Source of the DNA: Ruaniaceae bacterium KH17
GTDB taxonomy: Bacteria > Actinomycetota > Actinomycetes > Actinomycetales > Actinomycetaceae
Assembly (NCBI GenBank): GCA_900199505.1
Contig: FZQV01000004.1
Coordinates: 1-64,000, forward strand
Direction of reading: 5' to 3'
DNA: 64,000 nt
How positions within the stretch are numbered: the stretch's first letter is position 1; every line of letters begins with the position of its first letter. The translations under genes and the position numbers were made by a program. Shown here piece by piece: positions 1 through 64,000 of this stretch. Below the pieces are notes generated by a model. It had not been told where the DNA came from. It saw only the letters and a program-made list of their open reading frames with translations, and did not search any database.

Positions 1-489
1 AATCGCGGCAACGGTGGTCTTGTGCTTCGCGGCGAGGGCGCCGAGGGTGTCGCCGGCCTTGATGGTGATCGTCGTCGCAGTGGTGGTGGCGGGCTCGGAC
101 GTGGTGGTGGTCGCAGGCTTGGAGGCCGAGCTCGATGCCGCACCCACTGGGGACGGGATCTGCAGCACCTGGCCGATTCGGATCAGCGCGTTCGAGTTCA
201 GATTGTTGGCCTTGATGATGGCCGAGACCGAGGCTCCCGTGCGGCTCGCGATGGCCGAGACCGTGTCGCCGGCCTTCACCTTGTAGGTCATCGAGGGTGC
301 CGTGGCGCTTGGGACGAAGGACGCCAACGCGGCTGAGCCGCTCACCGCTGGCGCGACCGGAGCTGCGTGCCTGACGGCGTGCAGATTCCGAGGCAGTTCG
401 GGGACCGACGCCGTGGCAGGAGTTGCGGTGAAGGCAATTGATCCGGCGGTGAGGGCGGCACCCAGTGACAGGCGACGTGCGTCGGGCAT
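1..489 (-). CDS. Secreted LysM-domain protein (3' end cut by window edge)
   Basis: Partial gene: the frame is open from the start at 489 to the left edge (163 codons), so its C-terminus lies outside. The N-terminus has arginines, a hydrophobic stretch and an A-x-A-like site near residue 28, consistent with a signal peptide. A LysM repeat spans about residues 68-112 (starting TYKVKAGDTVSAIA, ending GQVLQIP). After a Thr/Ser/Ala/Pro linker (about 113-140) a second LysM starts (TIKAGDTLGALA). LysM modules bind peptidoglycan glycan chains, so a wall-associated protein or hydrolase is likely; the catalytic domain, if any, is not visible. The ATG has a GGAG six bases upstream. It is read in the same direction as the prenyl synthase upstream of it. 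Confidence 0.85.
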   Translation of the reverse strand, partial: MPDARRLSLGAALTAGSIAFTATPATASVPELPRNLHAVRHAAPVAPAVSGSAALASFVPSATAPSMTYKVKAGDTVSAIASRTGASVSAIIKANNLNSNALIRIGQVLQIPSPVGAASSSASKPATTTTSEPATTTATTITIKAGDTLGALAAKHKTTVAAI

Positions 490-603
490 TCGAATCTCCG
501 AACAGTTACTGGTGTGAATAGTGTGACCAAAGTTAACCATAGCGATGGATGTGGCGTGTCGCAAGGACGAAACCAGCCCGTGAAGTGATAGAAGAGGTTG
601 CCG

Positions 604-1674
604 CTAGAACGCTCTCGTGGTGAGTGAGGTCGCCATCTCGGCCAGTTCGGCACGGATCGTTTCATCGACGGGTGCAGCGTCGATGCGGGTCATCGCGAGC
701 TCGTGTCGCTCGGAGATCAGTGCCTCGTGTCGCACGGTGGCGCCCGTATCGCGCAAGATGGCGCGGCACCGCTCAACCTCGCTGGCGGAGATGTCTCGAT
801 TCCCAAGGTGTGCCCGGATGAACTGAGCGTCGGCACTCGGCGCCATCTCGCAGCCGATCAGAATCAAGGGAGTGAGCTTGCCCTCCGCTATGTCGTCGCC
901 AGCGGGCTTCCCGGTGACGGCCGGGTCTCCGAACACACCAAGCTCATCATCGCGGAGCTGGAATGCCTCACCGAGCGGTTCGCCGATCGCACTCAGTGCG
1001 GCAACCAGCTGTGGGCCGGCGCCCGCGAGGGTGGCCCCGAGCACGAGTGGACGCTCCACCGAGTAGCGGGCGGACTTGTGGCGTACCACGGTGAGTGAAC
1101 GCTCGAGTGCATCCACCTCACCGGGTCCATGTGCTGCCGCATCGACGTCGAGGTACTGCCCGAGCGCCACCTCGGCACACATCCCCGAGTAGATCTCCAT
1201 GGCGGAGGAGGTGCGCTGTGCGGCGCGATACGCATCGACCATGCGTCGTTGTGAGAGGGCGAGTAGCAGGTCGCCAAGCAGGACTGCGCTCGAGACGCCG
1301 TAGTGCGCGGGATTGCCCACAAGACCTGCCTCATGATGCGTGGTGGCGAAGTGACGGTGTGCCGCGGGAGCACCCCGGCGGGTGTGGGCGTCATCGATCA
1401 CGTCATCGTGGATCAGTGCGGCGCCTTGGAAGAGTTCGAGTGATGCGCCCGCAGCCACGATCGCTTCGTGACTTGGTGCGCCCCCTGCCGCGCGCCACGC
1501 GAGGTGAGCGAGCCGAGCACGTGCACGCTTCCCACCCGAGATCAGAGCAGTCGCCGGAACGAGAAATGTCTCCGTTTCGCGGGCGATCCAAGGGAACTGA
1601 TCGGCAAGTTCGAGGAGGGCACAACGTGCCGATTCGGATACCTGAGAAACGAAGGAAGAAGAGGTCTCGGGCAT
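604..1674 (-). CDS. Polyprenyl (geranylgeranyl-type) diphosphate synthase
   Basis: A 356-residue trans-isoprenyl diphosphate synthase that condenses isopentenyl diphosphate with an allylic diphosphate in the cytosol. Both aspartate-rich motifs are present: DDVIDD at residues 90-95 followed by RRG (99-101), and RDDELGVFGD at 241-250 followed by GDDIAEGK (259-266), which bind the Mg-diphosphates. GGKR near residue 47 matches the usual substrate-binding motif. Length fits the actinobacterial IdsA/GrcC group. Chain length (geranylgeranyl versus longer) cannot be read from sequence with certainty. It probably serves menaquinone or other polyprenyl synthesis, and dxs lies 28 kb away in the same window. 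It is divergent from the DUF4192 gene. Confidence 0.9.
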   Translation of the reverse strand: MPETSSSFVSQVSESARCALLELADQFPWIARETETFLVPATALISGGKRARARLAHLAWRAAGGAPSHEAIVAAGASLELFQGAALIHDDVIDDAHTRRGAPAAHRHFATTHHEAGLVGNPAHYGVSSAVLLGDLLLALSQRRMVDAYRAAQRTSSAMEIYSGMCAEVALGQYLDVDAAAHGPGEVDALERSLTVVRHKSARYSVERPLVLGATLAGAGPQLVAALSAIGEPLGEAFQLRDDELGVFGDPAVTGKPAGDDIAEGKLTPLILIGCEMAPSADAQFIRAHLGNRDISASEVERCRAILRDTGATVRHEALISERHELAMTRIDAAPVDETIRAELAEMATSLTTRAF

Positions 1675-1770
1675 GCCTCCACGCTATCAGTCCACAAGGG
1701 TCGTTTCTCTCGTGCGAGGTTATCCACAGGGGGGCTGTTGGGGCTTGCGCGAAACCGGTGGACTTGTTCC

Positions 1771-2751
1771 ATGAGAGAGATATTCGATTGGGAAATTGTC
1801 TACGAGGCGTTGTCCGGCATCCCGTTTCACTATGGATGCGTGGTGCGGGACTCCGTCGTGATGTGCATGATGACGGTGGAGGGCAATCGCGTCACGCTCG
1901 ATGGCTCACTGCGTATCGATGCGGAAGTGATGGCAGAACCGCATGTGGTTCTCGAGATACTCCGGCAACGAGGAGAGTACGGGAGCAACGCCGCACTTGT
2001 GGCGGTGCTACACCCCGAGGTCGATCTGAACATCGATGGTTTCTTCGCTGCGCTGACCAGTGGCTGGCCGTTGGCGTATCACGCCGGATATGCGTTGCAA
2101 ACGGACAGTGCCGTCGCCGCCTCCTGCGCTTGCGGCGAGAACATGGAAATGGGTGACGTCCTGGAGTTGTGCGGCACCGTCACTGCGGCGGAGTATGTGG
2201 GCCACGAGGTGGGGCACGATGAGAGGTGGTTCCGTACCCGGCGCACACCGGGTGGTGGCATGGCCACCAAGATGGCGGCGCTGATTGATGCGGCTGATAC
2301 GGATCCGATTCAGGTCACCGCGCTCGTGCTCGAGAGTCTTGGAAAGTGCCGTCTCACGATGGCCGAGAAGGCCCGCATCGTGCGCGCGCTGCGGAACATC
2401 GCGTTCCGCGACGGATTCCTCTCGTGGGCCACGAGCACACAGGAGCCGCCAGCGGACTTCGCCGAGTTCTTTACTGGATACGAGAGGCCGGATCAATGGC
2501 GGCTCGATCGGGCGATAGCGCTACTCACGGGCCTCTGCCGCTGGCTTCCCGAAGGCGACGCGGCGGTGCCGCTGGGCTGCGCGTCGTATCTCGCGTGGTT
2601 CTCGGGAAACGGCCTACGTGCGCGTGTTCTCTACGAGCAAGCGGTGGAGGAGAACCCGGAATACTCCCTGGCGGTGCTCGTGGGAAAGATGCTAGGCGCG
2701 GGCGCGCCGCCCCCGTGGGTGACACGTCAGGCCGAGAGGCTGGTAAGTTGA
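1771..2751 (+). CDS. DUF4192 family protein
   Basis: A 326-residue protein with the features of actinobacterial DUF4192. The most diagnostic part is the C-terminus: a YLAWFSGNGLRARVLYEQA stretch followed by a PEYSLA segment and a closing GAPPPW motif. No catalytic motif or membrane helix is evident and the function is unknown. The frame is open further upstream to 1468, but that part overlaps the divergent prenyl synthase gene and looks unlike protein. ATG at 1771 has GGTGG about nine bases upstream and starts the conserved part, so it is chosen. The 96-base gap to the prenyl synthase holds a DnaA-box-like TTATCCACA at 1720-1728. Confidence 0.72.
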   Translation: MREIFDWEIVYEALSGIPFHYGCVVRDSVVMCMMTVEGNRVTLDGSLRIDAEVMAEPHVVLEILRQRGEYGSNAALVAVLHPEVDLNIDGFFAALTSGWPLAYHAGYALQTDSAVAASCACGENMEMGDVLELCGTVTAAEYVGHEVGHDERWFRTRRTPGGGMATKMAALIDAADTDPIQVTALVLESLGKCRLTMAEKARIVRALRNIAFRDGFLSWATSTQEPPADFAEFFTGYERPDQWRLDRAIALLTGLCRWLPEGDAAVPLGCASYLAWFSGNGLRARVLYEQAVEENPEYSLAVLVGKMLGAGAPPPWVTRQAERLVS

Positions 2752-2782
2752 GACCACAAACCGCATATCGGGCCGTTATTGG

Positions 2783-2944
2783 CAGCGTCGGGAGAGCAGT
2801 TCCACTCACCGGAGGAGCAAGTCCCCGCTAATCTCTCAGGTACAGGTACCGGCGCAGCAAGGCCACTCTGGAAAGCAGGCGAAAGCCTCACCCACGGTGC
2901 AAGCCCCCAGGGGTGAAGCTCTCAGGTACCACGACAGAGGGGGG
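2783..2944 (+). promoter_or_regulatory. Tandem glycine riboswitch
   Basis: Two glycine aptamers lie head to tail before gcvT. The first runs from GGGAGAGC (about 2790) through CACCGGAGGAGCAA to CTCTCAGGTAC. The second runs from CTCTGGAAAGC (about 2866) through CACCCACGGTGCAAGCC to GCTCTCAGGTACC and GACAGAGGGG. The CTCTG at 2866-2870 can pair with CAGAG at 2935-2939 as the P1 stem of aptamer two, and the Shine-Dalgarno-like GAGGGGGG directly overlaps its 3' side. This family (RF00504) senses glycine and usually turns on glycine cleavage. The overlap suggests control at translation initiation, which is an inference. No clear intrinsic terminator is seen between the aptamers and gcvT. Confidence 0.95.
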
Positions 2945-2952
2945 ATCATTCG

Positions 2953-4053
2953 ATGCCAATCGAGGACGAGATGACCCTGCACGAGACTGCCCTGCTATCA
3001 GTACACGAGCGCGCTGGCGCCAACCTGGTGCCCTTTGCCGGCTGGAAGATGCCATTGCGGTATACCTCCGATCTCGCCGAGCACCGCGCCGTGCGCACTG
3101 CGGCCGGCCTGTTCGATCTTTCGCACATGGCGCAACTTGAGGTCTCCGGTCCGGACGCGGCCGCGGCCCTCGATCACGCGCTGGTGGGAGTGTACTCGGC
3201 GATGAGGATCGGCAAGGCCAAGTACTCAATGATGACGCTACCCGATGGCGGCATTATCGATGACCTGATCGTCTACCGGCTCGCAGAAGACGAGTACCTC
3301 GTGATCGCCAACGCGGCGAATCGCGAGCGCGTGCGCGATGAGCTCGTGACTCGCTCCGAGGCGCTCACCGTCCAGATCATTGACCACACCTTCTCCCGCG
3401 CCATGATCGCGATTCAGGGACCGCGTGCCGCCGATATCCTCGCGCGGCTCACTCCCGTGAACCTCACCGAGATTCGGTACTACGCGATTAGCACTGCCGA
3501 GGTGGCGGGCATCCCGGCCCTTCTCGCCCGCACCGGCTACACCGGTGAGGACGGCTTCGAGGTGATCGTTCCGGCCGATTCGGCGGAGTCAATGTGGCAG
3601 GCGCTCAGTGACGCGGGTGCCGAGGACGGTCTCGTTCCCTGTGGCCTCGCCTCGCGAGACACGCTCCGGCTCGAAGCGGGAATGCCGCTCTACGGGCACG
3701 AGCTGAGCGAGGATGTCACGCCCTATGAAGCGAATCTCGGCCGCGTGGTGAATCTCGAGCACGATTTCGTGGGTCGTGATGCACTCTCGAAGCTGACCGC
3801 CCCGGGCCGCACCCTCGTGGCACTCGTAGGAGAGGGCCGCCGCGCAGCACGCGCAGGGAGCACGCTCACGGCGGACGGGGCCGACGTCGGCGAGATCACC
3901 TCCGGAGTCCTCTCGCCCACGCTGGGCTACCCGATCGCTCTCGCACTTGTCGATCTCGCCCACGCCGCCGAAGGCACCGTTCTCGCCGCGGATGTGCGCG
4001 GCACCGAGCTTCCCATGACCATCATCCCAGCCCCCTTCTACCGCCGCTCCTGA
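2953..4053 (+). CDS. gcvT: Glycine cleavage T protein (aminomethyltransferase)
   Basis: A 366-residue T protein. It moves the methylene group from the aminomethyl-lipoyl arm of GcvH to tetrahydrofolate, releasing ammonia. Family hallmarks include an N-terminal FAGWKMPLRY, GLFDLSHMA, and the IIDDLIVY segment that contains the catalytic aspartate region. RTGYTGEDGFEV follows, then the C-terminal barrel with VGRDAL. ATG at 2953 lies about eight bases after the riboswitch's purine-rich tail; an in-frame ATG at 2971 is an alternative. First gene of the riboswitch-controlled gcvTHP operon; gcvH starts 11 bases after its stop. Confidence 0.96.
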   Translation: MPIEDEMTLHETALLSVHERAGANLVPFAGWKMPLRYTSDLAEHRAVRTAAGLFDLSHMAQLEVSGPDAAAALDHALVGVYSAMRIGKAKYSMMTLPDGGIIDDLIVYRLAEDEYLVIANAANRERVRDELVTRSEALTVQIIDHTFSRAMIAIQGPRAADILARLTPVNLTEIRYYAISTAEVAGIPALLARTGYTGEDGFEVIVPADSAESMWQALSDAGAEDGLVPCGLASRDTLRLEAGMPLYGHELSEDVTPYEANLGRVVNLEHDFVGRDALSKLTAPGRTLVALVGEGRRAARAGSTLTADGADVGEITSGVLSPTLGYPIALALVDLAHAAEGTVLAADVRGTELPMTIIPAPFYRRS

Positions 4054-4064
4054 GAGGAAACACC

Positions 4065-4442
4065 ATGTCCATTCCCACCGATCGCCAGTACACCGCCGAG
4101 CACGAGTGGATCATCGTCGAGGGTGATACCGCCACCATCGGCATCACCGAACACGCCGCGCAGGCGCTGGGCGACATCGTCTACGTGGACCTGCCGGGTG
4201 CGGGCACGGATGTCACCGCCGGCGAAAGCTGCGGCGAGATCGAGTCCACCAAGTCCGTCTCCGAGTTGTTCTCGCCGGCGAGCGGCACCGTGACCGAATC
4301 CAACGAAGATCTCGATTCGGCGCCAGAGACCGTCAACGCCGATCCATACGGTGCGGGCTGGCTGTGGAAGATGTCCGTCGAGTCCGTTGCTGATCTGCTC
4401 GACGCCGCCGCCTACGCCGCGCTGGTCGAGGCAGGTCAATGA
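4065..4442 (+). CDS. gcvH: Glycine cleavage H protein
   Basis: A 125-residue lipoyl carrier of the glycine cleavage system. It shuttles the aminomethyl and dithiol forms between P, T and L proteins. The lipoylated lysine is K63 in the motif [12 protein letters not shown]; the usual N-terminal YTAEHEWI and the [10 protein letters not shown] strand are present. GAGAGGAAA precedes the ATG. Its TGA overlaps the ATG of gcvP (ATGA), indicating translational coupling. The L protein (lipoamide dehydrogenase) is not in this operon. Confidence 0.97.
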
Positions 4443-7243
4443 GCTACACCTCGCGCCATATTGGCGCCGCAGGGTCCGATCGCGCCCTGATGCTGGAGGC
4501 TGTTGGCCACACCAGCCTCGAGTCTCTGCTCGAATCGGCCGTTCCGGCGTCGATCTTCGAGGCGACTCCCACCGCGGGGGTGCCCGCGGGCCGTTCCGAT
4601 TCCGAGGTGCTGGCGCGGCTGCGTGAGATTGCCTCGAAGAACACAGTGCGGGTCTCGATGATCGGTCAGGGCTACTACGACACCGTGACACCATCTGTCA
4701 TTCAGCGGAACATCCTCGAGAATCCCGCCTGGTACACGGCCTACACGCCGTACCAGCCAGAGATTTCACAGGGCCGTCTCGAGGCACTGCTGAACTTCCA
4801 GACCATGGTCGCCGATCTCACCGGACTGGCAACTGCCGGAGCGTCCATGCTCGATGAGTCAACGGCCGCCGCCGAGGCGATGCTACTGGCCCGACGTGCC
4901 TCGAAGTCAAAGGGTTCGCGCTTCTTCGTTGAGAAGGATGTGTTCGAGCAGACGCGAGCTGTCATCGAGACCCGAGCAGCCGCCGTCGGGATCGAGCTCG
5001 TCGAGTTCAACGCAGACGAGTGGGTGGACCTCGACGGCGCATTCGGCGTGCTCGTGCAGCAGCCGGGCGCTTCGGGACGCGTGCTCCCGGACGCAGTACT
5101 GACGGAACTCGCGGCCTCGGCACACGCCGCCGATGCGCTTCTCGCGGTGGCGCTGGATCTGCTCGCAGCGACCGTGATCGCGGCGCCGGGAGATCTCGGC
5201 GCGGACATCGCCGTGGGCACCACCCAGCGGTTCGGCGTACCGATGGGCTTTGGCGGGCCGCACGCGGGGTATATCGCCGTGCGCGCGGGGCTGGAGCGGC
5301 AACTGCCGGGCCGTCTCGTGGGCGTCTCGAAGGACGCAGTGGGCGCGCCGGCATACCGGCTTGCGCTCCAGACGCGCGAACAACACATCCGGCGCGAAAA
5401 GGCCACGAGCAACATTTGCACCGCGCAGGTGTTGCTTGCGGTGATGGCGTCGATGTACGCCGTCTGGCATGGGCCCGAGGGCCTCACGGCGATCGCGAAC
5501 CGGGTGCACGCGCAGACGGCGCGGCTGGCGGCGAGTATCGAGGGCGTCGAGAATCAGACATTCTTCGACACGCTGACCGTGCGCGTCTCAAATGCGGCGG
5601 AGAGCCTCGCCGCCCTGCAGAGCCGCGGCGTGCTTGCGCGCCCGATCGACGCGACCCACATTGGGCTCTCGCTCGACGAGACCACCACGGTGGAGCACCT
5701 CGAGATCGTGGTGGACGTGCTCGGTGGCACGCTCGCCGATTCGGTGGGGGAGAGCGCGCTGGGCACGGCTCGCACAAGTGAGTTTCTCACCCACCCGATC
5801 TTCTCCACGTACCGTTCCGAGACGTCGATGATGCGCTACCTGCGCAAGCTCGCGGATAAGGACTTCGCGCTGGACCGCGGCATGATCCCGTTGGGATCCT
5901 GCACGATGAAGCTGAACTCCGCTGTCGAGATGGCCGCCATCACCTGGCCGGAGTTCTCGAAGGTGCACCCGTTTGCCCCGGCCGACGACGTCGCAGGCTA
6001 CCGCGAGTTGATCGACGAGTTGCTGAGCTGGCTCTCCGCGCTCACCGGGTATGCCGGTGGCAGCGTTCAACCGAATGCCGGTTCGCAGGGCGAGTACGCA
6101 GGCCTCCTCGCGATTCGGCGCTACCTCGACGCGCGCGGCGAAACCGAGCGAACGATCTGCCTGATTCCGTCCTCCGCGCACGGCACCAATGCGGCCTCAG
6201 CGGTGCTTGCGGGAATGAAGGTGGTTGTCGTTGCGTGTGACGACGCCGGGAATGTGGACGTGGCCGATCTGGCCGCGAAGATCGACGCACACGGTGCGCA
6301 GCTCGCTGCGATCATGATCACCTACCCATCGACGCACGGTGTGTACGAGGTTGCGGTCACGGAGATCTGCGAGATGGTGCACGCCGCGGGCGGGCAGGTG
6401 TACATCGACGGCGCCAACTTCAACGCGCTCGTGGGCGTCGCCCGGCCGGGCGCATTCGGTGGCGATGTGTCGCACCTCAACCTGCACAAGACCTTCGCCA
6501 TCCCGCATGGTGGCGGTGGCCCCGGTGTGGGGCCCGTGATGGTGGCGGAGCATCTACTGCCGTACCTTCCAGGGCATCCGCTCGATCCGTTCGGTGGCCC
6601 AAGCGCTGGTGCCGTTTCGGCTGCACCGCACGGTTCGCCGTCGATCTTGCCGATTTCGTGGGCGTACATCGCCCTGCTCGGGGCCGACGGGCTTCGCGAA
6701 GCCACCGCGAGCGCGGTGCTCGCCGCGAACTATGTGGCGGCGCAGCTTGACGAGGATTACCCCACTCTGTACCGGGGGCCGGGCGGGCTGGTGGCGCACG
6801 AGTGCATTCTCGACACGCGCATCCTCAAGAACGAGACGGGTGTGACCGTCGATGACGTCGCAAAGCGCCTCATCGATTACGGCTTCCACGCGCCAACGAT
6901 GTCCTTCCCTGTGGCGGGAACACTGATGGTGGAGCCCACCGAGTCCGAGGACAAGGGCGAGCTCGATCGGTTCTGTGAGGCGATGCGCGCCATTCGCGAG
7001 GAGTCGCGTGCCATTGGCGCCGGAACCTGGCCCGCGGGGGATAACCCACTTGTGAACGCGCCGCACACGGCGGAAAGCCTCGTCACTGCGTGGGACCACC
7101 CGTATGAGCGTGCCGAGGCTGTCTACCCAGGCGGTACCTCACCCGACGGGAAGTACTGGCCGCCGGTGCGCCGGATCGATGGAGCGTGGGGCGATCGCAA
7201 CCTGCAGTGCGCCTGCCCTGCCCCGGAGGCGTTCGCGCACTAG
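4439..7243 (+). CDS. gcvP: Glycine decarboxylase (P protein)
   Basis: A 934-residue single-chain P protein that decarboxylates glycine with pyridoxal phosphate and passes the aminomethyl group to GcvH. The PLP lysine is K684 in [15 protein letters not shown]. Other signatures include the N-terminal MIGQGYYDT and [20 protein letters not shown], the LGSCTMKLN segment, and PSSAHGTN. The full length matches fused (not split) P proteins. It overlaps gcvH by four bases and is the last gene of the operon. No terminator is obvious in the 123 bases before sigA. Confidence 0.97.
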
Positions 7244-7317
7244 GCGCATGTGCGGGTTTGGGAATGTTTCGCGACCCACCGCCGTTATCTAGATCGGAGG
7301 CCGTGTTACTACGGCGC

Positions 7318-7323
7318 TATAAT
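7318..7323 (+). promoter_or_regulatory. Candidate -10 box of sigA
   Basis: A perfect TATAAT stands 43 bases before the sigA start in the 123-base gap after gcvP. No good -35 hexamer is seen 16-18 bases upstream, so the promoter, if real, depends on other contacts or an activator. Transcription would start near 7330. Confidence 0.45.
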
Positions 7324-7366
7324 TGGGAGAAGTCTGCGCTCCCACCCGCCATCTGAAGGGATATCT

Positions 7367-8770
<1,404 letters not shown>

Positions 8771-8786
8771 AGCGCCACATAACGCG

Positions 8787-8817
8787 GAAAGCCCTCGGCC
8801 AATGGCCGAGGGCTTTC
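8787..8817. terminator. Intrinsic terminator between sigA and DUF7455 gene
   Basis: A perfect 14-bp stem (GAAAGCCCTCGGCC at 8787-8800 with its complement at 8804-8817) closes a three-base loop. With A-rich and T-rich stem ends it can serve both converging genes. Confidence 0.9.
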
Positions 8818-8832
8818 GTGATCGCTGACTGG

Positions 8833-9039
8833 TTACGCGGTAGGTTCGGGTTCGCGAAGACGTGAAGTCTCGTCGTGGACGTCGATCGCCACTTCGGCGA
8901 GACGGTCCGCGTGGCGGCGCGCGTGGTGCGCGCAGAAGAGCAGAGAACCGGACTCGAGCTGGACGCGCACATACGCCTGAGCGCCGCAGGCGTCGCAGCG
9001 GTCCTGGGCGGTCAACTGAGGTTCAAGAGTCGTTGTCAT
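8833..9039 (-). CDS. DUF7455-like small zinc-ribbon protein
   Basis: A 68-residue protein with a CDACG knuckle and a CAHHARRHAD segment that could together bind zinc (Cys2, Cys-His). Such short proteins starting MTTTLEPQLTAQDRCD are widespread in actinobacteria next to the sigA/parE region; their role is unknown. The frame stays open upstream to 9159, but ATG at 9039 begins the conserved part. It converges with sigA and shares its terminator, and it is divergent from parE across 132 bases in which no clear promoter was seen. Confidence 0.8.
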   Translation of the reverse strand: MTTTLEPQLTAQDRCDACGAQAYVRVQLESGSLLFCAHHARRHADRLAEVAIDVHDETSRLREPEPTA

Positions 9040-9171
9040 CACGTTCCATACAACCACGTTCACCAGGGATTGCTTCCCGTATCTCACGTTCGTTCGCTTC
9101 GAGCGCAACGATCGGACCATTGTGCGCGTCACTCCACGACCGTGTGGGTGGTGCCGCATAGGATTCTCAAC

Positions 9172-11268
9172 GTGTCCGCATCATCCGATTACTCTGCACG
9201 CCATCTCTCCGTTCTGGAGGGACTCGAAGCCGTGCGCAAGCGCCCCGGCATGTACATCGGGAGCACGGATTCCCGCGGCCTCATGCACTGCCTGTGGGAG
9301 ATCATCGACAATTCCGTAGATGAGGCGCTTGGCGGGTTTTGCACCGAGATTGATGTGATCCTGCACCCGGACGAATCCGTGGAGGTGCGCGATAACGGCC
9401 GTGGCATCCCGGTCGACGTCGTCGAGTCGGTTGGACTGTCGGGCGTCGAGGTGGTCTTCACGAAGCTACACGCCGGCGGCAAGTTCGGCGGCGGCTCGTA
9501 CGCGGCCTCGGGTGGTCTGCATGGCGTGGGAGCTTCTGTCGTGAACGCGCTGTCCGAGCGACTCGACGTCGAAGTGGATCGTGGCGGCAAGACGCACCGG
9601 ATGCAGTTCCGCCGCGGCGAGCCCGGCTCGTACAAGGACAACGGCGTCTCGAAGCCCTCGAACCCGTTTACACCGTTTACGGACGTCACGATGCCGAAGA
9701 TCACCGGGAAGGTGGCTCGTAAAGTGACCGGCACTCGGATCCGGTACTGGCCGGACCGGCAGATCTTCCCTGCGACCGAGGCCTTCGACGTCGATCGCCT
9801 GATTGAGCGGGCCCGGCAGACCTCGTTCTTGGTGCCCGGGCTCATGCTGAGGATCAGTGACGAGCGAACTGACGAGCGGCTCGTGAGCGAGTTTAAGCAT
9901 GACGGCGGAGTGGTGGACTTTGCCGATTTCCTCGCGCCCGATACGCCCGTGACGGACGTCTGGCACATCACGGGCACAGGGACCTTCGCCGAGACCGTCC
10001 AGCAGCTCGATTCCAAGGGCCACCTGCGCCCGCGCGAGGTGGAGCGTGAGTGCGCCGTGGACATCGCACTGCGCTGGGGCTCCGAGTTCGACACCGTCAC
10101 TCGCTCGTTCGTTAACATCATCGCCACGCCCAAGGGCGGCACCCATGTCACCGGCTTCGAGCAGGCGCTCCTCAAGACGATTCGCAAGCAGATCGATCAG
10201 AACTCTCGCAGGCTTAAGGTCACGGCGAAGGACGCCAAGATCGAGAAGGACGATGTGCTGGCGGGGCTGACGGCGGTCGTCACTGTTCGCGTGCCTGAGC
10301 CGCAGTTCGAGGGGCAAACCAAGGAAGTCCTCGGCACCGCTCCGGTGCGCGGGATCGTTGCCAACGTGCTCGAGACCGAACTGACCGCGATCCTGGAGTC
10401 GGGGAAGAAGCCGTTCAAGCAACAGTCCGCGCTCCTGCTCGAGAAGGTTGTGGCGGAGATGCGGACGCGGGTCTCCGCGCGCATGCACAAGGAGATTTCC
10501 CGTCGAAAGAATGCGCTCGAGACGTCGTCTCTGCCCACGAAGCTGTTGGATTGCCGTAGCGATGACGTGGCGCGTTCGGAGTTGTTCATTGTGGAGGGTC
10601 AGTCCGCTCTCGGCACGGCGCGTGAGGCGCGCAACTCCGAGTTTCAGGCGCTGCTACCGATCCGAGGCAAGATCCTCAACGTGCAGAAGGCGACGCCCAC
10701 GGACGTGCTACACAACGCGGAATGCTCCTCGATCATTCAGGTGATCGGGGCCGGTTCAGGCCGCACATTCGATCTCGACTCGGCCCGCTACGGCAAGATC
10801 GTGCTCATGACGGATGCCGATGTCGACGGCGCGCACATCCGCACGCTGCTACTGACGTTCTTCTTCAAATACATGCGACCTCTCGTGGAGGAGGGCCGGG
10901 TCTTTGCCGCGGTGCCGCCTCTGCATCGCGTGGAGATTTCGGCTCAAGGCCGCCGTCCCCGAGAGCTCATCTACACGTACTCGGAAGCGGAACTCACGAC
11001 ATTGCTGAAGAAGCTGGAGCAGCAGGGGCGCACCTACAAGTCGTTGCAGAGGTACAAGGGCCTCGGCGAGATGGACGCGCATCAGTTGGCTGAAACCACC
11101 ATGGAACCTGAACACCGAACCCTGCGCCGGATCACCACTGCTGATGCGGAATCGCTGACGCGCGCCTCAAGCGTCTTTGAACTACTCATGGGGAATGACG
11201 TCGCGCCGCGTAAAGACTTCATTGTGGCGGGGGCTCATCGGGTCGATGCGGAGGCAATTGACGCCTGA
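9172..11268 (+). CDS. parE: Type IIA DNA topoisomerase subunit B (topoisomerase IV ParE / GyrB-like)
   Basis: A 698-residue ATPase subunit. The GHKL ATP-binding site is at the N-terminus (EIIDNSVDEAL, DNGRGIPVD, GLHGVGASVVNALS). The transducer domain follows, then the TOPRIM metal site with EGQSALGTAREAR and DADVDGAHIRTLLL, and a C-terminal YKGLGEM segment. It would pair with the parC product encoded 2 kb downstream on the other strand to decatenate chromosomes. The separation from any gyrBA pair and the partner nearby favour topoisomerase IV over gyrase, but sequence alone does not fully settle this. GTG at 9172 has AGGA eight bases upstream and starts the conserved part; the frame is open further upstream. 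Confidence 0.93.
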   Translation: MSASSDYSARHLSVLEGLEAVRKRPGMYIGSTDSRGLMHCLWEIIDNSVDEALGGFCTEIDVILHPDESVEVRDNGRGIPVDVVESVGLSGVEVVFTKLHAGGKFGGGSYAASGGLHGVGASVVNALSERLDVEVDRGGKTHRMQFRRGEPGSYKDNGVSKPSNPFTPFTDVTMPKITGKVARKVTGTRIRYWPDRQIFPATEAFDVDRLIERARQTSFLVPGLMLRISDERTDERLVSEFKHDGGVVDFADFLAPDTPVTDVWHITGTGTFAETVQQLDSKGHLRPREVERECAVDIALRWGSEFDTVTRSFVNIIATPKGGTHVTGFEQALLKTIRKQIDQNSRRLKVTAKDAKIEKDDVLAGLTAVVTVRVPEPQFEGQTKEVLGTAPVRGIVANVLETELTAILESGKKPFKQQSALLLEKVVAEMRTRVSARMHKEISRRKNALETSSLPTKLLDCRSDDVARSELFIVEGQSALGTAREARNSEFQALLPIRGKILNVQKATPTDVLHNAECSSIIQVIGAGSGRTFDLDSARYGKIVLMTDADVDGAHIRTLLLTFFFKYMRPLVEEGRVFAAVPPLHRVEISAQGRRPRELIYTYSEAELTTLLKKLEQQGRTYKSLQRYKGLGEMDAHQLAETTMEPEHRTLRRITTADAESLTRASSVFELLMGNDVAPRKDFIVAGAHRVDAEAIDA

Positions 11269-11298
11269 GTGGAGCCGACTTCCCCTTAGTATCAAGGT

Positions 11299-12231
11299 AT
11301 GAACTCGGAACTCGACGGCGCCATTGCCGCGCTTCCGAGTACCCATTTCGGCCTGCGCTGGGATCATGCCGTCGAGCTCGATGAGGTCACGGACCTTGTG
11401 CACAGCTGTGAGGAGCAGGACGCGATCGAGCCGCGAACCTCACCTTCGGAGCTTGCACTGCGGCTTGCCAGGCGCAACCACAGCGCACTCCTTGCTGGGC
11501 GTGATGCGGCGGGACAGTTGCGCACCGTCGCCTTCGTGCACTGGGTGCCAGCGGATCTTCCCGGCACTGCCGTGTTACACGCCTACGTCGATCCCGCATG
11601 GCGTGGACGTGGGATTGGTCGTCAGGTCCTCGCGTGGCAGGACTCGGTGGCGATAGCCGCACTCTCGGATCACGCCACGGGGCTTGTGGGAGTCACCATC
11701 CCCGCCACGCTGATTGATCGCCGTCGGCTGTATACGGCCGCAGGCTTCTCATCGCGAGGGCGGGTGCATAGCTATGTGGCCGTGCTTGCCGCCCAACACC
11801 TCGATGTGGCGGAGCCGGCAGAACAGATCGTCCCACTCCGGGAACTGCCCGCACACCAGAGCGGGGATCTGCCACGTTCGGTGGTGGACTTCGTCGCCTC
11901 GGGCATGTACGCGTACGATCGGCTCGCGATCGCCGATCCAGATGCCTCGCATATGGCCCTACGGAACGGTGCGGTAGTGGGTTCGATTCTCGTCCACCTC
12001 ACGGAGGACTCGGAGGGCGAATCGGTTGCGCTGATTAACGATCTACGGCCGGGCAGCGCGGCCGCGCCTGCGCTCCTGGCCTCCGCCTACCGCGCCCTTC
12101 GCGAGCAGCAGATCGAGACGGCCTACCTTCGGATCACTCCCGAGTCGCTCGGAACCTGGGAGGATCCCGTTCGCGCGTGTGGTGGAACACCCTCTGGCGC
12201 CCATGTCCTCTACAGCATCGAGTGGCCATGA
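11299..12231 (+). CDS. Tandem-domain GNAT acetyltransferase (MshD-like)
   Basis: A 310-residue protein with the layout of two GNAT folds, as in mycothiol synthase. The first carries a recognisable acetyl-CoA loop (AYVDPAWRGRGIGRQVLAW, about residues 92-110); the second half lacks a clear R/Q-x-x-G-x-G/A loop and looks degenerate. The substrate is unknown. Its TGA overlaps the ATG of a second GNAT gene with similar wording (CEEQDAIEP here, CEEFDAVPY there), so the two are probably an old duplication and translationally coupled. It starts 30 bases after parE. Confidence 0.75.
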   Translation: MNSELDGAIAALPSTHFGLRWDHAVELDEVTDLVHSCEEQDAIEPRTSPSELALRLARRNHSALLAGRDAAGQLRTVAFVHWVPADLPGTAVLHAYVDPAWRGRGIGRQVLAWQDSVAIAALSDHATGLVGVTIPATLIDRRRLYTAAGFSSRGRVHSYVAVLAAQHLDVAEPAEQIVPLRELPAHQSGDLPRSVVDFVASGMYAYDRLAIADPDASHMALRNGAVVGSILVHLTEDSEGESVALINDLRPGSAAAPALLASAYRALREQQIETAYLRITPESLGTWEDPVRACGGTPSGAHVLYSIEWP

Positions 12232-13289
12232 CCCATCCACGTACCCCGTTCCAGCGCCGGCCGCGGTTCGGCTTTGTGGCACCGCGGATCCTACGTGGTT
12301 CGATCGAGTCGATCGAACCAACCACCATCCCTGCGGGTGTCGCAGAGTGGACCGTCCTGACGGTGAATGACGTGAACCGCGTCTTTCAGTTGCTCCAGGT
12401 GTGCGAGGAGTTCGACGCCGTCCCGTACCGGTCCGGGATCGAGGACGTGACCGAACTCTTTGAGCCGGAGATTCGCCACGCCGCCTATGGTGCGATTGCT
12501 GAGGATGGCGAGCTCGTGGCTTTTGGTATCGTCCGGGTCCTTCTCGAGGAGGGACGCGCGGATGCGCGTTGCTCCGGCGTGGTGCATCCGCAGTGGCGAG
12601 ATCGTCGGATTGGGAGCGAGATTGTCACGTGGCAACTCAGAGAAGGCCGGAACCTCCTTCAGGGGATCGATGCTCCCGGTGGCGCCCGAATCTCGCGCTT
12701 CTGCGACGGTAAGGCCGACGCCGAACTCGACCTTCTCGAGCGCATGGGGTTCACCGCGCGCTACTCCTACATTCAGATGCGCCGCGATCTCACAATGGAG
12801 ATCCCGAAGGTGTCCCTCGCCCAGCACCTTCGCCTGGAGCCGTGGCAACCAGAGTGGTCACAGATGATCAGGGAGGCCGCCGAGGCACCCGAGGCCGAGA
12901 CCGCGGATGGTCGGAAACTTTCCGAGAACGAGTGGGGGCAGATGCATGCCAACCTCGTTCCCGAGTGGTCCGCGGTCGTGATCGATCGCTCGACCGAACG
13001 TCCACGTGTCGCCGGGTACCTGATGGCCGCGCGCTGGGAGGATGAGTGGGAGGCACTCGGCTGGTCTGAGGGCTACATCAACGCGCTGTCGGTCTTTGGT
13101 CCCTGGCGGAAGCAAGGCGTGGGCACCAGTCTACTGTCCCGTGCGATGAGGCTGATGCGCGAGGACGGCATGGAGTTCACCGGGATCGACATCGGCGCTG
13201 AGAGCGGCGAAGACCTTCTGCTGCTGTGCGACAACTTCGGTTTTGAACCCACCCACAGCACCTGGCTCTACGCGGTCGACGTCGTGTAA
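12228..13289 (+). CDS. GNAT acetyltransferase, paralogue of the preceding gene
   Basis: A 353-residue protein with two GNAT halves. The first half has VHPQWRDRRIGSEIVTWQL, a loop that keeps the R/Q-x-x-G-x-G layout imperfectly. The second half has a better acetyl-CoA loop (VFGPWRKQGVGTSLLSRAM, about residues 285-303), so here the C-terminal half looks active, the reverse of its upstream neighbour. ATG at 12228 overlaps the previous stop (ATGA). Substrate unknown; a link to mycothiol is possible only by analogy with MshD. It converges with parC with three bases between the stops. Confidence 0.75.
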   Translation: MTHPRTPFQRRPRFGFVAPRILRGSIESIEPTTIPAGVAEWTVLTVNDVNRVFQLLQVCEEFDAVPYRSGIEDVTELFEPEIRHAAYGAIAEDGELVAFGIVRVLLEEGRADARCSGVVHPQWRDRRIGSEIVTWQLREGRNLLQGIDAPGGARISRFCDGKADAELDLLERMGFTARYSYIQMRRDLTMEIPKVSLAQHLRLEPWQPEWSQMIREAAEAPEAETADGRKLSENEWGQMHANLVPEWSAVVIDRSTERPRVAGYLMAARWEDEWEALGWSEGYINALSVFGPWRKQGVGTSLLSRAMRLMREDGMEFTGIDIGAESGEDLLLLCDNFGFEPTHSTWLYAVDVV

Positions 13290-13292
13290 TTC

Positions 13293-15689
13293 CTAACCGA
13301 TCGCGACGACCAAGCCCTTCAAGGTGCGGCCGGAGCCGGCGTAGCGTTCGTCCTCCTCCGGGAGCTCGACGGCGTTCCCACCAGCTCCCACAGCGCGCGG
13401 ATCGAGCCCGGCCCAGGCTAAGAACAGCGCGTCCTCGCCCTTCAGGAACTTGTGGCAGCGCACGCCACCCGTGGCGCGGCCCTTGCCTGGGTATCGATCC
13501 AGAGGCGTGACCTTGGCCGAGCCGGGAACCGTGCCCGGAAGAGCGTTGGAAGGGCCCGCGATAGTGACCACGCGAGCGGCCGAGACCAGCTCAGCCGGGA
13601 CCACGGCTACCTGGATCACCCGATCGGCGTCACGCAGCTTGATGCCAGCCATTCCGCCCGCGGCACGGCCCTGCGGGCGCACGTTGGAGGCGGCGAAGTG
13701 CAGGAGTTGGGCGTGCGCGCTGATCAGGATGATGCGATCGTCCTCGTTGGGGTTGGGTGCGGCCCCTACCACGTAGTCGCCGTCCTTGAGTGCGATCACC
13801 TCGAATTCGTCCCGCTGCGGGAAATCGGCGCTCGTGACCCGCTTGACCACGCCCTGCGCGGTGGCGAGCACGATCGGGCGCGCCGAATCTAGCCCCATCA
13901 GCGCCACGGCCTCCTCGCCGCGTTCAAGATTCACCATCTCTTCGATCGGGTGTCCACCGTCCACGCCGGGGCGGCCTTCAACTGGCGCGAGCGCGGGGAT
14001 GTCGAGCACGCCCAGTCGCAGGAGGCGGCCGGCGGAGGTAATCACGCCGATCTCGCCGTGGACCGTGCCCGGGACGGTGGAGGTGAAGGCATCGTGGGCG
14101 CGGCGCGGACCGCCCTCGCCCAGCTCGCCGTCCACGCGAGCGATCAGGCCCGTGCCCGTGAGCACCACATGACACGGGCCGTCGGGAATCTCCATCGGTT
14201 CCTTCGCAGCAGTGGCGGTTGCGCCACTCGATTCGAGGAGAACCGTGCGGCGCGATGTGCCGTACTTGCCGGCCACTTCGGCGAGTTCGGTGGAGACGAC
14301 CTCGCGTAGCCGAGCATCCGAGGCAAGGATCTCGCGGAGCTCCGCGATCCGGGCAGTGAGTTCGTCGCGTTCCGATTCGAGTTCGATACGGGAGAACTTC
14401 GTGAGCCGGCGCAGACGCAGCTCGAGGATGTACTCGGCCTGGAGCTCGGAGAGATCGAAGACGCCCATGAGGCGCTGACGCGCAGCCTCGGCGTTATCCG
14501 AGGTGCGGATCACTTGGATCACCTCGTCGATGTCCAGGATCGCGATGAGTAGGCCCTCCACAAGGTGCAGGCGTGCCTCGCTGGAATCGAGCCGGTGCCG
14601 GGTGCGCCGCGTGACCACCGCGAGCCGGTGCTCCACGTAGACCTCGAGCAGGCGCTTCAGGCCGAGCGTCTGCGGTTGGCCCTCCACGAGCGCCACGTTG
14701 TTGATGCCGAAGCTCTCTTCAAGCGGCGTGAAGCGGTACAGAGACTCGAGTACGGCCTCGGGGTTGAAGGAGTTTTTCACCTCGATCACGATCCGCAGGC
14801 CGTTCTCCCGGTCGGAGAGATCGTTGACTGCGGTGAGGCCCTGAACCTTCTTAGCGTTGACGGCGTCGCGGATCTTCTCGATCACGCGTTCCGGCCCCAC
14901 TTGGTACGGGAGTTCGGTCACGACGATCGCCTTCTTGCGTGCCGTCACGTTCTCGATGCGGGCCTTGGCGCGCATCTTGAAGGTGCCGCGTCCGGTGGCG
15001 TAGGCATCGCGTACGCCCTGGAGGCCAACGATCTTGCCGCCGGTTGGGAGGTCCGGTCCCGGGACGAACCGGATGAGGTCTTCGACCGTGGCGTTTGGAT
15101 TCGCGAGGAGATGCCGGGCGGCCGCCACGACCTCGACAAGATTGTGGGGCGCCATGTTCGTGGCCATGCCGACTGCGATGCCCGAGGCCCCGTTCACCAG
15201 CAAGTTGGGAATGGCGGCAGGAAGCACGGAGGGTTGCTGATACGTGTTGTCGTAGTTCGGAACGAAGTCGACGACGTCTTCGTCCAGCGAGCGAGTCATC
15301 TCTAGGGCCGCAGGAGCGAGCCGGGCCTCGGTGTAGCGCGAAGCCGCGGGGCCGTCGTCGGGCGAACCAAAGTTTCCGTGCCCATCCACGAGGGGGAGAC
15401 GCAGCGAGAACGGTTGCGCCATGCGCACGAGGGCGTCGTAGATCGCGGCGTCTCCGTGCGGGTGGAGGCGTCCCATCACATCGCCTACCACGCGGGCAGA
15501 CTTCACATGCGGCTTCGTGGGGGCGAGCCCCATCTTGTCCATCTGGAACAGGATCCTGCGCTGAACGGGCTTCAGGCCATCCCGCGCATCCGGAAGCGCC
15601 CGCGAATAGATGACGGAATAGGCGTACTCGAGGAAGGACCCCTCCATCTCGGTTGAGACATCGACTTCCACAATGTTTTCGGTAGGCAC
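13293..15689 (-). CDS. parC: Type IIA DNA topoisomerase subunit A (topoisomerase IV ParC / GyrA-like)
   Basis: A 798-residue DNA-cleaving subunit. The catalytic tyrosine is Y119 in [10 protein letters not shown]. The quinolone-determining region reads [15 protein letters not shown] (76-90), with Ala81 where E. coli GyrA has Ser83 and Asp85 at the Asp87 position. The C-terminus is the beta-pinwheel with weak GyrA-box-like repeats. GTG at 15689 starts the conserved [11 protein letters not shown]; the frame is open 136 codons further, but that part overlaps the divergent phosphodiesterase gene and does not look like protein. A strong ribosome-binding site is not visible, so the start is likely but not certain. 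Partner of parE. Confidence 0.92.
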
Positions 15690-15786
15690 CCGGCCATTAT
15701 CGCCCGTGTGGGGGGCTGAACCGCGGTAACGCCACGGGGAAACCTCGGCTTCGCGCATGCCCGCAATAACGTGCCACAATATCGGG

Positions 15787-16905
15787 GTGTCCATTCCCGC
15801 AGAATTCGTGCGCCCGGGACCGCACTCCGTCACAAAGGTGTTGGGCGGAGCCACGGCGGCCGCCGGTATTTCGGGGGACTCGCGCTGGCGACAGTGGGCT
15901 GCGGATCTGGGATTCCCACGGGTCGAGAAGGTCTGCGTTGTCCTGCTCGATGGACTCGGCCTCGCGCAACTACGCGCCCGCTCTGGGCATTTCCCGTTCC
16001 TTCGCAAGCGCGAGAGTGGTGAACTCACCACTGTCGCACCATCGACGACGGCGGCGGCCGTCACGGCGGTGGGGACGGGCGTGTTGCCGGGCGCCACTGG
16101 GATGCTGGGCTACACGGTTCGGCACCCGGAAACGGGCACCCTCATGAACATGATCAAGTGGGATCACGAGATCGTGACGCCACAGGTGTGGCAACAGATG
16201 CCCACGATCGCCGAACAGGCGCGTTCGGGCAGGTTCACGGCCATCGGGCCCGCGCGGTTCGTTGGTTCCGGATTGAACACCTGCGCGCTGCGCGGCTTCC
16301 GTGACGTCTCGGCCGAGAAGCTGTCACAACGTGTCGATGCCGCGGCGGAGATTCTGAAGGCCCGAGCAGCCGATGTGGTCTACCTCTACTGGGGTGAGAT
16401 CGATCATGCCGGGCACCGGCACGGGTGGAACTCCTGGGAGTGGGGCGAGGAAGCAAGCGCAACGGATGCTGAGCTACAGCGGCTCGCGAGCATCCTTCCG
16501 CGAGGAACGCTCCTGATCGTCACCGCCGATCACGGCATGGTGGACGTGACCGAACGAATCGACGTGGCCTCGATTCCGAGGCTTCGGGAGGGCTCATTCG
16601 CGATTGCCGGCGAGCCTCGCGCCACACATGTATTCACTCATGAACCGGAGGCACTCGCCGCGCGCTGGCGTGAGTACCTGGGCGAACGGGCATGGGTGGT
16701 TCTGCGGGACGAGGCGGTCGGGGTCATTGGCGGCGTGAGCGAGCGGTTCCGACCCGCGATTGGGGACGTCGTCGCCTTCGCCCGGGGGACGGCCGCCATC
16801 GTGGACTCGGCCTCGCAGTCGGAGAAGTCAATCGCACTGAAAGGCATGCACGGCTCGTTGACCGCCGAGGAAATGCTCGTGCCCTGCATCGTGGAGGTGG
16901 TGTAA
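15787..16905 (+). CDS. Alkaline-phosphatase-superfamily phosphodiesterase (nucleotide pyrophosphatase type)
   Basis: A 372-residue metal-dependent hydrolase of the type I phosphodiesterase/nucleotide pyrophosphatase family. The metal sites follow the family order: LLDGLG (first aspartate), APSTTAAA with the nucleophilic Thr, [18 protein letters not shown] and KGMHGS near the end. No signal peptide or membrane helix is seen, so it is probably cytosolic; the natural substrate is unknown. The start is uncertain: GTG at 15787 is chosen, ATG at 15757 is an in-frame alternative, and neither has a strong Shine-Dalgarno. Its stop abuts the thymidine kinase start. Confidence 0.85.
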
Positions 16906-17550
16906 GTGGCTGAGTTGGTGTTCTTCTCGGGGACCATGGACTGCGGCAAGTCAACACTTGCGCTCCAGATGGACTACAACCACCGCGCGGCCGGACGGCA
17001 CGGCCTGATCTACACGCAGAACGACCGGGCGGGGGAGAAGCAACTCTCCTCACGACTTGGCTTGCAGGTGGGTGCGGAAGAGGTTACCGCGGAGACCAAC
17101 TTCTGGGACGACGTCGCGGCACGTCGTACGCACGGGGAGCGGGTGGACTATTTGATCCTCGATGAGGCTCAGTTCTATAGCGCCGCGCAGGTGGACCAGC
17201 TCGTCATGCTGGTGGATGAGATGGGCATCGACGTCTTTGCCTTTGGCATCACGACGGATTTTCGCACGAAACTGTTTGAAGGCTCGGCTCGACTGATGGA
17301 GGTGGCGGACCGGATCGAGCGGCTCCAGGTCGAGACTCTCTGCTGGTGCGGTCGCCGCGCCACACACAACGCACGCACTGTGGATGGCGTGATGGTCACC
17401 GAGGGCGACCAGGTCGTCGTCGGCGACACCGGGGGCAAAGGCGAGGTGGCCTACGAGGTGCTGTGCCGCAAACACCACTTCCAGCGGATGACCGCGTTCA
17501 GTGCGCGTGCCCCCGAGCTTTCTCCGCAAACCTTGATCGATTCGCTGTAA
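16906..17550 (+). CDS. tdk: Thymidine kinase
   Basis: A 214-residue type II thymidine kinase that phosphorylates thymidine for dTTP salvage. The P-loop reads GTMDCGKST (9-17), a variant of the usual G-S-M-F-S-G-K, and the catalytic glutamate is E87 in LDEAQF. The C-terminal lasso region has the zinc cysteines (CWCGRRATHNAR and CRKHH). The GTG start directly follows the previous stop, and its TAA overlaps the ATG of the glycosylase gene by one base, so three genes form one unit. Salvage may matter here because dut is missing from its usual place in this window. Confidence 0.93.
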   Translation: MAELVFFSGTMDCGKSTLALQMDYNHRAAGRHGLIYTQNDRAGEKQLSSRLGLQVGAEEVTAETNFWDDVAARRTHGERVDYLILDEAQFYSAAQVDQLVMLVDEMGIDVFAFGITTDFRTKLFEGSARLMEVADRIERLQVETLCWCGRRATHNARTVDGVMVTEGDQVVVGDTGGKGEVAYEVLCRKHHFQRMTAFSARAPELSPQTLIDSL

Positions 17551-18398
17551 TGCCCGAGCTTCCCGAAGTCGAAGTGGTGCGGCTCGGCCTCGCGCAGGCC
17601 GTTGCGAGTTCGCGAGTGGTGGCGGCGGAGGTGCGCGATCCGCGGGCGGTCAAGCGGCATGTTGCTGGCGCGGCGGATTTCGAAGCGCGGATCGTTGGCG
17701 TCGAACTGTTGGAACCTGCGCGGCGTGGGAAGTTTCTGTGGATTCCCACCGGTGGCGGCGCCGAGGCGTTGCTGGCCCACCTCGGGATGAGCGGGCAGCT
17801 GCTTCTGCGGACGCACGAGGCGCCCGAGGATCGGCATGTGCGAGTACGGCTCTGGCTCGAGACCGCTCATCATGGCGAACTCCGGCTCGACTTCGCCGAT
17901 CAACGTCTCTTTGGCTCGCTCGCGTTGGACTCCATGTCCGACGGCGTTCCCCGCCAGGCCGCGCACATCGCTCGCGATCCGCTCGATCCGCTCTTTGATG
18001 ACGAGGCCTTCCTGCGCGCTTTGCGCACCCGTTCCGCAGCGGTGAAGAAGCTGTTGCTCGATCAGAACCTGATCAGCGGCGTCGGGAACATCTACGCTGA
18101 CGAGGCCCTGTGGCTGGCACGCGTCCATCCCGAGACACCGGGGTGCGAGGTGAGTGCGATCAAGGCGCGGCGGCTACTGGAGGCGGTACGGAGCGTGTTT
18201 CTGAAGGCACTTGCGGAGGGCGGCACAAGCTTCGACCGGCTGTATGTGAACGTCAACGGAGAGTCCGGGTATTTTGCGCACTCACTGAACGCCTACGGCC
18301 GCGGGGGAGAGCCGTGCCCACGCTGCGGCACCCCGATCCGCCGCATCTCGTTCATGAACCGCTCCTCGCACTTCTGCCCCCGCTGCCAGCGGAGGTAG
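17550..18398 (+). CDS. mutM: Formamidopyrimidine-DNA glycosylase (Fpg/MutM)
   Basis: A 282-residue base-excision glycosylase/AP-lyase for oxidised purines. The mature catalytic N-terminus PELPEVE (Pro2 nucleophile, Glu3) is present, as is the lysine in ARRGKFLW. The helix-two-turn-helix has DQNLISGVGNIYADEALW, and a C-terminal four-cysteine zinc finger has CPRCGTPI and CPRCQ. The usual actinobacterial arrangement also has Nei-like paralogues; PELPEVE and the intact finger favour Fpg. The start overlaps the tdk stop (TAATG). Confidence 0.93.
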   Translation: MPELPEVEVVRLGLAQAVASSRVVAAEVRDPRAVKRHVAGAADFEARIVGVELLEPARRGKFLWIPTGGGAEALLAHLGMSGQLLLRTHEAPEDRHVRVRLWLETAHHGELRLDFADQRLFGSLALDSMSDGVPRQAAHIARDPLDPLFDDEAFLRALRTRSAAVKKLLLDQNLISGVGNIYADEALWLARVHPETPGCEVSAIKARRLLEAVRSVFLKALAEGGTSFDRLYVNVNGESGYFAHSLNAYGRGGEPCPRCGTPIRRISFMNRSSHFCPRCQRR

Positions 18399-18420
18399 CG
18401 GGCGCGGGGTCTGGACGGTC

Positions 18421-18591
18421 ATATTCAACCCGGCTCACACCAGAACGATCACATCCCCAGCCATGGCTACGCGCCGGTAGGGTGTAGTCGTCGCACTTAT
18501 CGTGCGCCGTCAGGGCCGTCTCTTCCCGATGGTGGTAGCTCACTGGTTCGTGAACATCACGCTGGCCGTGCCCGGCCTTGTCGGAGCCTGA
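18421..18591 (+). pseudogene. Possible remnant of a CPBP-type membrane protease gene
   Basis: In the 197 bases between mutM and sepH, a frame ending at TGA 18589-18591 encodes a hydrophobic tail: VVVALIVRRQGRLFP, then MVVAHWFVNITLAVPGL. This resembles the last helix of CPBP/CAAX-like proteases ('R..GRL.P...AH...N'). A stop at 18478-18480 closes that frame upstream. A different frame before it (ending near 18480) reads HIPSHGYAPVG, which would join in register after a one-base shift. No start or upstream domain is found. Weak evidence; chance is possible. Confidence 0.3.
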
Positions 18592-18595
18592 GCGC

Positions 18596-19555
18596 TTAGG
18601 ACTCACTGCCGAAGACGATCTCGTCCCAACTCGGGACGGAACGGCGGCCACGGGAACGCGGACGCCGCGTGGTCGGCGCGTCGGCCGTGCTGCTGGACGG
18701 GCTGCTGGCCGGTTCGGGAGCGGACTCGGCGGACTCGGGCATGAACGGCAATGGCAAGATGATCGCCTCGTGCGCGTTCTGTGCCTCGGCCGGCCGCGGA
18801 TGCGCAGCCGGGATCTCATCGTCGCTGTCCAAGATATTCGCCAGGATCTCGTCCTCGGACTGGCGCACCCCGCGGTGTGAGTGCAGGTGCCGGAGCAAGG
18901 AGTCCGTGGAATCGTCCGGATCGTCCTCGGCGGCAGGAGAGAACACGCCCTCGTCCTCGGAGTTGTAGAGCACGGATGCGGCCAGGTGCCGGCGAGCGCG
19001 CGGTGATGAGGTATCCGTCTCGGAGAGCCACCGCGACTCATCATCAAGTGCGCGCACGGAGCGAGTTGACAGGTCCACTTCCCAGGTCGCTTCGACCGGC
19101 GAGCCGGAGACGGAATACTGCGCAATCACCCGCCACGGATCCGTACCATCACGCACGGCATCCCACTCGACCTCCGTCACGCCACGGGTCGCGAGCCGGT
19201 TGATCACGAGCTCACCGAGTGTGGGGGAGTCCGAAGAATGCCCGACGGCGAAGCCCTGCGCGGACTCGATGGTCCAGTCACGCTCGGCCACCACTGGGCC
19301 CTCATAGCGTTCGATGTGGGCGATCGGGAGGCCGGAACGTTCGCAGATCTCGTCAACGCTCATGCCCGCACGGAGCAGTTGCTGGATGTCCTTGGGGCGG
19401 TACTCACGTACCTCGTCCGCCTCCGGTCGGCGCACCGCAGACTCGCGAATCGCGGTTCGAAGCTCGGGTGTTAGGACGATCGAGTACTGCTCGTCCTCGG
19501 CATCGGACATTTCGAGAACGTCCCCGTTCAGTGCTGTGAATGTCAGTTCGCGCAT
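18596..19555 (-). CDS. sepH: SepH septation protein (DUF3071)
   Basis: A 319-residue homologue of SepH, an actinobacterial cell-division protein that stimulates FtsZ assembly in Streptomyces and mycobacteria. The N-terminal DUF3071 domain (about 1-170) starts MRELTFTALNGD and contains a helix-turn-helix-like segment (LLRAGMSVDEICERSGLPIAHIERYEGPV is within about 62-92). The rest is acidic and disordered, ending with the conserved RSVPSWDEIVFG. ATG at 19555 has a very strong AGGAGG a few bases upstream. It is divergent from the DUF4193 gene across 245 bases that contain no gene and no promoter I could define. Confidence 0.92.
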   Translation of the reverse strand: MRELTFTALNGDVLEMSDAEDEQYSIVLTPELRTAIRESAVRRPEADEVREYRPKDIQQLLRAGMSVDEICERSGLPIAHIERYEGPVVAERDWTIESAQGFAVGHSSDSPTLGELVINRLATRGVTEVEWDAVRDGTDPWRVIAQYSVSGSPVEATWEVDLSTRSVRALDDESRWLSETDTSSPRARRHLAASVLYNSEDEGVFSPAAEDDPDDSTDSLLRHLHSHRGVRQSEDEILANILDSDDEIPAAHPRPAEAQNAHEAIILPLPFMPESAESAPEPASSPSSSTADAPTTRRPRSRGRRSVPSWDEIVFGSES

Positions 19556-19800
19556 AGGTCCTCCTGCGTATGAGGGTGCCACCTTTGGGTGCCGAAACTC
19601 GGTAGGTGGTTCGGTGTGGCGGCATCGCGCGCAGAAGTGTGACATAGAGAACGTGATCTGGCGCGCGGTGGAGCTAGTGATTCTGTGTGGCGACCGTGTA
19701 GGGTGCGGGGGTCAGTGGGATTCTGAGGAATATCTCGGAGCCTTCCATTGCTTGATTACGCGTAGAACTAATCCCGAGAGAAAGCGGAGTGTGACGCCCC

Positions 19801-20100
19801 GTGGCGACTGACTACGATGCCCCGCGCAAGAACGAAGAGGAACTCAACGAGGACTCGATTGAGGAACTCAAAGCTCGGCGCAATGAGAAGAGTGCGACCA
19901 TCGTTGATGAGGATGAATCGGAGGCCGCGGAAGGCTTTGAGCTTCCCGGTGCCGACCTCTCCAACGAGGTTCTTGATGTCGAGGTCCTGCCCCGACAGGC
20001 CGACGAGTTCACGTGCTCGCAGTGCTTCCTTGTGCACCACCGATCGCAACTTGCGTACGAAGAGAACGGCCTGCCCGTCTGCTCGGAGTGCGCAGCCTAA
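19801..20100 (+). CDS. DUF4193 family protein
   Basis: A 99-residue acidic protein with an ordered C-terminus carrying two cysteine pairs, CSQCFLVHHRSQL and VCSECAA, consistent with a small zinc ribbon. DUF4193 sits beside sepH throughout actinobacteria; its function is unknown. GTG start; the nearest GGAG is about 13 bases away, so the translation signal is weak. The stop overlaps the stop of the convergent DUF3093 gene by four bases. Confidence 0.9.
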   Translation: MATDYDAPRKNEEELNEDSIEELKARRNEKSATIVDEDESEAAEGFELPGADLSNEVLDVEVLPRQADEFTCSQCFLVHHRSQLAYEENGLPVCSECAA

Positions 20101-20546
20101 CTGCTCTGGAGTTGCCGCGCGCCGTCAAGGGCCGCGGCGAGCTCCGCAGGGCGGTTCGTGCAGACCAGCCAATAGGGCGTGGGATCGCGTGGATCGTTGA
20201 TCTCGATCTTGATGCAACCCTTCGTGAAACTGCGATACAGCGACCACGCCCGCAGATCCGCTTCGGGGCCGAACGCGGTCCGCGTCTGCTCCCGATCGAG
20301 CACCGTGATCTCGCCAAAGAACCGCGCATCAATGTGAGCGGTGCGGGCCCGTAGCTGACTACCCGTGACCTCGATCTGAGGCGAGGTGGCGATCATCACG
20401 AGAGCGACCGCTCCACCGAGCACGGCGGCGATCGCGGCGGAGAGCCCCACGGACAGTGGCACGACGATCAGGCCGAAGGATGCGGCAAGCACCGCGAGAA
20501 TGGCAATAAAGGGAATCGGGGGGCGTAGAGTCTCGCGATAGGTCAC
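20097..20546 (-). CDS. DUF3093 membrane protein
   Basis: A 149-residue protein with one long hydrophobic hairpin at residues about 10-50 (two membrane segments). A soluble C-terminal part follows (GSQLRARTAHIDARFFGEI, then a CIKIEINDPRDPTPYWLV strand), typical of DUF3093. GTG at 20546 starts the usual TYRETLR; ATG at 20564 is an in-frame alternative. In related genomes dut follows it on the other strand; here DUF3710 follows directly. Confidence 0.85.
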   Translation of the reverse strand: MTYRETLRPPIPFIAILAVLAASFGLIVVPLSVGLSAAIAAVLGGAVALVMIATSPQIEVTGSQLRARTAHIDARFFGEITVLDREQTRTAFGPEADLRAWSLYRSFTKGCIKIEINDPRDPTPYWLVCTNRPAELAAALDGARQLQSS

Positions 20547-20628
20547 ACGACAACTCTGGCACATTTCAGATTTCTGGGGTGGCGACCCGCACGGGATGTA
20601 CGCTGTGTGACGATGAAGAGGAGGTCCC

Positions 20629-21303
20629 ATGGGACTGTTTGGACGCCGCCGTAAGGACGAGCCGGTCGTTGAGTCCGCACCGGAGCCCGAGGTCGAGAAG
20701 ACCGGGCCATTCGATATCGCGGACGTTGCCGATACCGGTGATCGGATGAACCTCGGCTGCCTCTACATCCCCCCACGGCCGGGGCTGAAGCTTCGCGTGG
20801 AGCTCGATCGCAACACGAAGCAGCCCATTTCGGTGACGGTCGGCCTGGAGAAGTCCACCGTGCAACTGCAGCTTTTTGCTGCGCCACGCACGGCCTCACT
20901 GTGGGACGAGATTCGGCCAACCCTTGAGCAGTCCGCGAAGGACAAGGATGGTGTGGTGGACGACGTTCCGGGCACGTTCGGCCGTGAACTGCTGGTCAAG
21001 CTTCCGGTCACCACAACCGGAGGAACCGGGCTAAAGCCGGTGCGCTTCGTGGGCATCGACGGCCCGCGCTGGCTGCTCCGTGCCGTGTTCCAGGGCGAGG
21101 CGGCACTCGACAAGGAGGCCGCCGTGCCACTCGAGGACCTCGTCCGCGATCTGGTCGTGGACCGTGGGCAGGAAGCCCGGCCGCCACGCGAGCCCATTCC
21201 GCTTCGACTGCCGGGCCAGGAGAAGATCGAACAGGCCCAGGAGGAGCAGGATCCGTTCAAGGCCGTGCTACGCCGCGGACCAGAGCTGACTGAGACCCGG
21301 TGA
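20629..21303 (+). CDS. DUF3710 family protein
   Basis: A 224-residue soluble protein starting MGLFGRRRK, an N-terminal basic patch followed by an acidic stretch, then the conserved FDIADV, MNLGCLYIPP, QLQLFAAP and VDGPRWLLRAVF-like blocks of DUF3710. Function unknown. A GAGGAGG Shine-Dalgarno precedes the ATG. Its TGA overlaps the GTG of the next gene (GTGA). In many actinobacteria this gene is preceded by dut, which is absent here. Confidence 0.9.
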   Translation: MGLFGRRRKDEPVVESAPEPEVEKTGPFDIADVADTGDRMNLGCLYIPPRPGLKLRVELDRNTKQPISVTVGLEKSTVQLQLFAAPRTASLWDEIRPTLEQSAKDKDGVVDDVPGTFGRELLVKLPVTTTGGTGLKPVRFVGIDGPRWLLRAVFQGEAALDKEAAVPLEDLVRDLVVDRGQEARPPREPIPLRLPGQEKIEQAQEEQDPFKAVLRRGPELTETR

Positions 21304-21593
21304 CCATAGAGCAGTTCGAACTGCCGGTGACCCCGATCGCGGAAATCACCGCTCGTGGCCGCGCCTGTGTGGCCGGGCGGCTCAGCTCGCTCACCTACTC
21401 ACCGGCGGACGCGCATCCCGAGTTCACCGCTCGGATCTCTGACGAGACGGGCACGATCGGCCTGCTCTTCGTGGGCCGGGAGGACATCGCCGGGCTCGAG
21501 GTAGGACGCGGGATCATCGCCGCGGGAACCGTGACGGAGCACCTGGGGCGCCTCGTGATCTTCAATCCGATCTATGAACTGCGGGAGGCCTGA
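21300..21593 (+). CDS. Small OB-fold nucleic-acid-binding protein
   Basis: A 97-residue single OB-fold: five-strand pattern with a G-R-L-S turn (VAGRLSSLTYSP), FTARISDETGTIGLLFVG as strands two and three, and GTVTEHLGRLVIFNP as strands four and five. This is the tRNA-anticodon-type OB-fold that lies between DUF3710 and DUF3159 in actinobacteria. The ligand is unknown. GTG at 21300 overlaps the previous stop. Confidence 0.85.
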   Translation: MTIEQFELPVTPIAEITARGRACVAGRLSSLTYSPADAHPEFTARISDETGTIGLLFVGREDIAGLEVGRGIIAAGTVTEHLGRLVIFNPIYELREA

Positions 21594-22244
21594 GTGAGCG
21601 AATCGGAGCAGGGTACACGGCAGATCGTTGCCGAGGAGTTCAACGCGATGGCCGCGATCGGTGGCGTGCGCGGACTCATCGAGAGCGCGGCGCCCGCCGT
21701 GGTCTTCGTGGTCTCATACGTGGCCTCATCCCAAAACCTCACACTCGCCCTGGTGCTCTCCCTGGTCCTCGTGGCGGGCATGGTGATTCTTCGCCTCGTC
21801 CAGCGTGGGAGCCTCATCCAATCGATCACCGGCTTCGGTGGCGTCCTGATCGGTCTCGTGTGGGCCTGGCTCACCGGCGAGGCGCGCGACTACTTCGCGT
21901 GGGGAATCGTCGTCAACGCGCTCTATCTCGTGGGCTGCCTCATCACCATCCTGATCCGCCGCCCGCTTGTGGGACTGCTGGTTCAGATCTTCACGGGTGT
22001 TTCGCAGAAGGGTTCCCCGAAGCACGGCCGTTACGTGGCGGCCACGTGGCTCTGGGTGGCACTCTTTGCCGCGCGTCTGATCGCGCAAGTGCCGCTGTAT
22101 CAGGCCGACGACGTCGCCTGGCTCGGCACGGTACGGATCGTGATGGGCGTGCCCCTCTTCGCGGTCGTCCTCTTCGTGACCTGGCTGCTGATTAGGGAGC
22201 CGAAGGGCGCTCTCGAAGAGCATCCTCCATCAGACCCGTCATGA
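21594..22244 (+). CDS. DUF3159 integral membrane protein
   Basis: A 216-residue membrane protein with about six hydrophobic segments: AAPAVVFVVSYV, LALVLSLVLVAGMVIL, ITGFGGVLIGLVWAW, WGIVVNALYLVGCLITILI, and two in the C-terminal part. The family hallmark GGVRGLIESAAP is near the N-terminus. Function unknown. GTG start immediately follows the previous stop. The last 53 bases overlap, tail to tail, the first trkA-like gene on the other strand. Confidence 0.88.
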   Translation: MSESEQGTRQIVAEEFNAMAAIGGVRGLIESAAPAVVFVVSYVASSQNLTLALVLSLVLVAGMVILRLVQRGSLIQSITGFGGVLIGLVWAWLTGEARDYFAWGIVVNALYLVGCLITILIRRPLVGLLVQIFTGVSQKGSPKHGRYVAATWLWVALFAARLIAQVPLYQADDVAWLGTVRIVMGVPLFAVVLFVTWLLIREPKGALEEHPPSDPS

Positions 22245-22608
22245 TGCGCGGCGTGGACACGGGAACGTCCACGCCCCACGCATCATCGAACATCCATTCA
22301 TTCTTCGGATTGTTCACCCGCGCCACCACGAGAGGCACTCCAAACTCGGTCTTCGCAAGGAGTGACACCACAAGGTTGACCTTGTCATCTCCAGAGGCGG
22401 CCACAACGACGTCGGCCTCTGAGACGCCAGAGCTTTCCAGGACGGCAATCTCACAGGCGTCCGCGAGGACCCACTCGGCCTCAGGGACGGAGGAGACCTT
22501 CATGGCGGACGCGAGCTTGTCGATCAACGTCACGTCATGATCGTTCTCGACCAACTCGCCAGCGATGGACCGGCCGACGGAGCCGGCTCCCACGATCACG
22601 GCTTTCAT
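22192..22608 (-). CDS. TrkA-N potassium uptake regulatory protein (short)
   Basis: A 138-residue Rossmann (RCK N) domain: MKAVIVGAGSVGRSIAGEL is the NAD-binding glycine motif, LIDK ends the second strand, and VVVAASGDDKVN follows. There is no RCK-C domain, unlike its partner. Such pairs gate Trk/Ktr-type potassium channels or, in this actinobacterial context, a neighbouring permease. ATG at 22608 has GGAGG upstream. It overlaps the stop of the longer trkA-like gene by four bases, so the pair is coupled. Confidence 0.9.
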   Translation of the reverse strand: MKAVIVGAGSVGRSIAGELVENDHDVTLIDKLASAMKVSSVPEAEWVLADACEIAVLESSGVSEADVVVAASGDDKVNLVVSLLAKTEFGVPLVVARVNNPKNEWMFDDAWGVDVPVSTPRIMTGLMEDALRERPSAP

Positions 22609-23267
22609 GCCTGAACCTCCGGCTTCATGGCGGTGCGGCGCAGGGCCGCCAATTGAGAACTTGCGATCGCAACGGTCACAATGTCGCCTTCCTGCAGCAC
22701 GGTGTCCGCTGCCGGAACGAAGGCGGTTCCGCGCCGTGTCACGTAGACCACCCGGCTGCCGGTGTGCCGCTCGAAACGATGCAACGGGCGGCCAATCCAC
22801 GATGCCTCGTAATCGACGCTTGCCACCGAGACCGCGCCAGAGGCGTCCTCAAAGTCCACCGAAGTGCCCTTCGGAAGGATGCGGCGAAGGAACTGATCGG
22901 TGGTCCAGCGCACCGTGGCAACTGTGGTGATGCCGAGCCGTTGAAAGATCTCGGCGCGGCGCGGATCGTAGATTCGCGCCACCGTGCGCTTCACGCCGAA
23001 GGTTTCGCGGGCGACGCGTGCCGAAATGATGTTCGAGTTGTCCCCGGAGGAAACCGCGGCGAAGGCGTAGGCGTCCTCGATCCCCGCTTGCCGTAGCGCG
23101 TCCCGATCGAAACCGATGCCGGTAATCCGGCGGCCCGAGAAGTCCTCGGGGAGGCGCCGAAACGCATCGGGGTCCATGTCAATCACGGCCACCGAGTGGC
23201 CGGACGCCTCAAGATTGACGGCGAGCGAAGCGCCCACCCTGCCGCAGCCCATGATCACGAAGTGCAC
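22605..23267 (-). CDS. TrkA (RCK N and C) potassium uptake regulatory protein
   Basis: A 220-residue regulator with an RCK-N Rossmann fold (HFVIMGCGRVGASLAVNLE, VIDMDP) and an RCK-C domain in the last 80 residues (IGRPLHRFERHTGSRVVYV, ADTVLQEGDIVTVA). It would bind NAD(H) or ATP and gate a potassium channel. No channel subunit is in the window. GTG at 23267 starts the conserved part. The gene runs divergently from the reduced permease gene, 45 bases away. Confidence 0.9.
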   Translation of the reverse strand: MHFVIMGCGRVGASLAVNLEASGHSVAVIDMDPDAFRRLPEDFSGRRITGIGFDRDALRQAGIEDAYAFAAVSSGDNSNIISARVARETFGVKRTVARIYDPRRAEIFQRLGITTVATVRWTTDQFLRRILPKGTSVDFEDASGAVSVASVDYEASWIGRPLHRFERHTGSRVVYVTRRGTAFVPAADTVLQEGDIVTVAIASSQLAALRRTAMKPEVQA

Positions 23268-23312
23268 AGTCAGAAGCCTACGCGCACCCGCCGAGGCGCG
23301 GGGAGCAATACG

Positions 23313-23738
23313 ATGAGGATCGTGAGCATGCCCGAGATTCGATTCGCACGCACCCACGCGCTCGTGCTGGTGGGCAGATTGACCGCGCCCGCCGTTCGCC
23401 GAATCGACTACGCGCGCTCGCTCCGCCCGACGACGATCGAGGCCGTTCACGTCGCCGTCAACCCATCCGCTTCGGCCGGGTTGCGGCAGCAATGGAAGCG
23501 GGACCGCGTGCCCATTCCGCTCACGATCCTGGAGCGGCACCACGCCGATATCGTGCAGCCCGTGCTGCGCTATGTCGACGAGGTGACGTCGCCGAACGAT
23601 CTCGTGATCGTTGTGCTACCGGCCTTCGCGGGCCTGTGGGCGCGAATCACGCAACGCTGGCGAACGGCCCGGCTCCGCCGACTGCTTGAGGCTCGCGACG
23701 GCGTTGCGGTGCTACTCGTTCGGTGGGAGGGCGAGTGA
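23313..23738 (+). CDS. Stand-alone C-terminal domain of an APC-type permease
   Basis: A 141-residue soluble protein that matches only the cytosolic tail of the large APC amino-acid/potassium permeases found next to trkA pairs in actinobacteria: HALVLVGRLTAPAVRRIDYA, RPTTIEAVHVAV, VPIPLTILER, DIVQPVLRYV and a closing VAVLLVRW. No transmembrane segment is encoded here, and the sequence just upstream is the trkA gene on the other strand, so the membrane part is lost or elsewhere. The frame is intact, GGGGAG precedes the ATG (23313; an alternative ATG is at 23328), and the stop overlaps the next gene's GTG, so it looks expressed. Confidence 0.75.
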   Translation: MRIVSMPEIRFARTHALVLVGRLTAPAVRRIDYARSLRPTTIEAVHVAVNPSASAGLRQQWKRDRVPIPLTILERHHADIVQPVLRYVDEVTSPNDLVIVVLPAFAGLWARITQRWRTARLRRLLEARDGVAVLLVRWEGE

Positions 23739-24934
23739 TCCTCGAGCTCACGGGAGTGGCACACGGTGGCTTCGCCGTGGGACGCCATGACGGCAAGGTG
23801 TACTTCGTCTCGGGTGGTATTCCCGGTGAGACGGTGCGCGTGGAGGTGACCCGCGAGGAGAAGAGGTTCTCATACGCGCGGGTTGTCGAGGTGCAACAGG
23901 CCTCACCCGATCGGGTTCCACACATCTGGCCAGCCGTCATGGAACTCGGCCTCGGGGGAGCGGATCTTGGACACGTCAGCATCGCCGGGCAACGGCGCTG
24001 GAAGGCGGACGTGATCACGGATTGCCTGCGCCGGATCGCCAAAGGCTCGGTGCTCGACGAGGTGACGAACGCCGTCGGGGAGGTGTCCGTCCAGGGCTTC
24101 TCGGATGGCACCCGTGGCACGCGGACCCGCGTGAGCTTCGTGACCGATGACGAGTGCCGCTTCGCCATGCGAAAGGCGTCATCGCACGAGTTGGTGGCCG
24201 TCACGGAGATGCCGCTCGCGTTACAGGAGTTGGACAGGCTGGACCTCTTCTCGGGGCAGTGGTCAGCGCAACTGGATCCCGGTGCGTCCGTCAAGGCCGT
24301 GTTGCCGAGCGATTCCGCACCCGTGCTAGTGACCCCGCGCGGAGTGTGGTCGGCGCCGGGTGAACCCGCACCTGAGAGCGTCCGGGAGCGCGTCCTCGCG
24401 GACGCGGGTGAGTACTGCTACCGCGTGCACGCGGGCGGGTTCTGGCAGGCCCACGTGGACGCTCCCGCGGTCCTGCTGGATGCCGTGCTCGCCGGGACTC
24501 GGCTGGAGGGAACAGAGCGCGTGCTCGAGCTCTACTCCGGTGCCGGGCTCCTCAGCAAAGTGCTTGCCGAGCATGCCAGTCACGTGACCGCCATCGAAGG
24601 CGATCGCACGGCGAACAATGACGCACGGCGCAATGCTCCTAGCGTTACCCAGCGGAAGGCCAGCGTGACGCCACGGGTAATCAATGGGCGCTGGGACGCC
24701 GTCGTGCTCGATCCGCCTCGCGATGGGGCGGGGCTGCCCGTGGCGCGTGCGCTGGCGGCTTCGGGTGCGCGCCGGATCGTCTATGTGGCATGCGATCCGG
24801 CGGCGATGGCACGAGACCTTGCGGAGCTTTCGCCCGCCTATGAGATCGCGGACTTCCAGGCGCTCGATCTTTTCGAGCACACCCACCACGTGGAATGCGT
24901 CGCGACGCTTACCCGCCGCGCATCCGGGCGCTAA
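23735..24934 (+). CDS. TRAM-domain class I SAM-dependent RNA (uracil-5-)methyltransferase
   Basis: A 399-residue TrmA/RlmD-family enzyme that methylates C5 of a uridine in tRNA or rRNA. The N-terminal TRAM domain (about 1-60) has LTGVAHGGFAVGR and GGIPGETVRVEV. The SAM fold is C-terminal, with LELYSGAGLLSKVL and VLDPPRDGAG, and the catalytic cysteine lies in VYVACDPAAMARDL. The iron-sulfur cysteines of RlmD are not present. GTG at 23735 overlaps the preceding stop and follows GGGAGG. The exact target base is not predictable. Confidence 0.9.
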   Translation: MILELTGVAHGGFAVGRHDGKVYFVSGGIPGETVRVEVTREEKRFSYARVVEVQQASPDRVPHIWPAVMELGLGGADLGHVSIAGQRRWKADVITDCLRRIAKGSVLDEVTNAVGEVSVQGFSDGTRGTRTRVSFVTDDECRFAMRKASSHELVAVTEMPLALQELDRLDLFSGQWSAQLDPGASVKAVLPSDSAPVLVTPRGVWSAPGEPAPESVRERVLADAGEYCYRVHAGGFWQAHVDAPAVLLDAVLAGTRLEGTERVLELYSGAGLLSKVLAEHASHVTAIEGDRTANNDARRNAPSVTQRKASVTPRVINGRWDAVVLDPPRDGAGLPVARALAASGARRIVYVACDPAAMARDLAELSPAYEIADFQALDLFEHTHHVECVATLTRRASGR

Positions 24935-24979
24935 CGCCTAAACTGGGTGTGTCCGTTCGACACCGCCGATCGGACACGA

Positions 24980-24997
24980 TATCTTGATGTCAAGATA
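24980..24997. promoter_or_regulatory. Palindromic operator candidate upstream of aconitase
   Basis: TATCTTGA-TG-TCAAGATA: a perfect 8-bp inverted repeat with a two-base centre, 22 bases before the acnA start. The size and position suggest a dimeric repressor site over or just after the promoter. The cognate regulator is not in the window. Confidence 0.6.
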
Positions 24998-25018
24998 GTT
25001 TTCGAACGGAGTGCCACC

Positions 25019-27810
<2,792 letters not shown>

Positions 27811-27814
<4 letters not shown>

Positions 27815-29688
27815 AGGCCAAAGACTCTGGTGTAGAAGGCGAGTTCGCGCTCGAGGGAGTCTCGGCGCGTCTCGGCCTTCCGCCAGCCGTGGCCTTCGCC
27901 GGGGTAGAGCACGAGGTCTACGTCGCCGCCACGTTCCTTAATCGCATCGAACATCTGGTGCGCGAGGGACGGCGGCACGACGGCGTCCTCTTCGCCTTGG
28001 AGGAGTAGCACCGGCGCGCTGAGCCGATCCAGGTGATGGATGGGGGAGCGCTCCTCGTAGACGGCCTTGTCCTCGGGATATGGCCCGATCAGGCCGTCAA
28101 GGTAGCGCGCCTCGAACTTGTGCGTGTCGGTCGCCAGCAATTCCAGATCGCCAATTCCGTACCGGGACACACCGGCGGTGAACGCATCGGTCGCCGTGAG
28201 CGCGCGGAGAACGGTGTAGCCGCCTGCGGAGCCACCGCGAATCGCGACGCGTGCGGGATCGATCAGGCCACGCTCGGCGAGGTAGCGCACCCCGGCGGCC
28301 ACATCGTCGATGTCCGCCACGCCCCATTCGCGATCGAGTGCCTCGCGGTACGCCTTCCCGTAGCCCGTAGAACCCCGGTAGTTCACATCGAGAACGGCAT
28401 AGCCGCGCGTGGTCCAGAACTGGACGAAGTGGGAGTATCCGTCGGTCGTGGCGGAAGTCGGCCCGCCGTGCACGAGCACGAGCAGCGGCGGCGCGGTTCC
28501 CTCTGGGGCGACGGCGGTGGCGTGCGTGGGCGGATAGAAGAACCCGTGCGCTTTGGCGTCGTTGACCGGCCACGTGACGGCCTCGGGGATCGAGACCATG
28601 TCCTCGGTGAGAGCGTCACCCGATTGCTCGGTCAGCAACTTCACCCGGCGCCGACTCAGATCGAGCTCCACCACGGCATCGGCCTGATCGGGACGCTGTC
28701 CGACGAAGGCCACGCGCCCGGCGCCGCTCGCAACGGGGCTGGTGGGTTCCCAACCGGTCACCCATTCCTCCAACTCGCCGTTTGCCAGCTTCATTACCCC
28801 GAGCGACCATGTCCCACTCTGGGTCCAGCGCACCACAAGGTACTCGGAGTCGAGCACCGCGAGCGAGGAATCGAAGACCCACGGCGGCGCGGCGAACTCG
28901 GCCTCGGCCGGGTGAAGTGGACGCACCCGAGCAGCCCCGAGCGGATCCTCGCAGCGGTACACGTTCCACCAACCGGCGGCATCCGAGACGAACGCCAGAT
29001 CGTCGTCACCCACCCATACGGGGGAGATCACAGAGGCGTTCTCGGCGATCACGCGTGCGTCCACGAGCTCGGTCTCGGTGAGTTCGGCACTGCACAGCCG
29101 CGTGTTGGTCCACGGCATGTCCGGGTGATCCCACTCGTACCAGGCGAGCGCTCCGCCGCCGGGACTTGGGATCGGGTTTGCCACGAAGTCGGCGCTCTCG
29201 CGCAGTTCCTGGACCATGCCCGAGATCAGGTCCACGGCCACGATGAGGTTGTGGACGCCGTCATCCAAGTGCCGTTCCGCCACCGCGTAAACGAGATGCT
29301 CCTGGAGTGTGAGATCGCAGTACCTGGTGCCATCATCGGGAGTGACGGCACGGGGCCGAGTCCATGAATCGCCCTCGCGTGTTGTGAGATAGATTCGGCC
29401 GTCGCGGCGGGCGGAGAACACGAGCGCGTCATCGACGACGGCGAAATCCGGACCGCCATACTCGTGGACACGAGAGGCAACATCCACCAGTTCGCCGTCC
29501 TCGAACGAGGTTGTCACAACCTCGGCGCCGTTCACGCCGGAGCGCATGATCACCCCGCGGCCATCGGCGGCGACTTCCTTCCAGTACGTATGCTCGCCAT
29601 CAATGCGGACGGTGGAGATGCGGGAGCGCGCATCGGCGTCCTCGACGGTGAGCGGAGAGGGCCAGGTGCCATATGGCGTCGTCGTCAT
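27811..29688 (-). CDS. S9-family prolyl oligopeptidase-like serine peptidase
   Basis: A 625-residue cytosolic peptidase of the dipeptidyl/acylaminoacyl type. The N-terminal two-thirds are beta-propeller blades. The C-terminal alpha/beta-hydrolase has an oxyanion strand [18 protein letters not shown], the nucleophile elbow RGGSAGGY, the acid in [11 protein letters not shown] and the catalytic histidine in PGEGHGW. No signal peptide is seen. It would cleave short peptides; the physiological substrate is unknown. Divergent from dxs. Confidence 0.9.
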
Positions 29689-29763
29689 GGCTTCAGACTA
29701 TCTGCACGGGACGTGGGCGTGTGCGCGGTACGCGTCGTAGAGTAGTTTCCGGAGAGGAACTGC

Positions 29764-31683
29764 ATGGGAATGCTCGATCGGGTGAATCAACCCGCGGATC
29801 TGCGCGCCCTCGTGACCGAGGAACTCGTGGAACTCGCGGGCGAGATTCGGAAATTCCTTGTGGAGAACGTGGCGCGCACCGGCGGGCACCTCGGTCCAAA
29901 CCTTGGAGTTGTCGAACTGACCATCGCGCTACACCGCGTGTTCGAATCGCCGAAGGACCGGATCGTCTTCGACACGGGCCACCAGTCGTATGTGCACAAG
30001 CTGCTGACCGGCCGCAAGGACTTTAGCCACCTGCGACAGCGAGACGGGATTTCGGGCTATCCCTCGCAGGCCGAATCGCGTCACGACATCGTCGAGAACT
30101 CGCATGCGTCCACAGCGCTGTCCTGGGCGGACGGTATCGCGCGTGGCAACCAGCTCGCCGGCCGGACAGATCGGCATGTGGTGGCGGTGATCGGCGACGG
30201 CGCACTCACTGGCGGCATGGCCTGGGAGGCGCTGAACAACATCTCCGGCGATCCCGATCGAAACATCGTGATCGTCGTGAACGACAACGGCCGCTCCTAC
30301 GCGCCCACGATTGGTGGTCTCGCGCACCACCTCGATGCGTTACGGACGAACCGTAAGTACGAACAAGTGCTCGACTGGGGCAAGCGCACGCTACAAGGTT
30401 CCGGCGCGCCCGGCAAGGTGGTCTACGACGCCTTGCACGGCATGAAGAAGGGCATGCAGGACATGCTCGCCCCGCAAGGCATGTTCGAGGGGCTCGGCCT
30501 GAAGTACGTGGGCCCGGTGGATGGCCACGACATCACGGCGATGGAGTTCGCGCTCACCCGTGCCAAGTCCTATGGTGGTGCCGTAATCGTGCATGCGATC
30601 ACCGAGAAGGGGCGTGGCTATCAGCCGGCGCTCGATCACGTGGGGGATCGCTTCCACGCCGTTGGCGTGATCCATCCCGAGACTGGCTTGCCGGTTGTGC
30701 CCGCGCGCTTCGGCTGGACCTCGGTCTTCTCGGACGAGATCGTGAAGATTGCCCGCGAGCGGCACGACATCGTGGGCGTCACCGCAGCGATGCTCGAGCC
30801 CGTGGGACTGGGTCCGATGGCGGACGAGTTCCCCGATCGCGTGATCGATGTGGGAATTGCCGAACAGCATGCGCTCACCGCGGCCGCGGGCCTGGCGTTC
30901 TCCGGCCTGCACCCGGTTGTGGCGCTGTATGCGACCTTCCTGAACCGGGCCTATGACCAAGTACTAATGGATGTGGCGTTACACAAGCAGGCCGTCACGA
31001 TCGTGCTGGATCGGGCAGGCATCACGGGCGACGACGGTGCCTCCCATAACGGCATGTGGGACCTGGCACTGATGCGCACGGTGCCGGGACTCACCGTTGC
31101 CGCCCCGCGAGATGAGCCAACCCTGCGCGCCCTCCTGCGCGAGGCCGTCGCGATCGATGGTCCGACCGTGGTGCGCTACCCGAAGGGTTCCGTGCCCGAG
31201 CCGCTTCCTGAGGAGCGTTCCGAAGGCGATGTGGACATCCTCGCCGAGCACAGGGGCGAAGGTCGCGTGCTCGTGGTGGGCGTGGGGCCAATGGCGCGCA
31301 CCGCCTGCGATGTCGCGACGGCACTCGATGCCCAAGGCATCGGTTCGATTGTCGCGGCGCCTCGGTGGGTACTGCCGGTGAGTGACGATCTCGTGCGGCT
31401 CGCGGTCGGCGCGGACCTCGTGGTGCATATCGAAGACGGGCTGGTTGAGGGCGGTGCCGGCTCGGCACTGCGCGACGCCCTCGGTGCGGCGGGCCTGCTG
31501 GTGCCCGTGATCACGCACGGCATTCCACAGGCCTTCCATCACGTGGCGACACGGGATCAACTCGTCGAGGAGTTTGCACTCCGGCCGGCGGATATCGCCA
31601 GGACCGCGGCCGGCCACCTCGCCAGTCACGTGGACGAGGACGATCGTAGCCTGCTGCCGCAGGACCCGAACACCCTTAACTAA
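29764..31683 (+). CDS. dxs: 1-Deoxy-D-xylulose-5-phosphate synthase
   Basis: A 639-residue thiamine-diphosphate enzyme that condenses pyruvate and glyceraldehyde 3-phosphate, the first step of the non-mevalonate isoprenoid pathway. The ThDP motif starts [16 protein letters not shown] (144-159), with the histidine in TGHQSYVHK and the catalytic glutamate in the [14 protein letters not shown] segment; the C-terminal transketolase domain is complete. GGAGAGG precedes the ATG, and a TAGAGT -10-like box at 29738-29743 would give a very short leader. The prenyl synthase at 0.6-1.7 kb would use the pathway's product. Confidence 0.96.
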
Positions 31684-31690
31684 GGCGCTC

Positions 31691-31789
31691 GTCATTCTGC
31701 GCGGAGCGAGCTCTGCGAGCGCAGTCGCAGAATCGAGGCCTCGGATCGAGTGTGCGTTTCTGGATCCTGCGACTGACGCTCAGGATGAC
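31691..31789. repeat. Pair of inverted intergenic repeat units (REP-like)
   Basis: Two short imperfect hairpins lie in the 112 bases between the converging dxs and RNase D genes. Unit one is 31691-31734: GTCATTCTGCGC at one end, GCAGTCGCAGAATC at the other. Unit two is 31761-31789: GGATCCTGCGACTGACGC then TCAGGATGAC. The outer ends, GTCATTCTG and CAGGATGAC, are inverted copies with one mismatch, and CTGCGACTG/CAGTCGCAG recurs inside. Units of this kind ('GTCAT-C/T-CTG') are dispersed intergenic repeats in many bacteria. They may also act as the terminator. Confidence 0.6.
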
Positions 31790-31795
31790 AACGGA

Positions 31796-33049
31796 CTATA
31801 TGGCTTCGGTCGCGAGCGCGGCCTGGAGTGCCGGGGCGACGAGATCGATCTGCCAGGGGCGGGCCTCGGTGCGCTCAAGGACCTTTCGGACATCCCCATC
31901 GAGCCACGCGGCGCCACGCTGCAAGGCGGGCGAGAGCAGGTTCTCCTGCGGAATGTTGTGCTCCTCGCTGAGTGCCGCCATCGTCTCGCGCACGATCACG
32001 AGCCGCTTGGCGGCGTCCGGGTTCACGTTCTTCCAGTTGCGCGGATCCGGCAGCGACTCCCGGCTGGGACCACGCCGCGGAGGGAGCTCGGCCGCGGGCA
32101 TCTCCAGCGCGCGCCGATACGCCGCCTCCCAGCGCGGCCGCTGCGCGTTGAACGACTTGCTCCCGGCCAGCGAACTCGGGAGCGGCTCACGCGCGGCAAT
32201 CGCCATGATCGCGCGATCGTTTAGGACCTTGCCCGGCGCCTTGTCGAGCTCCTGAGCGATCTGATCGCGCACTGTCCAGAGTTCGCGCACCACGGCGAGG
32301 CCGCGGCGAGACTTCGTCTCGGTAATCCGAGACGTGCGGCGCCAAGGATCCGCGCGCGGCGGCTTCGGGGGAGCGGTACGCTCGTACTCAAACTCCTGCC
32401 GCGCCCACTCGTCCTTGCCCTCGGCTTCCAGATCGTGAGCGAGCCGATTCCGCAAAGCCTCCAGGTACACCACGTCGAGCGCGGCATACTCGAGCCAGGA
32501 CTCCGGCAGTGGCCGCGTGGACCAGTCCGCAGCGGAGTGCTTCTTGGCGAGGTGAATGTCGAAGATTTCCTCGAGCATGGCACCGAGACCCACGTGCTCG
32601 CGTCCCAGGAGGCGGCCGGCGAGTTCGGTGTCGAAGAGCGCGGGCGGGTAGAGCCCGAGTTCGGTGAGACAGGGCAGATCTTGGGTGGCCGCGTGCAGGA
32701 TCCATTCGTCGGTCGCGAGCACCTCTGCGAGCGGGGAGAGATCATCAATGGCGATCGGATCGATGAGGAAGTTCTCGCTCTGGCCGCGCTTGACCTGAAC
32801 GAGGTACGCACGCTGTGAGTACCGGTACCCGCCGGCACGCTCGGAATCGACCGCGAAGGGGCCGCTCTCAGCGGAGAGTTCGCGGACGGCGTCGGCTAGA
32901 GCATCCGCAGTGTCGATGACGCGCCAGGTGACACGCGCCTCGTCAGGCTCGTCACTCCCGGGTCGCTCGGCGGCAGTCCCGTCAAGGAACAAAGGAGTCC
33001 CAACCACGCCTCGAGGTGCGGCGAGAGGTCTGTCGTGTTCGGTGTCCAC
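31796..33049 (-). CDS. RNase D-like exonuclease with HRDC domain
   Basis: A 417-residue DEDD-type 3'-5' exonuclease. The three exonuclease motifs are present: FAVDSERAGG (Asp/Glu pair), HAATQDLPCL and YAALDVVYL with the Tyr-x3-Asp of the DEDDy class. An HRDC helical domain follows at about residues 225-305 (AVVRELWTVRDQIAQELDKAPGKV) and a second HRDC-like region ends the protein. A role in tRNA/rRNA 3' maturation is typical. GTG at 33049 has GGAG eleven bases upstream but overlaps the DUF3000 gene by 154 bases; no better start was found. Confidence 0.88.
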   Translation of the reverse strand: MDTEHDRPLAAPRGVVGTPLFLDGTAAERPGSDEPDEARVTWRVIDTADALADAVRELSAESGPFAVDSERAGGYRYSQRAYLVQVKRGQSENFLIDPIAIDDLSPLAEVLATDEWILHAATQDLPCLTELGLYPPALFDTELAGRLLGREHVGLGAMLEEIFDIHLAKKHSAADWSTRPLPESWLEYAALDVVYLEALRNRLAHDLEAEGKDEWARQEFEYERTAPPKPPRADPWRRTSRITETKSRRGLAVVRELWTVRDQIAQELDKAPGKVLNDRAIMAIAAREPLPSSLAGSKSFNAQRPRWEAAYRRALEMPAAELPPRRGPSRESLPDPRNWKNVNPDAAKRLVIVRETMAALSEEHNIPQENLLSPALQRGAAWLDGDVRKVLERTEARPWQIDLVAPALQAALATEAI

Positions 33050-33498
33050 GAAGCGCGTATCTCCATTTCGATGTCGCTATCGGTCAGGTCGAGCCCGCCG
33101 AAGGATTCGGACATGGTGCGGGTCACCGTGCCCGAGACGTGATGGTAGCCCGCGCCACCCTCTTCCAGGGAATCGAGTAGCCAGGTCCACCCGGCTTCGG
33201 CCAAGAGTGGGTCCATGCCCATCTCGGGGTCGATCGTGGCGGAGACCATCACGATCACGCGGAACGTGCCGTGCCACGCATCCTGCCCGGCCGGATCATG
33301 GAGCGCCACGAATCGGCCGTGCCCGAGCATATCGTCTGGATCGGTCCCCGAGGGATTCACTTCCGCCGTGAGCGCCAGCGCCCATGGCGCGATCCGCGTG
33401 GGTGGCGGGATCTCGGTGAGATGAATCTCGGGGCGCGCCCGGGCGCCCTTCAGGCTGGTGAGCGCCTCAAGAAACTCGGCGGGCACGGATTCGTTCAC
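32896..33498 (-). CDS. DUF3000 family protein
   Basis: A 200-residue soluble protein of unknown function with the DUF3000 core: RPEIHLTEIPPPTRIAPWA, GRFVALHDPAGQDAWHG, DPLLAEAGWTWLLDSLE and a SDIEMEIRASW strand. The last 20 or so residues go beyond the usual end and lie within the 154-base overlap with the RNase D-like gene. GTG at 33498 has GGAG about five bases upstream. DUF3000 next to an HRDC ribonuclease is the common actinobacterial order, suggesting an operon. Confidence 0.88.
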   Translation of the reverse strand: MNESVPAEFLEALTSLKGARARPEIHLTEIPPPTRIAPWALALTAEVNPSGTDPDDMLGHGRFVALHDPAGQDAWHGTFRVIVMVSATIDPEMGMDPLLAEAGWTWLLDSLEEGGAGYHHVSGTVTRTMSESFGGLDLTDSDIEMEIRASWTPNTTDLSPHLEAWLGLLCSLTGLPPSDPGVTSLTRRVSPGASSTLRML

Positions 33499-33558
33499 TT
33501 CTCCAGGCTAGGGGGTGGTCCGACGGGGTCGTCGGTGCCGCGCCGATAGACTGGGCGC

Positions 33559-34785
33559 ATGGTAGCGATCTCTCCCGTCCTGATCGGCTCGGATCTCGGC
33601 GAATACGCAATCGCACGGCAGTTTCATGAGGTCGGCAACTCAATCTCGACCACGATCGCAAACTCGCCCCGCGGCTTCATCAATGATTCGGCAATCTTGC
33701 GGACGGTGATCATCGGTTCGGGTGCCTCGGATGCGGCCCTGGAAGAGGCTCTGGACCAAGCCGCCAACGCGGCGATTGCCCGCGATGAAAAGCCGGTGTT
33801 GCTGGCGAACACCGATACTCAGGTGGACTTCGTAAACGCTCGGCGTGCGCAACTGGAGGAGAAGTTTGCGGTGCTGGTGACGCCCGAAGAGTCCGTCCGC
33901 GCCGTCACGGATAAGTCGCTGCTGGCGCCGCTGGCGCAAAAGGTGGGGCTGAAAACACCGAACGAGGCCGTGCTGACCCAGGCCGACGGCGTCCCGGCGG
34001 CTGCGGCAGGATTGCAGGCTCCGTACATTCTCAAGTCGGCATCGTCGTCGGATTGGGAATCGCTCCAGTTCCCGGGGAAGCTCAAGGTGTACGTGTGCCA
34101 GACCGTCGCTGATGTGGAACGGCATGTGACGGCGGCATTCGAGGCCGGATTCACCGGGAAGTTCCTGCTCCAGGAACTGATTCCGGGCGATGACACGGCC
34201 GGATACGTCACCACACAGTACGTGGATCGAATGGGGCAGATCACGGTTCAGGCGACCGCGCGAATGCTCCTCGCGATTCACACGCCGAACCTGCTTGGCA
34301 ATATGGCGCTCGGCCTCGTGGAGTGGTACCCCGAGATCGCCGAGCCGGTGGGTCAGCTCCTGCAAGGCATTGGCTATCGCGGATTTGCCACTGCCGATAT
34401 CAAGGTCGATCCGCGAACGGGCGAGCGATACCTTCTGGACATCAACCCGCGCATCGGACGCTCGAGCTATCTCATGCCGATTGGTGGCGTGCACGGCTTG
34501 ATGGCGGCCCTGGCCGACTGGAGCGGAAGGACGCATGACCCGCAGCGAACCTCGGGCTCTGCCGTCTACCGGATCGTGCCAAAGCGGCTCCTGAACCGGT
34601 ATGTCACCGATCCGGAATTGCTGGCGCACGTGAAGAAGGCGGCACACGATGGTGGCGCGATTCATCCCCTCGATTATCGGGAGGATCGCAATACTCAGCG
34701 CACGCTCTTCCGATACGCGGCCTCGCTCAACCACATGCGCAATCTGCGAGAGGTCTACCCGCGGCCCACGCAGACGAGCTTCTGA
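33559..34785 (+). CDS. ATP-grasp carboxylate-amine ligase, D-aspartate-ligase-like
   Basis: A 408-residue ATP-grasp enzyme. The N-terminus (PVLIGSDLGEYAIARQFHE) resembles enterococcal Aslfm, which activates D-aspartate and links it to the lysine side chain of the peptidoglycan stem. The ATP-grasp core includes APYILKSASSSDWE, the FLLQELIPG strand, and the metal ligands in DIKVDPRTGERYLLDINPRIGRSSYL. The gene faces a FemX-type gene with only two bases between the stops, so both may build an interpeptide bridge (as A4-alpha types have in Actinomycetaceae). The amino acid it uses cannot be told from sequence; other carboxylate-amine ligations are possible. Confidence 0.8.
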   Translation: MVAISPVLIGSDLGEYAIARQFHEVGNSISTTIANSPRGFINDSAILRTVIIGSGASDAALEEALDQAANAAIARDEKPVLLANTDTQVDFVNARRAQLEEKFAVLVTPEESVRAVTDKSLLAPLAQKVGLKTPNEAVLTQADGVPAAAAGLQAPYILKSASSSDWESLQFPGKLKVYVCQTVADVERHVTAAFEAGFTGKFLLQELIPGDDTAGYVTTQYVDRMGQITVQATARMLLAIHTPNLLGNMALGLVEWYPEIAEPVGQLLQGIGYRGFATADIKVDPRTGERYLLDINPRIGRSSYLMPIGGVHGLMAALADWSGRTHDPQRTSGSAVYRIVPKRLLNRYVTDPELLAHVKKAAHDGGAIHPLDYREDRNTQRTLFRYAASLNHMRNLREVYPRPTQTSF

Positions 34786-34787
34786 GG

Positions 34788-35759
34788 CTACTTCCTTCGC
34801 TCGAGCACCCCATTGAGCGTGTGGTAGAGCGCGAACCGAAGCTTTCGGACGGGAATCTCCCACGTCCCGGAAGTCTCGACTCGAGTGCCACCACCGCGGA
34901 CCTTGAAGGTTGTCAGGCCCGTCCATGGGTGATCCTCCGGCGCATCCGGAGCGGCAACTCCATACGTGTCGAAGACGGTGTGCCCGGTTGCGCGAGCGTG
35001 CACCATCGCAAAGACGAAGAGACCCGTTGCCGGCGAGATGTCGCGGTACTTTGAGAAGTTTGCCGCGTGCGCGTAACTGAGTACCTTGCCATCGGTGAAG
35101 TAGAGAATCGAGGCAATGGGACGGCCTTCAAGCTCGGCGAGCATGACGCCGCCTGCGCCGCGCGGGAAGAGGGTCTTCGCCATGAGCCGGTAGTACTCGT
35201 CCGTGTGCGGGTTCATGCCGGTGCGGTCGGCGACGTCGTGGATCATCTCGATGAAGTGCTCCACATCGGCGGGATCCTGCGAGACCTTGTAGTTGATGCC
35301 TTCCCTCAGGGCCTTCCGGTAGCGCCGGCGGAACGTGCTGGATGCCTGTGCGATGACCTGGTCCTCGGTCAGTTCCTCCGCGTCCACAAGATTGACGATT
35401 GTGTGTGCGGGTTGCACGTCATGGTGTGAGCGGCGCGCACCTAGAGCGCCGAGTGTCTCGGGCGTGACATCGTGCCGAGGCTCGAAGCGCACGAAGTCCA
35501 GGTGACGCGTCTTTGCGATCTCGGTCAGGTCGGCGACTGCGGCGACCAGATCCGCAGGCGTCTCGTAGACGGGACCGTACGGAACGTAGATGCGACTGGA
35601 GAATCGGCGTCGCTCGATGATCGCGAGGTAGGACCAGCCGTCTCCGGATCGAACGAGCACCTCGTTGCCACGTTCCTGCTGGAAAGCTCCCCACGCGTCG
35701 CCTTGGAGGAAGTGCCGTTCGTGGACGACGAACTCGACGGGGTCAATCGGGTGCTCCAT
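34788..35759 (-). CDS. FemX/FemAB-type peptidoglycan bridge aminoacyltransferase
   Basis: A 323-residue protein with two GNAT-like halves, as in Weissella FemX. FemX-family hallmarks are FLQGDAWGAFQ near the N-terminus, RRRYRKALREGINY in the middle and, in the second half, GGVMLAELEGRPIASILYF followed by the SYAHAANF block and FDTYGVA. The family transfers an amino acid from aminoacyl-tRNA onto the lysine of the peptidoglycan precursor; here it lacks the long coiled-coil arm of FemA. A GGAGG lies 13 bases before the ATG. Its neighbour is the D-aspartate-ligase-like gene. Confidence 0.88.
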   Translation of the reverse strand: MEHPIDPVEFVVHERHFLQGDAWGAFQQERGNEVLVRSGDGWSYLAIIERRRFSSRIYVPYGPVYETPADLVAAVADLTEIAKTRHLDFVRFEPRHDVTPETLGALGARRSHHDVQPAHTIVNLVDAEELTEDQVIAQASSTFRRRYRKALREGINYKVSQDPADVEHFIEMIHDVADRTGMNPHTDEYYRLMAKTLFPRGAGGVMLAELEGRPIASILYFTDGKVLSYAHAANFSKYRDISPATGLFVFAMVHARATGHTVFDTYGVAAPDAPEDHPWTGLTTFKVRGGGTRVETSGTWEIPVRKLRFALYHTLNGVLERRK

Positions 35760-35850
35760 AAGAATGCAATCGCCTCCGGTTCTCGACTGATGCTGAGCTT
35801 TACTACTCTAGCCTGATTGCCGCGGCACCCGGCGAAGCGAGGCGCCCCGG

Positions 35851-37533
35851 CTATGGCCGGACGACGGCGACGGCGTGGGGGCCGAGCGTGAGGACGCCGT
35901 CCTCGAGAGCCGCGGGACCCCAGGACCAGAGCAGTTCGCCCGGGGCATCGTGTGTGCTTGTGCCCGCGCCGGCGTGTGTCACGACCGCGATCCGGCCGCG
36001 ATCGATCCGGAACCAGCCGTCCCCGTAGCTCGGCTCGCACACGGAATCATCCGCGATCAGGGAACGAAGCTCGATGAGTTCGCGATACGCAGCTAGGACC
36101 TCTGGATCGATCGCCTCCCAGTCCAGCTTCGAGTCGAGGAATGTGGTCTCGGATTGTGGATCGGGCACCTCGAAGCCGTCACCATAGAGCTTCTCCCAGC
36201 CATGCTGGGCGAACTCCGTAAGCCGCCCCTCTGAGACGGCCTTCCCCAAATCGCCGTCGTGATCCGTGAAGAACCGGAAGGGGCGAGTGGTGCCCCATTC
36301 CTGTCCCTGAAACAGCATCGGGGTGAACGGGCCGAGTAGCAGGAGCGCCGCCCCCGCCATCACGGCGCCGCGCGGGAGCCGCTCGTCCGGGCGATCACCG
36401 AGACCACGGTTACCCACCTGATCGTGGTTCTGGGTGAAGGTCACGAACTGGGTCATGTCGACGCCGTCGGGCAGGGGGGAGCCCCACCGCTTCCCCCGGA
36501 AGGTGGAGTAGTCGCCGTCGTGCACGAACACCTGCCGGAAGGCCTTCGCAAGGGTCTGCGGAGTCCCGAAGTCGACGTAATAACCGAAAGTCTCCCCGGT
36601 GAGGTACGAATGCAGGGCGTGATGGACGTCGTCGGCCCACTGGCCATCCATCCCACGGCCGCCCTGAGACGTGGGGGCGATGGTGCGTGGATCGTTCTCG
36701 TCCGATTCGGCCACCAGCGTGAGAGTCCGTCCCAGCTCGTCCTGCCACTTGTGCGTGGCGTCCGCAAGCTCGGCGAGGATGTGGCGGTCAGAGTCGTCGA
36801 GCAGGGCGTGCACGGCATCCAGCCGCAGCGCGTCGATGTGGAACTGTTCGAACCAGTAGCGGGCGTTGTCGAGGATGAACTCGCGCATCCCGTGTGCGCC
36901 GGGCGTATCGAGGTTCACCGCCCAGCCCCAGGGCGTCTCGTGGGCGTCGGTGAAGTACGGGCCGAACTGAGAGAGGTAGTTCCCGGCAGGGCCAAGGTGG
37001 TTGTAGACCACATCGAGGGCGACGGCGAGGCCGAGCCCGTGGGCCGCGTCCACGAATCGCTGGAGGGCGGAAGGTCCGCCGTATGCCTCATGGACTGCAA
37101 AGAGTGCCACGCCGTCGTAGCCCCATCCGCGCGCGCCCGGGAATGCGGCGAGCGGCATCAGCTCGACGACGCCCACCCCGAGTTCCGCCAGATGCGGCAA
37201 CTTCGCGATCGCCGAATCGAGCGTGCCCGCGGGAGTGAAGGTACCCACGTGAAGTTCGTACCAAAGCGTGCCGAGCGTGCGACCGGAGTCCCAGGAGGCA
37301 TCTGACCACTCGAAGTCGAGGTCCAGTGCCTGGGAGGGGCCGTGCACGCCGTGTGGCTGAAATCGGGACCGCGGATCGGGGAACCCGGGACCGCCATCGA
37401 CGGACAGGAGGTACTCAGTACCCTCCGGCAGGTCGGCACTCCAGTACTCGCCGACGTGCTCCAGAGGGAGCCGTGCCCCACCGATCAGCGCATCGAGAGA
37501 GGACGCGTGAGGGGACCAGACGTTGAGTTTCAT
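35851..37533 (-). CDS. treZ: Maltooligosyltrehalose trehalohydrolase
   Basis: A 560-residue GH13 enzyme that cleaves trehalose from maltooligosyltrehalose, the last step of the TreYZ pathway. An N-terminal carbohydrate-binding domain precedes the barrel. The nucleophile is D239 (ALRLDAVHAL), the acid E276 (LVAESDEND), and the DVVYNHLGP and FTQNHDQVGNR motifs are present. The start overlaps the treY stop (ATGA), so it is translated from the treX-Y-Z message. Last gene of the operon. Confidence 0.95.
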   Translation of the reverse strand: MKLNVWSPHASSLDALIGGARLPLEHVGEYWSADLPEGTEYLLSVDGGPGFPDPRSRFQPHGVHGPSQALDLDFEWSDASWDSGRTLGTLWYELHVGTFTPAGTLDSAIAKLPHLAELGVGVVELMPLAAFPGARGWGYDGVALFAVHEAYGGPSALQRFVDAAHGLGLAVALDVVYNHLGPAGNYLSQFGPYFTDAHETPWGWAVNLDTPGAHGMREFILDNARYWFEQFHIDALRLDAVHALLDDSDRHILAELADATHKWQDELGRTLTLVAESDENDPRTIAPTSQGGRGMDGQWADDVHHALHSYLTGETFGYYVDFGTPQTLAKAFRQVFVHDGDYSTFRGKRWGSPLPDGVDMTQFVTFTQNHDQVGNRGLGDRPDERLPRGAVMAGAALLLLGPFTPMLFQGQEWGTTRPFRFFTDHDGDLGKAVSEGRLTEFAQHGWEKLYGDGFEVPDPQSETTFLDSKLDWEAIDPEVLAAYRELIELRSLIADDSVCEPSYGDGWFRIDRGRIAVVTHAGAGTSTHDAPGELLWSWGPAALEDGVLTLGPHAVAVVRP

Positions 37534-39989
37534 TCCACTCTCTTCAGGACAACAACCGGAGAGGTTGTGAGGATGTCAGAGACGAGCCGCGCAGTGTTAT
37601 CGAATGTGGTGCCGGTGATGATGTCCGTCCACTCGCCTTGCGGCAGAACCACCGTGTGCTCACCAAACCCGCCGCGCTCGAAAACTCGCCGGGTGAGTCG
37701 TGAGGCTACCGTGACCACGCGTGGAATCGAGCCGCGCGAGAACGCCAGCACGTTACCTGTGGACGCCGCGAGCGGCCGATAGTGGGCCTCGGGACCAACG
37801 AACGCGTCCGGGACCTGCCTGCGTAGCTGCAGGATCGCCGTGACCAGCGCCAGCTTCTCGTCCTGGAGCGTACGCGCGCCGTGCGTAGCGTCAAGAGCTG
37901 CGTCGAGCCCGGCCACGTCGAACGGGGCGCGGTTGTCGGGGTCCACGAGGCGATTCGAGAGCCGCTCGCTGCCCTGATAGAGATCCGCGACACCCGGGGC
38001 CGTCAGCTGGATCGCCTTCTGGCCCAGCACGTTCGTGCGAACCTCGCGGGCCGTGAGTCGTGCGAAGTCGGTCAGGAGCGCGCGGACCTCGGGATCGGCC
38101 ACCAACGCCTCACAGATCGCCGTCAGTGCGGCTTCGCCCGCGACGTCGGGATTGGTCCACGTGGTCCAGAGCTTCTGCTCCTTGGCCGCCTTCAACATGT
38201 AGCGAGTGAGCCGGTCCGGCTCGATCGGTCCGTCCTGCCACGTTCCCCAGAGAATCTGCCAGAGCAGGTTGCGGGTGTGCCCCTCCACCTGGGCGGCCCG
38301 AGGCTTGAGTGTGGTGGCGAGCTGGACCCACTCGGCAGGGTACTCCGAGATCACGTTGATCCGGGCGCGCACGTCCTCGGAGCGCTTGGTGTCATGGGTG
38401 CTGAGCAGGGTCATGGTGGCCGGCCAGGCGGCGGAAATGCGCGTGCACCAGGCATGGAGATCATCGGGAGTTGTGCCGAAGGTGTCCGGGGCGCCGCCCA
38501 CCTCGGTCAGCGAGACCAGGGGCGTCCATCGGTAGTAAGCGGTGTCTTCCACGCCCTTCGCGGTGACGGCGCCGGTGACCTGCTGGAAGCGCACGATGAA
38601 CTCGCCGCGGCGTTCTTCGTGCTGGCGCCCGGCCGAGCCCACCTCGCGTCCGAGCACCAGATCGACGACGACGTCGAGGGTCTCGATCAGATCGTCGTCG
38701 GCCAGGCGTGCCGCGGCGATGGCGGCGGCACGCCGGATCACGGCCTCTTCGCTGCCCGGCGCAGTCTCGCCCGGCACCACGTAGGCGCGGTATCGATCTA
38801 CGGCGATGACGAGCTCGGTGATCGTTGCTTGGAAGGCGCGCTTCGTGTGATCGCGCAGCCGGATGTCTTCGTGGCAGATCGAGCTGGCGATCGTGGTGAG
38901 GCGCTGGATCTCGGTGAAGAGCGAGGTGGTGGCCATCTGCCGCTTCGCCTTCGTGATCTCGCCCTGGAGCGTCTCGGTACTGCCGGTGGCTTGATTTGCG
39001 AGTTGCGTGAGGGGGAGCCCACCCGAGGGATCCACGAAGAGCGAGCCAATCCGCCAGGCGGCGTCGTAGCCGGTGGTGCCGGCGACCGGCCAGTCATCCT
39101 GCAACTCCTCGTCGGCTTCGAGGATCTTCTCGGCGACAACCCAGGCGCCGCCGGTTGCCTCATCGAGCCAGCGGAAGTATCCACGCGGATCGGCGAGGCC
39201 ATCCGGGTGATCGATACGGAAGCCATCGATGCGGCCGTCATGGAAGAGCTCGAACAGGAGTGCATGGGTCGCGTCAAACACATCGCGGTCTTCCACGCGG
39301 ACAGCTGCCAGCGAGCCGACGTCGAAGAAGCGCCGGTAGTTCAGCTCCTCGTCCGCGACCTTCCAGTAGGCGAGCCGATAATGCTGGGACTCAAGCAGAT
39401 GCGCGAGCGGCAGCTGTTCGGTGCCGGGCTTCACTGGAAACACATTCTCGTGGTAGCGCAACACCCACGAGGGCTCGGCCTCGCCGGGCACGGTGAGCTG
39501 TTCAAGCCCGATCGTTCCCTTGGCGATCGCGGTGCCCACCCGCTCGCCGAGCACGGCCATCAGAATTCCGTCCTCGTGCACAGAGCCGTCAAACCAGCTT
39601 GCAAAGGGCGAGTCTTCGCCGTCGCGAAGCACGGACCACATCGCGCGGTTCTGCCAGAGTGGGGAGGGTACGGCCATGTGGTTGGGCACCACGTCGACGA
39701 TCACGCCCATCCCTCGAGCATGGGCGGCGCGGGCCAACGACTCGAAGCCGGCGCGGCCACCCAGCTCGCGGTTGATCACGGTGTGGTCGACGACGTCGTA
39801 GCCGTGGGTCGAACCCGCGGCGGCCTGGAGGATGGGGGAGAGGTAGAGATCGGTGACACCCAGCCTCTCGAGCACCGGTAGTGCGGCCTCGGCGTCCGCG
39901 AAGCCGAACTCGGGCTGGAGTTGCAGCCGGTAGGTGCTGATGGGCTGCCGGTTCTCGCCGCGGGGCGCATGCGTGTGCTGCCGCTCCAT
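37530..39989 (-). CDS. treY: Maltooligosyltrehalose synthase
   Basis: An 819-residue GH13 enzyme that turns the reducing-end alpha-1,4 bond of maltodextrins into an alpha-1,1 bond. Signatures are ISTYRLQL at the N-terminus, VDVVPNHMA, DGFRIDHPDGL (nucleophile Asp) and, in the C-terminal part, LLSTHDTKRSEDVRARI. ATG at 39989 overlaps the treX stop (TAATG); the frame is open 39 codons further but that lies in treX. A 666-codon frame opposite to it is an antisense shadow. Confidence 0.95.
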   Translation of the reverse strand: MERQHTHAPRGENRQPISTYRLQLQPEFGFADAEAALPVLERLGVTDLYLSPILQAAAGSTHGYDVVDHTVINRELGGRAGFESLARAAHARGMGVIVDVVPNHMAVPSPLWQNRAMWSVLRDGEDSPFASWFDGSVHEDGILMAVLGERVGTAIAKGTIGLEQLTVPGEAEPSWVLRYHENVFPVKPGTEQLPLAHLLESQHYRLAYWKVADEELNYRRFFDVGSLAAVRVEDRDVFDATHALLFELFHDGRIDGFRIDHPDGLADPRGYFRWLDEATGGAWVVAEKILEADEELQDDWPVAGTTGYDAAWRIGSLFVDPSGGLPLTQLANQATGSTETLQGEITKAKRQMATTSLFTEIQRLTTIASSICHEDIRLRDHTKRAFQATITELVIAVDRYRAYVVPGETAPGSEEAVIRRAAAIAAARLADDDLIETLDVVVDLVLGREVGSAGRQHEERRGEFIVRFQQVTGAVTAKGVEDTAYYRWTPLVSLTEVGGAPDTFGTTPDDLHAWCTRISAAWPATMTLLSTHDTKRSEDVRARINVISEYPAEWVQLATTLKPRAAQVEGHTRNLLWQILWGTWQDGPIEPDRLTRYMLKAAKEQKLWTTWTNPDVAGEAALTAICEALVADPEVRALLTDFARLTAREVRTNVLGQKAIQLTAPGVADLYQGSERLSNRLVDPDNRAPFDVAGLDAALDATHGARTLQDEKLALVTAILQLRRQVPDAFVGPEAHYRPLAASTGNVLAFSRGSIPRVVTVASRLTRRVFERGGFGEHTVVLPQGEWTDIITGTTFDNTARLVSDILTTSPVVVLKRVE

Positions 39990-42100
39990 TACTTCGCCTC
40001 GATCGTGCGCAGGATCAGGATCGATCGCCCTTCTACCATGACGACGTGTCTGGGGGCGAGCGTGCCAGAAGGCTCCTCCGTGCTGGTGGAGAGCAGCACC
40101 TCCCATGCCTCGCCGTAGTCGGCTCCAGGAAGGGTGAAGTCGATCGCGTTGCCGTCACCGTTAAACATGATCAGTAGCGAATCGCCCTCGATCTTGCGCC
40201 CGTAAATGTCTGGTTCGGGGATGGCGTCGCCGTTCAAATACACCATCACAGAACGTGCATACCAGGTATTCCAGTCGTCGTCCGCCATGGGCTCGGCATT
40301 CGGCTTCAGCCAATAGATCTCGCCGAGTTCCGACGAACCGCCATGTGCCGGTTTCCCGGCAAAAAAGCGGCGCCGCCTCAGCACGGGCTGCTCGGCACGC
40401 ACCTCCACGAGCCGCCGCGTGAACTCGAGCAGGCTCTCGCGTTCCTCATCGAGGTCCCAGTTCACCCAGGAGAGTTCGTTGTCCTGGCAGTAGGTATTGT
40501 TGTTGCCCTGTTGGGTGCGTCCCAGCTCGTCGCCATGGGCGATCATGGGCACACCCTGCGAGATCATGAGGGTGGTGAGCAGGTTTCGCTGCTGGCGGGC
40601 TCGCAATGCGCGAATCTCCGGATCGTCCGTGGGGCCTTCCACCCCGCAGTTCCAGGAACGGTTGTGGCTCTCGCCGTCGCCACCCTCAGCGAGGTTCGCC
40701 TCGTTGTGTTTGTCGTTGTAGCTGACCAGATCGGCGAGCGTGAAGCCGTCATGTGCCGTGATGAAGTTGATCGAAGCGAAGGGTTTGCGACCCGAATGCT
40801 CGTAGAGATCCGACGAGCCCGTGAGGCGGGAGGCGAGCTCGTCTAAGGTGTTCGGTTCGCCGCGCCAGAAGTCACGGACCACGTCGCGGAAACTGCCATT
40901 CCACTCCGTCCAGAGCGGAGGAAAACCGCCCACTTGGTAGCCGCCGTCGCCCAGATCCCACGGCTCAGCGATGAGTTTCACCTGTGAGATCACCGGGTCC
41001 TGATGCACCAGGTCGAAGAAAGCCGAGAGTCGCGAGACCTCATGGAACTGCCGCGCAAGAGTCGATGCGAGATCGAAACGGAACCCGTCAACGTGCATCT
41101 CGGTCACCCAGTAGCGCAGCGAGTCCATGATCATCTGGAGCACGGCGGTGGAGCGCATCAGGAGCGAGTTGCCGGTGCCCGTGGTGTCAAAGTAGTGCTC
41201 GAAATCGCCGTCGACGAGCCGGTAGTAGGCCTCATTGTCGATGCCCTTGAAGGAGAGCGTTGGCCCCATGTGATTGCCCTCAGCGGTGTGGTTGTAGACC
41301 ACGTCCAGGATGACCTCGATGCCCGCCTCGTGGAGTGCCTTCACCATCGCTTTGAACTCGCGGACCTGCTCGCCGCGCTGACCTGTTGCCGCGTAGGCGT
41401 TATGCGGAGCGAAGAAGCCGATCGTGTTGTAGCCCCAATAGTTCGACAGACCTTTGTCCTGGAGCACCGTGTCGTTGACAAACTGGTGTACTGGCATCAA
41501 CTCAATCGCCGTTACGCCAAGCTCCGTGAGGTGCTCGATCATCGCGGGATGGGCAATACCAGCGTAGGTGCCACGCAGGCGTTCGGGAATGTCCGGATGG
41601 AGCTTGGTGAGGCCCTTGACGTGTGCCTCGTAGATCACCGTGTCATGGTACTCATGCTGTGGCGGCCGATCGTGACCCCAATCGAAGAAGGGGTTGACCA
41701 CCACGGACTTCATCGTGTGCTCGGCGCTATCTTCTTCGTTGCGCTCGGTCGGATCATCCCAGTTGTACGAGTAGAGCGCCTGATTTGAGATCACTTGCCC
41801 TTCGATCGCCTTGGCGTAGGGATCGAGCAGTAGCTTCGAGGGGTCACAACGGTGACCACTTGCCGGATCATATGGGCCATAGACCCGATAACCGTAGCGC
41901 TGGCCAGGGCTGACTGAAGGGAAGTAGCCGTGCCACACGTGCGCGTCCCGCTCGGTGAGCTCGCAGCGGGTCTCGACGCCATCGTCGTCGTACAAGCAGA
42001 GCTCCACGCGCTCGGCCACACTCGAGAAGAGTGCAAAGTTCGTGCCGGTGCCGTCATACGTGGCCCCGAGCGGGTAGGCGTGTCCTGGCCAGATCTCCAT
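39989..42100 (-). CDS. treX: Glycogen debranching enzyme (isoamylase, TreX/GlgX)
   Basis: A 703-residue GH13 isoamylase with an N-terminal beta-sandwich (residues about 1-150) and the usual signatures GYNTIGFFAPHNAYA, DVVYNHTAEGNH, VDGFRFDLAST and INFITAHDGFTLADLVSYNDKHNEAN. It debranches glycogen to linear maltodextrins, the substrates of TreY. First gene of treX-treY-treZ; the order, the overlaps and the absence of glycogen-synthesis genes here favour a trehalose role, hence treX rather than glgX. A good ribosome-binding site is not visible. Divergent from the YgjV-like gene. Confidence 0.93.
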   Translation of the reverse strand: MEIWPGHAYPLGATYDGTGTNFALFSSVAERVELCLYDDDGVETRCELTERDAHVWHGYFPSVSPGQRYGYRVYGPYDPASGHRCDPSKLLLDPYAKAIEGQVISNQALYSYNWDDPTERNEEDSAEHTMKSVVVNPFFDWGHDRPPQHEYHDTVIYEAHVKGLTKLHPDIPERLRGTYAGIAHPAMIEHLTELGVTAIELMPVHQFVNDTVLQDKGLSNYWGYNTIGFFAPHNAYAATGQRGEQVREFKAMVKALHEAGIEVILDVVYNHTAEGNHMGPTLSFKGIDNEAYYRLVDGDFEHYFDTTGTGNSLLMRSTAVLQMIMDSLRYWVTEMHVDGFRFDLASTLARQFHEVSRLSAFFDLVHQDPVISQVKLIAEPWDLGDGGYQVGGFPPLWTEWNGSFRDVVRDFWRGEPNTLDELASRLTGSSDLYEHSGRKPFASINFITAHDGFTLADLVSYNDKHNEANLAEGGDGESHNRSWNCGVEGPTDDPEIRALRARQQRNLLTTLMISQGVPMIAHGDELGRTQQGNNNTYCQDNELSWVNWDLDEERESLLEFTRRLVEVRAEQPVLRRRRFFAGKPAHGGSSELGEIYWLKPNAEPMADDDWNTWYARSVMVYLNGDAIPEPDIYGRKIEGDSLLIMFNGDGNAIDFTLPGADYGEAWEVLLSTSTEEPSGTLAPRHVVMVEGRSILILRTIEAK

Positions 42101-42173
42101 GGCCCAAGCTTTTCATGGAAACCGCATCGACTCATCCGCGCCTCGCCTATTGTGTGAACCCAAGGAGGAACTC

Positions 42174-42776
42174 ATGGTGTGGGAGATCATCGGCTGGATC
42201 GGCACGGCAGTCGTCGTGTTCTCAATGCTGCAACAACGAATCACGCGGCTACGGCTCATCAACATGATCGGCTGCATCATCTCGGTGGCGTACAACACCG
42301 CGGTCGGAGTGTGGCCAATGGTGGCGCTGAACGCGGTCCTCACCGTGATTCAGGCGTACAACCTCGTCGTGCTGTGGCGTGGTCGGCATAGCGCCGTGAC
42401 CTACAGCGTGGTTGCCGTGGCGCCGTCGGATCCGATAGTGGCGCACGTGCTCGAGACGAATCGCGAGGACATCGCCACATACTTCCCGAACTACGACGGC
42501 AACGCCGATCTGGGCTTCTTGGTGATGAAGGGTGACGAGATCGTGGGCATCGTGCTCGCAACGCGCGATCACAGCGAGGCGGAACTCGTGCTCGACTATG
42601 TCACACCCGCCTATCGGGACTTCACACCTGGCGAGTTCGTCTTTGCCTCCGACGAGTGGGCCGCGCACGGTGTCGCGTCCGTGCGTACCCTGCCAGGAGG
42701 CCCGGACTACTACGCACGTGTGGGATTCACCGAGGCCGGGGGAGTGTGGCACAAGGAGCTCTCCCACAGCGTGTAG
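42174..42776 (+). CDS. YgjV-family membrane protein with GNAT-like C-terminal domain
   Basis: A 200-residue protein. Residues 1-80 form three hydrophobic segments of the YgjV type (IIGWIGTAVVVFSMLQ, INMIGCIISVAYNTAVG, WPMVALNAVLTVIQAYNLVVLW). The C-terminal half is soluble: ADLGFLVMKGDEIVGIVLA, VLDYVTPAYRDFTPGEFVF and YYARVGFT, an arrangement reminiscent of an acetyltransferase strand-helix order but without a clear acetyl-CoA loop. Function unknown. AAGGAGGAA precedes the ATG and TATTGT at 42148-42153 may be the -10 box. Divergent from treX. Confidence 0.75.
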   Translation: MVWEIIGWIGTAVVVFSMLQQRITRLRLINMIGCIISVAYNTAVGVWPMVALNAVLTVIQAYNLVVLWRGRHSAVTYSVVAVAPSDPIVAHVLETNREDIATYFPNYDGNADLGFLVMKGDEIVGIVLATRDHSEAELVLDYVTPAYRDFTPGEFVFASDEWAAHGVASVRTLPGGPDYYARVGFTEAGGVWHKELSHSV

Positions 42777-42935
42777 GCGGGATTCATCGAACCTGGATTC
42801 ATCCACTGCCGACAATGATGGCCACGAGGATTGCCGGTGGCGTGTGCGTGTCGCGGCTCCTGCGGTCATAGGTGGCCCGGGTCACCGGTAGCGTCTCTCG
42901 ACCGCGTGGCTGAACTGATTGTTCCGTCCAGGCCC

Positions 42936-42952
42936 CGCGCCCGAAGGGCGCG
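42936..42952. terminator. Possible terminator hairpin between convergent genes
   Basis: CGCGCCC-GAA-GGGCGCG, a perfect 7-bp G+C-rich stem without a T-run, in the 273 bases between the converging YgjV-like and double-ACT genes. The same gap has two copies of GGATTCATC at about 42780 and 42795 and otherwise nothing I can identify. Confidence 0.4.
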
Positions 42953-43049
42953 TCTACGTGCGCTTCTAGTGCTCACGGGCAATGCGCCGCGCGTCTGCTC
43001 ACACAACCCGGCGGGCTCCCATGCGCGAACATGTAGCGGCGGGGAAGCC

Positions 43050-43556
43050 CTACGTGAAACTCAGATCAACCTGGATTTCGTGTGCAATGCGCTCGAGTTC
43101 CCCGACGGCGTCGGCCACCTCGTAGCCCTCGGGCCCGCTCACGGTCACGACGGCTTCGAAGAGGGTGCCGCCCGCCATCGGTGCTTCGAGTGTGCGGCTC
43201 GTGAGGCGGTCGATGCTAAGACCCTGCCGCGCGAGGGCATCGGTGACATCACGCACGATGCCCGGCCGATCATCACCGAGGACCGTGAACTCGAAGGTCG
43301 CCGCAGGCGCATGCTCGCTAGCACTGCGCACATGTGGCGTGATGGTCAGGAGGCCACTCAGGGACTCGAGGTCCGCTACCAGGCCGTCCACATCGCCGTC
43401 GGGCACAGAGACGAGCACAATCCCGGCGAAGGCACCCGCAAGCTCGGCAAGCTCGCTCTGCTCCCAGTTGCCGCCATGCGCGGCGATACGATCGGCGACT
43501 TCCTTCACGAGCCCGGCACGATCATCGCCCACGAGCGTCAGTATGAGCTTTGTCAT
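43050..43556 (-). CDS. Double-ACT protein (GcvR-like)
   Basis: A 168-residue protein made of two ACT domains: residues about 1-80 (TKLILTLVGDDRAGLVKEVADRIAAHGGNW) and 85-165 (FEFTVLGDDRPGIVRDVTDALARQG). This matches the GcvR group, which in E. coli represses gcv together with GcvA. The gcv operon in this window already has a riboswitch and no gcvA-like gene is present, so the role here is open. The strong ACT pattern makes the domain call firm; the partner is unknown. Confidence 0.88.
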   Translation of the reverse strand: MTKLILTLVGDDRAGLVKEVADRIAAHGGNWEQSELAELAGAFAGIVLVSVPDGDVDGLVADLESLSGLLTITPHVRSASEHAPAATFEFTVLGDDRPGIVRDVTDALARQGLSIDRLTSRTLEAPMAGGTLFEAVVTVSGPEGYEVADAVGELERIAHEIQVDLSFT

Positions 43557-43603
43557 AGCGCAGAGCCTACTTGATGAACACGAGCCGGCTCGGGCACGTC
43601 AGC

Positions 43604-43800
43604 TCACGCGCGCACGAGCACGTTGATGCTGTGCCATCCGGTCGCGCCATCCGGTGTGACCGGGGCAGGCTCTACCTGGACTTTCGCGATTCCCGTGTGC
43701 GGCTGCCAGGCCATGCCTGCGATGACCACATCCCCGGTACCGACAGGATCTTCCGCCCGGGGCACGTCGATTCGTGACTGCAGCTTGATCGGCCCGGGGG
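43604..43800 (-). pseudogene. Remnant of a molybdopterin oxidoreductase (dimerisation domain)
   Basis: A fragment of about 65 codons reads PIKLQSRIDVPRAEDP, then GDVVIAGMAWQPHTGIAKVQVE. This matches the start of the molybdenum-cofactor oxidoreductase dimerisation domain of sulfite-oxidase-like enzymes ('P.K.QSRIDVPR', 'AG.AW....GI..V.V'). After that the frame diverges and stops at 43604. The upstream 700 or so bases such a gene needs are missing: the fragment abuts tRNA-Val(CAC) 12 bases away, and no start codon is evident. Most likely a decayed gene truncated at the tRNA. Confidence 0.6.
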
Positions 43801-43812
43801 CTCCTTTAACTG

Positions 43813-43884
43813 TGCGCGATACTGGGTTCGAACCAGTGACCTCCTCGGTGTGAACGAGGCGCTCTACCACTGAGCCAATCGCGC
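43813..43884 (-). tRNA. tRNA-Val (anticodon CAC)
   Basis: A 72-base cloverleaf on the minus strand: acceptor GCGCGAT pairing with ATCGCGC, anticodon stem CCTCG/CGAGG with loop TTCACAC (CAC, reads GUG), and GGTTCGAACCC as the T-arm. CCA is not encoded. It lies opposite to the other three tRNAs. Confidence 0.95.
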
Positions 43885-43979
43885 GTAGCGGAAACCGACT
43901 TTACCCTAAACGCACGCCGCATCGAAATTTGGCGCCGGATGCCATCTCGGGTTAGAGTCGTTCCCGCTGGAAACAGCAT

Positions 43980-44052
43980 GCGGATGTAGCGCAGTTGGTA
44001 GCGCATCACCTTGCCAAGGTGAGGGTCGCGGGTTCGAGTCCCGTCATCCGCT
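43980..44052 (+). tRNA. tRNA-Gly (anticodon GCC)
   Basis: A 73-base cloverleaf: acceptor GCGGATG/CATCCGC with discriminator T, anticodon stem TCACC/GGTGA, loop TTGCCAA (GCC), and T-arm with GGTTCGAGTCC. First of a Gly-Cys-Val run, 20 bases before tRNA-Cys. CCA is not encoded. Confidence 0.96.
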
Positions 44053-44072
44053 CGGAGGCTCCACGCCTCACT

Positions 44073-44143
44073 GGTGGCGTGGCCGAGAGGCGAGGCAGCG
44101 GCCTGCAAAGCCGTATACACGGGTTCGAATCCCGTCGCCACCT
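44073..44143 (+). tRNA. tRNA-Cys (anticodon GCA)
   Basis: A 71-base cloverleaf: acceptor GGTGGCG/CGCCACC with discriminator T (the identity base of tRNA-Cys), anticodon stem GCGGC/GCCGT with loop CTGCAAA (GCA), and T-arm GGTTCGAATCC. Confidence 0.96.
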
Positions 44144-44152
44144 CACCCATTC

Positions 44153-44224
44153 GGGCGATTGGCGCAGTGGTAGCGCGCTTCCTTGACACGGAAGAGGTCG
44201 CTGGTTCGATCCCAGTATCGCCCA
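44153..44224 (+). tRNA. tRNA-Val (anticodon GAC)
   Basis: A 72-base cloverleaf: acceptor GGGCGAT/ATCGCCC, anticodon stem CTTCC/GGAAG, loop TTGACAC (GAC), and T-arm GGTTCGATCCC. Last of the Gly-Cys-Val run and followed by a terminator. Confidence 0.96.
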
Positions 44225-44239
44225 CTAGTACGACACACG

Positions 44240-44265
44240 AGTGCCCCGAGGAGACTCGGGGCACT
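44240..44265 (+). terminator. Intrinsic terminator of the tRNA cluster
   Basis: An 11-bp perfect stem (AGTGCCCCGAG / CTCGGGGCACT) with a GAGA loop, followed by TTCGTT. It separates the tRNAs from the sulfur operon. Confidence 0.9.
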
Positions 44266-44311
44266 TTCGTTCACTCCGACCAAAGTCCTATGCGTTCTCG
44301 AGCGCCAGGTA

Positions 44312-44330
44312 ATACCCTCAGGGGTATAAC
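44312..44330 (+). promoter_or_regulatory. CsoR/CstR-like operator overlapping the sqr -10 box
   Basis: ATACCC-TCAG-GGGTAT (44312-44327) is a 6-bp inverted repeat with a four-base centre, the form of CsoR-family operators, including the persulfide sensor CstR and copper sensor CsoR. TATAAC at 44325-44330, a plausible -10 box, overlaps its right half, so a bound repressor would block the promoter. A good -35 is not seen. The regulator gene is not in the window. Confidence 0.6.
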
Positions 44331-44367
44331 GCACCCAATGGTGGGTGCCTCGGACAAGGGAGCCCAT

Positions 44368-45606
44368 ATGACCGAGATCGTGATCCTTGGCGGAGGAACG
44401 GCCGGCACGCTGATCGCCAACACGCTCGTGAAGAAGAAGCTCCCATGGCACATCACCGTGATCGATCGCAACGATGAACACCACTACCAGCCCGGATACT
44501 TGTTCGTGCCATTTGGGATGATGCCGGCGAGCCGGGTCGCGAAGTCCCGCACGAAGTTTCTGCCCGACGGCGTGGACCTGATCATCGATGCAGCGGTCAC
44601 GATCGATCGGGCCGCGCATGAAGTTGTCCTCTCCTCGGGGCGCCGGGTCCGCTACGACCAGCTGATCATCGCCAGCGGCACTATCCCGGATCCGGCGGCG
44701 GTCCCGGGTATGGCGGACGGCATCGAGTGGTACCGGTCCGTCTTCGACTTCTACACGCTCGAGGGCGCGGCGGCCCTCGCTCCCAAGATCAAGGGTCTCG
44801 AAAAGGGTCGGCTTGTGGTGCACGTGAGCGAGACTCCGATCAAGTGCCCGGTGGCGCCGCTCGAGTTCGCGCTGCTCGCCCAGGACTACATGCGCAAAAA
44901 GGGCCGGAACTGGGGTGTGGACGTTGTCTACGTGACTCCGCTCGACGGCGCCTTCACAAAGCCCGTGGCATCAAGGACCTTGGGTGGACTGCTGGCGGAG
45001 CGGGGGATTGAGCAGATCACGGACTTCCAGGTTGAAGAGATCGATAACGGGGCGAAAGAGCTCGTCAGCTACGACGGCCGACGGGTCCCGTTCGACCTGC
45101 TGGTGACAGTCCCACCAAACCGTGGGTCCGCCGTCGTGATCGAATCCGGTTTGGGGGATGAGGCCGGGTTCGTGGCCGTCAACAAGCACACGCTGCAGTC
45201 CGAGATCGATCCGGACATTTGGGTCCTCGGCGACGCCACCAATGCCCCCACCTCGAAGGCGGGTTCGGTGGTGCACTTCGAGGCCGCCGCGTTTGTGCCG
45301 AACCTCATCGCACACGTCGCTGGTGAGCCGCTACCGAAGCTGTTTGACGGTCATGCCAACTGCTTCATTGAGTCGGGCCGCGGTGAGGCCATGCTCCTCG
45401 ACTTCAACTACGAGCAGGAGCCGGTGACCGGAGTGTTCCCGCTGGCCGGTGTGGGGCCGCTTAAGTTGCTGCGTCCATCGCGACTGAATCACCTCTCGAA
45501 GCTCGCCTTCGAGGGTGTCTACTGGCATGCGCTCTTGCCGGGACGACCGCTGCCGTTCCCGCACGACATGTCCACTGCGGGCAAGAACCTCGAGTCAACG
45601 AACTGA
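44368..45606 (+). CDS. sqr: Sulfide:quinone oxidoreductase-like flavoprotein
   Basis: A 412-residue FAD oxidoreductase: dinucleotide motif ILGGGTAG (6-13), ATG-like SGTIPDP and a C-terminal WVLGDATNAPTSKAGSV FAD segment. Two cysteines could form the redox/persulfide pair, C160 (ETPIKCPVAP) and C332 (GHANCFIE), in the positions expected for SQR. The C-terminus (LNHLSKLAFEGVYWHALLPG) is a membrane-attachment type segment. It would oxidise sulfide to persulfide and pass electrons to menaquinone. ATG at 44368 follows GGGAG; the frame is open upstream through the tRNAs. First gene of a three-gene sulfur operon. Confidence 0.85.
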   Translation: MTEIVILGGGTAGTLIANTLVKKKLPWHITVIDRNDEHHYQPGYLFVPFGMMPASRVAKSRTKFLPDGVDLIIDAAVTIDRAAHEVVLSSGRRVRYDQLIIASGTIPDPAAVPGMADGIEWYRSVFDFYTLEGAAALAPKIKGLEKGRLVVHVSETPIKCPVAPLEFALLAQDYMRKKGRNWGVDVVYVTPLDGAFTKPVASRTLGGLLAERGIEQITDFQVEEIDNGAKELVSYDGRRVPFDLLVTVPPNRGSAVVIESGLGDEAGFVAVNKHTLQSEIDPDIWVLGDATNAPTSKAGSVVHFEAAAFVPNLIAHVAGEPLPKLFDGHANCFIESGRGEAMLLDFNYEQEPVTGVFPLAGVGPLKLLRPSRLNHLSKLAFEGVYWHALLPGRPLPFPHDMSTAGKNLESTN

Positions 45607-45617
45607 AAGGAGCGATC

Positions 45618-45935
45618 ATGCCCGTCAACACATTCCTGGGCCGCCAGGTCGACGTGAACGAGGAAGGGTTTCTCACGAAGCCCGAACAGTGGGATGAGGA
45701 GCTCGCCGTCCTACTTGCGAGTTACGCGGGAGTCGACGAGCTGACTGAGGCCCACTGGGCCGCGGTACGTTTCGTTCGCGCTGACATGCTCAAGACCGGT
45801 GCCTCGCCCACCCTGCACCGCATGCGCAAAGTGGGCGGACTCGACACCAAGCAGCTTTTCGAGCTCTTTCCCGGCAAACCTGCCAAGAAGCTGGCCTATG
45901 TGGCCGGCGGACCCAAACCCACGGCCTGCGTGTAG
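45618..45935 (+). CDS. tusE: TusE/DsrC-family sulfur-carrier protein
   Basis: A 105-residue DsrC-fold protein with the family's C-terminal arm ending PKPTACV. The penultimate cysteine C104 is the sulfur carrier. The second cysteine of true DsrC, ten residues upstream, is missing (KKLAYVAGG), so this is the one-cysteine TusE/RspA type. The N-terminal VDVNEEGFLTKPEQWDEELA is typical. An AAGGAGC ribosome-binding site precedes it. It lies 11 bases after sqr, and no TusBCD or MnmA is here, so it likely takes persulfide from the neighbours rather than serving tRNA thiolation. Confidence 0.88.
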   Translation: MPVNTFLGRQVDVNEEGFLTKPEQWDEELAVLLASYAGVDELTEAHWAAVRFVRADMLKTGASPTLHRMRKVGGLDTKQLFELFPGKPAKKLAYVAGGPKPTACV

Positions 45936-45944
45936 GAGATCGCT

Positions 45945-46547
45945 ATGCCTCTTGATCGTGACGGAAACGTCATCCCCGATTTCGGTGACGCTGCGGCAGC
46001 CACAAAGGTCGCACCTGGCTCCGTCGCTGAGTCGACATACAGCGGTCCACGAAAGATCGCCTTCATTTGCTCCAAAGGCAACCTCGATATGGCCTATCCA
46101 GCGCTCATCATGGCGAACGCGGCACTTGGCGAGGGCGTGGAGGTGCATATCTTCTTCACGTTCTGGGGCCTCGACATCGTGGATGTGCGCACTCAGGACA
46201 AGCTGAAGTTCAGTTTCGCCGGCAACACCGCGATGCACATGCCGCAGTTGGAACGCGTCGCGGGCGGTCTCGGCACGAAGTCCTTCCCGCAGGCGTTCGC
46301 CGGGATTCCCGGCATGACGCCGTTTGCGACGCACATGATGAAGCAGCAGATGGACGATCTCGGCATCCCGCCAGTGCGGGAGATGATCGAGACGGTCGCG
46401 GCCTTGGGCGCCAACCTCTGGGCCTGCCGGCTCACCGTCGACATGATGCAGATCAAGAAGGCACAGCTACACCCGGCGGTGCAGGACGTGATTTCGGCGA
46501 CGGACTTCATTGAGCTCTCGGCGGGTGGGCAGATCATCTTCGTCTGA
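45945..46547 (+). CDS. DsrE2/DsrE-DsrF-like sulfurtransferase
   Basis: A 200-residue protein of the DsrE2 (DsrE/F/DrsH-like) family. The core has KIAFICSKGNLDMAYPALIMANAALG, VHIFFTFWGLDIV, and the sulfur-binding cysteine in NLWACRLTVDMM (C161); C42 is a second candidate. An N-terminal stretch of about 34 residues precedes the fold. DsrE2-type proteins relay sulfane sulfur with TusA or DsrC partners. Nine bases after tusE, it completes the sqr-tusE-dsrE2 operon. No TusA, rhodanese or persulfide dioxygenase is visible nearby. Confidence 0.88.
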   Translation: MPLDRDGNVIPDFGDAAAATKVAPGSVAESTYSGPRKIAFICSKGNLDMAYPALIMANAALGEGVEVHIFFTFWGLDIVDVRTQDKLKFSFAGNTAMHMPQLERVAGGLGTKSFPQAFAGIPGMTPFATHMMKQQMDDLGIPPVREMIETVAALGANLWACRLTVDMMQIKKAQLHPAVQDVISATDFIELSAGGQIIFV

Positions 46548-46595
46548 CGCGATAACCTTGGACGGACCGTGTCCAGCTATCCAAGGAGCCTTCCC

Positions 46596-48578
46596 GTGAC
46601 ATCATCCGTTCGCACCGAACAACGCACTACGGGAACGGAACTCTTCGGAACGGACCGGACCGTTGTCGCGATGCGCATTGCTGGCGAGCTGAAGGACCTC
46701 TTTGTCGAGGTCGAGCCCGACGTCGATGTGGAACCAGTGAGGATCGACTCACCCGATGGCCTGGCGATCCTTCGGCACTCCGCCGCACACGTTCTCGCGC
46801 AGGCCGTGCAGCAGGTGAACCCCGATGCCAAGCTTGGCATCGGTCCGCCGATCACGGATGGCTTCTACTACGACTTCGACGTCGAAACCCCGTTCACGCC
46901 GGAAGACCTGCGCGCTCTCGAGAAGAACATGCAGCGCATCGTGAAGGAAGGCCAGACCTTCCAGCGCCGCGTGGTGACCGATGAGGACGCTCGCGCCGAG
47001 CTTTCGAACGAGCCCTACAAGCTCGAGCTAATCGGGCTCAAGGGCTCCGGCGGCGCCGAGAGCACCGAGGGTGCGTCCGTCGAGGTTGGCGCCGGCGAGC
47101 TCACGATTTACGACAATGTGCGCCGCAACGGTGAGACCGCGTGGAAGGACCTCTGCCGCGGGCCGCACCTGCCCAGCACCAAGCTCATCGGTAACGGCTT
47201 CAAGCTCATGCGTTCGGCCGCCGCCTACTGGCGGGGGAGAGAGAAGAACCCGCAGTTGCAGCGCATCTACGGCACCGCGTGGCCCACCAAGGACGAGCTG
47301 ACCGCGTACACCGATCGTCTCGCCGAGGCGGAGCGCCGCGATCACCGCCGTCTTGGCAGCGAACTCGACCTGTTCTCATTCCCGGACGAGATCGGCTCGG
47401 GCCTGCCGGTGTTCCACCCCAAGGGCGCCATGGTGCGCATGGAGATGGAGGAGTACTCGCGCCGCCGCCACGTGGAGGCCGGATACTCCTTCGTGAACAC
47501 CCCGCACATCACCAAGCAGAACCTCTTCGAAACCTCCAAGCACCTGGACTGGTACGCCGATGGCATGTACCCCCCGATGCAGTTGGATGAAGAACGCGAT
47601 GACAAGGGCAACGTCACCAAGCAGGGCCAGAACTACTACTTAAAGCCCATGAACTGTCCGATGCACAACTTGGTGTATCGCTCGCGTGGCCGCTCCTACC
47701 GCGACCTGCCGCTGCGCCTGTTCGAGTTCGGGCACGTCTACCGTTACGAGAAGTCCGGTGTGGTGCACGGCCTCACCCGTGCGCGTGGTTTTACACAGGA
47801 TGACGCTCACATCTACACCACGCGTGAGCAGATGCGGGACGAACTCGCTTCACTCCTCACCTTCGTGCTCGACCTCTTGAAGGATTACGGCCTCGACGAG
47901 TTCTATCTCGAGCTGTCCACCCGTGACCCCGAGAAGTCTGTGGGCGATGAGGAAACCTGGGATGAAGCCACCCGTGTCCTCGAAGAGGTTGCGACCGAAT
48001 CCGGGCTCGAACTCGTGCCCGATCCCGGCGGCGCCGCGTTCTATGGCCCCAAGATCTCGGTTCAGGCAAAGGACGCGATCGGCCGTACCTGGCAGCTCTC
48101 CACGATCCAGCTGGACTTCTTCGAGCCAGAGCTCTTCGAACTCGAGTACACGGCACCGGACGGATCCCGCCAGCGCCCCGTGATGATCCACCGTGCGCTC
48201 TTCGGTTCGATCGAGCGCTTCTTCGGCGTGCTCCTCGAACACTACGCCGGCGCATTCCCTGCCTGGCTCGCGCCAGTTCAGGTAACCGCAATCCCCGTGG
48301 CGGATGTCTTTGATGACTACTTGAGGAACGTCGTCGGGCAGCTCGAGGCACAGGGGATCCGGGCGGTGGTTGACACCTCCGATGACCGCTTTGGTAAGAA
48401 GATTCGCAACGCGGCCGCGCAGAAGGTTCCTTTTGTGCTGATCGCCGGTGGTGAGGACGTCGATGCGGGCGCCGTCTCGTTCCGGTACCGCGGTGGCGAG
48501 CAGAAGAACGGCGTGCCGGTCGATGAGGCGATCGCCGAGATCGTGGAGCACGTGCGTTCCCGCAGGAACACGTTGTGA
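46596..48578 (+). CDS. thrS: Threonine-tRNA ligase
   Basis: A 660-residue class II synthetase. A TGS domain is at about 1-65, the editing domain follows ([15 protein letters not shown] histidines, and later the CRGPHLPST segment), then the catalytic core with [12 protein letters not shown] (zinc Cys), [25 protein letters not shown] and [16 protein letters not shown] (motif 3), and the anticodon-binding domain. GTG at 46596 follows AAGGAG; an upstream GTG at 46569 would place the start in that signal. No T-box is visible in the 48 bases before it. Confidence 0.97.
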
Positions 48579-49117
48579 GCGAGCAGTCACACGACTTCGC
48601 GGGCAGGCCGGACGCGTTCGAGCGGCTGTGGACGCCGCACCGCATGGTGTACATCGGCGGAGAGAACAAGCCCGACGACGATTCGGTCGCGTCCTGCCCT
48701 TTCTGCAGCATTCCGGGGCGCACCGACGAGGACGGCCTCATCGTGGCGCGTGGCGAGACGGGATACGTGGTCCTGAACCTGTACCCGTACAACCCGGGGC
48801 ACCTCTTGGTCTGCCCGTACCGGCACGTCTCGTCCTACACCGACCTGTCGAAGGACGAGCGGGATGAGTTCGGGGAGCTCACCGCCCACTCGATCCGCGC
48901 CCTCCAGCTCGCATCGCGCCCGGCCGGACTTAATACAGGTACGAACCAGGGAGCCGTCGCGGGCGCCGGAATCGCGGCTCATCTGCACCAGCACGTGATT
49001 CCGCGGTGGATGGGGGACTCGAACTTCTTCCCGATCATCGCCGAGACGAAGGCCCTGCCGCAGGTGCTCGGCGAGACCTGGAAGCTGTTGAGCGACGCTT
49101 GGGAGCGCACATGCTAG
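48575..49117 (+). CDS. HIT-family hydrolase
   Basis: A 180-residue HIT-domain protein, probably a nucleotide hydrolase or AP4A phosphorylase-like enzyme. The HIT triad is HLHQHV (136-141). A CPFC pair (41-44) near the N-terminus probably binds zinc. GTG overlaps the thrS stop (GTGA). Its stop overlaps the start of the phosphatidylinositol synthase gene by seven bases. This order (HIT, pgsA, acyltransferase, pimA) is conserved in actinobacteria. Confidence 0.9.
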
Positions 49118-49719
49118 GTGGCCATGGGAGAGGGTTCTCAACGGCAGTCTTCGGCCCCGTTGCGAAACTCTTAGTGAAGCTCGGAGTCTCCGCAGACGCC
49201 GTGACGATCACCGGCACCATTCTCGCGATCACGGTTTCGTTCACCCTGCTCGCACGAGGACACTTCGTGAGCGGACCGCTCCTGCTCGGAGCGATCCTGG
49301 TGACGGACTCGATCGATGGCCAGATGGCCAGGCTGACGGGTCGGGCATCGAAATGGGGCGCGTTCCTCGATTCCACTCTGGATCGGATGACAGACGCGTG
49401 CGTGTTCCTCTCGATCGCACTGGCCGCACAGTCATTTGAAGGGACGATCGGGACGGTCACCTACGGCTTCGCGCTCGCCATCGTCCCGCTTGCCATGCTC
49501 GTGTCGTACGCACGCGCCCGCGGTGAGGCGGTTGGTGCGGATCCCTCGCGGGGACTGGCCGAGCGCACCGATCGGCTCATTGTGGCCCTGGCGGGTTGCC
49601 TCGCCGTCGGGCTGGGCGCCCCCATACTGGTGCTCACCATTGCTCTGGGTTACGTGGCAATCGCGAGCGCCATCACCGTGGTGCAACGCATGCTCGCCGT
49701 GAAGGCGCAGGTCTCGTAG
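49111..49719 (+). CDS. pgsA: CDP-alcohol phosphatidyltransferase (phosphatidylinositol phosphate synthase)
   Basis: A 202-residue membrane enzyme joining CDP-diacylglycerol to inositol phosphate. The signature D-x2-D-G-x2-A-R-x8-G-x3-D-x3-D is complete: D66, D69, G70, A73, R74, G83, D87, D91. Five or six hydrophobic segments surround it. Its place before the acyltransferase and pimA identifies it as the first enzyme of phosphatidylinositol mannoside synthesis. The start overlaps the HIT gene and its TAG overlaps the next GTG by one base. Confidence 0.92.
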   Translation: MLGGHGRGFSTAVFGPVAKLLVKLGVSADAVTITGTILAITVSFTLLARGHFVSGPLLLGAILVTDSIDGQMARLTGRASKWGAFLDSTLDRMTDACVFLSIALAAQSFEGTIGTVTYGFALAIVPLAMLVSYARARGEAVGADPSRGLAERTDRLIVALAGCLAVGLGAPILVLTIALGYVAIASAITVVQRMLAVKAQVS

Positions 49720-50651
49720 TGGACTCTGGTCGGCTCTTCACACTCGCGTGGAAGGTTCTTCCGAAGCTTCCCGAAGGCATGATTGCGAGCGCCTTCAATC
49801 TTGCCGCGGACCAGCTCTGGCGCGGGAGAAAGGGTTCGGTGCCGCAGCTGGAGAAGAACCTCCGGCGGGTTCTGCCCGACGCCGATGAGGCGACGTTACG
49901 GGAAGCGAGCCGGGCCGCGTTGCGTTCCTACGCTCAGTACTATGCCGAGATCTTCACGACTCCGGGGCTCGCGCCCGAGGACCTGTATCGCCGCACCGCA
50001 CTAAACTGTCCCGATTCGGTTCACGAGGCGCTCCGGAATGGCAGTGTCGTGCTCGCGCTGGGGCATACCGGCAACTGGGACTACGCGGGGTTTCAGGCGT
50101 CGCGTGAACTTGCGACTGTGTTGACGGTGGCGGAGGTGCTCACACCCCGCGAACTCTTCGAGGACTTCCTGCGGTTCCGGGAGTCACTCGGCATGGAAGT
50201 CATTCCGCTTGAGAAGGGCGCGAACGTGTTCGGTCAGTTGCGCAGCCGCGCGCGGGATGATGTGCGGACTGTGGCGCTCCTGGCGGATCGCGATCTGACA
50301 CATAACGGTATCGAGGTGGAGCTTGTGGGTCATCGCGCGCGCGTTGCGGCAGGCCCCGCCGCGCTGTCGCATTCGCTCCGGATTCCACTGTATTTCGTGG
50401 GCCTTCGACATGTGCGTGTTCCCGCTCCCACGAAGCTTCGGCCGAAACGGACCGTCTCCGGCATTGAGGCGAAGTTCTACGGACCGATCACGGTGGATCC
50501 CGGCCCGAACGCCGTCGAGCGGCTCACCCAGGCCTGGGCCGATGCCATGAGCGATTGGCTGCGCACGTACCCCGAGAGTTGGCACATGCTCCAGAAGGTG
50601 TTCGTTGACGATCTCGATCCCGATTGGCTTACGGAGGCACGCCGCGCATGA
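49719..50651 (+). CDS. Phosphatidylinositol mannoside acyltransferase (PatA-like)
   Basis: A 310-residue lysophospholipid acyltransferase-family protein that would acylate a mannose of PIM1/PIM2 on the cytosolic membrane face. The catalytic HX4D is H116-TGNW-D121; the conserved LPEG, ENLRRVLP-like and DRDL segments are present. GTG overlaps the pgsA stop, and its stop overlaps pimA (ATGA), so the three enzymes are coupled. The place between pgsA and pimA supports the assignment. Confidence 0.92.
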   Translation: MDSGRLFTLAWKVLPKLPEGMIASAFNLAADQLWRGRKGSVPQLEKNLRRVLPDADEATLREASRAALRSYAQYYAEIFTTPGLAPEDLYRRTALNCPDSVHEALRNGSVVLALGHTGNWDYAGFQASRELATVLTVAEVLTPRELFEDFLRFRESLGMEVIPLEKGANVFGQLRSRARDDVRTVALLADRDLTHNGIEVELVGHRARVAAGPAALSHSLRIPLYFVGLRHVRVPAPTKLRPKRTVSGIEAKFYGPITVDPGPNAVERLTQAWADAMSDWLRTYPESWHMLQKVFVDDLDPDWLTEARRA

Positions 50652-51805
50652 AGATCGGAATCGTCTGCCCCTACTCGTGGGACGCTCCCGGTGGTGTTCA
50701 GTTCCACATCCGCGACTTGGCGCAGACTCTCATCGGCAAGGGCCACCAGGTGTCGGTCTTGGCGCCCGCATCCGATGACACGGAGGTGCCCAGTTTTGTC
50801 GTGAGCGCTGGCCGTTCGGTCCCGATTGCTTACAACGGCTCGGTGGCGCGGCTTAGCTTCGGGGTCCGCCCGAATCGCGCCGTGGATGAGTGGCTCGAGG
50901 AGGGCGGATTCGATCTGATCCACATCCACGAGCCGATCGTCCCTTCCCTGGGCATGCTGGCCCTGGCACAAGCGGAGCTGCCTGTCGTGGCAACTTTCCA
51001 CTCGGCGATGGCACGTTCGCGTGCACTGAACTTCGTCTCGCCCATGGTGCAGCCGTTACTGGAGAAGGTCACGGCGCGGATCGCAGTCTCTGATGAAGCA
51101 CGCCGGACTGTTAGTGAGTTTCTTGGTGGCGACGCCTACGTCATCCCAAATGGCATCTTCGTTGCCGATTTCGCCAACGCAACTCCCGATCCCCGGTGGA
51201 AGGGTGTGCGGCACGGTGGCGCACCCACTGTGGCTTTCTTGGGCAGGCTCGATGAACCGCGCAAGGGGCTGCCCATCTTCACCGAGGCTGTGCGCCTCGT
51301 GCATTCCGAGCGGTCCGACGTCCGATTCCTGATTGCCGGTAGCGGGGAGGCGAAAGAGGAGCGGGAACTCTTGCGGGGCCTTCCGGCGGAGTTCCTCGGT
51401 GGGATTTCCGACGCGGAGAAATCGGCGCTGTTCGCGTCCGTCGATCAGTACGTGGCTCCGCAGACGGGCGGTGAGTCTTTCGGCATCGTGCTCGTGGAGG
51501 CAATGGCGGGCGGTAGCCGAGTGATCGCCTCCAACATCCAAGCGTTCGACGACGTCCTCGACCATGGCGCTGCCGGCGATCTATTCGAGATGGGTGACGC
51601 GCGCTCGCTGGCTGACAGCATTCTGGCAGATCTCGATTCCTCCCGGCCACAGCTGGATTCCCACGCGGCGACATGGGTACGGCACTTCGACTGGGCGCCG
51701 ATTACCGAGCGTATCGAGCAGGTCTATACGGTGGCGCTCGATGCCGCCGCACCGCGGCATCGAGTGAAGCGCGGGCCGTTCTCGCGGATACGGAGGAAGA
51801 AGTGA
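50648..51805 (+). CDS. pimA: Phosphatidyl-myo-inositol mannosyltransferase
   Basis: A 385-residue GT4 glycosyltransferase transferring mannose from GDP-mannose to phosphatidylinositol, the first committed PIM step. Signatures are YSWDAPGGVQFHI at the N-terminus, a THE-like IHIHEPIVPSLG, HSAMARS, LGRLDEPRKGL and the nucleotide-binding E-x7-E in GESFGIVLVEAMAGG. ATG overlaps the acyltransferase stop. The C-terminus ends in a basic patch (VKRGPFSRIRRKK), likely membrane-associating. Confidence 0.94.
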   Translation: MKIGIVCPYSWDAPGGVQFHIRDLAQTLIGKGHQVSVLAPASDDTEVPSFVVSAGRSVPIAYNGSVARLSFGVRPNRAVDEWLEEGGFDLIHIHEPIVPSLGMLALAQAELPVVATFHSAMARSRALNFVSPMVQPLLEKVTARIAVSDEARRTVSEFLGGDAYVIPNGIFVADFANATPDPRWKGVRHGGAPTVAFLGRLDEPRKGLPIFTEAVRLVHSERSDVRFLIAGSGEAKEERELLRGLPAEFLGGISDAEKSALFASVDQYVAPQTGGESFGIVLVEAMAGGSRVIASNIQAFDDVLDHGAAGDLFEMGDARSLADSILADLDSSRPQLDSHAATWVRHFDWAPITERIEQVYTVALDAAAPRHRVKRGPFSRIRRKK

Positions 51806-52380
51806 CGGAACTATGGGTGGCCCTGGGCGCCGTCGTGCTCATGGCTTTTCTTGGCTTCCTGCTGTACCGCGGTACCCGGCTGGACCGGCTACACAACGAC
51901 GTCCTACGCTCTCGTGCCACGCTGGAGAAACTCCTCATCATGCGCGCACACTACGCGCTCGAGATGGTGGCGATGGGGGAGTTCGATCCGGCCTCGGCGA
52001 TGATCGTCACGGACGCGGCAATGCGATCCTTCGATGATCAACGCGAGCTCGTTCCCGATGGCCTCGGTGGACTCGCGGTGCAAGAACCGGTGCTCGGGGA
52101 GGAAGAGACTCGATCGCGCGCCATCGTGGAGAGCCAACTCTCCGAAGTCCTACGCGACGTTCTCGCGGAGCCCGAGTCCCGCACCACCGAACTGGCCCAA
52201 CGCCTCCTCAATGCGTGGGAGCGCATCCAGGTGGCGCGCAGTCTGCACAATCAGAAAGTGGAACTCACGCGTCAGTTGCGTTCCAACCTCCTCGTACGCG
52301 TCTTTCACCTCTACGGAAGCGCCGCATTGCCCGTCACGTTCGAGATGGACGACGCCCTGCCCGCGGCCCCACTCGCCTAG
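51802..52380 (+). CDS. LemA-like membrane-anchored protein
   Basis: A 192-residue protein. A single N-terminal membrane helix (WVALGAVVLMAFLGFLLY) is followed by helical regions (RLHNDVLRSRATLEKLLIMRAHYALEMV and RIQVARSLHNQKVELT) resembling LemA four-helix bundles, then SNLLVRVFHLYGSA. In mycobacteria the gene after pimA (Rv2609c) is a Nudix-like membrane protein; this one is LemA-like without a Nudix box. Function unknown. GTG overlaps the pimA stop, so it is in the pim operon. Confidence 0.65.
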   Translation: MTELWVALGAVVLMAFLGFLLYRGTRLDRLHNDVLRSRATLEKLLIMRAHYALEMVAMGEFDPASAMIVTDAAMRSFDDQRELVPDGLGGLAVQEPVLGEEETRSRAIVESQLSEVLRDVLAEPESRTTELAQRLLNAWERIQVARSLHNQKVELTRQLRSNLLVRVFHLYGSAALPVTFEMDDALPAAPLA

Positions 52381-52389
52381 TATTCCGTC

Positions 52390-53505
52390 ATGAGCACCGT
52401 CACCCCATTCACGCAACGCCAAGGGTGGTCTCCCGTTCCCCGGAGCTCTCCGTGGCTGACGATCCTCGAGATCCTCGGGATCGCGCTCGGCCTGTTCGGA
52501 ATGGTGACGGTCCTCGGAATCGCGGTGGGCGAAGGCACCACGGATTCCGCGATCATCGGGGGCATTCTCGCGTTCTTCCCCCTTCTGCTGGTGTTCATCG
52601 CGATCCGCTGGATCGATCGGTGGGAACCCGAGCCATTACGCGCTCTCGTGCTTGCGTTCGTGTGGGGTGCCGGCGTCGCTACCTTGGTCTCCTTGTTCAT
52701 TAACACGACGGTAGCCGCGGTTCTCTCGGGAGTCGGGTCATCCGAGACAACCCAAGCGATCATTGGTTCCGCCATCGGAGCCCCCATCATCGAGGAGCTC
52801 ACCAAGGGCCTTGGCGTCCTGTTGATCTTCTTTATCTACCGGCGGAGCTTCGATGGCCCGGTCGACGGCGTCGTCTACGGTGCCACTGTCGCCGCCGGGT
52901 TCGCTTTTGTTGAGAACATCCTGTACTTCACCCAGTTCAACGATCAACTCGCCAGCGTGTTCGTGGGCCGCGCAATCATGTCCCCGTTCGCCCACATCAT
53001 CTTCACCTCGATGACGGGATTGATGCTGGGTGTCGCCGCCCGCAGCCGTTCGTGGCTGAGCTGGCTGTGGTTGTTCCCGCTCGGCCTCGCGATGGCAATG
53101 GCCCTGCACGGGCTGTGGAACTTCTCCACGCTCTCGACCAACTATCTCCTGCTCTACCTGTTCCTCCAGGTGCCCATGTTTGTGGGCGGCGTGGGGCTCG
53201 TGTACTGGTTACGCCACCTGGAACGGCAAGTGTTGCAGCAGCGGCTCAGCGAGTACGCCCGTGCCGGATGGTTCTCGCCCGGCGAAGTCAACATGCTGGT
53301 GTCGCTGGGTGAGCGGCGCCGCGCACGTGTGTGGGCCAAGAGGCAGGGTCGGCTTACTGCGATGAAGGCATTCCAGAAGAACGCCACGGATCTCGCGTAC
53401 CTGCGAGAACGACTCGCTACCGGGCGGGTGACCGCGTCCTCGGGTGCCGAGCAGAACGTGCTCCTCCGCGCCGTCACCCAAGCGAGGGCGGAACTCTTCG
53501 CATGA
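52390..53505 (+). CDS. PrsW-family intramembrane metalloprotease
   Basis: A 371-residue membrane protein with about eight helices. The PrsW/CPBP-like active site is visible: APIIEELTKG (E135, E136), FAFVENILYF (E175) and PFAHIIFTS (H202). Members can cleave anti-sigma factors within the membrane; the target here is unknown. A cytosolic C-terminal tail of about 95 residues follows the last helix. ATG at 52390 is nine bases after the LemA-like gene; its stop overlaps the Nudix gene. Confidence 0.85.
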   Translation: MSTVTPFTQRQGWSPVPRSSPWLTILEILGIALGLFGMVTVLGIAVGEGTTDSAIIGGILAFFPLLLVFIAIRWIDRWEPEPLRALVLAFVWGAGVATLVSLFINTTVAAVLSGVGSSETTQAIIGSAIGAPIIEELTKGLGVLLIFFIYRRSFDGPVDGVVYGATVAAGFAFVENILYFTQFNDQLASVFVGRAIMSPFAHIIFTSMTGLMLGVAARSRSWLSWLWLFPLGLAMAMALHGLWNFSTLSTNYLLLYLFLQVPMFVGGVGLVYWLRHLERQVLQQRLSEYARAGWFSPGEVNMLVSLGERRRARVWAKRQGRLTAMKAFQKNATDLAYLRERLATGRVTASSGAEQNVLLRAVTQARAELFA

Positions 53506-54020
53506 CGGTCAACTGGGACGAGTGGGAACAGCGGGACGGCATGCCGTTCCGTGAAGGGGCGCGAGTCATCCTTCTCGACGAGGCTGATCGCGTCCTCCTC
53601 ATCCGCGGTCACGACTTCGGTAAGCCCGATCGTTCCTGGTGGTTCACACCAGGTGGCGGCGTGATGCCGGGGGAGGCCACGAGAGATGCAGCCAGACGAG
53701 AGCTGTTTGAGGAGACCGGGATCGCCGTCGGGCAGCTGGTGGGTCCAGTGGCGGAGCGCGACGTGATCTTCGACTTCGCCCTGATCACCTGCCGCCAGCA
53801 CGAGTTCTTCTATTGTGCGCGCACCTCCGAGACCGCGATCGACGTCTCGGGCCATACCGAGACCGAACGCGAGCTACTTGACGAGTTTGCGTGGTGGCGC
53901 GCCCCGGATCTCGCGCGCGCTCGCGGTACCGGCCAGACTCTCTACCCTCCCGATATGCCGGAGCTCGTCGAATGGCTCACCCCAGGGTGGGACGGCGAGC
54001 TCCGTACTCTCGGCGCGTAA
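53502..54020 (+). CDS. Nudix hydrolase
   Basis: A 172-residue Nudix protein. The box G-x5-E-x7-REUxEExGU fits residues 52-74 ([20 protein letters not shown] begins it, then TGI). Substrate unknown, a nucleotide diphosphate derivative by family. ATG overlaps the PrsW stop. A TAAGAT at about 54018 over its stop may be the -10 box of yebC. Confidence 0.9.
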
Positions 54021-54060
54021 GATATTCCCAGTTCCACTCCACGATTCTCAGGAGGTTCCC

Positions 54061-54819
54061 ATGTCCGGTCACTCTAAGTGGGCCACGACCAAACACAAGA
54101 AGGCGGCGATCGACGCCAAGCGCGGCAAGCTCTTCGCCCGACTCACCAAGAACATCGAGGTTGCGGCCCGCACCGGTGGCGGTGACCCTGCCGGCAACCC
54201 AACTCTCTATGACGCCATTCAGAAGGCGAAGAAGAACTCCGTTCCCGCGGACAACATCGACCGCGCGGTCAAGCGTGGCTCGGGCCTCGTGGCCGGCGGT
54301 GCCGATTACGAGACGATCATGTACGAAGGCTATGGCGCGGGCGGCATCGCCGTGCTCGTTGAGTGCCTCACTGACAATCGCAACCGCGCCGCATCGGATG
54401 TGCGCGTGGCGTTCACCCGCAACGGCGGCCAGATGGCGGACCCGGGTTCGGTGTCTTACCTGTTCTCGCGCCGCGGCGTGATCGTGGTGCCCAAGGCAGA
54501 AGGCCTCACGGAGGACGACATCCTGATGGCTGTGCTCGATGCCGGCGCCGAAGAGGTCGAGGACCTCGGCGAGGCTTTCGAGATTCAGTGCGAGGCAAGC
54601 GATGTAGTGGCCGTGCGCACGGCACTTCAAGACGCTGGTTACGACTACGAATCGGCCGAGGCACAGTTCGTTCCCGCCACCGAGATCGAGGTGGACATCG
54701 AAGGTGCGCGCAAGATCATGAAGCTGATCGATGCGCTGGAGGACTCCGACGACGTGCAGAACGTCTTTGCGAACTTCGATGCCTCGGATGAGGTGCTTGC
54801 GGCGCTCGACGAGGAGTAG
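54061..54819 (+). CDS. yebC: YebC/PmpR-family protein (TACO1-type)
   Basis: A 252-residue YebC protein. The start [31 protein letters not shown] and the [18 protein letters not shown] block are diagnostic. YebC proteins bind DNA as regulators in some bacteria, and YebC-type proteins relieve ribosome stalling at proline runs in others. A strong AGGAGG precedes the ATG. It lies directly before ruvC, the usual order. Confidence 0.95.
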
Positions 54820-54822
54820 CTG

Positions 54823-55392
54823 GTGCGGATCCTCGGTATCGATCCCGGGCTGACTCGGTGCGGCCTCGGCGTGATCGAGGCCGGGCGCCCGCCTCGCGCA
54901 CTCGAATACGGCGTGATTCGCACCGATTCGGACGCGCCGATCGAGGAACGCCTGCTTCGAGTCGCCACAGGGATCGACGAGTGGCTCGACCGCTTCACAC
55001 CGGACGCGGTGGCCGTGGAGCGCGCGTTCGCACAGCATAACGTCACCACCGTGATGGGGGTGGCGCAGGTGTCTGGGCTCGCGCTCGTGGCTGCCACACG
55101 CCGGGACATACCCGTGGCGCTACACACGCCCTCGGAGGTCAAGGCCGCCGTGACCGGTTTCGGTAACGCGCCCAAGGAGCAGGTCCAGCAGATGGTGATG
55201 CGGATTCTCGGGCTCGCGGAGATCCCACAACCCGCAGACGCCGCCGATGCCCTGGCCTTGGCGATCACCCATCAGTTCCGGCAGGGTTCGGTTTCGTCCA
55301 CGTCTGGTGCGGCGCAGACTCCCGCCCAGCGCGCCTGGGCCGAGGCCGAACGCGCGGCGCGCCGTGGCAGGAGCCAGCGGAACCTGCGCTAG
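54823..55392 (+). CDS. ruvC: Holliday junction resolvase RuvC
   Basis: A 189-residue RNase H-fold endonuclease that cuts Holliday junctions. The catalytic acids are D7 (GIDPGL), E66 (AVERAF), D139 and D142 ([14 protein letters not shown]). A Ser/Ala-rich, basic C-terminal tail follows the domain. GTG at 54823 is three bases after yebC. A gap of 30 bases with an SOS-box candidate separates it from ruvA. Confidence 0.96.
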
Positions 55393-55397
55393 GCTAT

Positions 55398-55413
55398 TCG
55401 TACACACGTTCGA
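55398..55413 (+). promoter_or_regulatory. LexA (SOS) box candidate upstream of ruvA
   Basis: TCGTACACACGTTCGA fits the actinobacterial LexA consensus TCGAAC-N4-GTTCGA with one mismatch in the twelve fixed positions. It lies ten bases before ruvA, between ruvC and ruvA; TAGGCT near 55390 could be the promoter -10 box it controls. Confidence 0.7.
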
Positions 55414-55422
55414 AAGGATGCC

Positions 55423-56001
55423 ATGATCGCGTCGCTACGAGGACGAGTTGAGTCCGTAAGACTCGACCGCGCCGTTATCGAGGCCGGCGGCCTCGGCTAC
55501 GAGGTCTTGGCCGCACCGAATACGCTCTCGTCCCTACGAGTCGGGGAGGAGACACGACTGGCAACGATGCTCGTGGTGCGGGAGGACTCGATGACGCTCT
55601 ACGGCTTTGCCGACGCCGATGAACGGGCGGTCTTCGAGACGGTCCAGACCGTCTCGGGCGTTGGTCCCCGCTTGGCTCTGGCGATCCTCGCGGTACACAC
55701 GCCCGATCAGTTGCGCGCGGCGATTGCGGGGGAGGACCTGAAGGCATTGGAGCGGGTTCCTGGAATCGGGAAGAAGGTTGCTTCCCGGCTTGTGCTTGAG
55801 CTGAAAGGGAAGCTCGGAGAGGGTCACGCGGTACCCGGGGCGCCGGTGGTACTGGACGACGCTGACGAGATCGTCTCGGCGTTGACCCAGCTCGGGTGGC
55901 CGCAACGCGATTCGGAGGCAGCGGTGGCGGCCGTTGGCGGCGGTAGCACGGCAGAACGGTTGCGTGCGGCTCTGCAATACCTGGCGGTGGGCCGTGGATG
56001 A
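55423..56001 (+). CDS. ruvA: Holliday junction DNA helicase subunit RuvA
   Basis: A 192-residue RuvA: an N-terminal OB-fold ([21 protein letters not shown]), helix-hairpin-helix pair ([33 protein letters not shown]) and a C-terminal domain that contacts RuvB. GAAAGG precedes the ATG, overlapping the SOS-box end. Its stop overlaps ruvB by eight bases. Confidence 0.96.
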
Positions 56002-57010
56002 TCTGACTGATCCCGTCGTCCATGACTCCGAGCGGGCGGCTGAGGCGGCACTGCGCCCCAAGCGACTCGGCGAGTTCGTGGGCCAGGAGAAGTTACGGCG
56101 CCAACTCGATCTGGTCCTCTCCGCAGCGCGGGGCCGATCGATGGCACCCGATCACGTCCTGCTTTCGGGCCCGCCAGGACTCGGCAAGACAACTCTCGCG
56201 ATGATTATTGCCGCGGAGTCCGAGGGATCACTCAGGCTCACGTCGGGACCCGCCATCCAACATGCCGGGGATCTCGCCGCCATCTTGTCCTCGGTCAGCG
56301 AAGGGGACGTGCTGTTCATCGACGAGATTCACCGCTTGGCACGGGCTGCCGAGGAGATGCTCTACCTGGCGATGGAGGATTTCCGGGTGGATGTCGTCGT
56401 CGGGAAGGGGCCCGGCGCTACCTCCATTCCGCTGTCTCTGCCGCGCTTCACCGTGGTGGGCGCGACCACGCGGGTGGGACTCCTGCCAGCACCCCTCCGC
56501 GATCGATTCGGACTCACCGGGCATCTCGAGTATTACTCGGATTCCGAGTTGGAGCAGGTCCTTGTGAGGTCCGCCGGGCTGCTCGGTGTCAGCCTCCATC
56601 CTGATGCGGCGGCCGAGCTCTCCTCTCGCTCACGGGGCACTCCGCGAATCGCCAACAGGTTGCTCCGCCGCGTCCAGGACTGGGCCGAGGTCCACGGGGA
56701 CGGTGCGCTCAGCTTTCACGCCGCGGCGAGCGCACTGGAACTCTTCGACGTCGACGCCCGCGGTCTGGACCGGCTCGACCAGGCCGTGCTCGATGCTCTG
56801 TGCCGTCGATTCGGCGGCGGACCGGTGGGACTCAACACACTCGCGGCCGCCGTCAGCGAAGAACCCGAGACCGTCGAGACAGTCGTTGAACCATTCCTGG
56901 TCCGTGAAGGCATGATGAGCCGCACGCCGCGCGGGAGAGTCGCCACGGCGGTGGCCTTCCAGCATCTCGGGCTCGCATCTCCCGCATCGGGAGCCTTGTT
57001 CGAGGCGTAG
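55994..57010 (+). CDS. ruvB: Holliday junction branch migration ATPase RuvB
   Basis: A 338-residue AAA+ motor for branch migration. Walker A is GPPGLGKTT (59-67), Walker B FIDEIH (D110, E111), followed by the sensor region VGATTRVG and the arginine finger region LRDRFG. The C-terminal winged helix has [13 protein letters not shown] and [12 protein letters not shown] overlaps ruvA. Confidence 0.97.
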
Positions 57011-57022
57011 CTCGCAGTCACG

Positions 57023-57028
57023 TAGAAT
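57023..57028 (+). promoter_or_regulatory. Candidate -10 box of the yajC-sec operon
   Basis: TAGAAT 27 bases before the yajC start, in the 44-base gap after ruvB; GAGGAG follows as ribosome-binding site. The -35 is weak (TTGTTC about 20 bases upstream). Confidence 0.4.
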
Positions 57029-57054
57029 ATCCACGGACTAGACGAGGAGTTGTC

Positions 57055-57435
57055 ATGGAAATTATCTTGCTCGGTGGCGTACTGCTGCTGTTCATCGCGA
57101 TGAACTATTTCGGAAAGAAGAAGCAGCGTGAGGCCGAGACGAAGCGTTCCGAGTCACTCGTGCTGGGCAACAATGTGCGCACGCACTCGGGCTTCTACGG
57201 CAAGATCGTTGACATCGACGGACTCACCGTGACCCTCGAGAGCCCGTCCGGCGGCGAGTCGGTGTGGCACAAGAACGCCATTCACGGCGCCGAAGAGCCC
57301 CCCTTCCAACCGGAATATGACGAGGACGAGGACGCCGAACTCAGCGAAATTGAGGGCTTCTCGTCCGAAGCCCCAGAGCCTGAGACGACAGTCTCGACTC
57401 TCGATAATCCAATCGAGAACGAACAGGACAAGTAA
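57055..57435 (+). CDS. yajC: Preprotein translocase accessory subunit YajC
   Basis: A 126-residue protein: an N-terminal membrane helix (LLGGVLLLFIAMNYF), a YajC core (GNNVRTHSGFYGKIVDIDGLTVTLE) and a long acidic tail. YajC associates with SecDF. Five bases separate it from secD. Confidence 0.92.
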   Translation: MEIILLGGVLLLFIAMNYFGKKKQREAETKRSESLVLGNNVRTHSGFYGKIVDIDGLTVTLESPSGGESVWHKNAIHGAEEPPFQPEYDEDEDAELSEIEGFSSEAPEPETTVSTLDNPIENEQDK

Positions 57436-57440
57436 CTCAG

Positions 57441-59171
57441 GTGGCAGAACGCCGAACGCGACCGGTCCGGTCGCTTATTTCGCTTGCCGTCATCGTCTTC
57501 ATCCTCGCCGGAGCAATCTTCGCGGGAACGAAGTTCTCAGACGCCAGCTTCACCCCGAAGCTCGCGCTCGATCTCGAAGGCGGCACACAGATTATCCTGA
57601 CTCCGCAAACCGAGGACGGTTCGGAGGTCACCGCGGATGACATCAACCAGGCGATCAAGATCATCCGCCAGCGTGTGGACGCATCGGGTGTGTCCGAAGC
57701 CGAGATCACTCGCCAAGGATCGCAGAACATCGTCGTCGCGCTTCCCGGCGAACCCAGCCAGGAGACGCTCGATCTGGTGCGTCGCTCAGCTCAGCTCCGG
57801 TTCCGCCCGGTCATCGTTGCCAGCGGACCGCTCGCAATTGACGCCGAGAACCTGAAACTCGTGCTTGAGGACGAGCGCCCCGATTTCGAGATCTCGGATG
57901 ACGCCACGGTCGACGAACTCGCGTTCGCCGCCGCCGACCAAGATGGCGACGGCGTGCTGTCCACGGAGCCGCCCACCACGCCAACCTCCAACTCCGACGG
58001 CGCGTGGGTGACTGAGCAGATCCTCTACGACTACTACACGCTCGATTGTTCGGATCCCAGCAATCTCGATGGTGGCGACCAGACGCCGTCGGGAGATCCG
58101 ATGGTGGCGTGTGACTCGACCGGTGCGTCGAAGTTCATCGTAGGCCCCACCGACATCGAGGGCACGCACGTGACCCAAGCGTCGTCCGGCCTCAAGACCA
58201 CCGGGCAGGGCGCGGTCACCAACGAGTGGCAGGTGTCCATGGAGTTCGACTCCGAGGGGGCTCAGCTCTTCGCCGATGTGACCGCGCGCCTGGCCACCCT
58301 CGACAGTCCGCAAGACCAGTTCGCTGTGGTACTCGATGGCCTGGTTGTCTCCAACCCATACGTCAGCGAGTCGATCACGGGCGGGCAGGCGTCCATTTCC
58401 GGATCCGGCATCAACCGCGAATCGGCGGCGACGCTGGCGAACCAGCTCAGCTTCGGTTCGCTCCCGTTGAACTTCACTGTGCAGAGCGAAGAGCAACTCT
58501 CGGCAACACTCGGCGATCACCAACTTGAGTTGGGAATCATGGCCGGACTCATCGGTTTCGCGCTCGTGATCATCTACATGATCTTCCAGTACCATGCTCT
58601 CGGCTTTGTGGCACTCGCCAGTCTCGGACTCGCCCTTGGGCTCACCTACCTCACGATCACACTGCTGAGTTGGCTGATGGGATACCGGCTGTCGCTTGCG
58701 GGCGTGGCCGGTCTGATTATCTCCATCGGCATCACGGTGGACTCGTTCATTCTGTATTTCGAGCGCATTCGGGATGAGGTTCGCGAAGGCCGAATCCTGA
58801 CGGATGCGACACAGTACGGCTGGCGCCGGGCCCGCACCACGATTTTCGCTTCTGACAGCGTGAACTTCGCGGCGGCGCTTGTCCTCTATTTCCTCGCGGT
58901 GGGCGGCGTACGGGGCTTCGCGTTTACCCTCGGATTGACCACGTTGATCGACCTCGTCGTGGTCATCCTCTTCACCTACCCGCTCATGACCCTTCTCGTG
59001 CGTACCCGCTACTTTGGTGAGGGCCGTACGTTCTCGGGCCTCGACCCAGTGCGGCTCGGCTCCACCGTCAGCTACCGCGGGCGAGGGACGTTCGAACCCG
59101 GCACGAAGGGGTCGAAGCTCTCAATCGCCGAACGGAAGGCCGCTGCGGCTCAGGAGGTGGACGCATCATGA
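57441..59171 (+). CDS. secD: Protein translocase subunit SecD
   Basis: A 576-residue SecD, which with SecF uses the proton gradient to assist Sec export. The first helix is at 11-30, the D1 motif LALDLEGGTQI follows, then the large periplasmic (extracytoplasmic) domain to about residue 355 and five more helices, with VAGLIISIGITVDSFILYFERI in helices 4-5. The extracytoplasmic part has an acidic/Pro-rich insertion near 165-200. Start GTG. Confidence 0.95.
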   Translation: MAERRTRPVRSLISLAVIVFILAGAIFAGTKFSDASFTPKLALDLEGGTQIILTPQTEDGSEVTADDINQAIKIIRQRVDASGVSEAEITRQGSQNIVVALPGEPSQETLDLVRRSAQLRFRPVIVASGPLAIDAENLKLVLEDERPDFEISDDATVDELAFAAADQDGDGVLSTEPPTTPTSNSDGAWVTEQILYDYYTLDCSDPSNLDGGDQTPSGDPMVACDSTGASKFIVGPTDIEGTHVTQASSGLKTTGQGAVTNEWQVSMEFDSEGAQLFADVTARLATLDSPQDQFAVVLDGLVVSNPYVSESITGGQASISGSGINRESAATLANQLSFGSLPLNFTVQSEEQLSATLGDHQLELGIMAGLIGFALVIIYMIFQYHALGFVALASLGLALGLTYLTITLLSWLMGYRLSLAGVAGLIISIGITVDSFILYFERIRDEVREGRILTDATQYGWRRARTTIFASDSVNFAAALVLYFLAVGGVRGFAFTLGLTTLIDLVVVILFTYPLMTLLVRTRYFGEGRTFSGLDPVRLGSTVSYRGRGTFEPGTKGSKLSIAERKAAAAQEVDAS

Positions 59172-60259
59172 TGTCCTTCGCACAGCTTGGAAACGAGCTC
59201 TACACGGGCACGCGTTCTCTCAATATCGTCACGAATCGACGCAGGTGGCTTTCGATCGCCGGTGCCCTCGCAGCGGCCGGGCTCCTAATTCTCCTCGTAA
59301 AGGGACTGAACCCGGGCATTGAGTTCTCGGGCGGCTCCGAATTCCGAATCCAAGGAGTCAGTACCACCGATACCTCGCTCGCCGCGGAGGTGCTGAGCGA
59401 CGCCGGAGTCAGCGAGACTCCACGGGTCTCGGTGATCGGTACGGAGGGGGACGCAGTGCGCGTCCAAACCCTCGAGCTGACCTCGGAACAAATTGAGCAG
59501 ATTCGAGAAGAGCTACTGGACGCTTACGGCGGCGACAGTATCTCCTCCACGTTCATCGGACCGGCCTGGGGGCAGGACGTCACACAGAGGGCATTCCTCG
59601 CCATTCTCGTGTTTGTCCCGCTCGTGGCGCTCGGCATGTCGCTGTACTTCCGCAGCTGGACCATGGCGCTGGCCGGCATCTGCGCTCTCCTGCACGACAT
59701 CATCGTGACAGTTGGAGTCTATGCTCTCGTCGGATTCGAGGTCACGCCCGCATCGGTCATCGGGTTCCTGACAATCCTTGGCTACTCGCTGTATGACACG
59801 GTCGTGGTCTTTGACAAGGTGCGTGAGAACTCGCAGGGCTTCCTCGAGCAGCACGTCGTCACGTTCCCAGAGATCGCCGATCTCGCGGTCAACCAGACTC
59901 TGGTTCGGTCACTGAACACCTCGATCACGGGACTGCTACCGGTCACGGCGATCCTGGTGGTCGGCGCGAGCGGGGTGGGCGGCGGAACACTTCGCGACAT
60001 CTCGCTCGCACTCTTCGTGGGAATGCTCGTCTCGACCATCTCCTCGATCTTTATCGCGGCGCCGGCCGAGACGACATTCCGCATGATGATCCCGGCGTAT
60101 CAGGAACACGACACGCAGGTACTCGCGAAGCGGGAGGCCTCCTCGGATATCGTCGCCACTAACTCCACCACGGCTGCGGCGCTCGGTGCTACCGTGGCAC
60201 CTGGCGGACACAAAGGACAGCAGGCCCAGCCGCGCAAGAAGACGAGGAAGAACCGATGA
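59168..60259 (+). CDS. secF: Protein translocase subunit SecF
   Basis: A 363-residue SecF: an N-terminal helix, the GIEFSGGSEF motif, an extracytoplasmic domain and five further helices with FLTILGYSLYDTVVVFDKVREN and TLVRSLNTSITGLLPV. The C-terminus is basic (QPRKKTRKNR). ATG overlaps the secD stop, and its TGA overlaps the apt ATG. Confidence 0.96.
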   Translation: MMSFAQLGNELYTGTRSLNIVTNRRRWLSIAGALAAAGLLILLVKGLNPGIEFSGGSEFRIQGVSTTDTSLAAEVLSDAGVSETPRVSVIGTEGDAVRVQTLELTSEQIEQIREELLDAYGGDSISSTFIGPAWGQDVTQRAFLAILVFVPLVALGMSLYFRSWTMALAGICALLHDIIVTVGVYALVGFEVTPASVIGFLTILGYSLYDTVVVFDKVRENSQGFLEQHVVTFPEIADLAVNQTLVRSLNTSITGLLPVTAILVVGASGVGGGTLRDISLALFVGMLVSTISSIFIAAPAETTFRMMIPAYQEHDTQVLAKREASSDIVATNSTTAAALGATVAPGGHKGQQAQPRKKTRKNR

Positions 60260-60789
60260 GCCCACTGAGCGATCTCGCCGATCTCGTCCAGTCCAATATC
60301 CGTGAGATCCCGGACTACCCAAGTCCAGGAGTGCTGTTCCGAGACATCACACCGCTCCTCGCACACGGTGAGGCCTTCGGCGCGCTGATTAAGGCGTTGG
60401 CAGCACACTACGACGGCAGGATCGATGCGGTGGCGGGCTTGGAGTCTCGCGGCTTCATCCTCGCCGCTCCGCTCGCGGTGGAACTCGGGATTGGCATGCT
60501 GACCGTCCGTAAGGCTGGAAAACTACCCGGCCCCGTGGTCGGCGTCGACTATGCGCTCGAGTACGGAACGGCGCGAATGGAGATCCGCCCCGAGACCGTG
60601 CATCCGCACGAGCGTGTTCTGATCGTTGACGACGTCCTCGCCACTGGCGGGACCGCAGCGGCAGCAATCGAGTTGATCGAAAGCTCGGGCGGTCACGTTG
60701 CGGGTCTCGCGATGCTCATGGAGCTCAACGAGCTCAATGGACGCGAACGGCTCGCGGGGTACGAAGTGGAGACCGTTCTGTCCTACTGA
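60256..60789 (+). CDS. apt: Adenine phosphoribosyltransferase
   Basis: A 177-residue purine-salvage enzyme converting adenine and PRPP to AMP. The PRPP-binding motif is VLIVDDVLATGGTAAAAIEL; an IPDYPSPGVLFRDITPLL start and the SRGFILAAPLA segment match Apt. ATG overlaps the secF stop. Apt directly before rel is the common actinobacterial order. Confidence 0.96.
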   Translation: MSPLSDLADLVQSNIREIPDYPSPGVLFRDITPLLAHGEAFGALIKALAAHYDGRIDAVAGLESRGFILAAPLAVELGIGMLTVRKAGKLPGPVVGVDYALEYGTARMEIRPETVHPHERVLIVDDVLATGGTAAAAIELIESSGGHVAGLAMLMELNELNGRERLAGYEVETVLSY

Positions 60790-60804
60790 CCGTAGGATTG
60801 ATGG

Positions 60805-63075
60805 GTGAGCGAACGAACCACCCCGAGCCCGTCAATGCTGGCGCGGCTGATGCGACTGGGCAAGGCCCAGCAGGTGCCGCTCGCCATTGAACCGCTGATC
60901 ACGGCGCTCTGGGCAAACCACCCCAAGGAAGACATCTCTCTGATCCTGCGCGCCTATGAGGTGGCGGAACAGGCGCATCGCGGCCAGAAACGCCGCAGTG
61001 GTGATCCGTACATCACGCATCCGGTTGCCGTCTCGACGATCCTCGCCGAACTGGGAATGCTTCCGGCCACGCTTGCCGCCGCGCTACTCCATGACACTGT
61101 CGAGGACACGGATTACCCGCTTGAGACCCTTCGGGAGGAGTTTGGAAGCGAGATCGCCGCACTCGTTGACGGCGTGACGAAGCTCGACAAGGTCACCTAC
61201 GGCGATGCCACGCAGGCAGAGACCGTTCGCAAGATGATCGTGGCGATGTCCCGAGACATTCGCGTCCTGCTGATCAAGCTGGCCGATCGCTTGCACAACG
61301 CCCGCACCTGGAAGTACGTGACGGGGGAGTCGGCCGCCCGTAAGGCGCGCGAGACGCTCGAGATCTACGCGCCGCTGGCACACCGGCTTGGCCTCAACAC
61401 AATCAAGTGGGAGTTGGAGGATCTCTCGTTCCAGACCCTCTACCCGGGCGTCTACGACGAGATCGTGCACCTGGTGGCCGAACGCGCTCCCGCGCGCGAG
61501 TCGTATCTCGCGGATGTGCGCACCACAATCGAATCCGATCTCGCCGGTTCGAAGATTCACTGCACGGTGACAGGCCGTCCCAAGCACTACTACTCGATCT
61601 ACCAGAAGATGATCGTGCGGGGGCGCGAGTTTGACGACATCTATGACCTGGTGGGCGTGCGCGTGCTCGTGAACACGGTCCAAGACTGTTACGGCGCCAT
61701 TGGCGTGGTGCATGGCCGGTGGCAGCCACTGCCGGGCCGGTTCAAGGACTACATCGCCTCGCCCAAGTTCAACATGTACCAGTCTCTCCACACCACGGTG
61801 CTGGGCCCTGGCGGGCGCCCGGTCGAAATCCAGGTTCGAACGTACGAGATGCACAAGCGTGCCGAGTACGGTGTGGCCGCGCACTGGAAGTACAAGGAGG
61901 ACCCCGGCAAGTCGCAGAAGGTGGATACCGGCGAGGTGGCGGAACTGGGCTGGCTCCGGCAAATCGTCGACTGGCAACAGGAGACCGCCGATCCAGCGGA
62001 GTTCCTTGACTCGTTGCGGTTCGAGATGTCCGGCAGTCAGGTCTACGTCTTTACACCGAAAGGTGATGCGGTCGCCCTCGCGCCGGGCGCAACCCCCGTT
62101 GACTTCGCCTATGCCGTCCACACCGAGGTGGGCCACCGCACCGTTGGGGCCCGCGTCAACGGCAAGCTCGTTCCGCTTGATTCGAAGCTCCAGAACGGCG
62201 ACACGGTGGAAGTCTTTACCTCCAAAGCCGAAGGCGCCGGACCATCGCGCGATTGGCTGAACTTCGTCGCCTCACCGCGGGCACGCAACAAGATCAAGTC
62301 GTGGTTCACCCGCGAGCGTCGTGATGAGGCGATTGAGGCAGGCAAGAACCTGCTCGCGAAGGCGATGCGCAAGCAGAACATGCCAATCCAGCGGCTCATG
62401 TCGCACGGCACTCTCACCGCGGTGGCCGATGAGATGAAGCTTGCCGGGGTGGACGGACTCTACGCCGCGATCGGAGAGAACCACGTGTCCCCGGATAACG
62501 TGGTTCAGCGCATCGTCAGGCTTGTGGGGGGCGAGGCCGGTGCCGAAGAAGATCTCTCCGAAGCCACGATCCCTGGCTTCGTGCCCCGCCAGGCTCCGCG
62601 ATCGAGCGACGTCGGCGTGCTCGTCGAGGGCCTCGACTCCTCGGACGTGTGGGTCAAGATCGCGCGCTGCTGCACCCCCGTTCCGGGCGATCCAATCGTG
62701 GGCTTCGTGACACGCGGACAGGGCGTCTCGGTGCATCGCGCAGATTGCGGCAACGTGGAACAGCTGATGAACCAGCCGGAGAGAATGATCGCGGTCTCAT
62801 GGGACGACGACGCCTCCGGCACCTTCCTGGTCCAGATTCAGGTGGAGGCGCTCGACCGGCAGGGCCTGCTGTCCGAAATCACGCGGGTTCTGACCGAGAA
62901 CCACGTGAATATCCTCTCGGCGTCCTCGACAACCTCGCGGGACCGCCTCGCAATTCTGCGTTTCGGATTCGAGATGGCCGCCGTCGACCATCTCGAGCAC
63001 CTGCTCAATCTGGTCCGCAACATTGACGGCGTCTACGAGGCCTACCGGGTCACCGGCAAGAAGAAGTCGACCTAG
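60805..63075 (+). CDS. relA: Bifunctional (p)ppGpp synthetase/hydrolase (RSH, Rel)
   Basis: A 756-residue long RSH protein that makes and degrades (p)ppGpp. The HD hydrolase site has [12 protein letters not shown] (H96, D97) and [12 protein letters not shown], so hydrolysis is expected. The synthetase has the RFKD motif ([20 protein letters not shown] region) typical of bifunctional Rel. TGS, helical/zinc-finger region ([11 protein letters not shown]) and ACT domains follow. GTG at 60805 is 15 bases after apt. Its stop overlaps that of the DUF349 gene. Confidence 0.97.
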
Positions 63076-64000
63076 TCCAGCTGCTGAATCTGCTTCAGCC
63101 ACGCCTTACGGGCCGTCAGCGCCTCAGTGATTTCCTTCTCCTTGCGCGCGTTCTTAGCGTCCTTTGCCTTTTGGAGATCCTTCTCCAACTCGGCAATTGA
63201 GGCTTCGAGTTGCGAAGTCGCACCGGCGACACGAGCCTGGGTCTCGGGGTTGGAACGCCGCCACTCGGCGTCCTCCTTGTCCCGCACGGCCTGCTCGACG
63301 GCGCGCATGCGCGCTTCCACAGTCTTCATGTCCGCACGCGGCACGCGGCCGGCCGCGTCCCACCGATCCTGCAGGTGACGCAGCGCGTTGCGGGCCGCCT
63401 TCACATCCGTCACCGGCAGGAGTGCCTCCGCCTCGGTGAGGATCTCCAGCTTCACCTCAAGGTTCTTGCCGTACTCCTCGTCGATCTGCCGGTTCTGACT
63501 CTCGCGCGCGTCGAAGAATACCTGCTGCGCGGCACGGAACCGCTCCCACAGCTCGTCGTCGTCCTTGCGGCGTGCGCGGCCAGCGGCCTTCCACTCGTTC
63601 ATGAGCTCGCGGTACTCGCCAGAGGTGCGGCCCCAGTCCGTGGAGGAGGAGAGAGCCTCCGCACGGGCGATCAGCGCCTCCTTGGCCTTCTTGGCTGCGT
63701 CGGAATCGGCATCGCGCTCAGCGAAGAACTGGCGACGGTTGCGGTCGAACGTGGTGCGGGCCTTCGCGAAGCGCTTCCAGAGCTCGTCCTCGGTGGCCTT
63801 GTCGATCCGCGGGCCGGAACGCTGCGCGCCTTTCCACTGCTCGAGCAGTTCGCGCAGCTGCTCGGAGGAGTTCTTCCACTGGGTTCGTGCCGTGTCCTGA
63901 CCTGCAAGTGACTCGGCAGCGGCCACGAGCTTCTCACGCTCAACGAGCGCAGCTGCCTTGGCAGCCTCACGCTCGGCCTGAACCTCAGCGCGCCGCTGAG
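63072..64000 (-). CDS. DUF349 coiled-coil protein (5' end cut by window edge)
   Basis: Partial gene: the frame is open from the stop at 63072 to the right edge, so the N-terminus lies outside. At least 309 residues of charged helix with three or four DUF349-type repeats, each like '[16 protein letters not shown]' (others: [16 protein letters not shown], and [14 protein letters not shown]), rich in Ala, Arg, Glu and Lys. These repeats form coiled helices; the function is unknown, and in actinobacteria the gene is often beside rel. An in-frame ATG at 63926 lies inside the repeats and is not taken as the start. Confidence 0.9.

Follow-up and report, generated by a model that had tools for sequence, protein, structure and literature searches.

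Human mitochondrial SQOR, a sulfide:quinone oxidoreductase (SQR), passes sulfur to small acceptors. The cst-type systems of Staphylococcus, Enterococcus and Bacillus bring together CstR/YrkD, rhodaneses, CoA-persulfide reductase, SQR and persulfide dioxygenase, and in E. faecalis CstR controls the CoA-persulfide reductase (PMC9405070). SQR also exists as a Type III selenoprotein subtype (NF049943; PMC13188914). DsrE-type and DsrC-type proteins are sulfur-transfer partners in the DsrEFH-DsrC relay of purple sulfur bacteria, where, in A. vinosum, sulfur passes from DsrEFH to DsrC (PMC3397948). A DsrE2-type protein is found in dsrE3A-dsrE2B-tusA, a small sulfur-trafficking cluster of Metallosphaera cuprina whose partners are TusA and an Hdr-like complex (PMC4175335).

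We analyzed a window of 64,000 nucleotides from Ruaniaceae bacterium KH17, in which sqr is followed by the genes of a one-cysteine TusE/DsrC-family carrier and a DsrE2-like sulfurtransferase (Table 1). The parts of this cassette are of kinds known from cst and sqr-pdo systems. It shares with the cst type a site for a CsoR-family sulfane-sulfur repressor, sqr, rhodaneses and a CoA-disulfide-reductase-rhodanese behind a similar operator. Unlike in those systems, the acceptors would be a one-cysteine DsrC-type carrier and a DsrE2-like protein, TusA is lacking, no persulfide dioxygenase was found in the genome and the regulon is scattered over contigs. The window SQR belongs to the same flavoprotein family as the Type III subtype and scores above its cut-off, but it has Cys for Sec at 332; the Sec-SQR forms found in the phylum, unlike the window, have no adjacent pair of one-cysteine TusE and DsrE2. 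SQOR is the nearest solved structure and both its catalytic cysteines align with those of the window SQR, whereas here we propose a protein carrier as the acceptor. In contrast to the DsrEFH-DsrC relay, DsrAB is absent, the DsrC homologue has a single cysteine and is linked to SQR, and the direction of transfer may differ. Compared to the Metallosphaera cluster, the partners of the DsrE2-type protein are SQR and a DsrC-type carrier. We found no account of the trio as a conserved unit, of its fusion or of its CstR-type operator in the open-access papers searched.

Table 1. Features of the sqr-tusE-dsrE2 block, its regulon and related loci
Feature	Position	Strand	Remarks
sqr: sulfide:quinone oxidoreductase, 412 aa	44368..45606	+	ATG at 44368
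One-cysteine TusE/DsrC-family sulfur carrier, 105 aa	45618..45935	+	PF04358, TIGR03342
DsrE2-like sulfurtransferase, 200 aa	45945..46547	+	PF13686
Perfect 11-bp stem AGTGCCCCGAG-GAGA-CTCGGGGCACT	44240..44265	+	3' of tRNA-Val, read from sequence
CstR/CsoR-type predicted operator ATACCCTCAGGGGTAT	44312..44327	.	40 bases upstream of sqr start
Operator site 1			Ahead of sqr-tusE-dsrE2 (44312..44327)
Operator site 2			Ahead of CstR-like gene, then CoA-disulfide reductase with rhodanese domain
Operator site 3			Ahead of lipoprotein rhodanese
Operator site 4			Ahead of second SQR-like flavoprotein
Operator site 5			Ahead of small cysteine-rich protein, then rhodanese and thioredoxin
Operator site 6			Ahead of YgaP-type membrane protein
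Operator site 7			Ahead of copper-type csoR
Sec-SQR orthologues	L182 4751-5962; L184 359-1570; L183 4783-5991; L185 4046-5230		
Sec-SQR orthologues, continued	L186 4235-5446; L181 5277-6488; L187 683-1870		
Fused SQR-TusE loci	L007, L018, L020, L021, L025-L027		
DUF1641 inserts	L069 4650-5333; L082 6240-6911; also L095, L116, L126, L073		

The genes are separated by 11 (sqr/tusE) and 9 (tusE/dsrE2) bases, matching the spacing reported by the first-pass annotation, and a purine-rich ribosome-binding site stands ahead of each. That annotation opened the block at 44312, which is the first base of the operator-like palindrome; the sqr start codon is at 44368. Judging by its sequence, the stem 3' of tRNA-Val is probably a terminator dividing the tRNA cluster from sqr. 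The terminator scan, which requires a longer T run, left it unflagged. A candidate terminator 3' of dsrE2 was rejected because its stem is no more stable than shuffled sequences (z -0.29), and co-transcription with thrS is thus possible. A sigma-70 promoter for sqr was also discarded, as a two-hexamer match is absent.

Profile searches assigned the SQR to Pyr_redox_2 and NF049943 (543.4 bits, curated cut-off 525). Its closest PDB sequence is human SQOR, and Cys160 and Cys332, the only two cysteines of the protein as first described, align with the SQOR catalytic pair. This alignment and the score above cut-off bear out the original SQR assignment. For a model of a fused SQR-TusE relative, the best fold match was again human SQOR (Z 46.3, rmsd 2.4 A over 394 residues, the search covering the SQR part). 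Both cysteines are invariant (100/100 sequences). The active site of the window SQR reads HANC (Cys332), without the selenocysteine HxxU of the selenoprotein subtype, while seven genomes of one other actinobacterial family encode SQR orthologues in which an in-frame TGA falls precisely on position 332 (DGHAT-U-FIVTG); for the one scored, the Sec-SQR model gives 611 bits. The Cys/Sec exchange singles out this residue as catalytic. As NADH and ferredoxin reductases also belong to the broader flavoprotein family, the enzyme might be imagined to reduce carrier-bound persulfide or another disulfide instead of oxidizing sulfide; the sequence match to SQOR with both catalytic cysteines aligned, the SQOR-like fold of the fused relative and the exchange of one of these cysteines for Sec in orthologues make this highly improbable.

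The carrier matched DsrC (PF04358) with 94.8 bits and exceeded the cut-off of the TusE/DsrC/DsvC superfamily (TIGR03342, 69.3 vs 53.5 bits) but not that of the TusE tRNA-thiolation equivalog (NF008562, 60 vs 191 bits). Its single cysteine is the penultimate residue, Cys104, in agreement with the initial description, and is kept in 98/98 sequences; in the AlphaFold model the C-terminal cysteine has a pLDDT below 50. Where DsrC has its second cysteine, 11 residues ahead of the C-terminal cysteine, the carrier has Ala93 and all 98 relatives have A, S or T, so that the second cysteine of the DsrC of dissimilatory metabolism is missing. The third protein belongs to the DsrE/DsrF/DsrH-like superfamily by its profile match (DrsE_2, PF13686, 109.6 bits) and its conserved Cys161, but it remains below the cut-off of the DsrE2 equivalog (NF047629, 97 vs 210 bits). 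When its relatives were scanned singly, NF047629 was the sole model matched, with 100-117 bits in two. Cys161, correctly named at the outset, is present in 95/95 sequences, and the only other cysteine, Cys42, in 66/96. From these scores, the carrier and the DsrE2-like protein are relatives of the TusE and DsrE2 equivalogs and not members of them. Genome G013 has one more, distant DsrE2-like ORF (L038 2039-2494), some 8 kb upstream of its sqr block.

In the Sec-SQR stretches read, we detected no adjacent match to the one-cysteine carrier or to DsrE2, and the DsrC of Sec-SQR genomes has both cysteines. This two-cysteine DsrC is divergent to Sec-SQR at L181 and, at L189, stands beside two genes reading as dsrA and dsrB (named by eye from sequence). 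The contrast suggests that the one-cysteine carrier accompanies Cys-SQR, whereas the two-cysteine form accompanies DsrAB.

We then looked at the distribution of the trio. Among 149 near relatives drawn from the window's family and order, the carrier occurs in 24 genomes and a strong SQR in 23, and these are the same genomes (Fisher p ~4e-26) with a sole mismatch where the carrier is cut by a contig end. The SQR alignment, scanned against species genomes, yielded 80 named loci, and the three-gene block sought in related genomes was recovered at 75 of them as sqr-tusE-dsrE2, in order and on one strand. The carrier is present at 78/80 of these loci; of the five without the full trio, four are cut off by the end of their contig and the fifth, L099, has only SQR. 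Hosts belong to Actinomycetota, Bacteroidota, Verrucomicrobiota, Acidobacteriota, Rhodothermota, Chloroflexota and Deinococcota. In a phylum-wide sample, SQR was found within about 1 kb of all 19 carriers scoring above 100 bits. By these sequence counts, the linkage of the trio is more than chance. The divergence of the three proteins is also correlated (r 0.74 to 0.88; permutations <=0.17), which vertical descent alone could explain. Beyond the trio, no neighbors are widely conserved apart from DUF1641 and cstR-like genes. A DUF1641 (PF07849) gene sits between sqr and tusE at about a dozen loci from different phyla, and its product may be an SQR partner. At two other loci the SQR frame is broken once while tusE and dsrE2 are intact, by an in-frame TAA (L194 5516-6634) or a frame change (L045 8197-9419), which may reflect sequencing error or decay.

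In same-family relatives, a loose linker joins SQR and the carrier into a single chain of 570-590 residues. Such a fusion implies that the product side of SQR faces the same compartment as the carrier. Two independent origins of the fusion were considered and rejected: two changes are required on the 104-column TusE tree, but this is overruled by the better-resolved SQR tree, where every fusion lies to the same side of a branch (97/92). One genus carries a tandem pair of fused SQR-TusE genes together with dsrE2 (L047 6478-12463, also genomes G019 and G049), and the second copy evolves fast (long branch in the tree).

The fusions, the matching presence and absence of SQR and carrier, and the invariant cysteines are consistent with the persulfide relay through two carriers that the first-pass annotation had put forward. 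Co-regulation alone would account for the linkage if SQR, as is usual, freed its sulfur as polysulfide or small-thiol persulfide and each carrier scavenged cytoplasmic sulfane sulfur independently, without direct hand-off; B. licheniformis and S. aureus indeed cluster DsrE, TusA and rhodanese proteins without known direct contact (PMC9918477). Against such independent scavenging, which we consider unlikely, stand the single-chain SQR-TusE fusions and the near-perfect pairing of SQR and TusE at short distance.

A whole-genome search found no TusA, a single query found no persulfide dioxygenase in the genome, and the sulfite/nitrite reductase domain NIR_SIR (PF01077) is absent from this genome, rated 100% complete, which probably makes it dependent on reduced sulfur sources. 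In a few relatives, a persulfide dioxygenase gene is close to the block (L055, L045, L093). The early statement that the window is without TusA, rhodanese, persulfide dioxygenase and Dsr reductase agrees with these searches, except that rhodaneses are encoded elsewhere in the genome. Its companion claim, that the block does not serve respiratory sulfite reduction, is upheld by the lack of the NIR_SIR domain and of the second DsrC cysteine in the carrier. On contig 13 of the same genome, an ORF with SGVGYV-type repeats includes an 18-bp tandem repeat at 5611-5704 (L142 4605-6239).

Sulfur could also flow the other way, from rhodaneses to DsrE2 and TusE for tRNA or cofactor thiolation, with SQR just limiting the pool. 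E. coli TusE acts in tRNA thiolation and the known direction in A. vinosum is from DsrEFH to DsrC, both established for these families. Such a biosynthetic role is nevertheless quite improbable in a genome without TusA, with a carrier so far under the TusE equivalog cut-off (60 vs 191 bits) and fused, in relatives, to SQR; the patchy, SQR-dependent distribution (24/149 genomes) is also ill-suited to a housekeeping tRNA function.

The predicted operator fits the ScCsoR site of S. coelicolor, ATACCn6GGTAT (PMC7533328), is the only such site within the window and overlaps a -10-like TATAAC (44325-44330). Directly after it, the sqr leader contains another palindrome, GCACCC-AATGGT-GGGTGC (44331-44348), which could be a weaker second repressor site or a leader hairpin. 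The genome holds seven ATACC-N6-GGTAT-type palindromes (Table 1), compared to none for the reversed control pattern. The second SQR-like flavoprotein (486 aa, contig 32, L143 2491-3948) scores 61 bits against the SQR model and lies 61 bases behind an ATACCC...GGGTAT palindrome. The CstR-like protein, encoded on contig 20 and thus on a different contig from sqr, matches Trns_repr_metal with 75 bits. In its motifs DCEQV and QQCV the second Cys is not preceded by His, in contrast to the copper-linked CsoR paralogue (DHLNHC), so that it has the two cysteines but lacks the copper-ligand histidine of CsoR, as expected of a CstR. In other genomes, a shorter operator motif was found in 24/99 sqr upstreams, which include two rows of the same genome; from its frequency elsewhere in these loci, 0.43 would be expected. 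CstR control is therefore not universal. A CstR-like gene flanks the sqr block in about nine relative loci.

The first-pass annotation had called the block a compact, minimal set. This view was not retained, since the block belongs to a larger gene set, all behind the same CstR-type operator, in which rhodaneses are joined by a thioredoxin and by a CoA-disulfide reductase-rhodanese; the recurrence of the operator at sulfur genes indicates that the apparent minimality was a window effect. Gene identities, catalytic cysteines, linkage, fusion, and the operator with its recurrence are thus established at the sequence level.

Our preferred reading, with a probability of roughly 0.6, is a CstR-controlled, persulfide-induced sulfide-oxidation cassette in which sulfur passes from SQR to TusE, to the DsrE2-like protein and on to the rhodanese/reductase set of the regulon. 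We infer the direction from SQR through TusE to DsrE2, the role of TusE as acceptor, the sink and the signal of the repressor. Rising sulfane sulfur would inactivate the CstR-type repressor and free the operator. SQR, at the cytoplasmic membrane, would oxidize H2S, deliver two electrons to quinone and hold the sulfur as a Cys332 persulfide. This sulfur would be taken by Cys104 of the carrier, in place of a small thiol or sulfite, and then by Cys161 of the DsrE2-like protein. The latter would pass it to same-regulon rhodaneses and to the CoA-disulfide-reductase-rhodanese, to be re-reduced or redistributed. By analogy with CstR and CoA-persulfide reductase in E. faecalis, the reductase-rhodanese would be the most likely sink. 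The A. vinosum direction, from DsrEFH to DsrC, is opposite to the proposed one, so that the two carriers could act in reverse order.

The conserved linkage and the fusions suggest that SQR may transfer its reactive sulfur directly to a protein, without setting it free in the cell. For a whole widespread branch of SQR, we see an even chance that a dedicated DsrC-type protein, and not a small thiol, sulfite or polysulfide, is the direct persulfide acceptor, in a membrane-to-protein relay without Dsr, Sox or TusA. The Cys/Sec swap marks position 332 as the catalytic residue. If true, the relay would give a testable answer to what accepts the sulfur of SQR in bacteria without glutathione. An SQR-linked carrier would also explain the "DsrC/TusE" gene of many heterotrophs that have no dissimilatory sulfite reductase, and it calls for caution before dsrC/tusE is taken to indicate dissimilatory sulfur metabolism, since the one-cysteine, SQR-linked form is something else.
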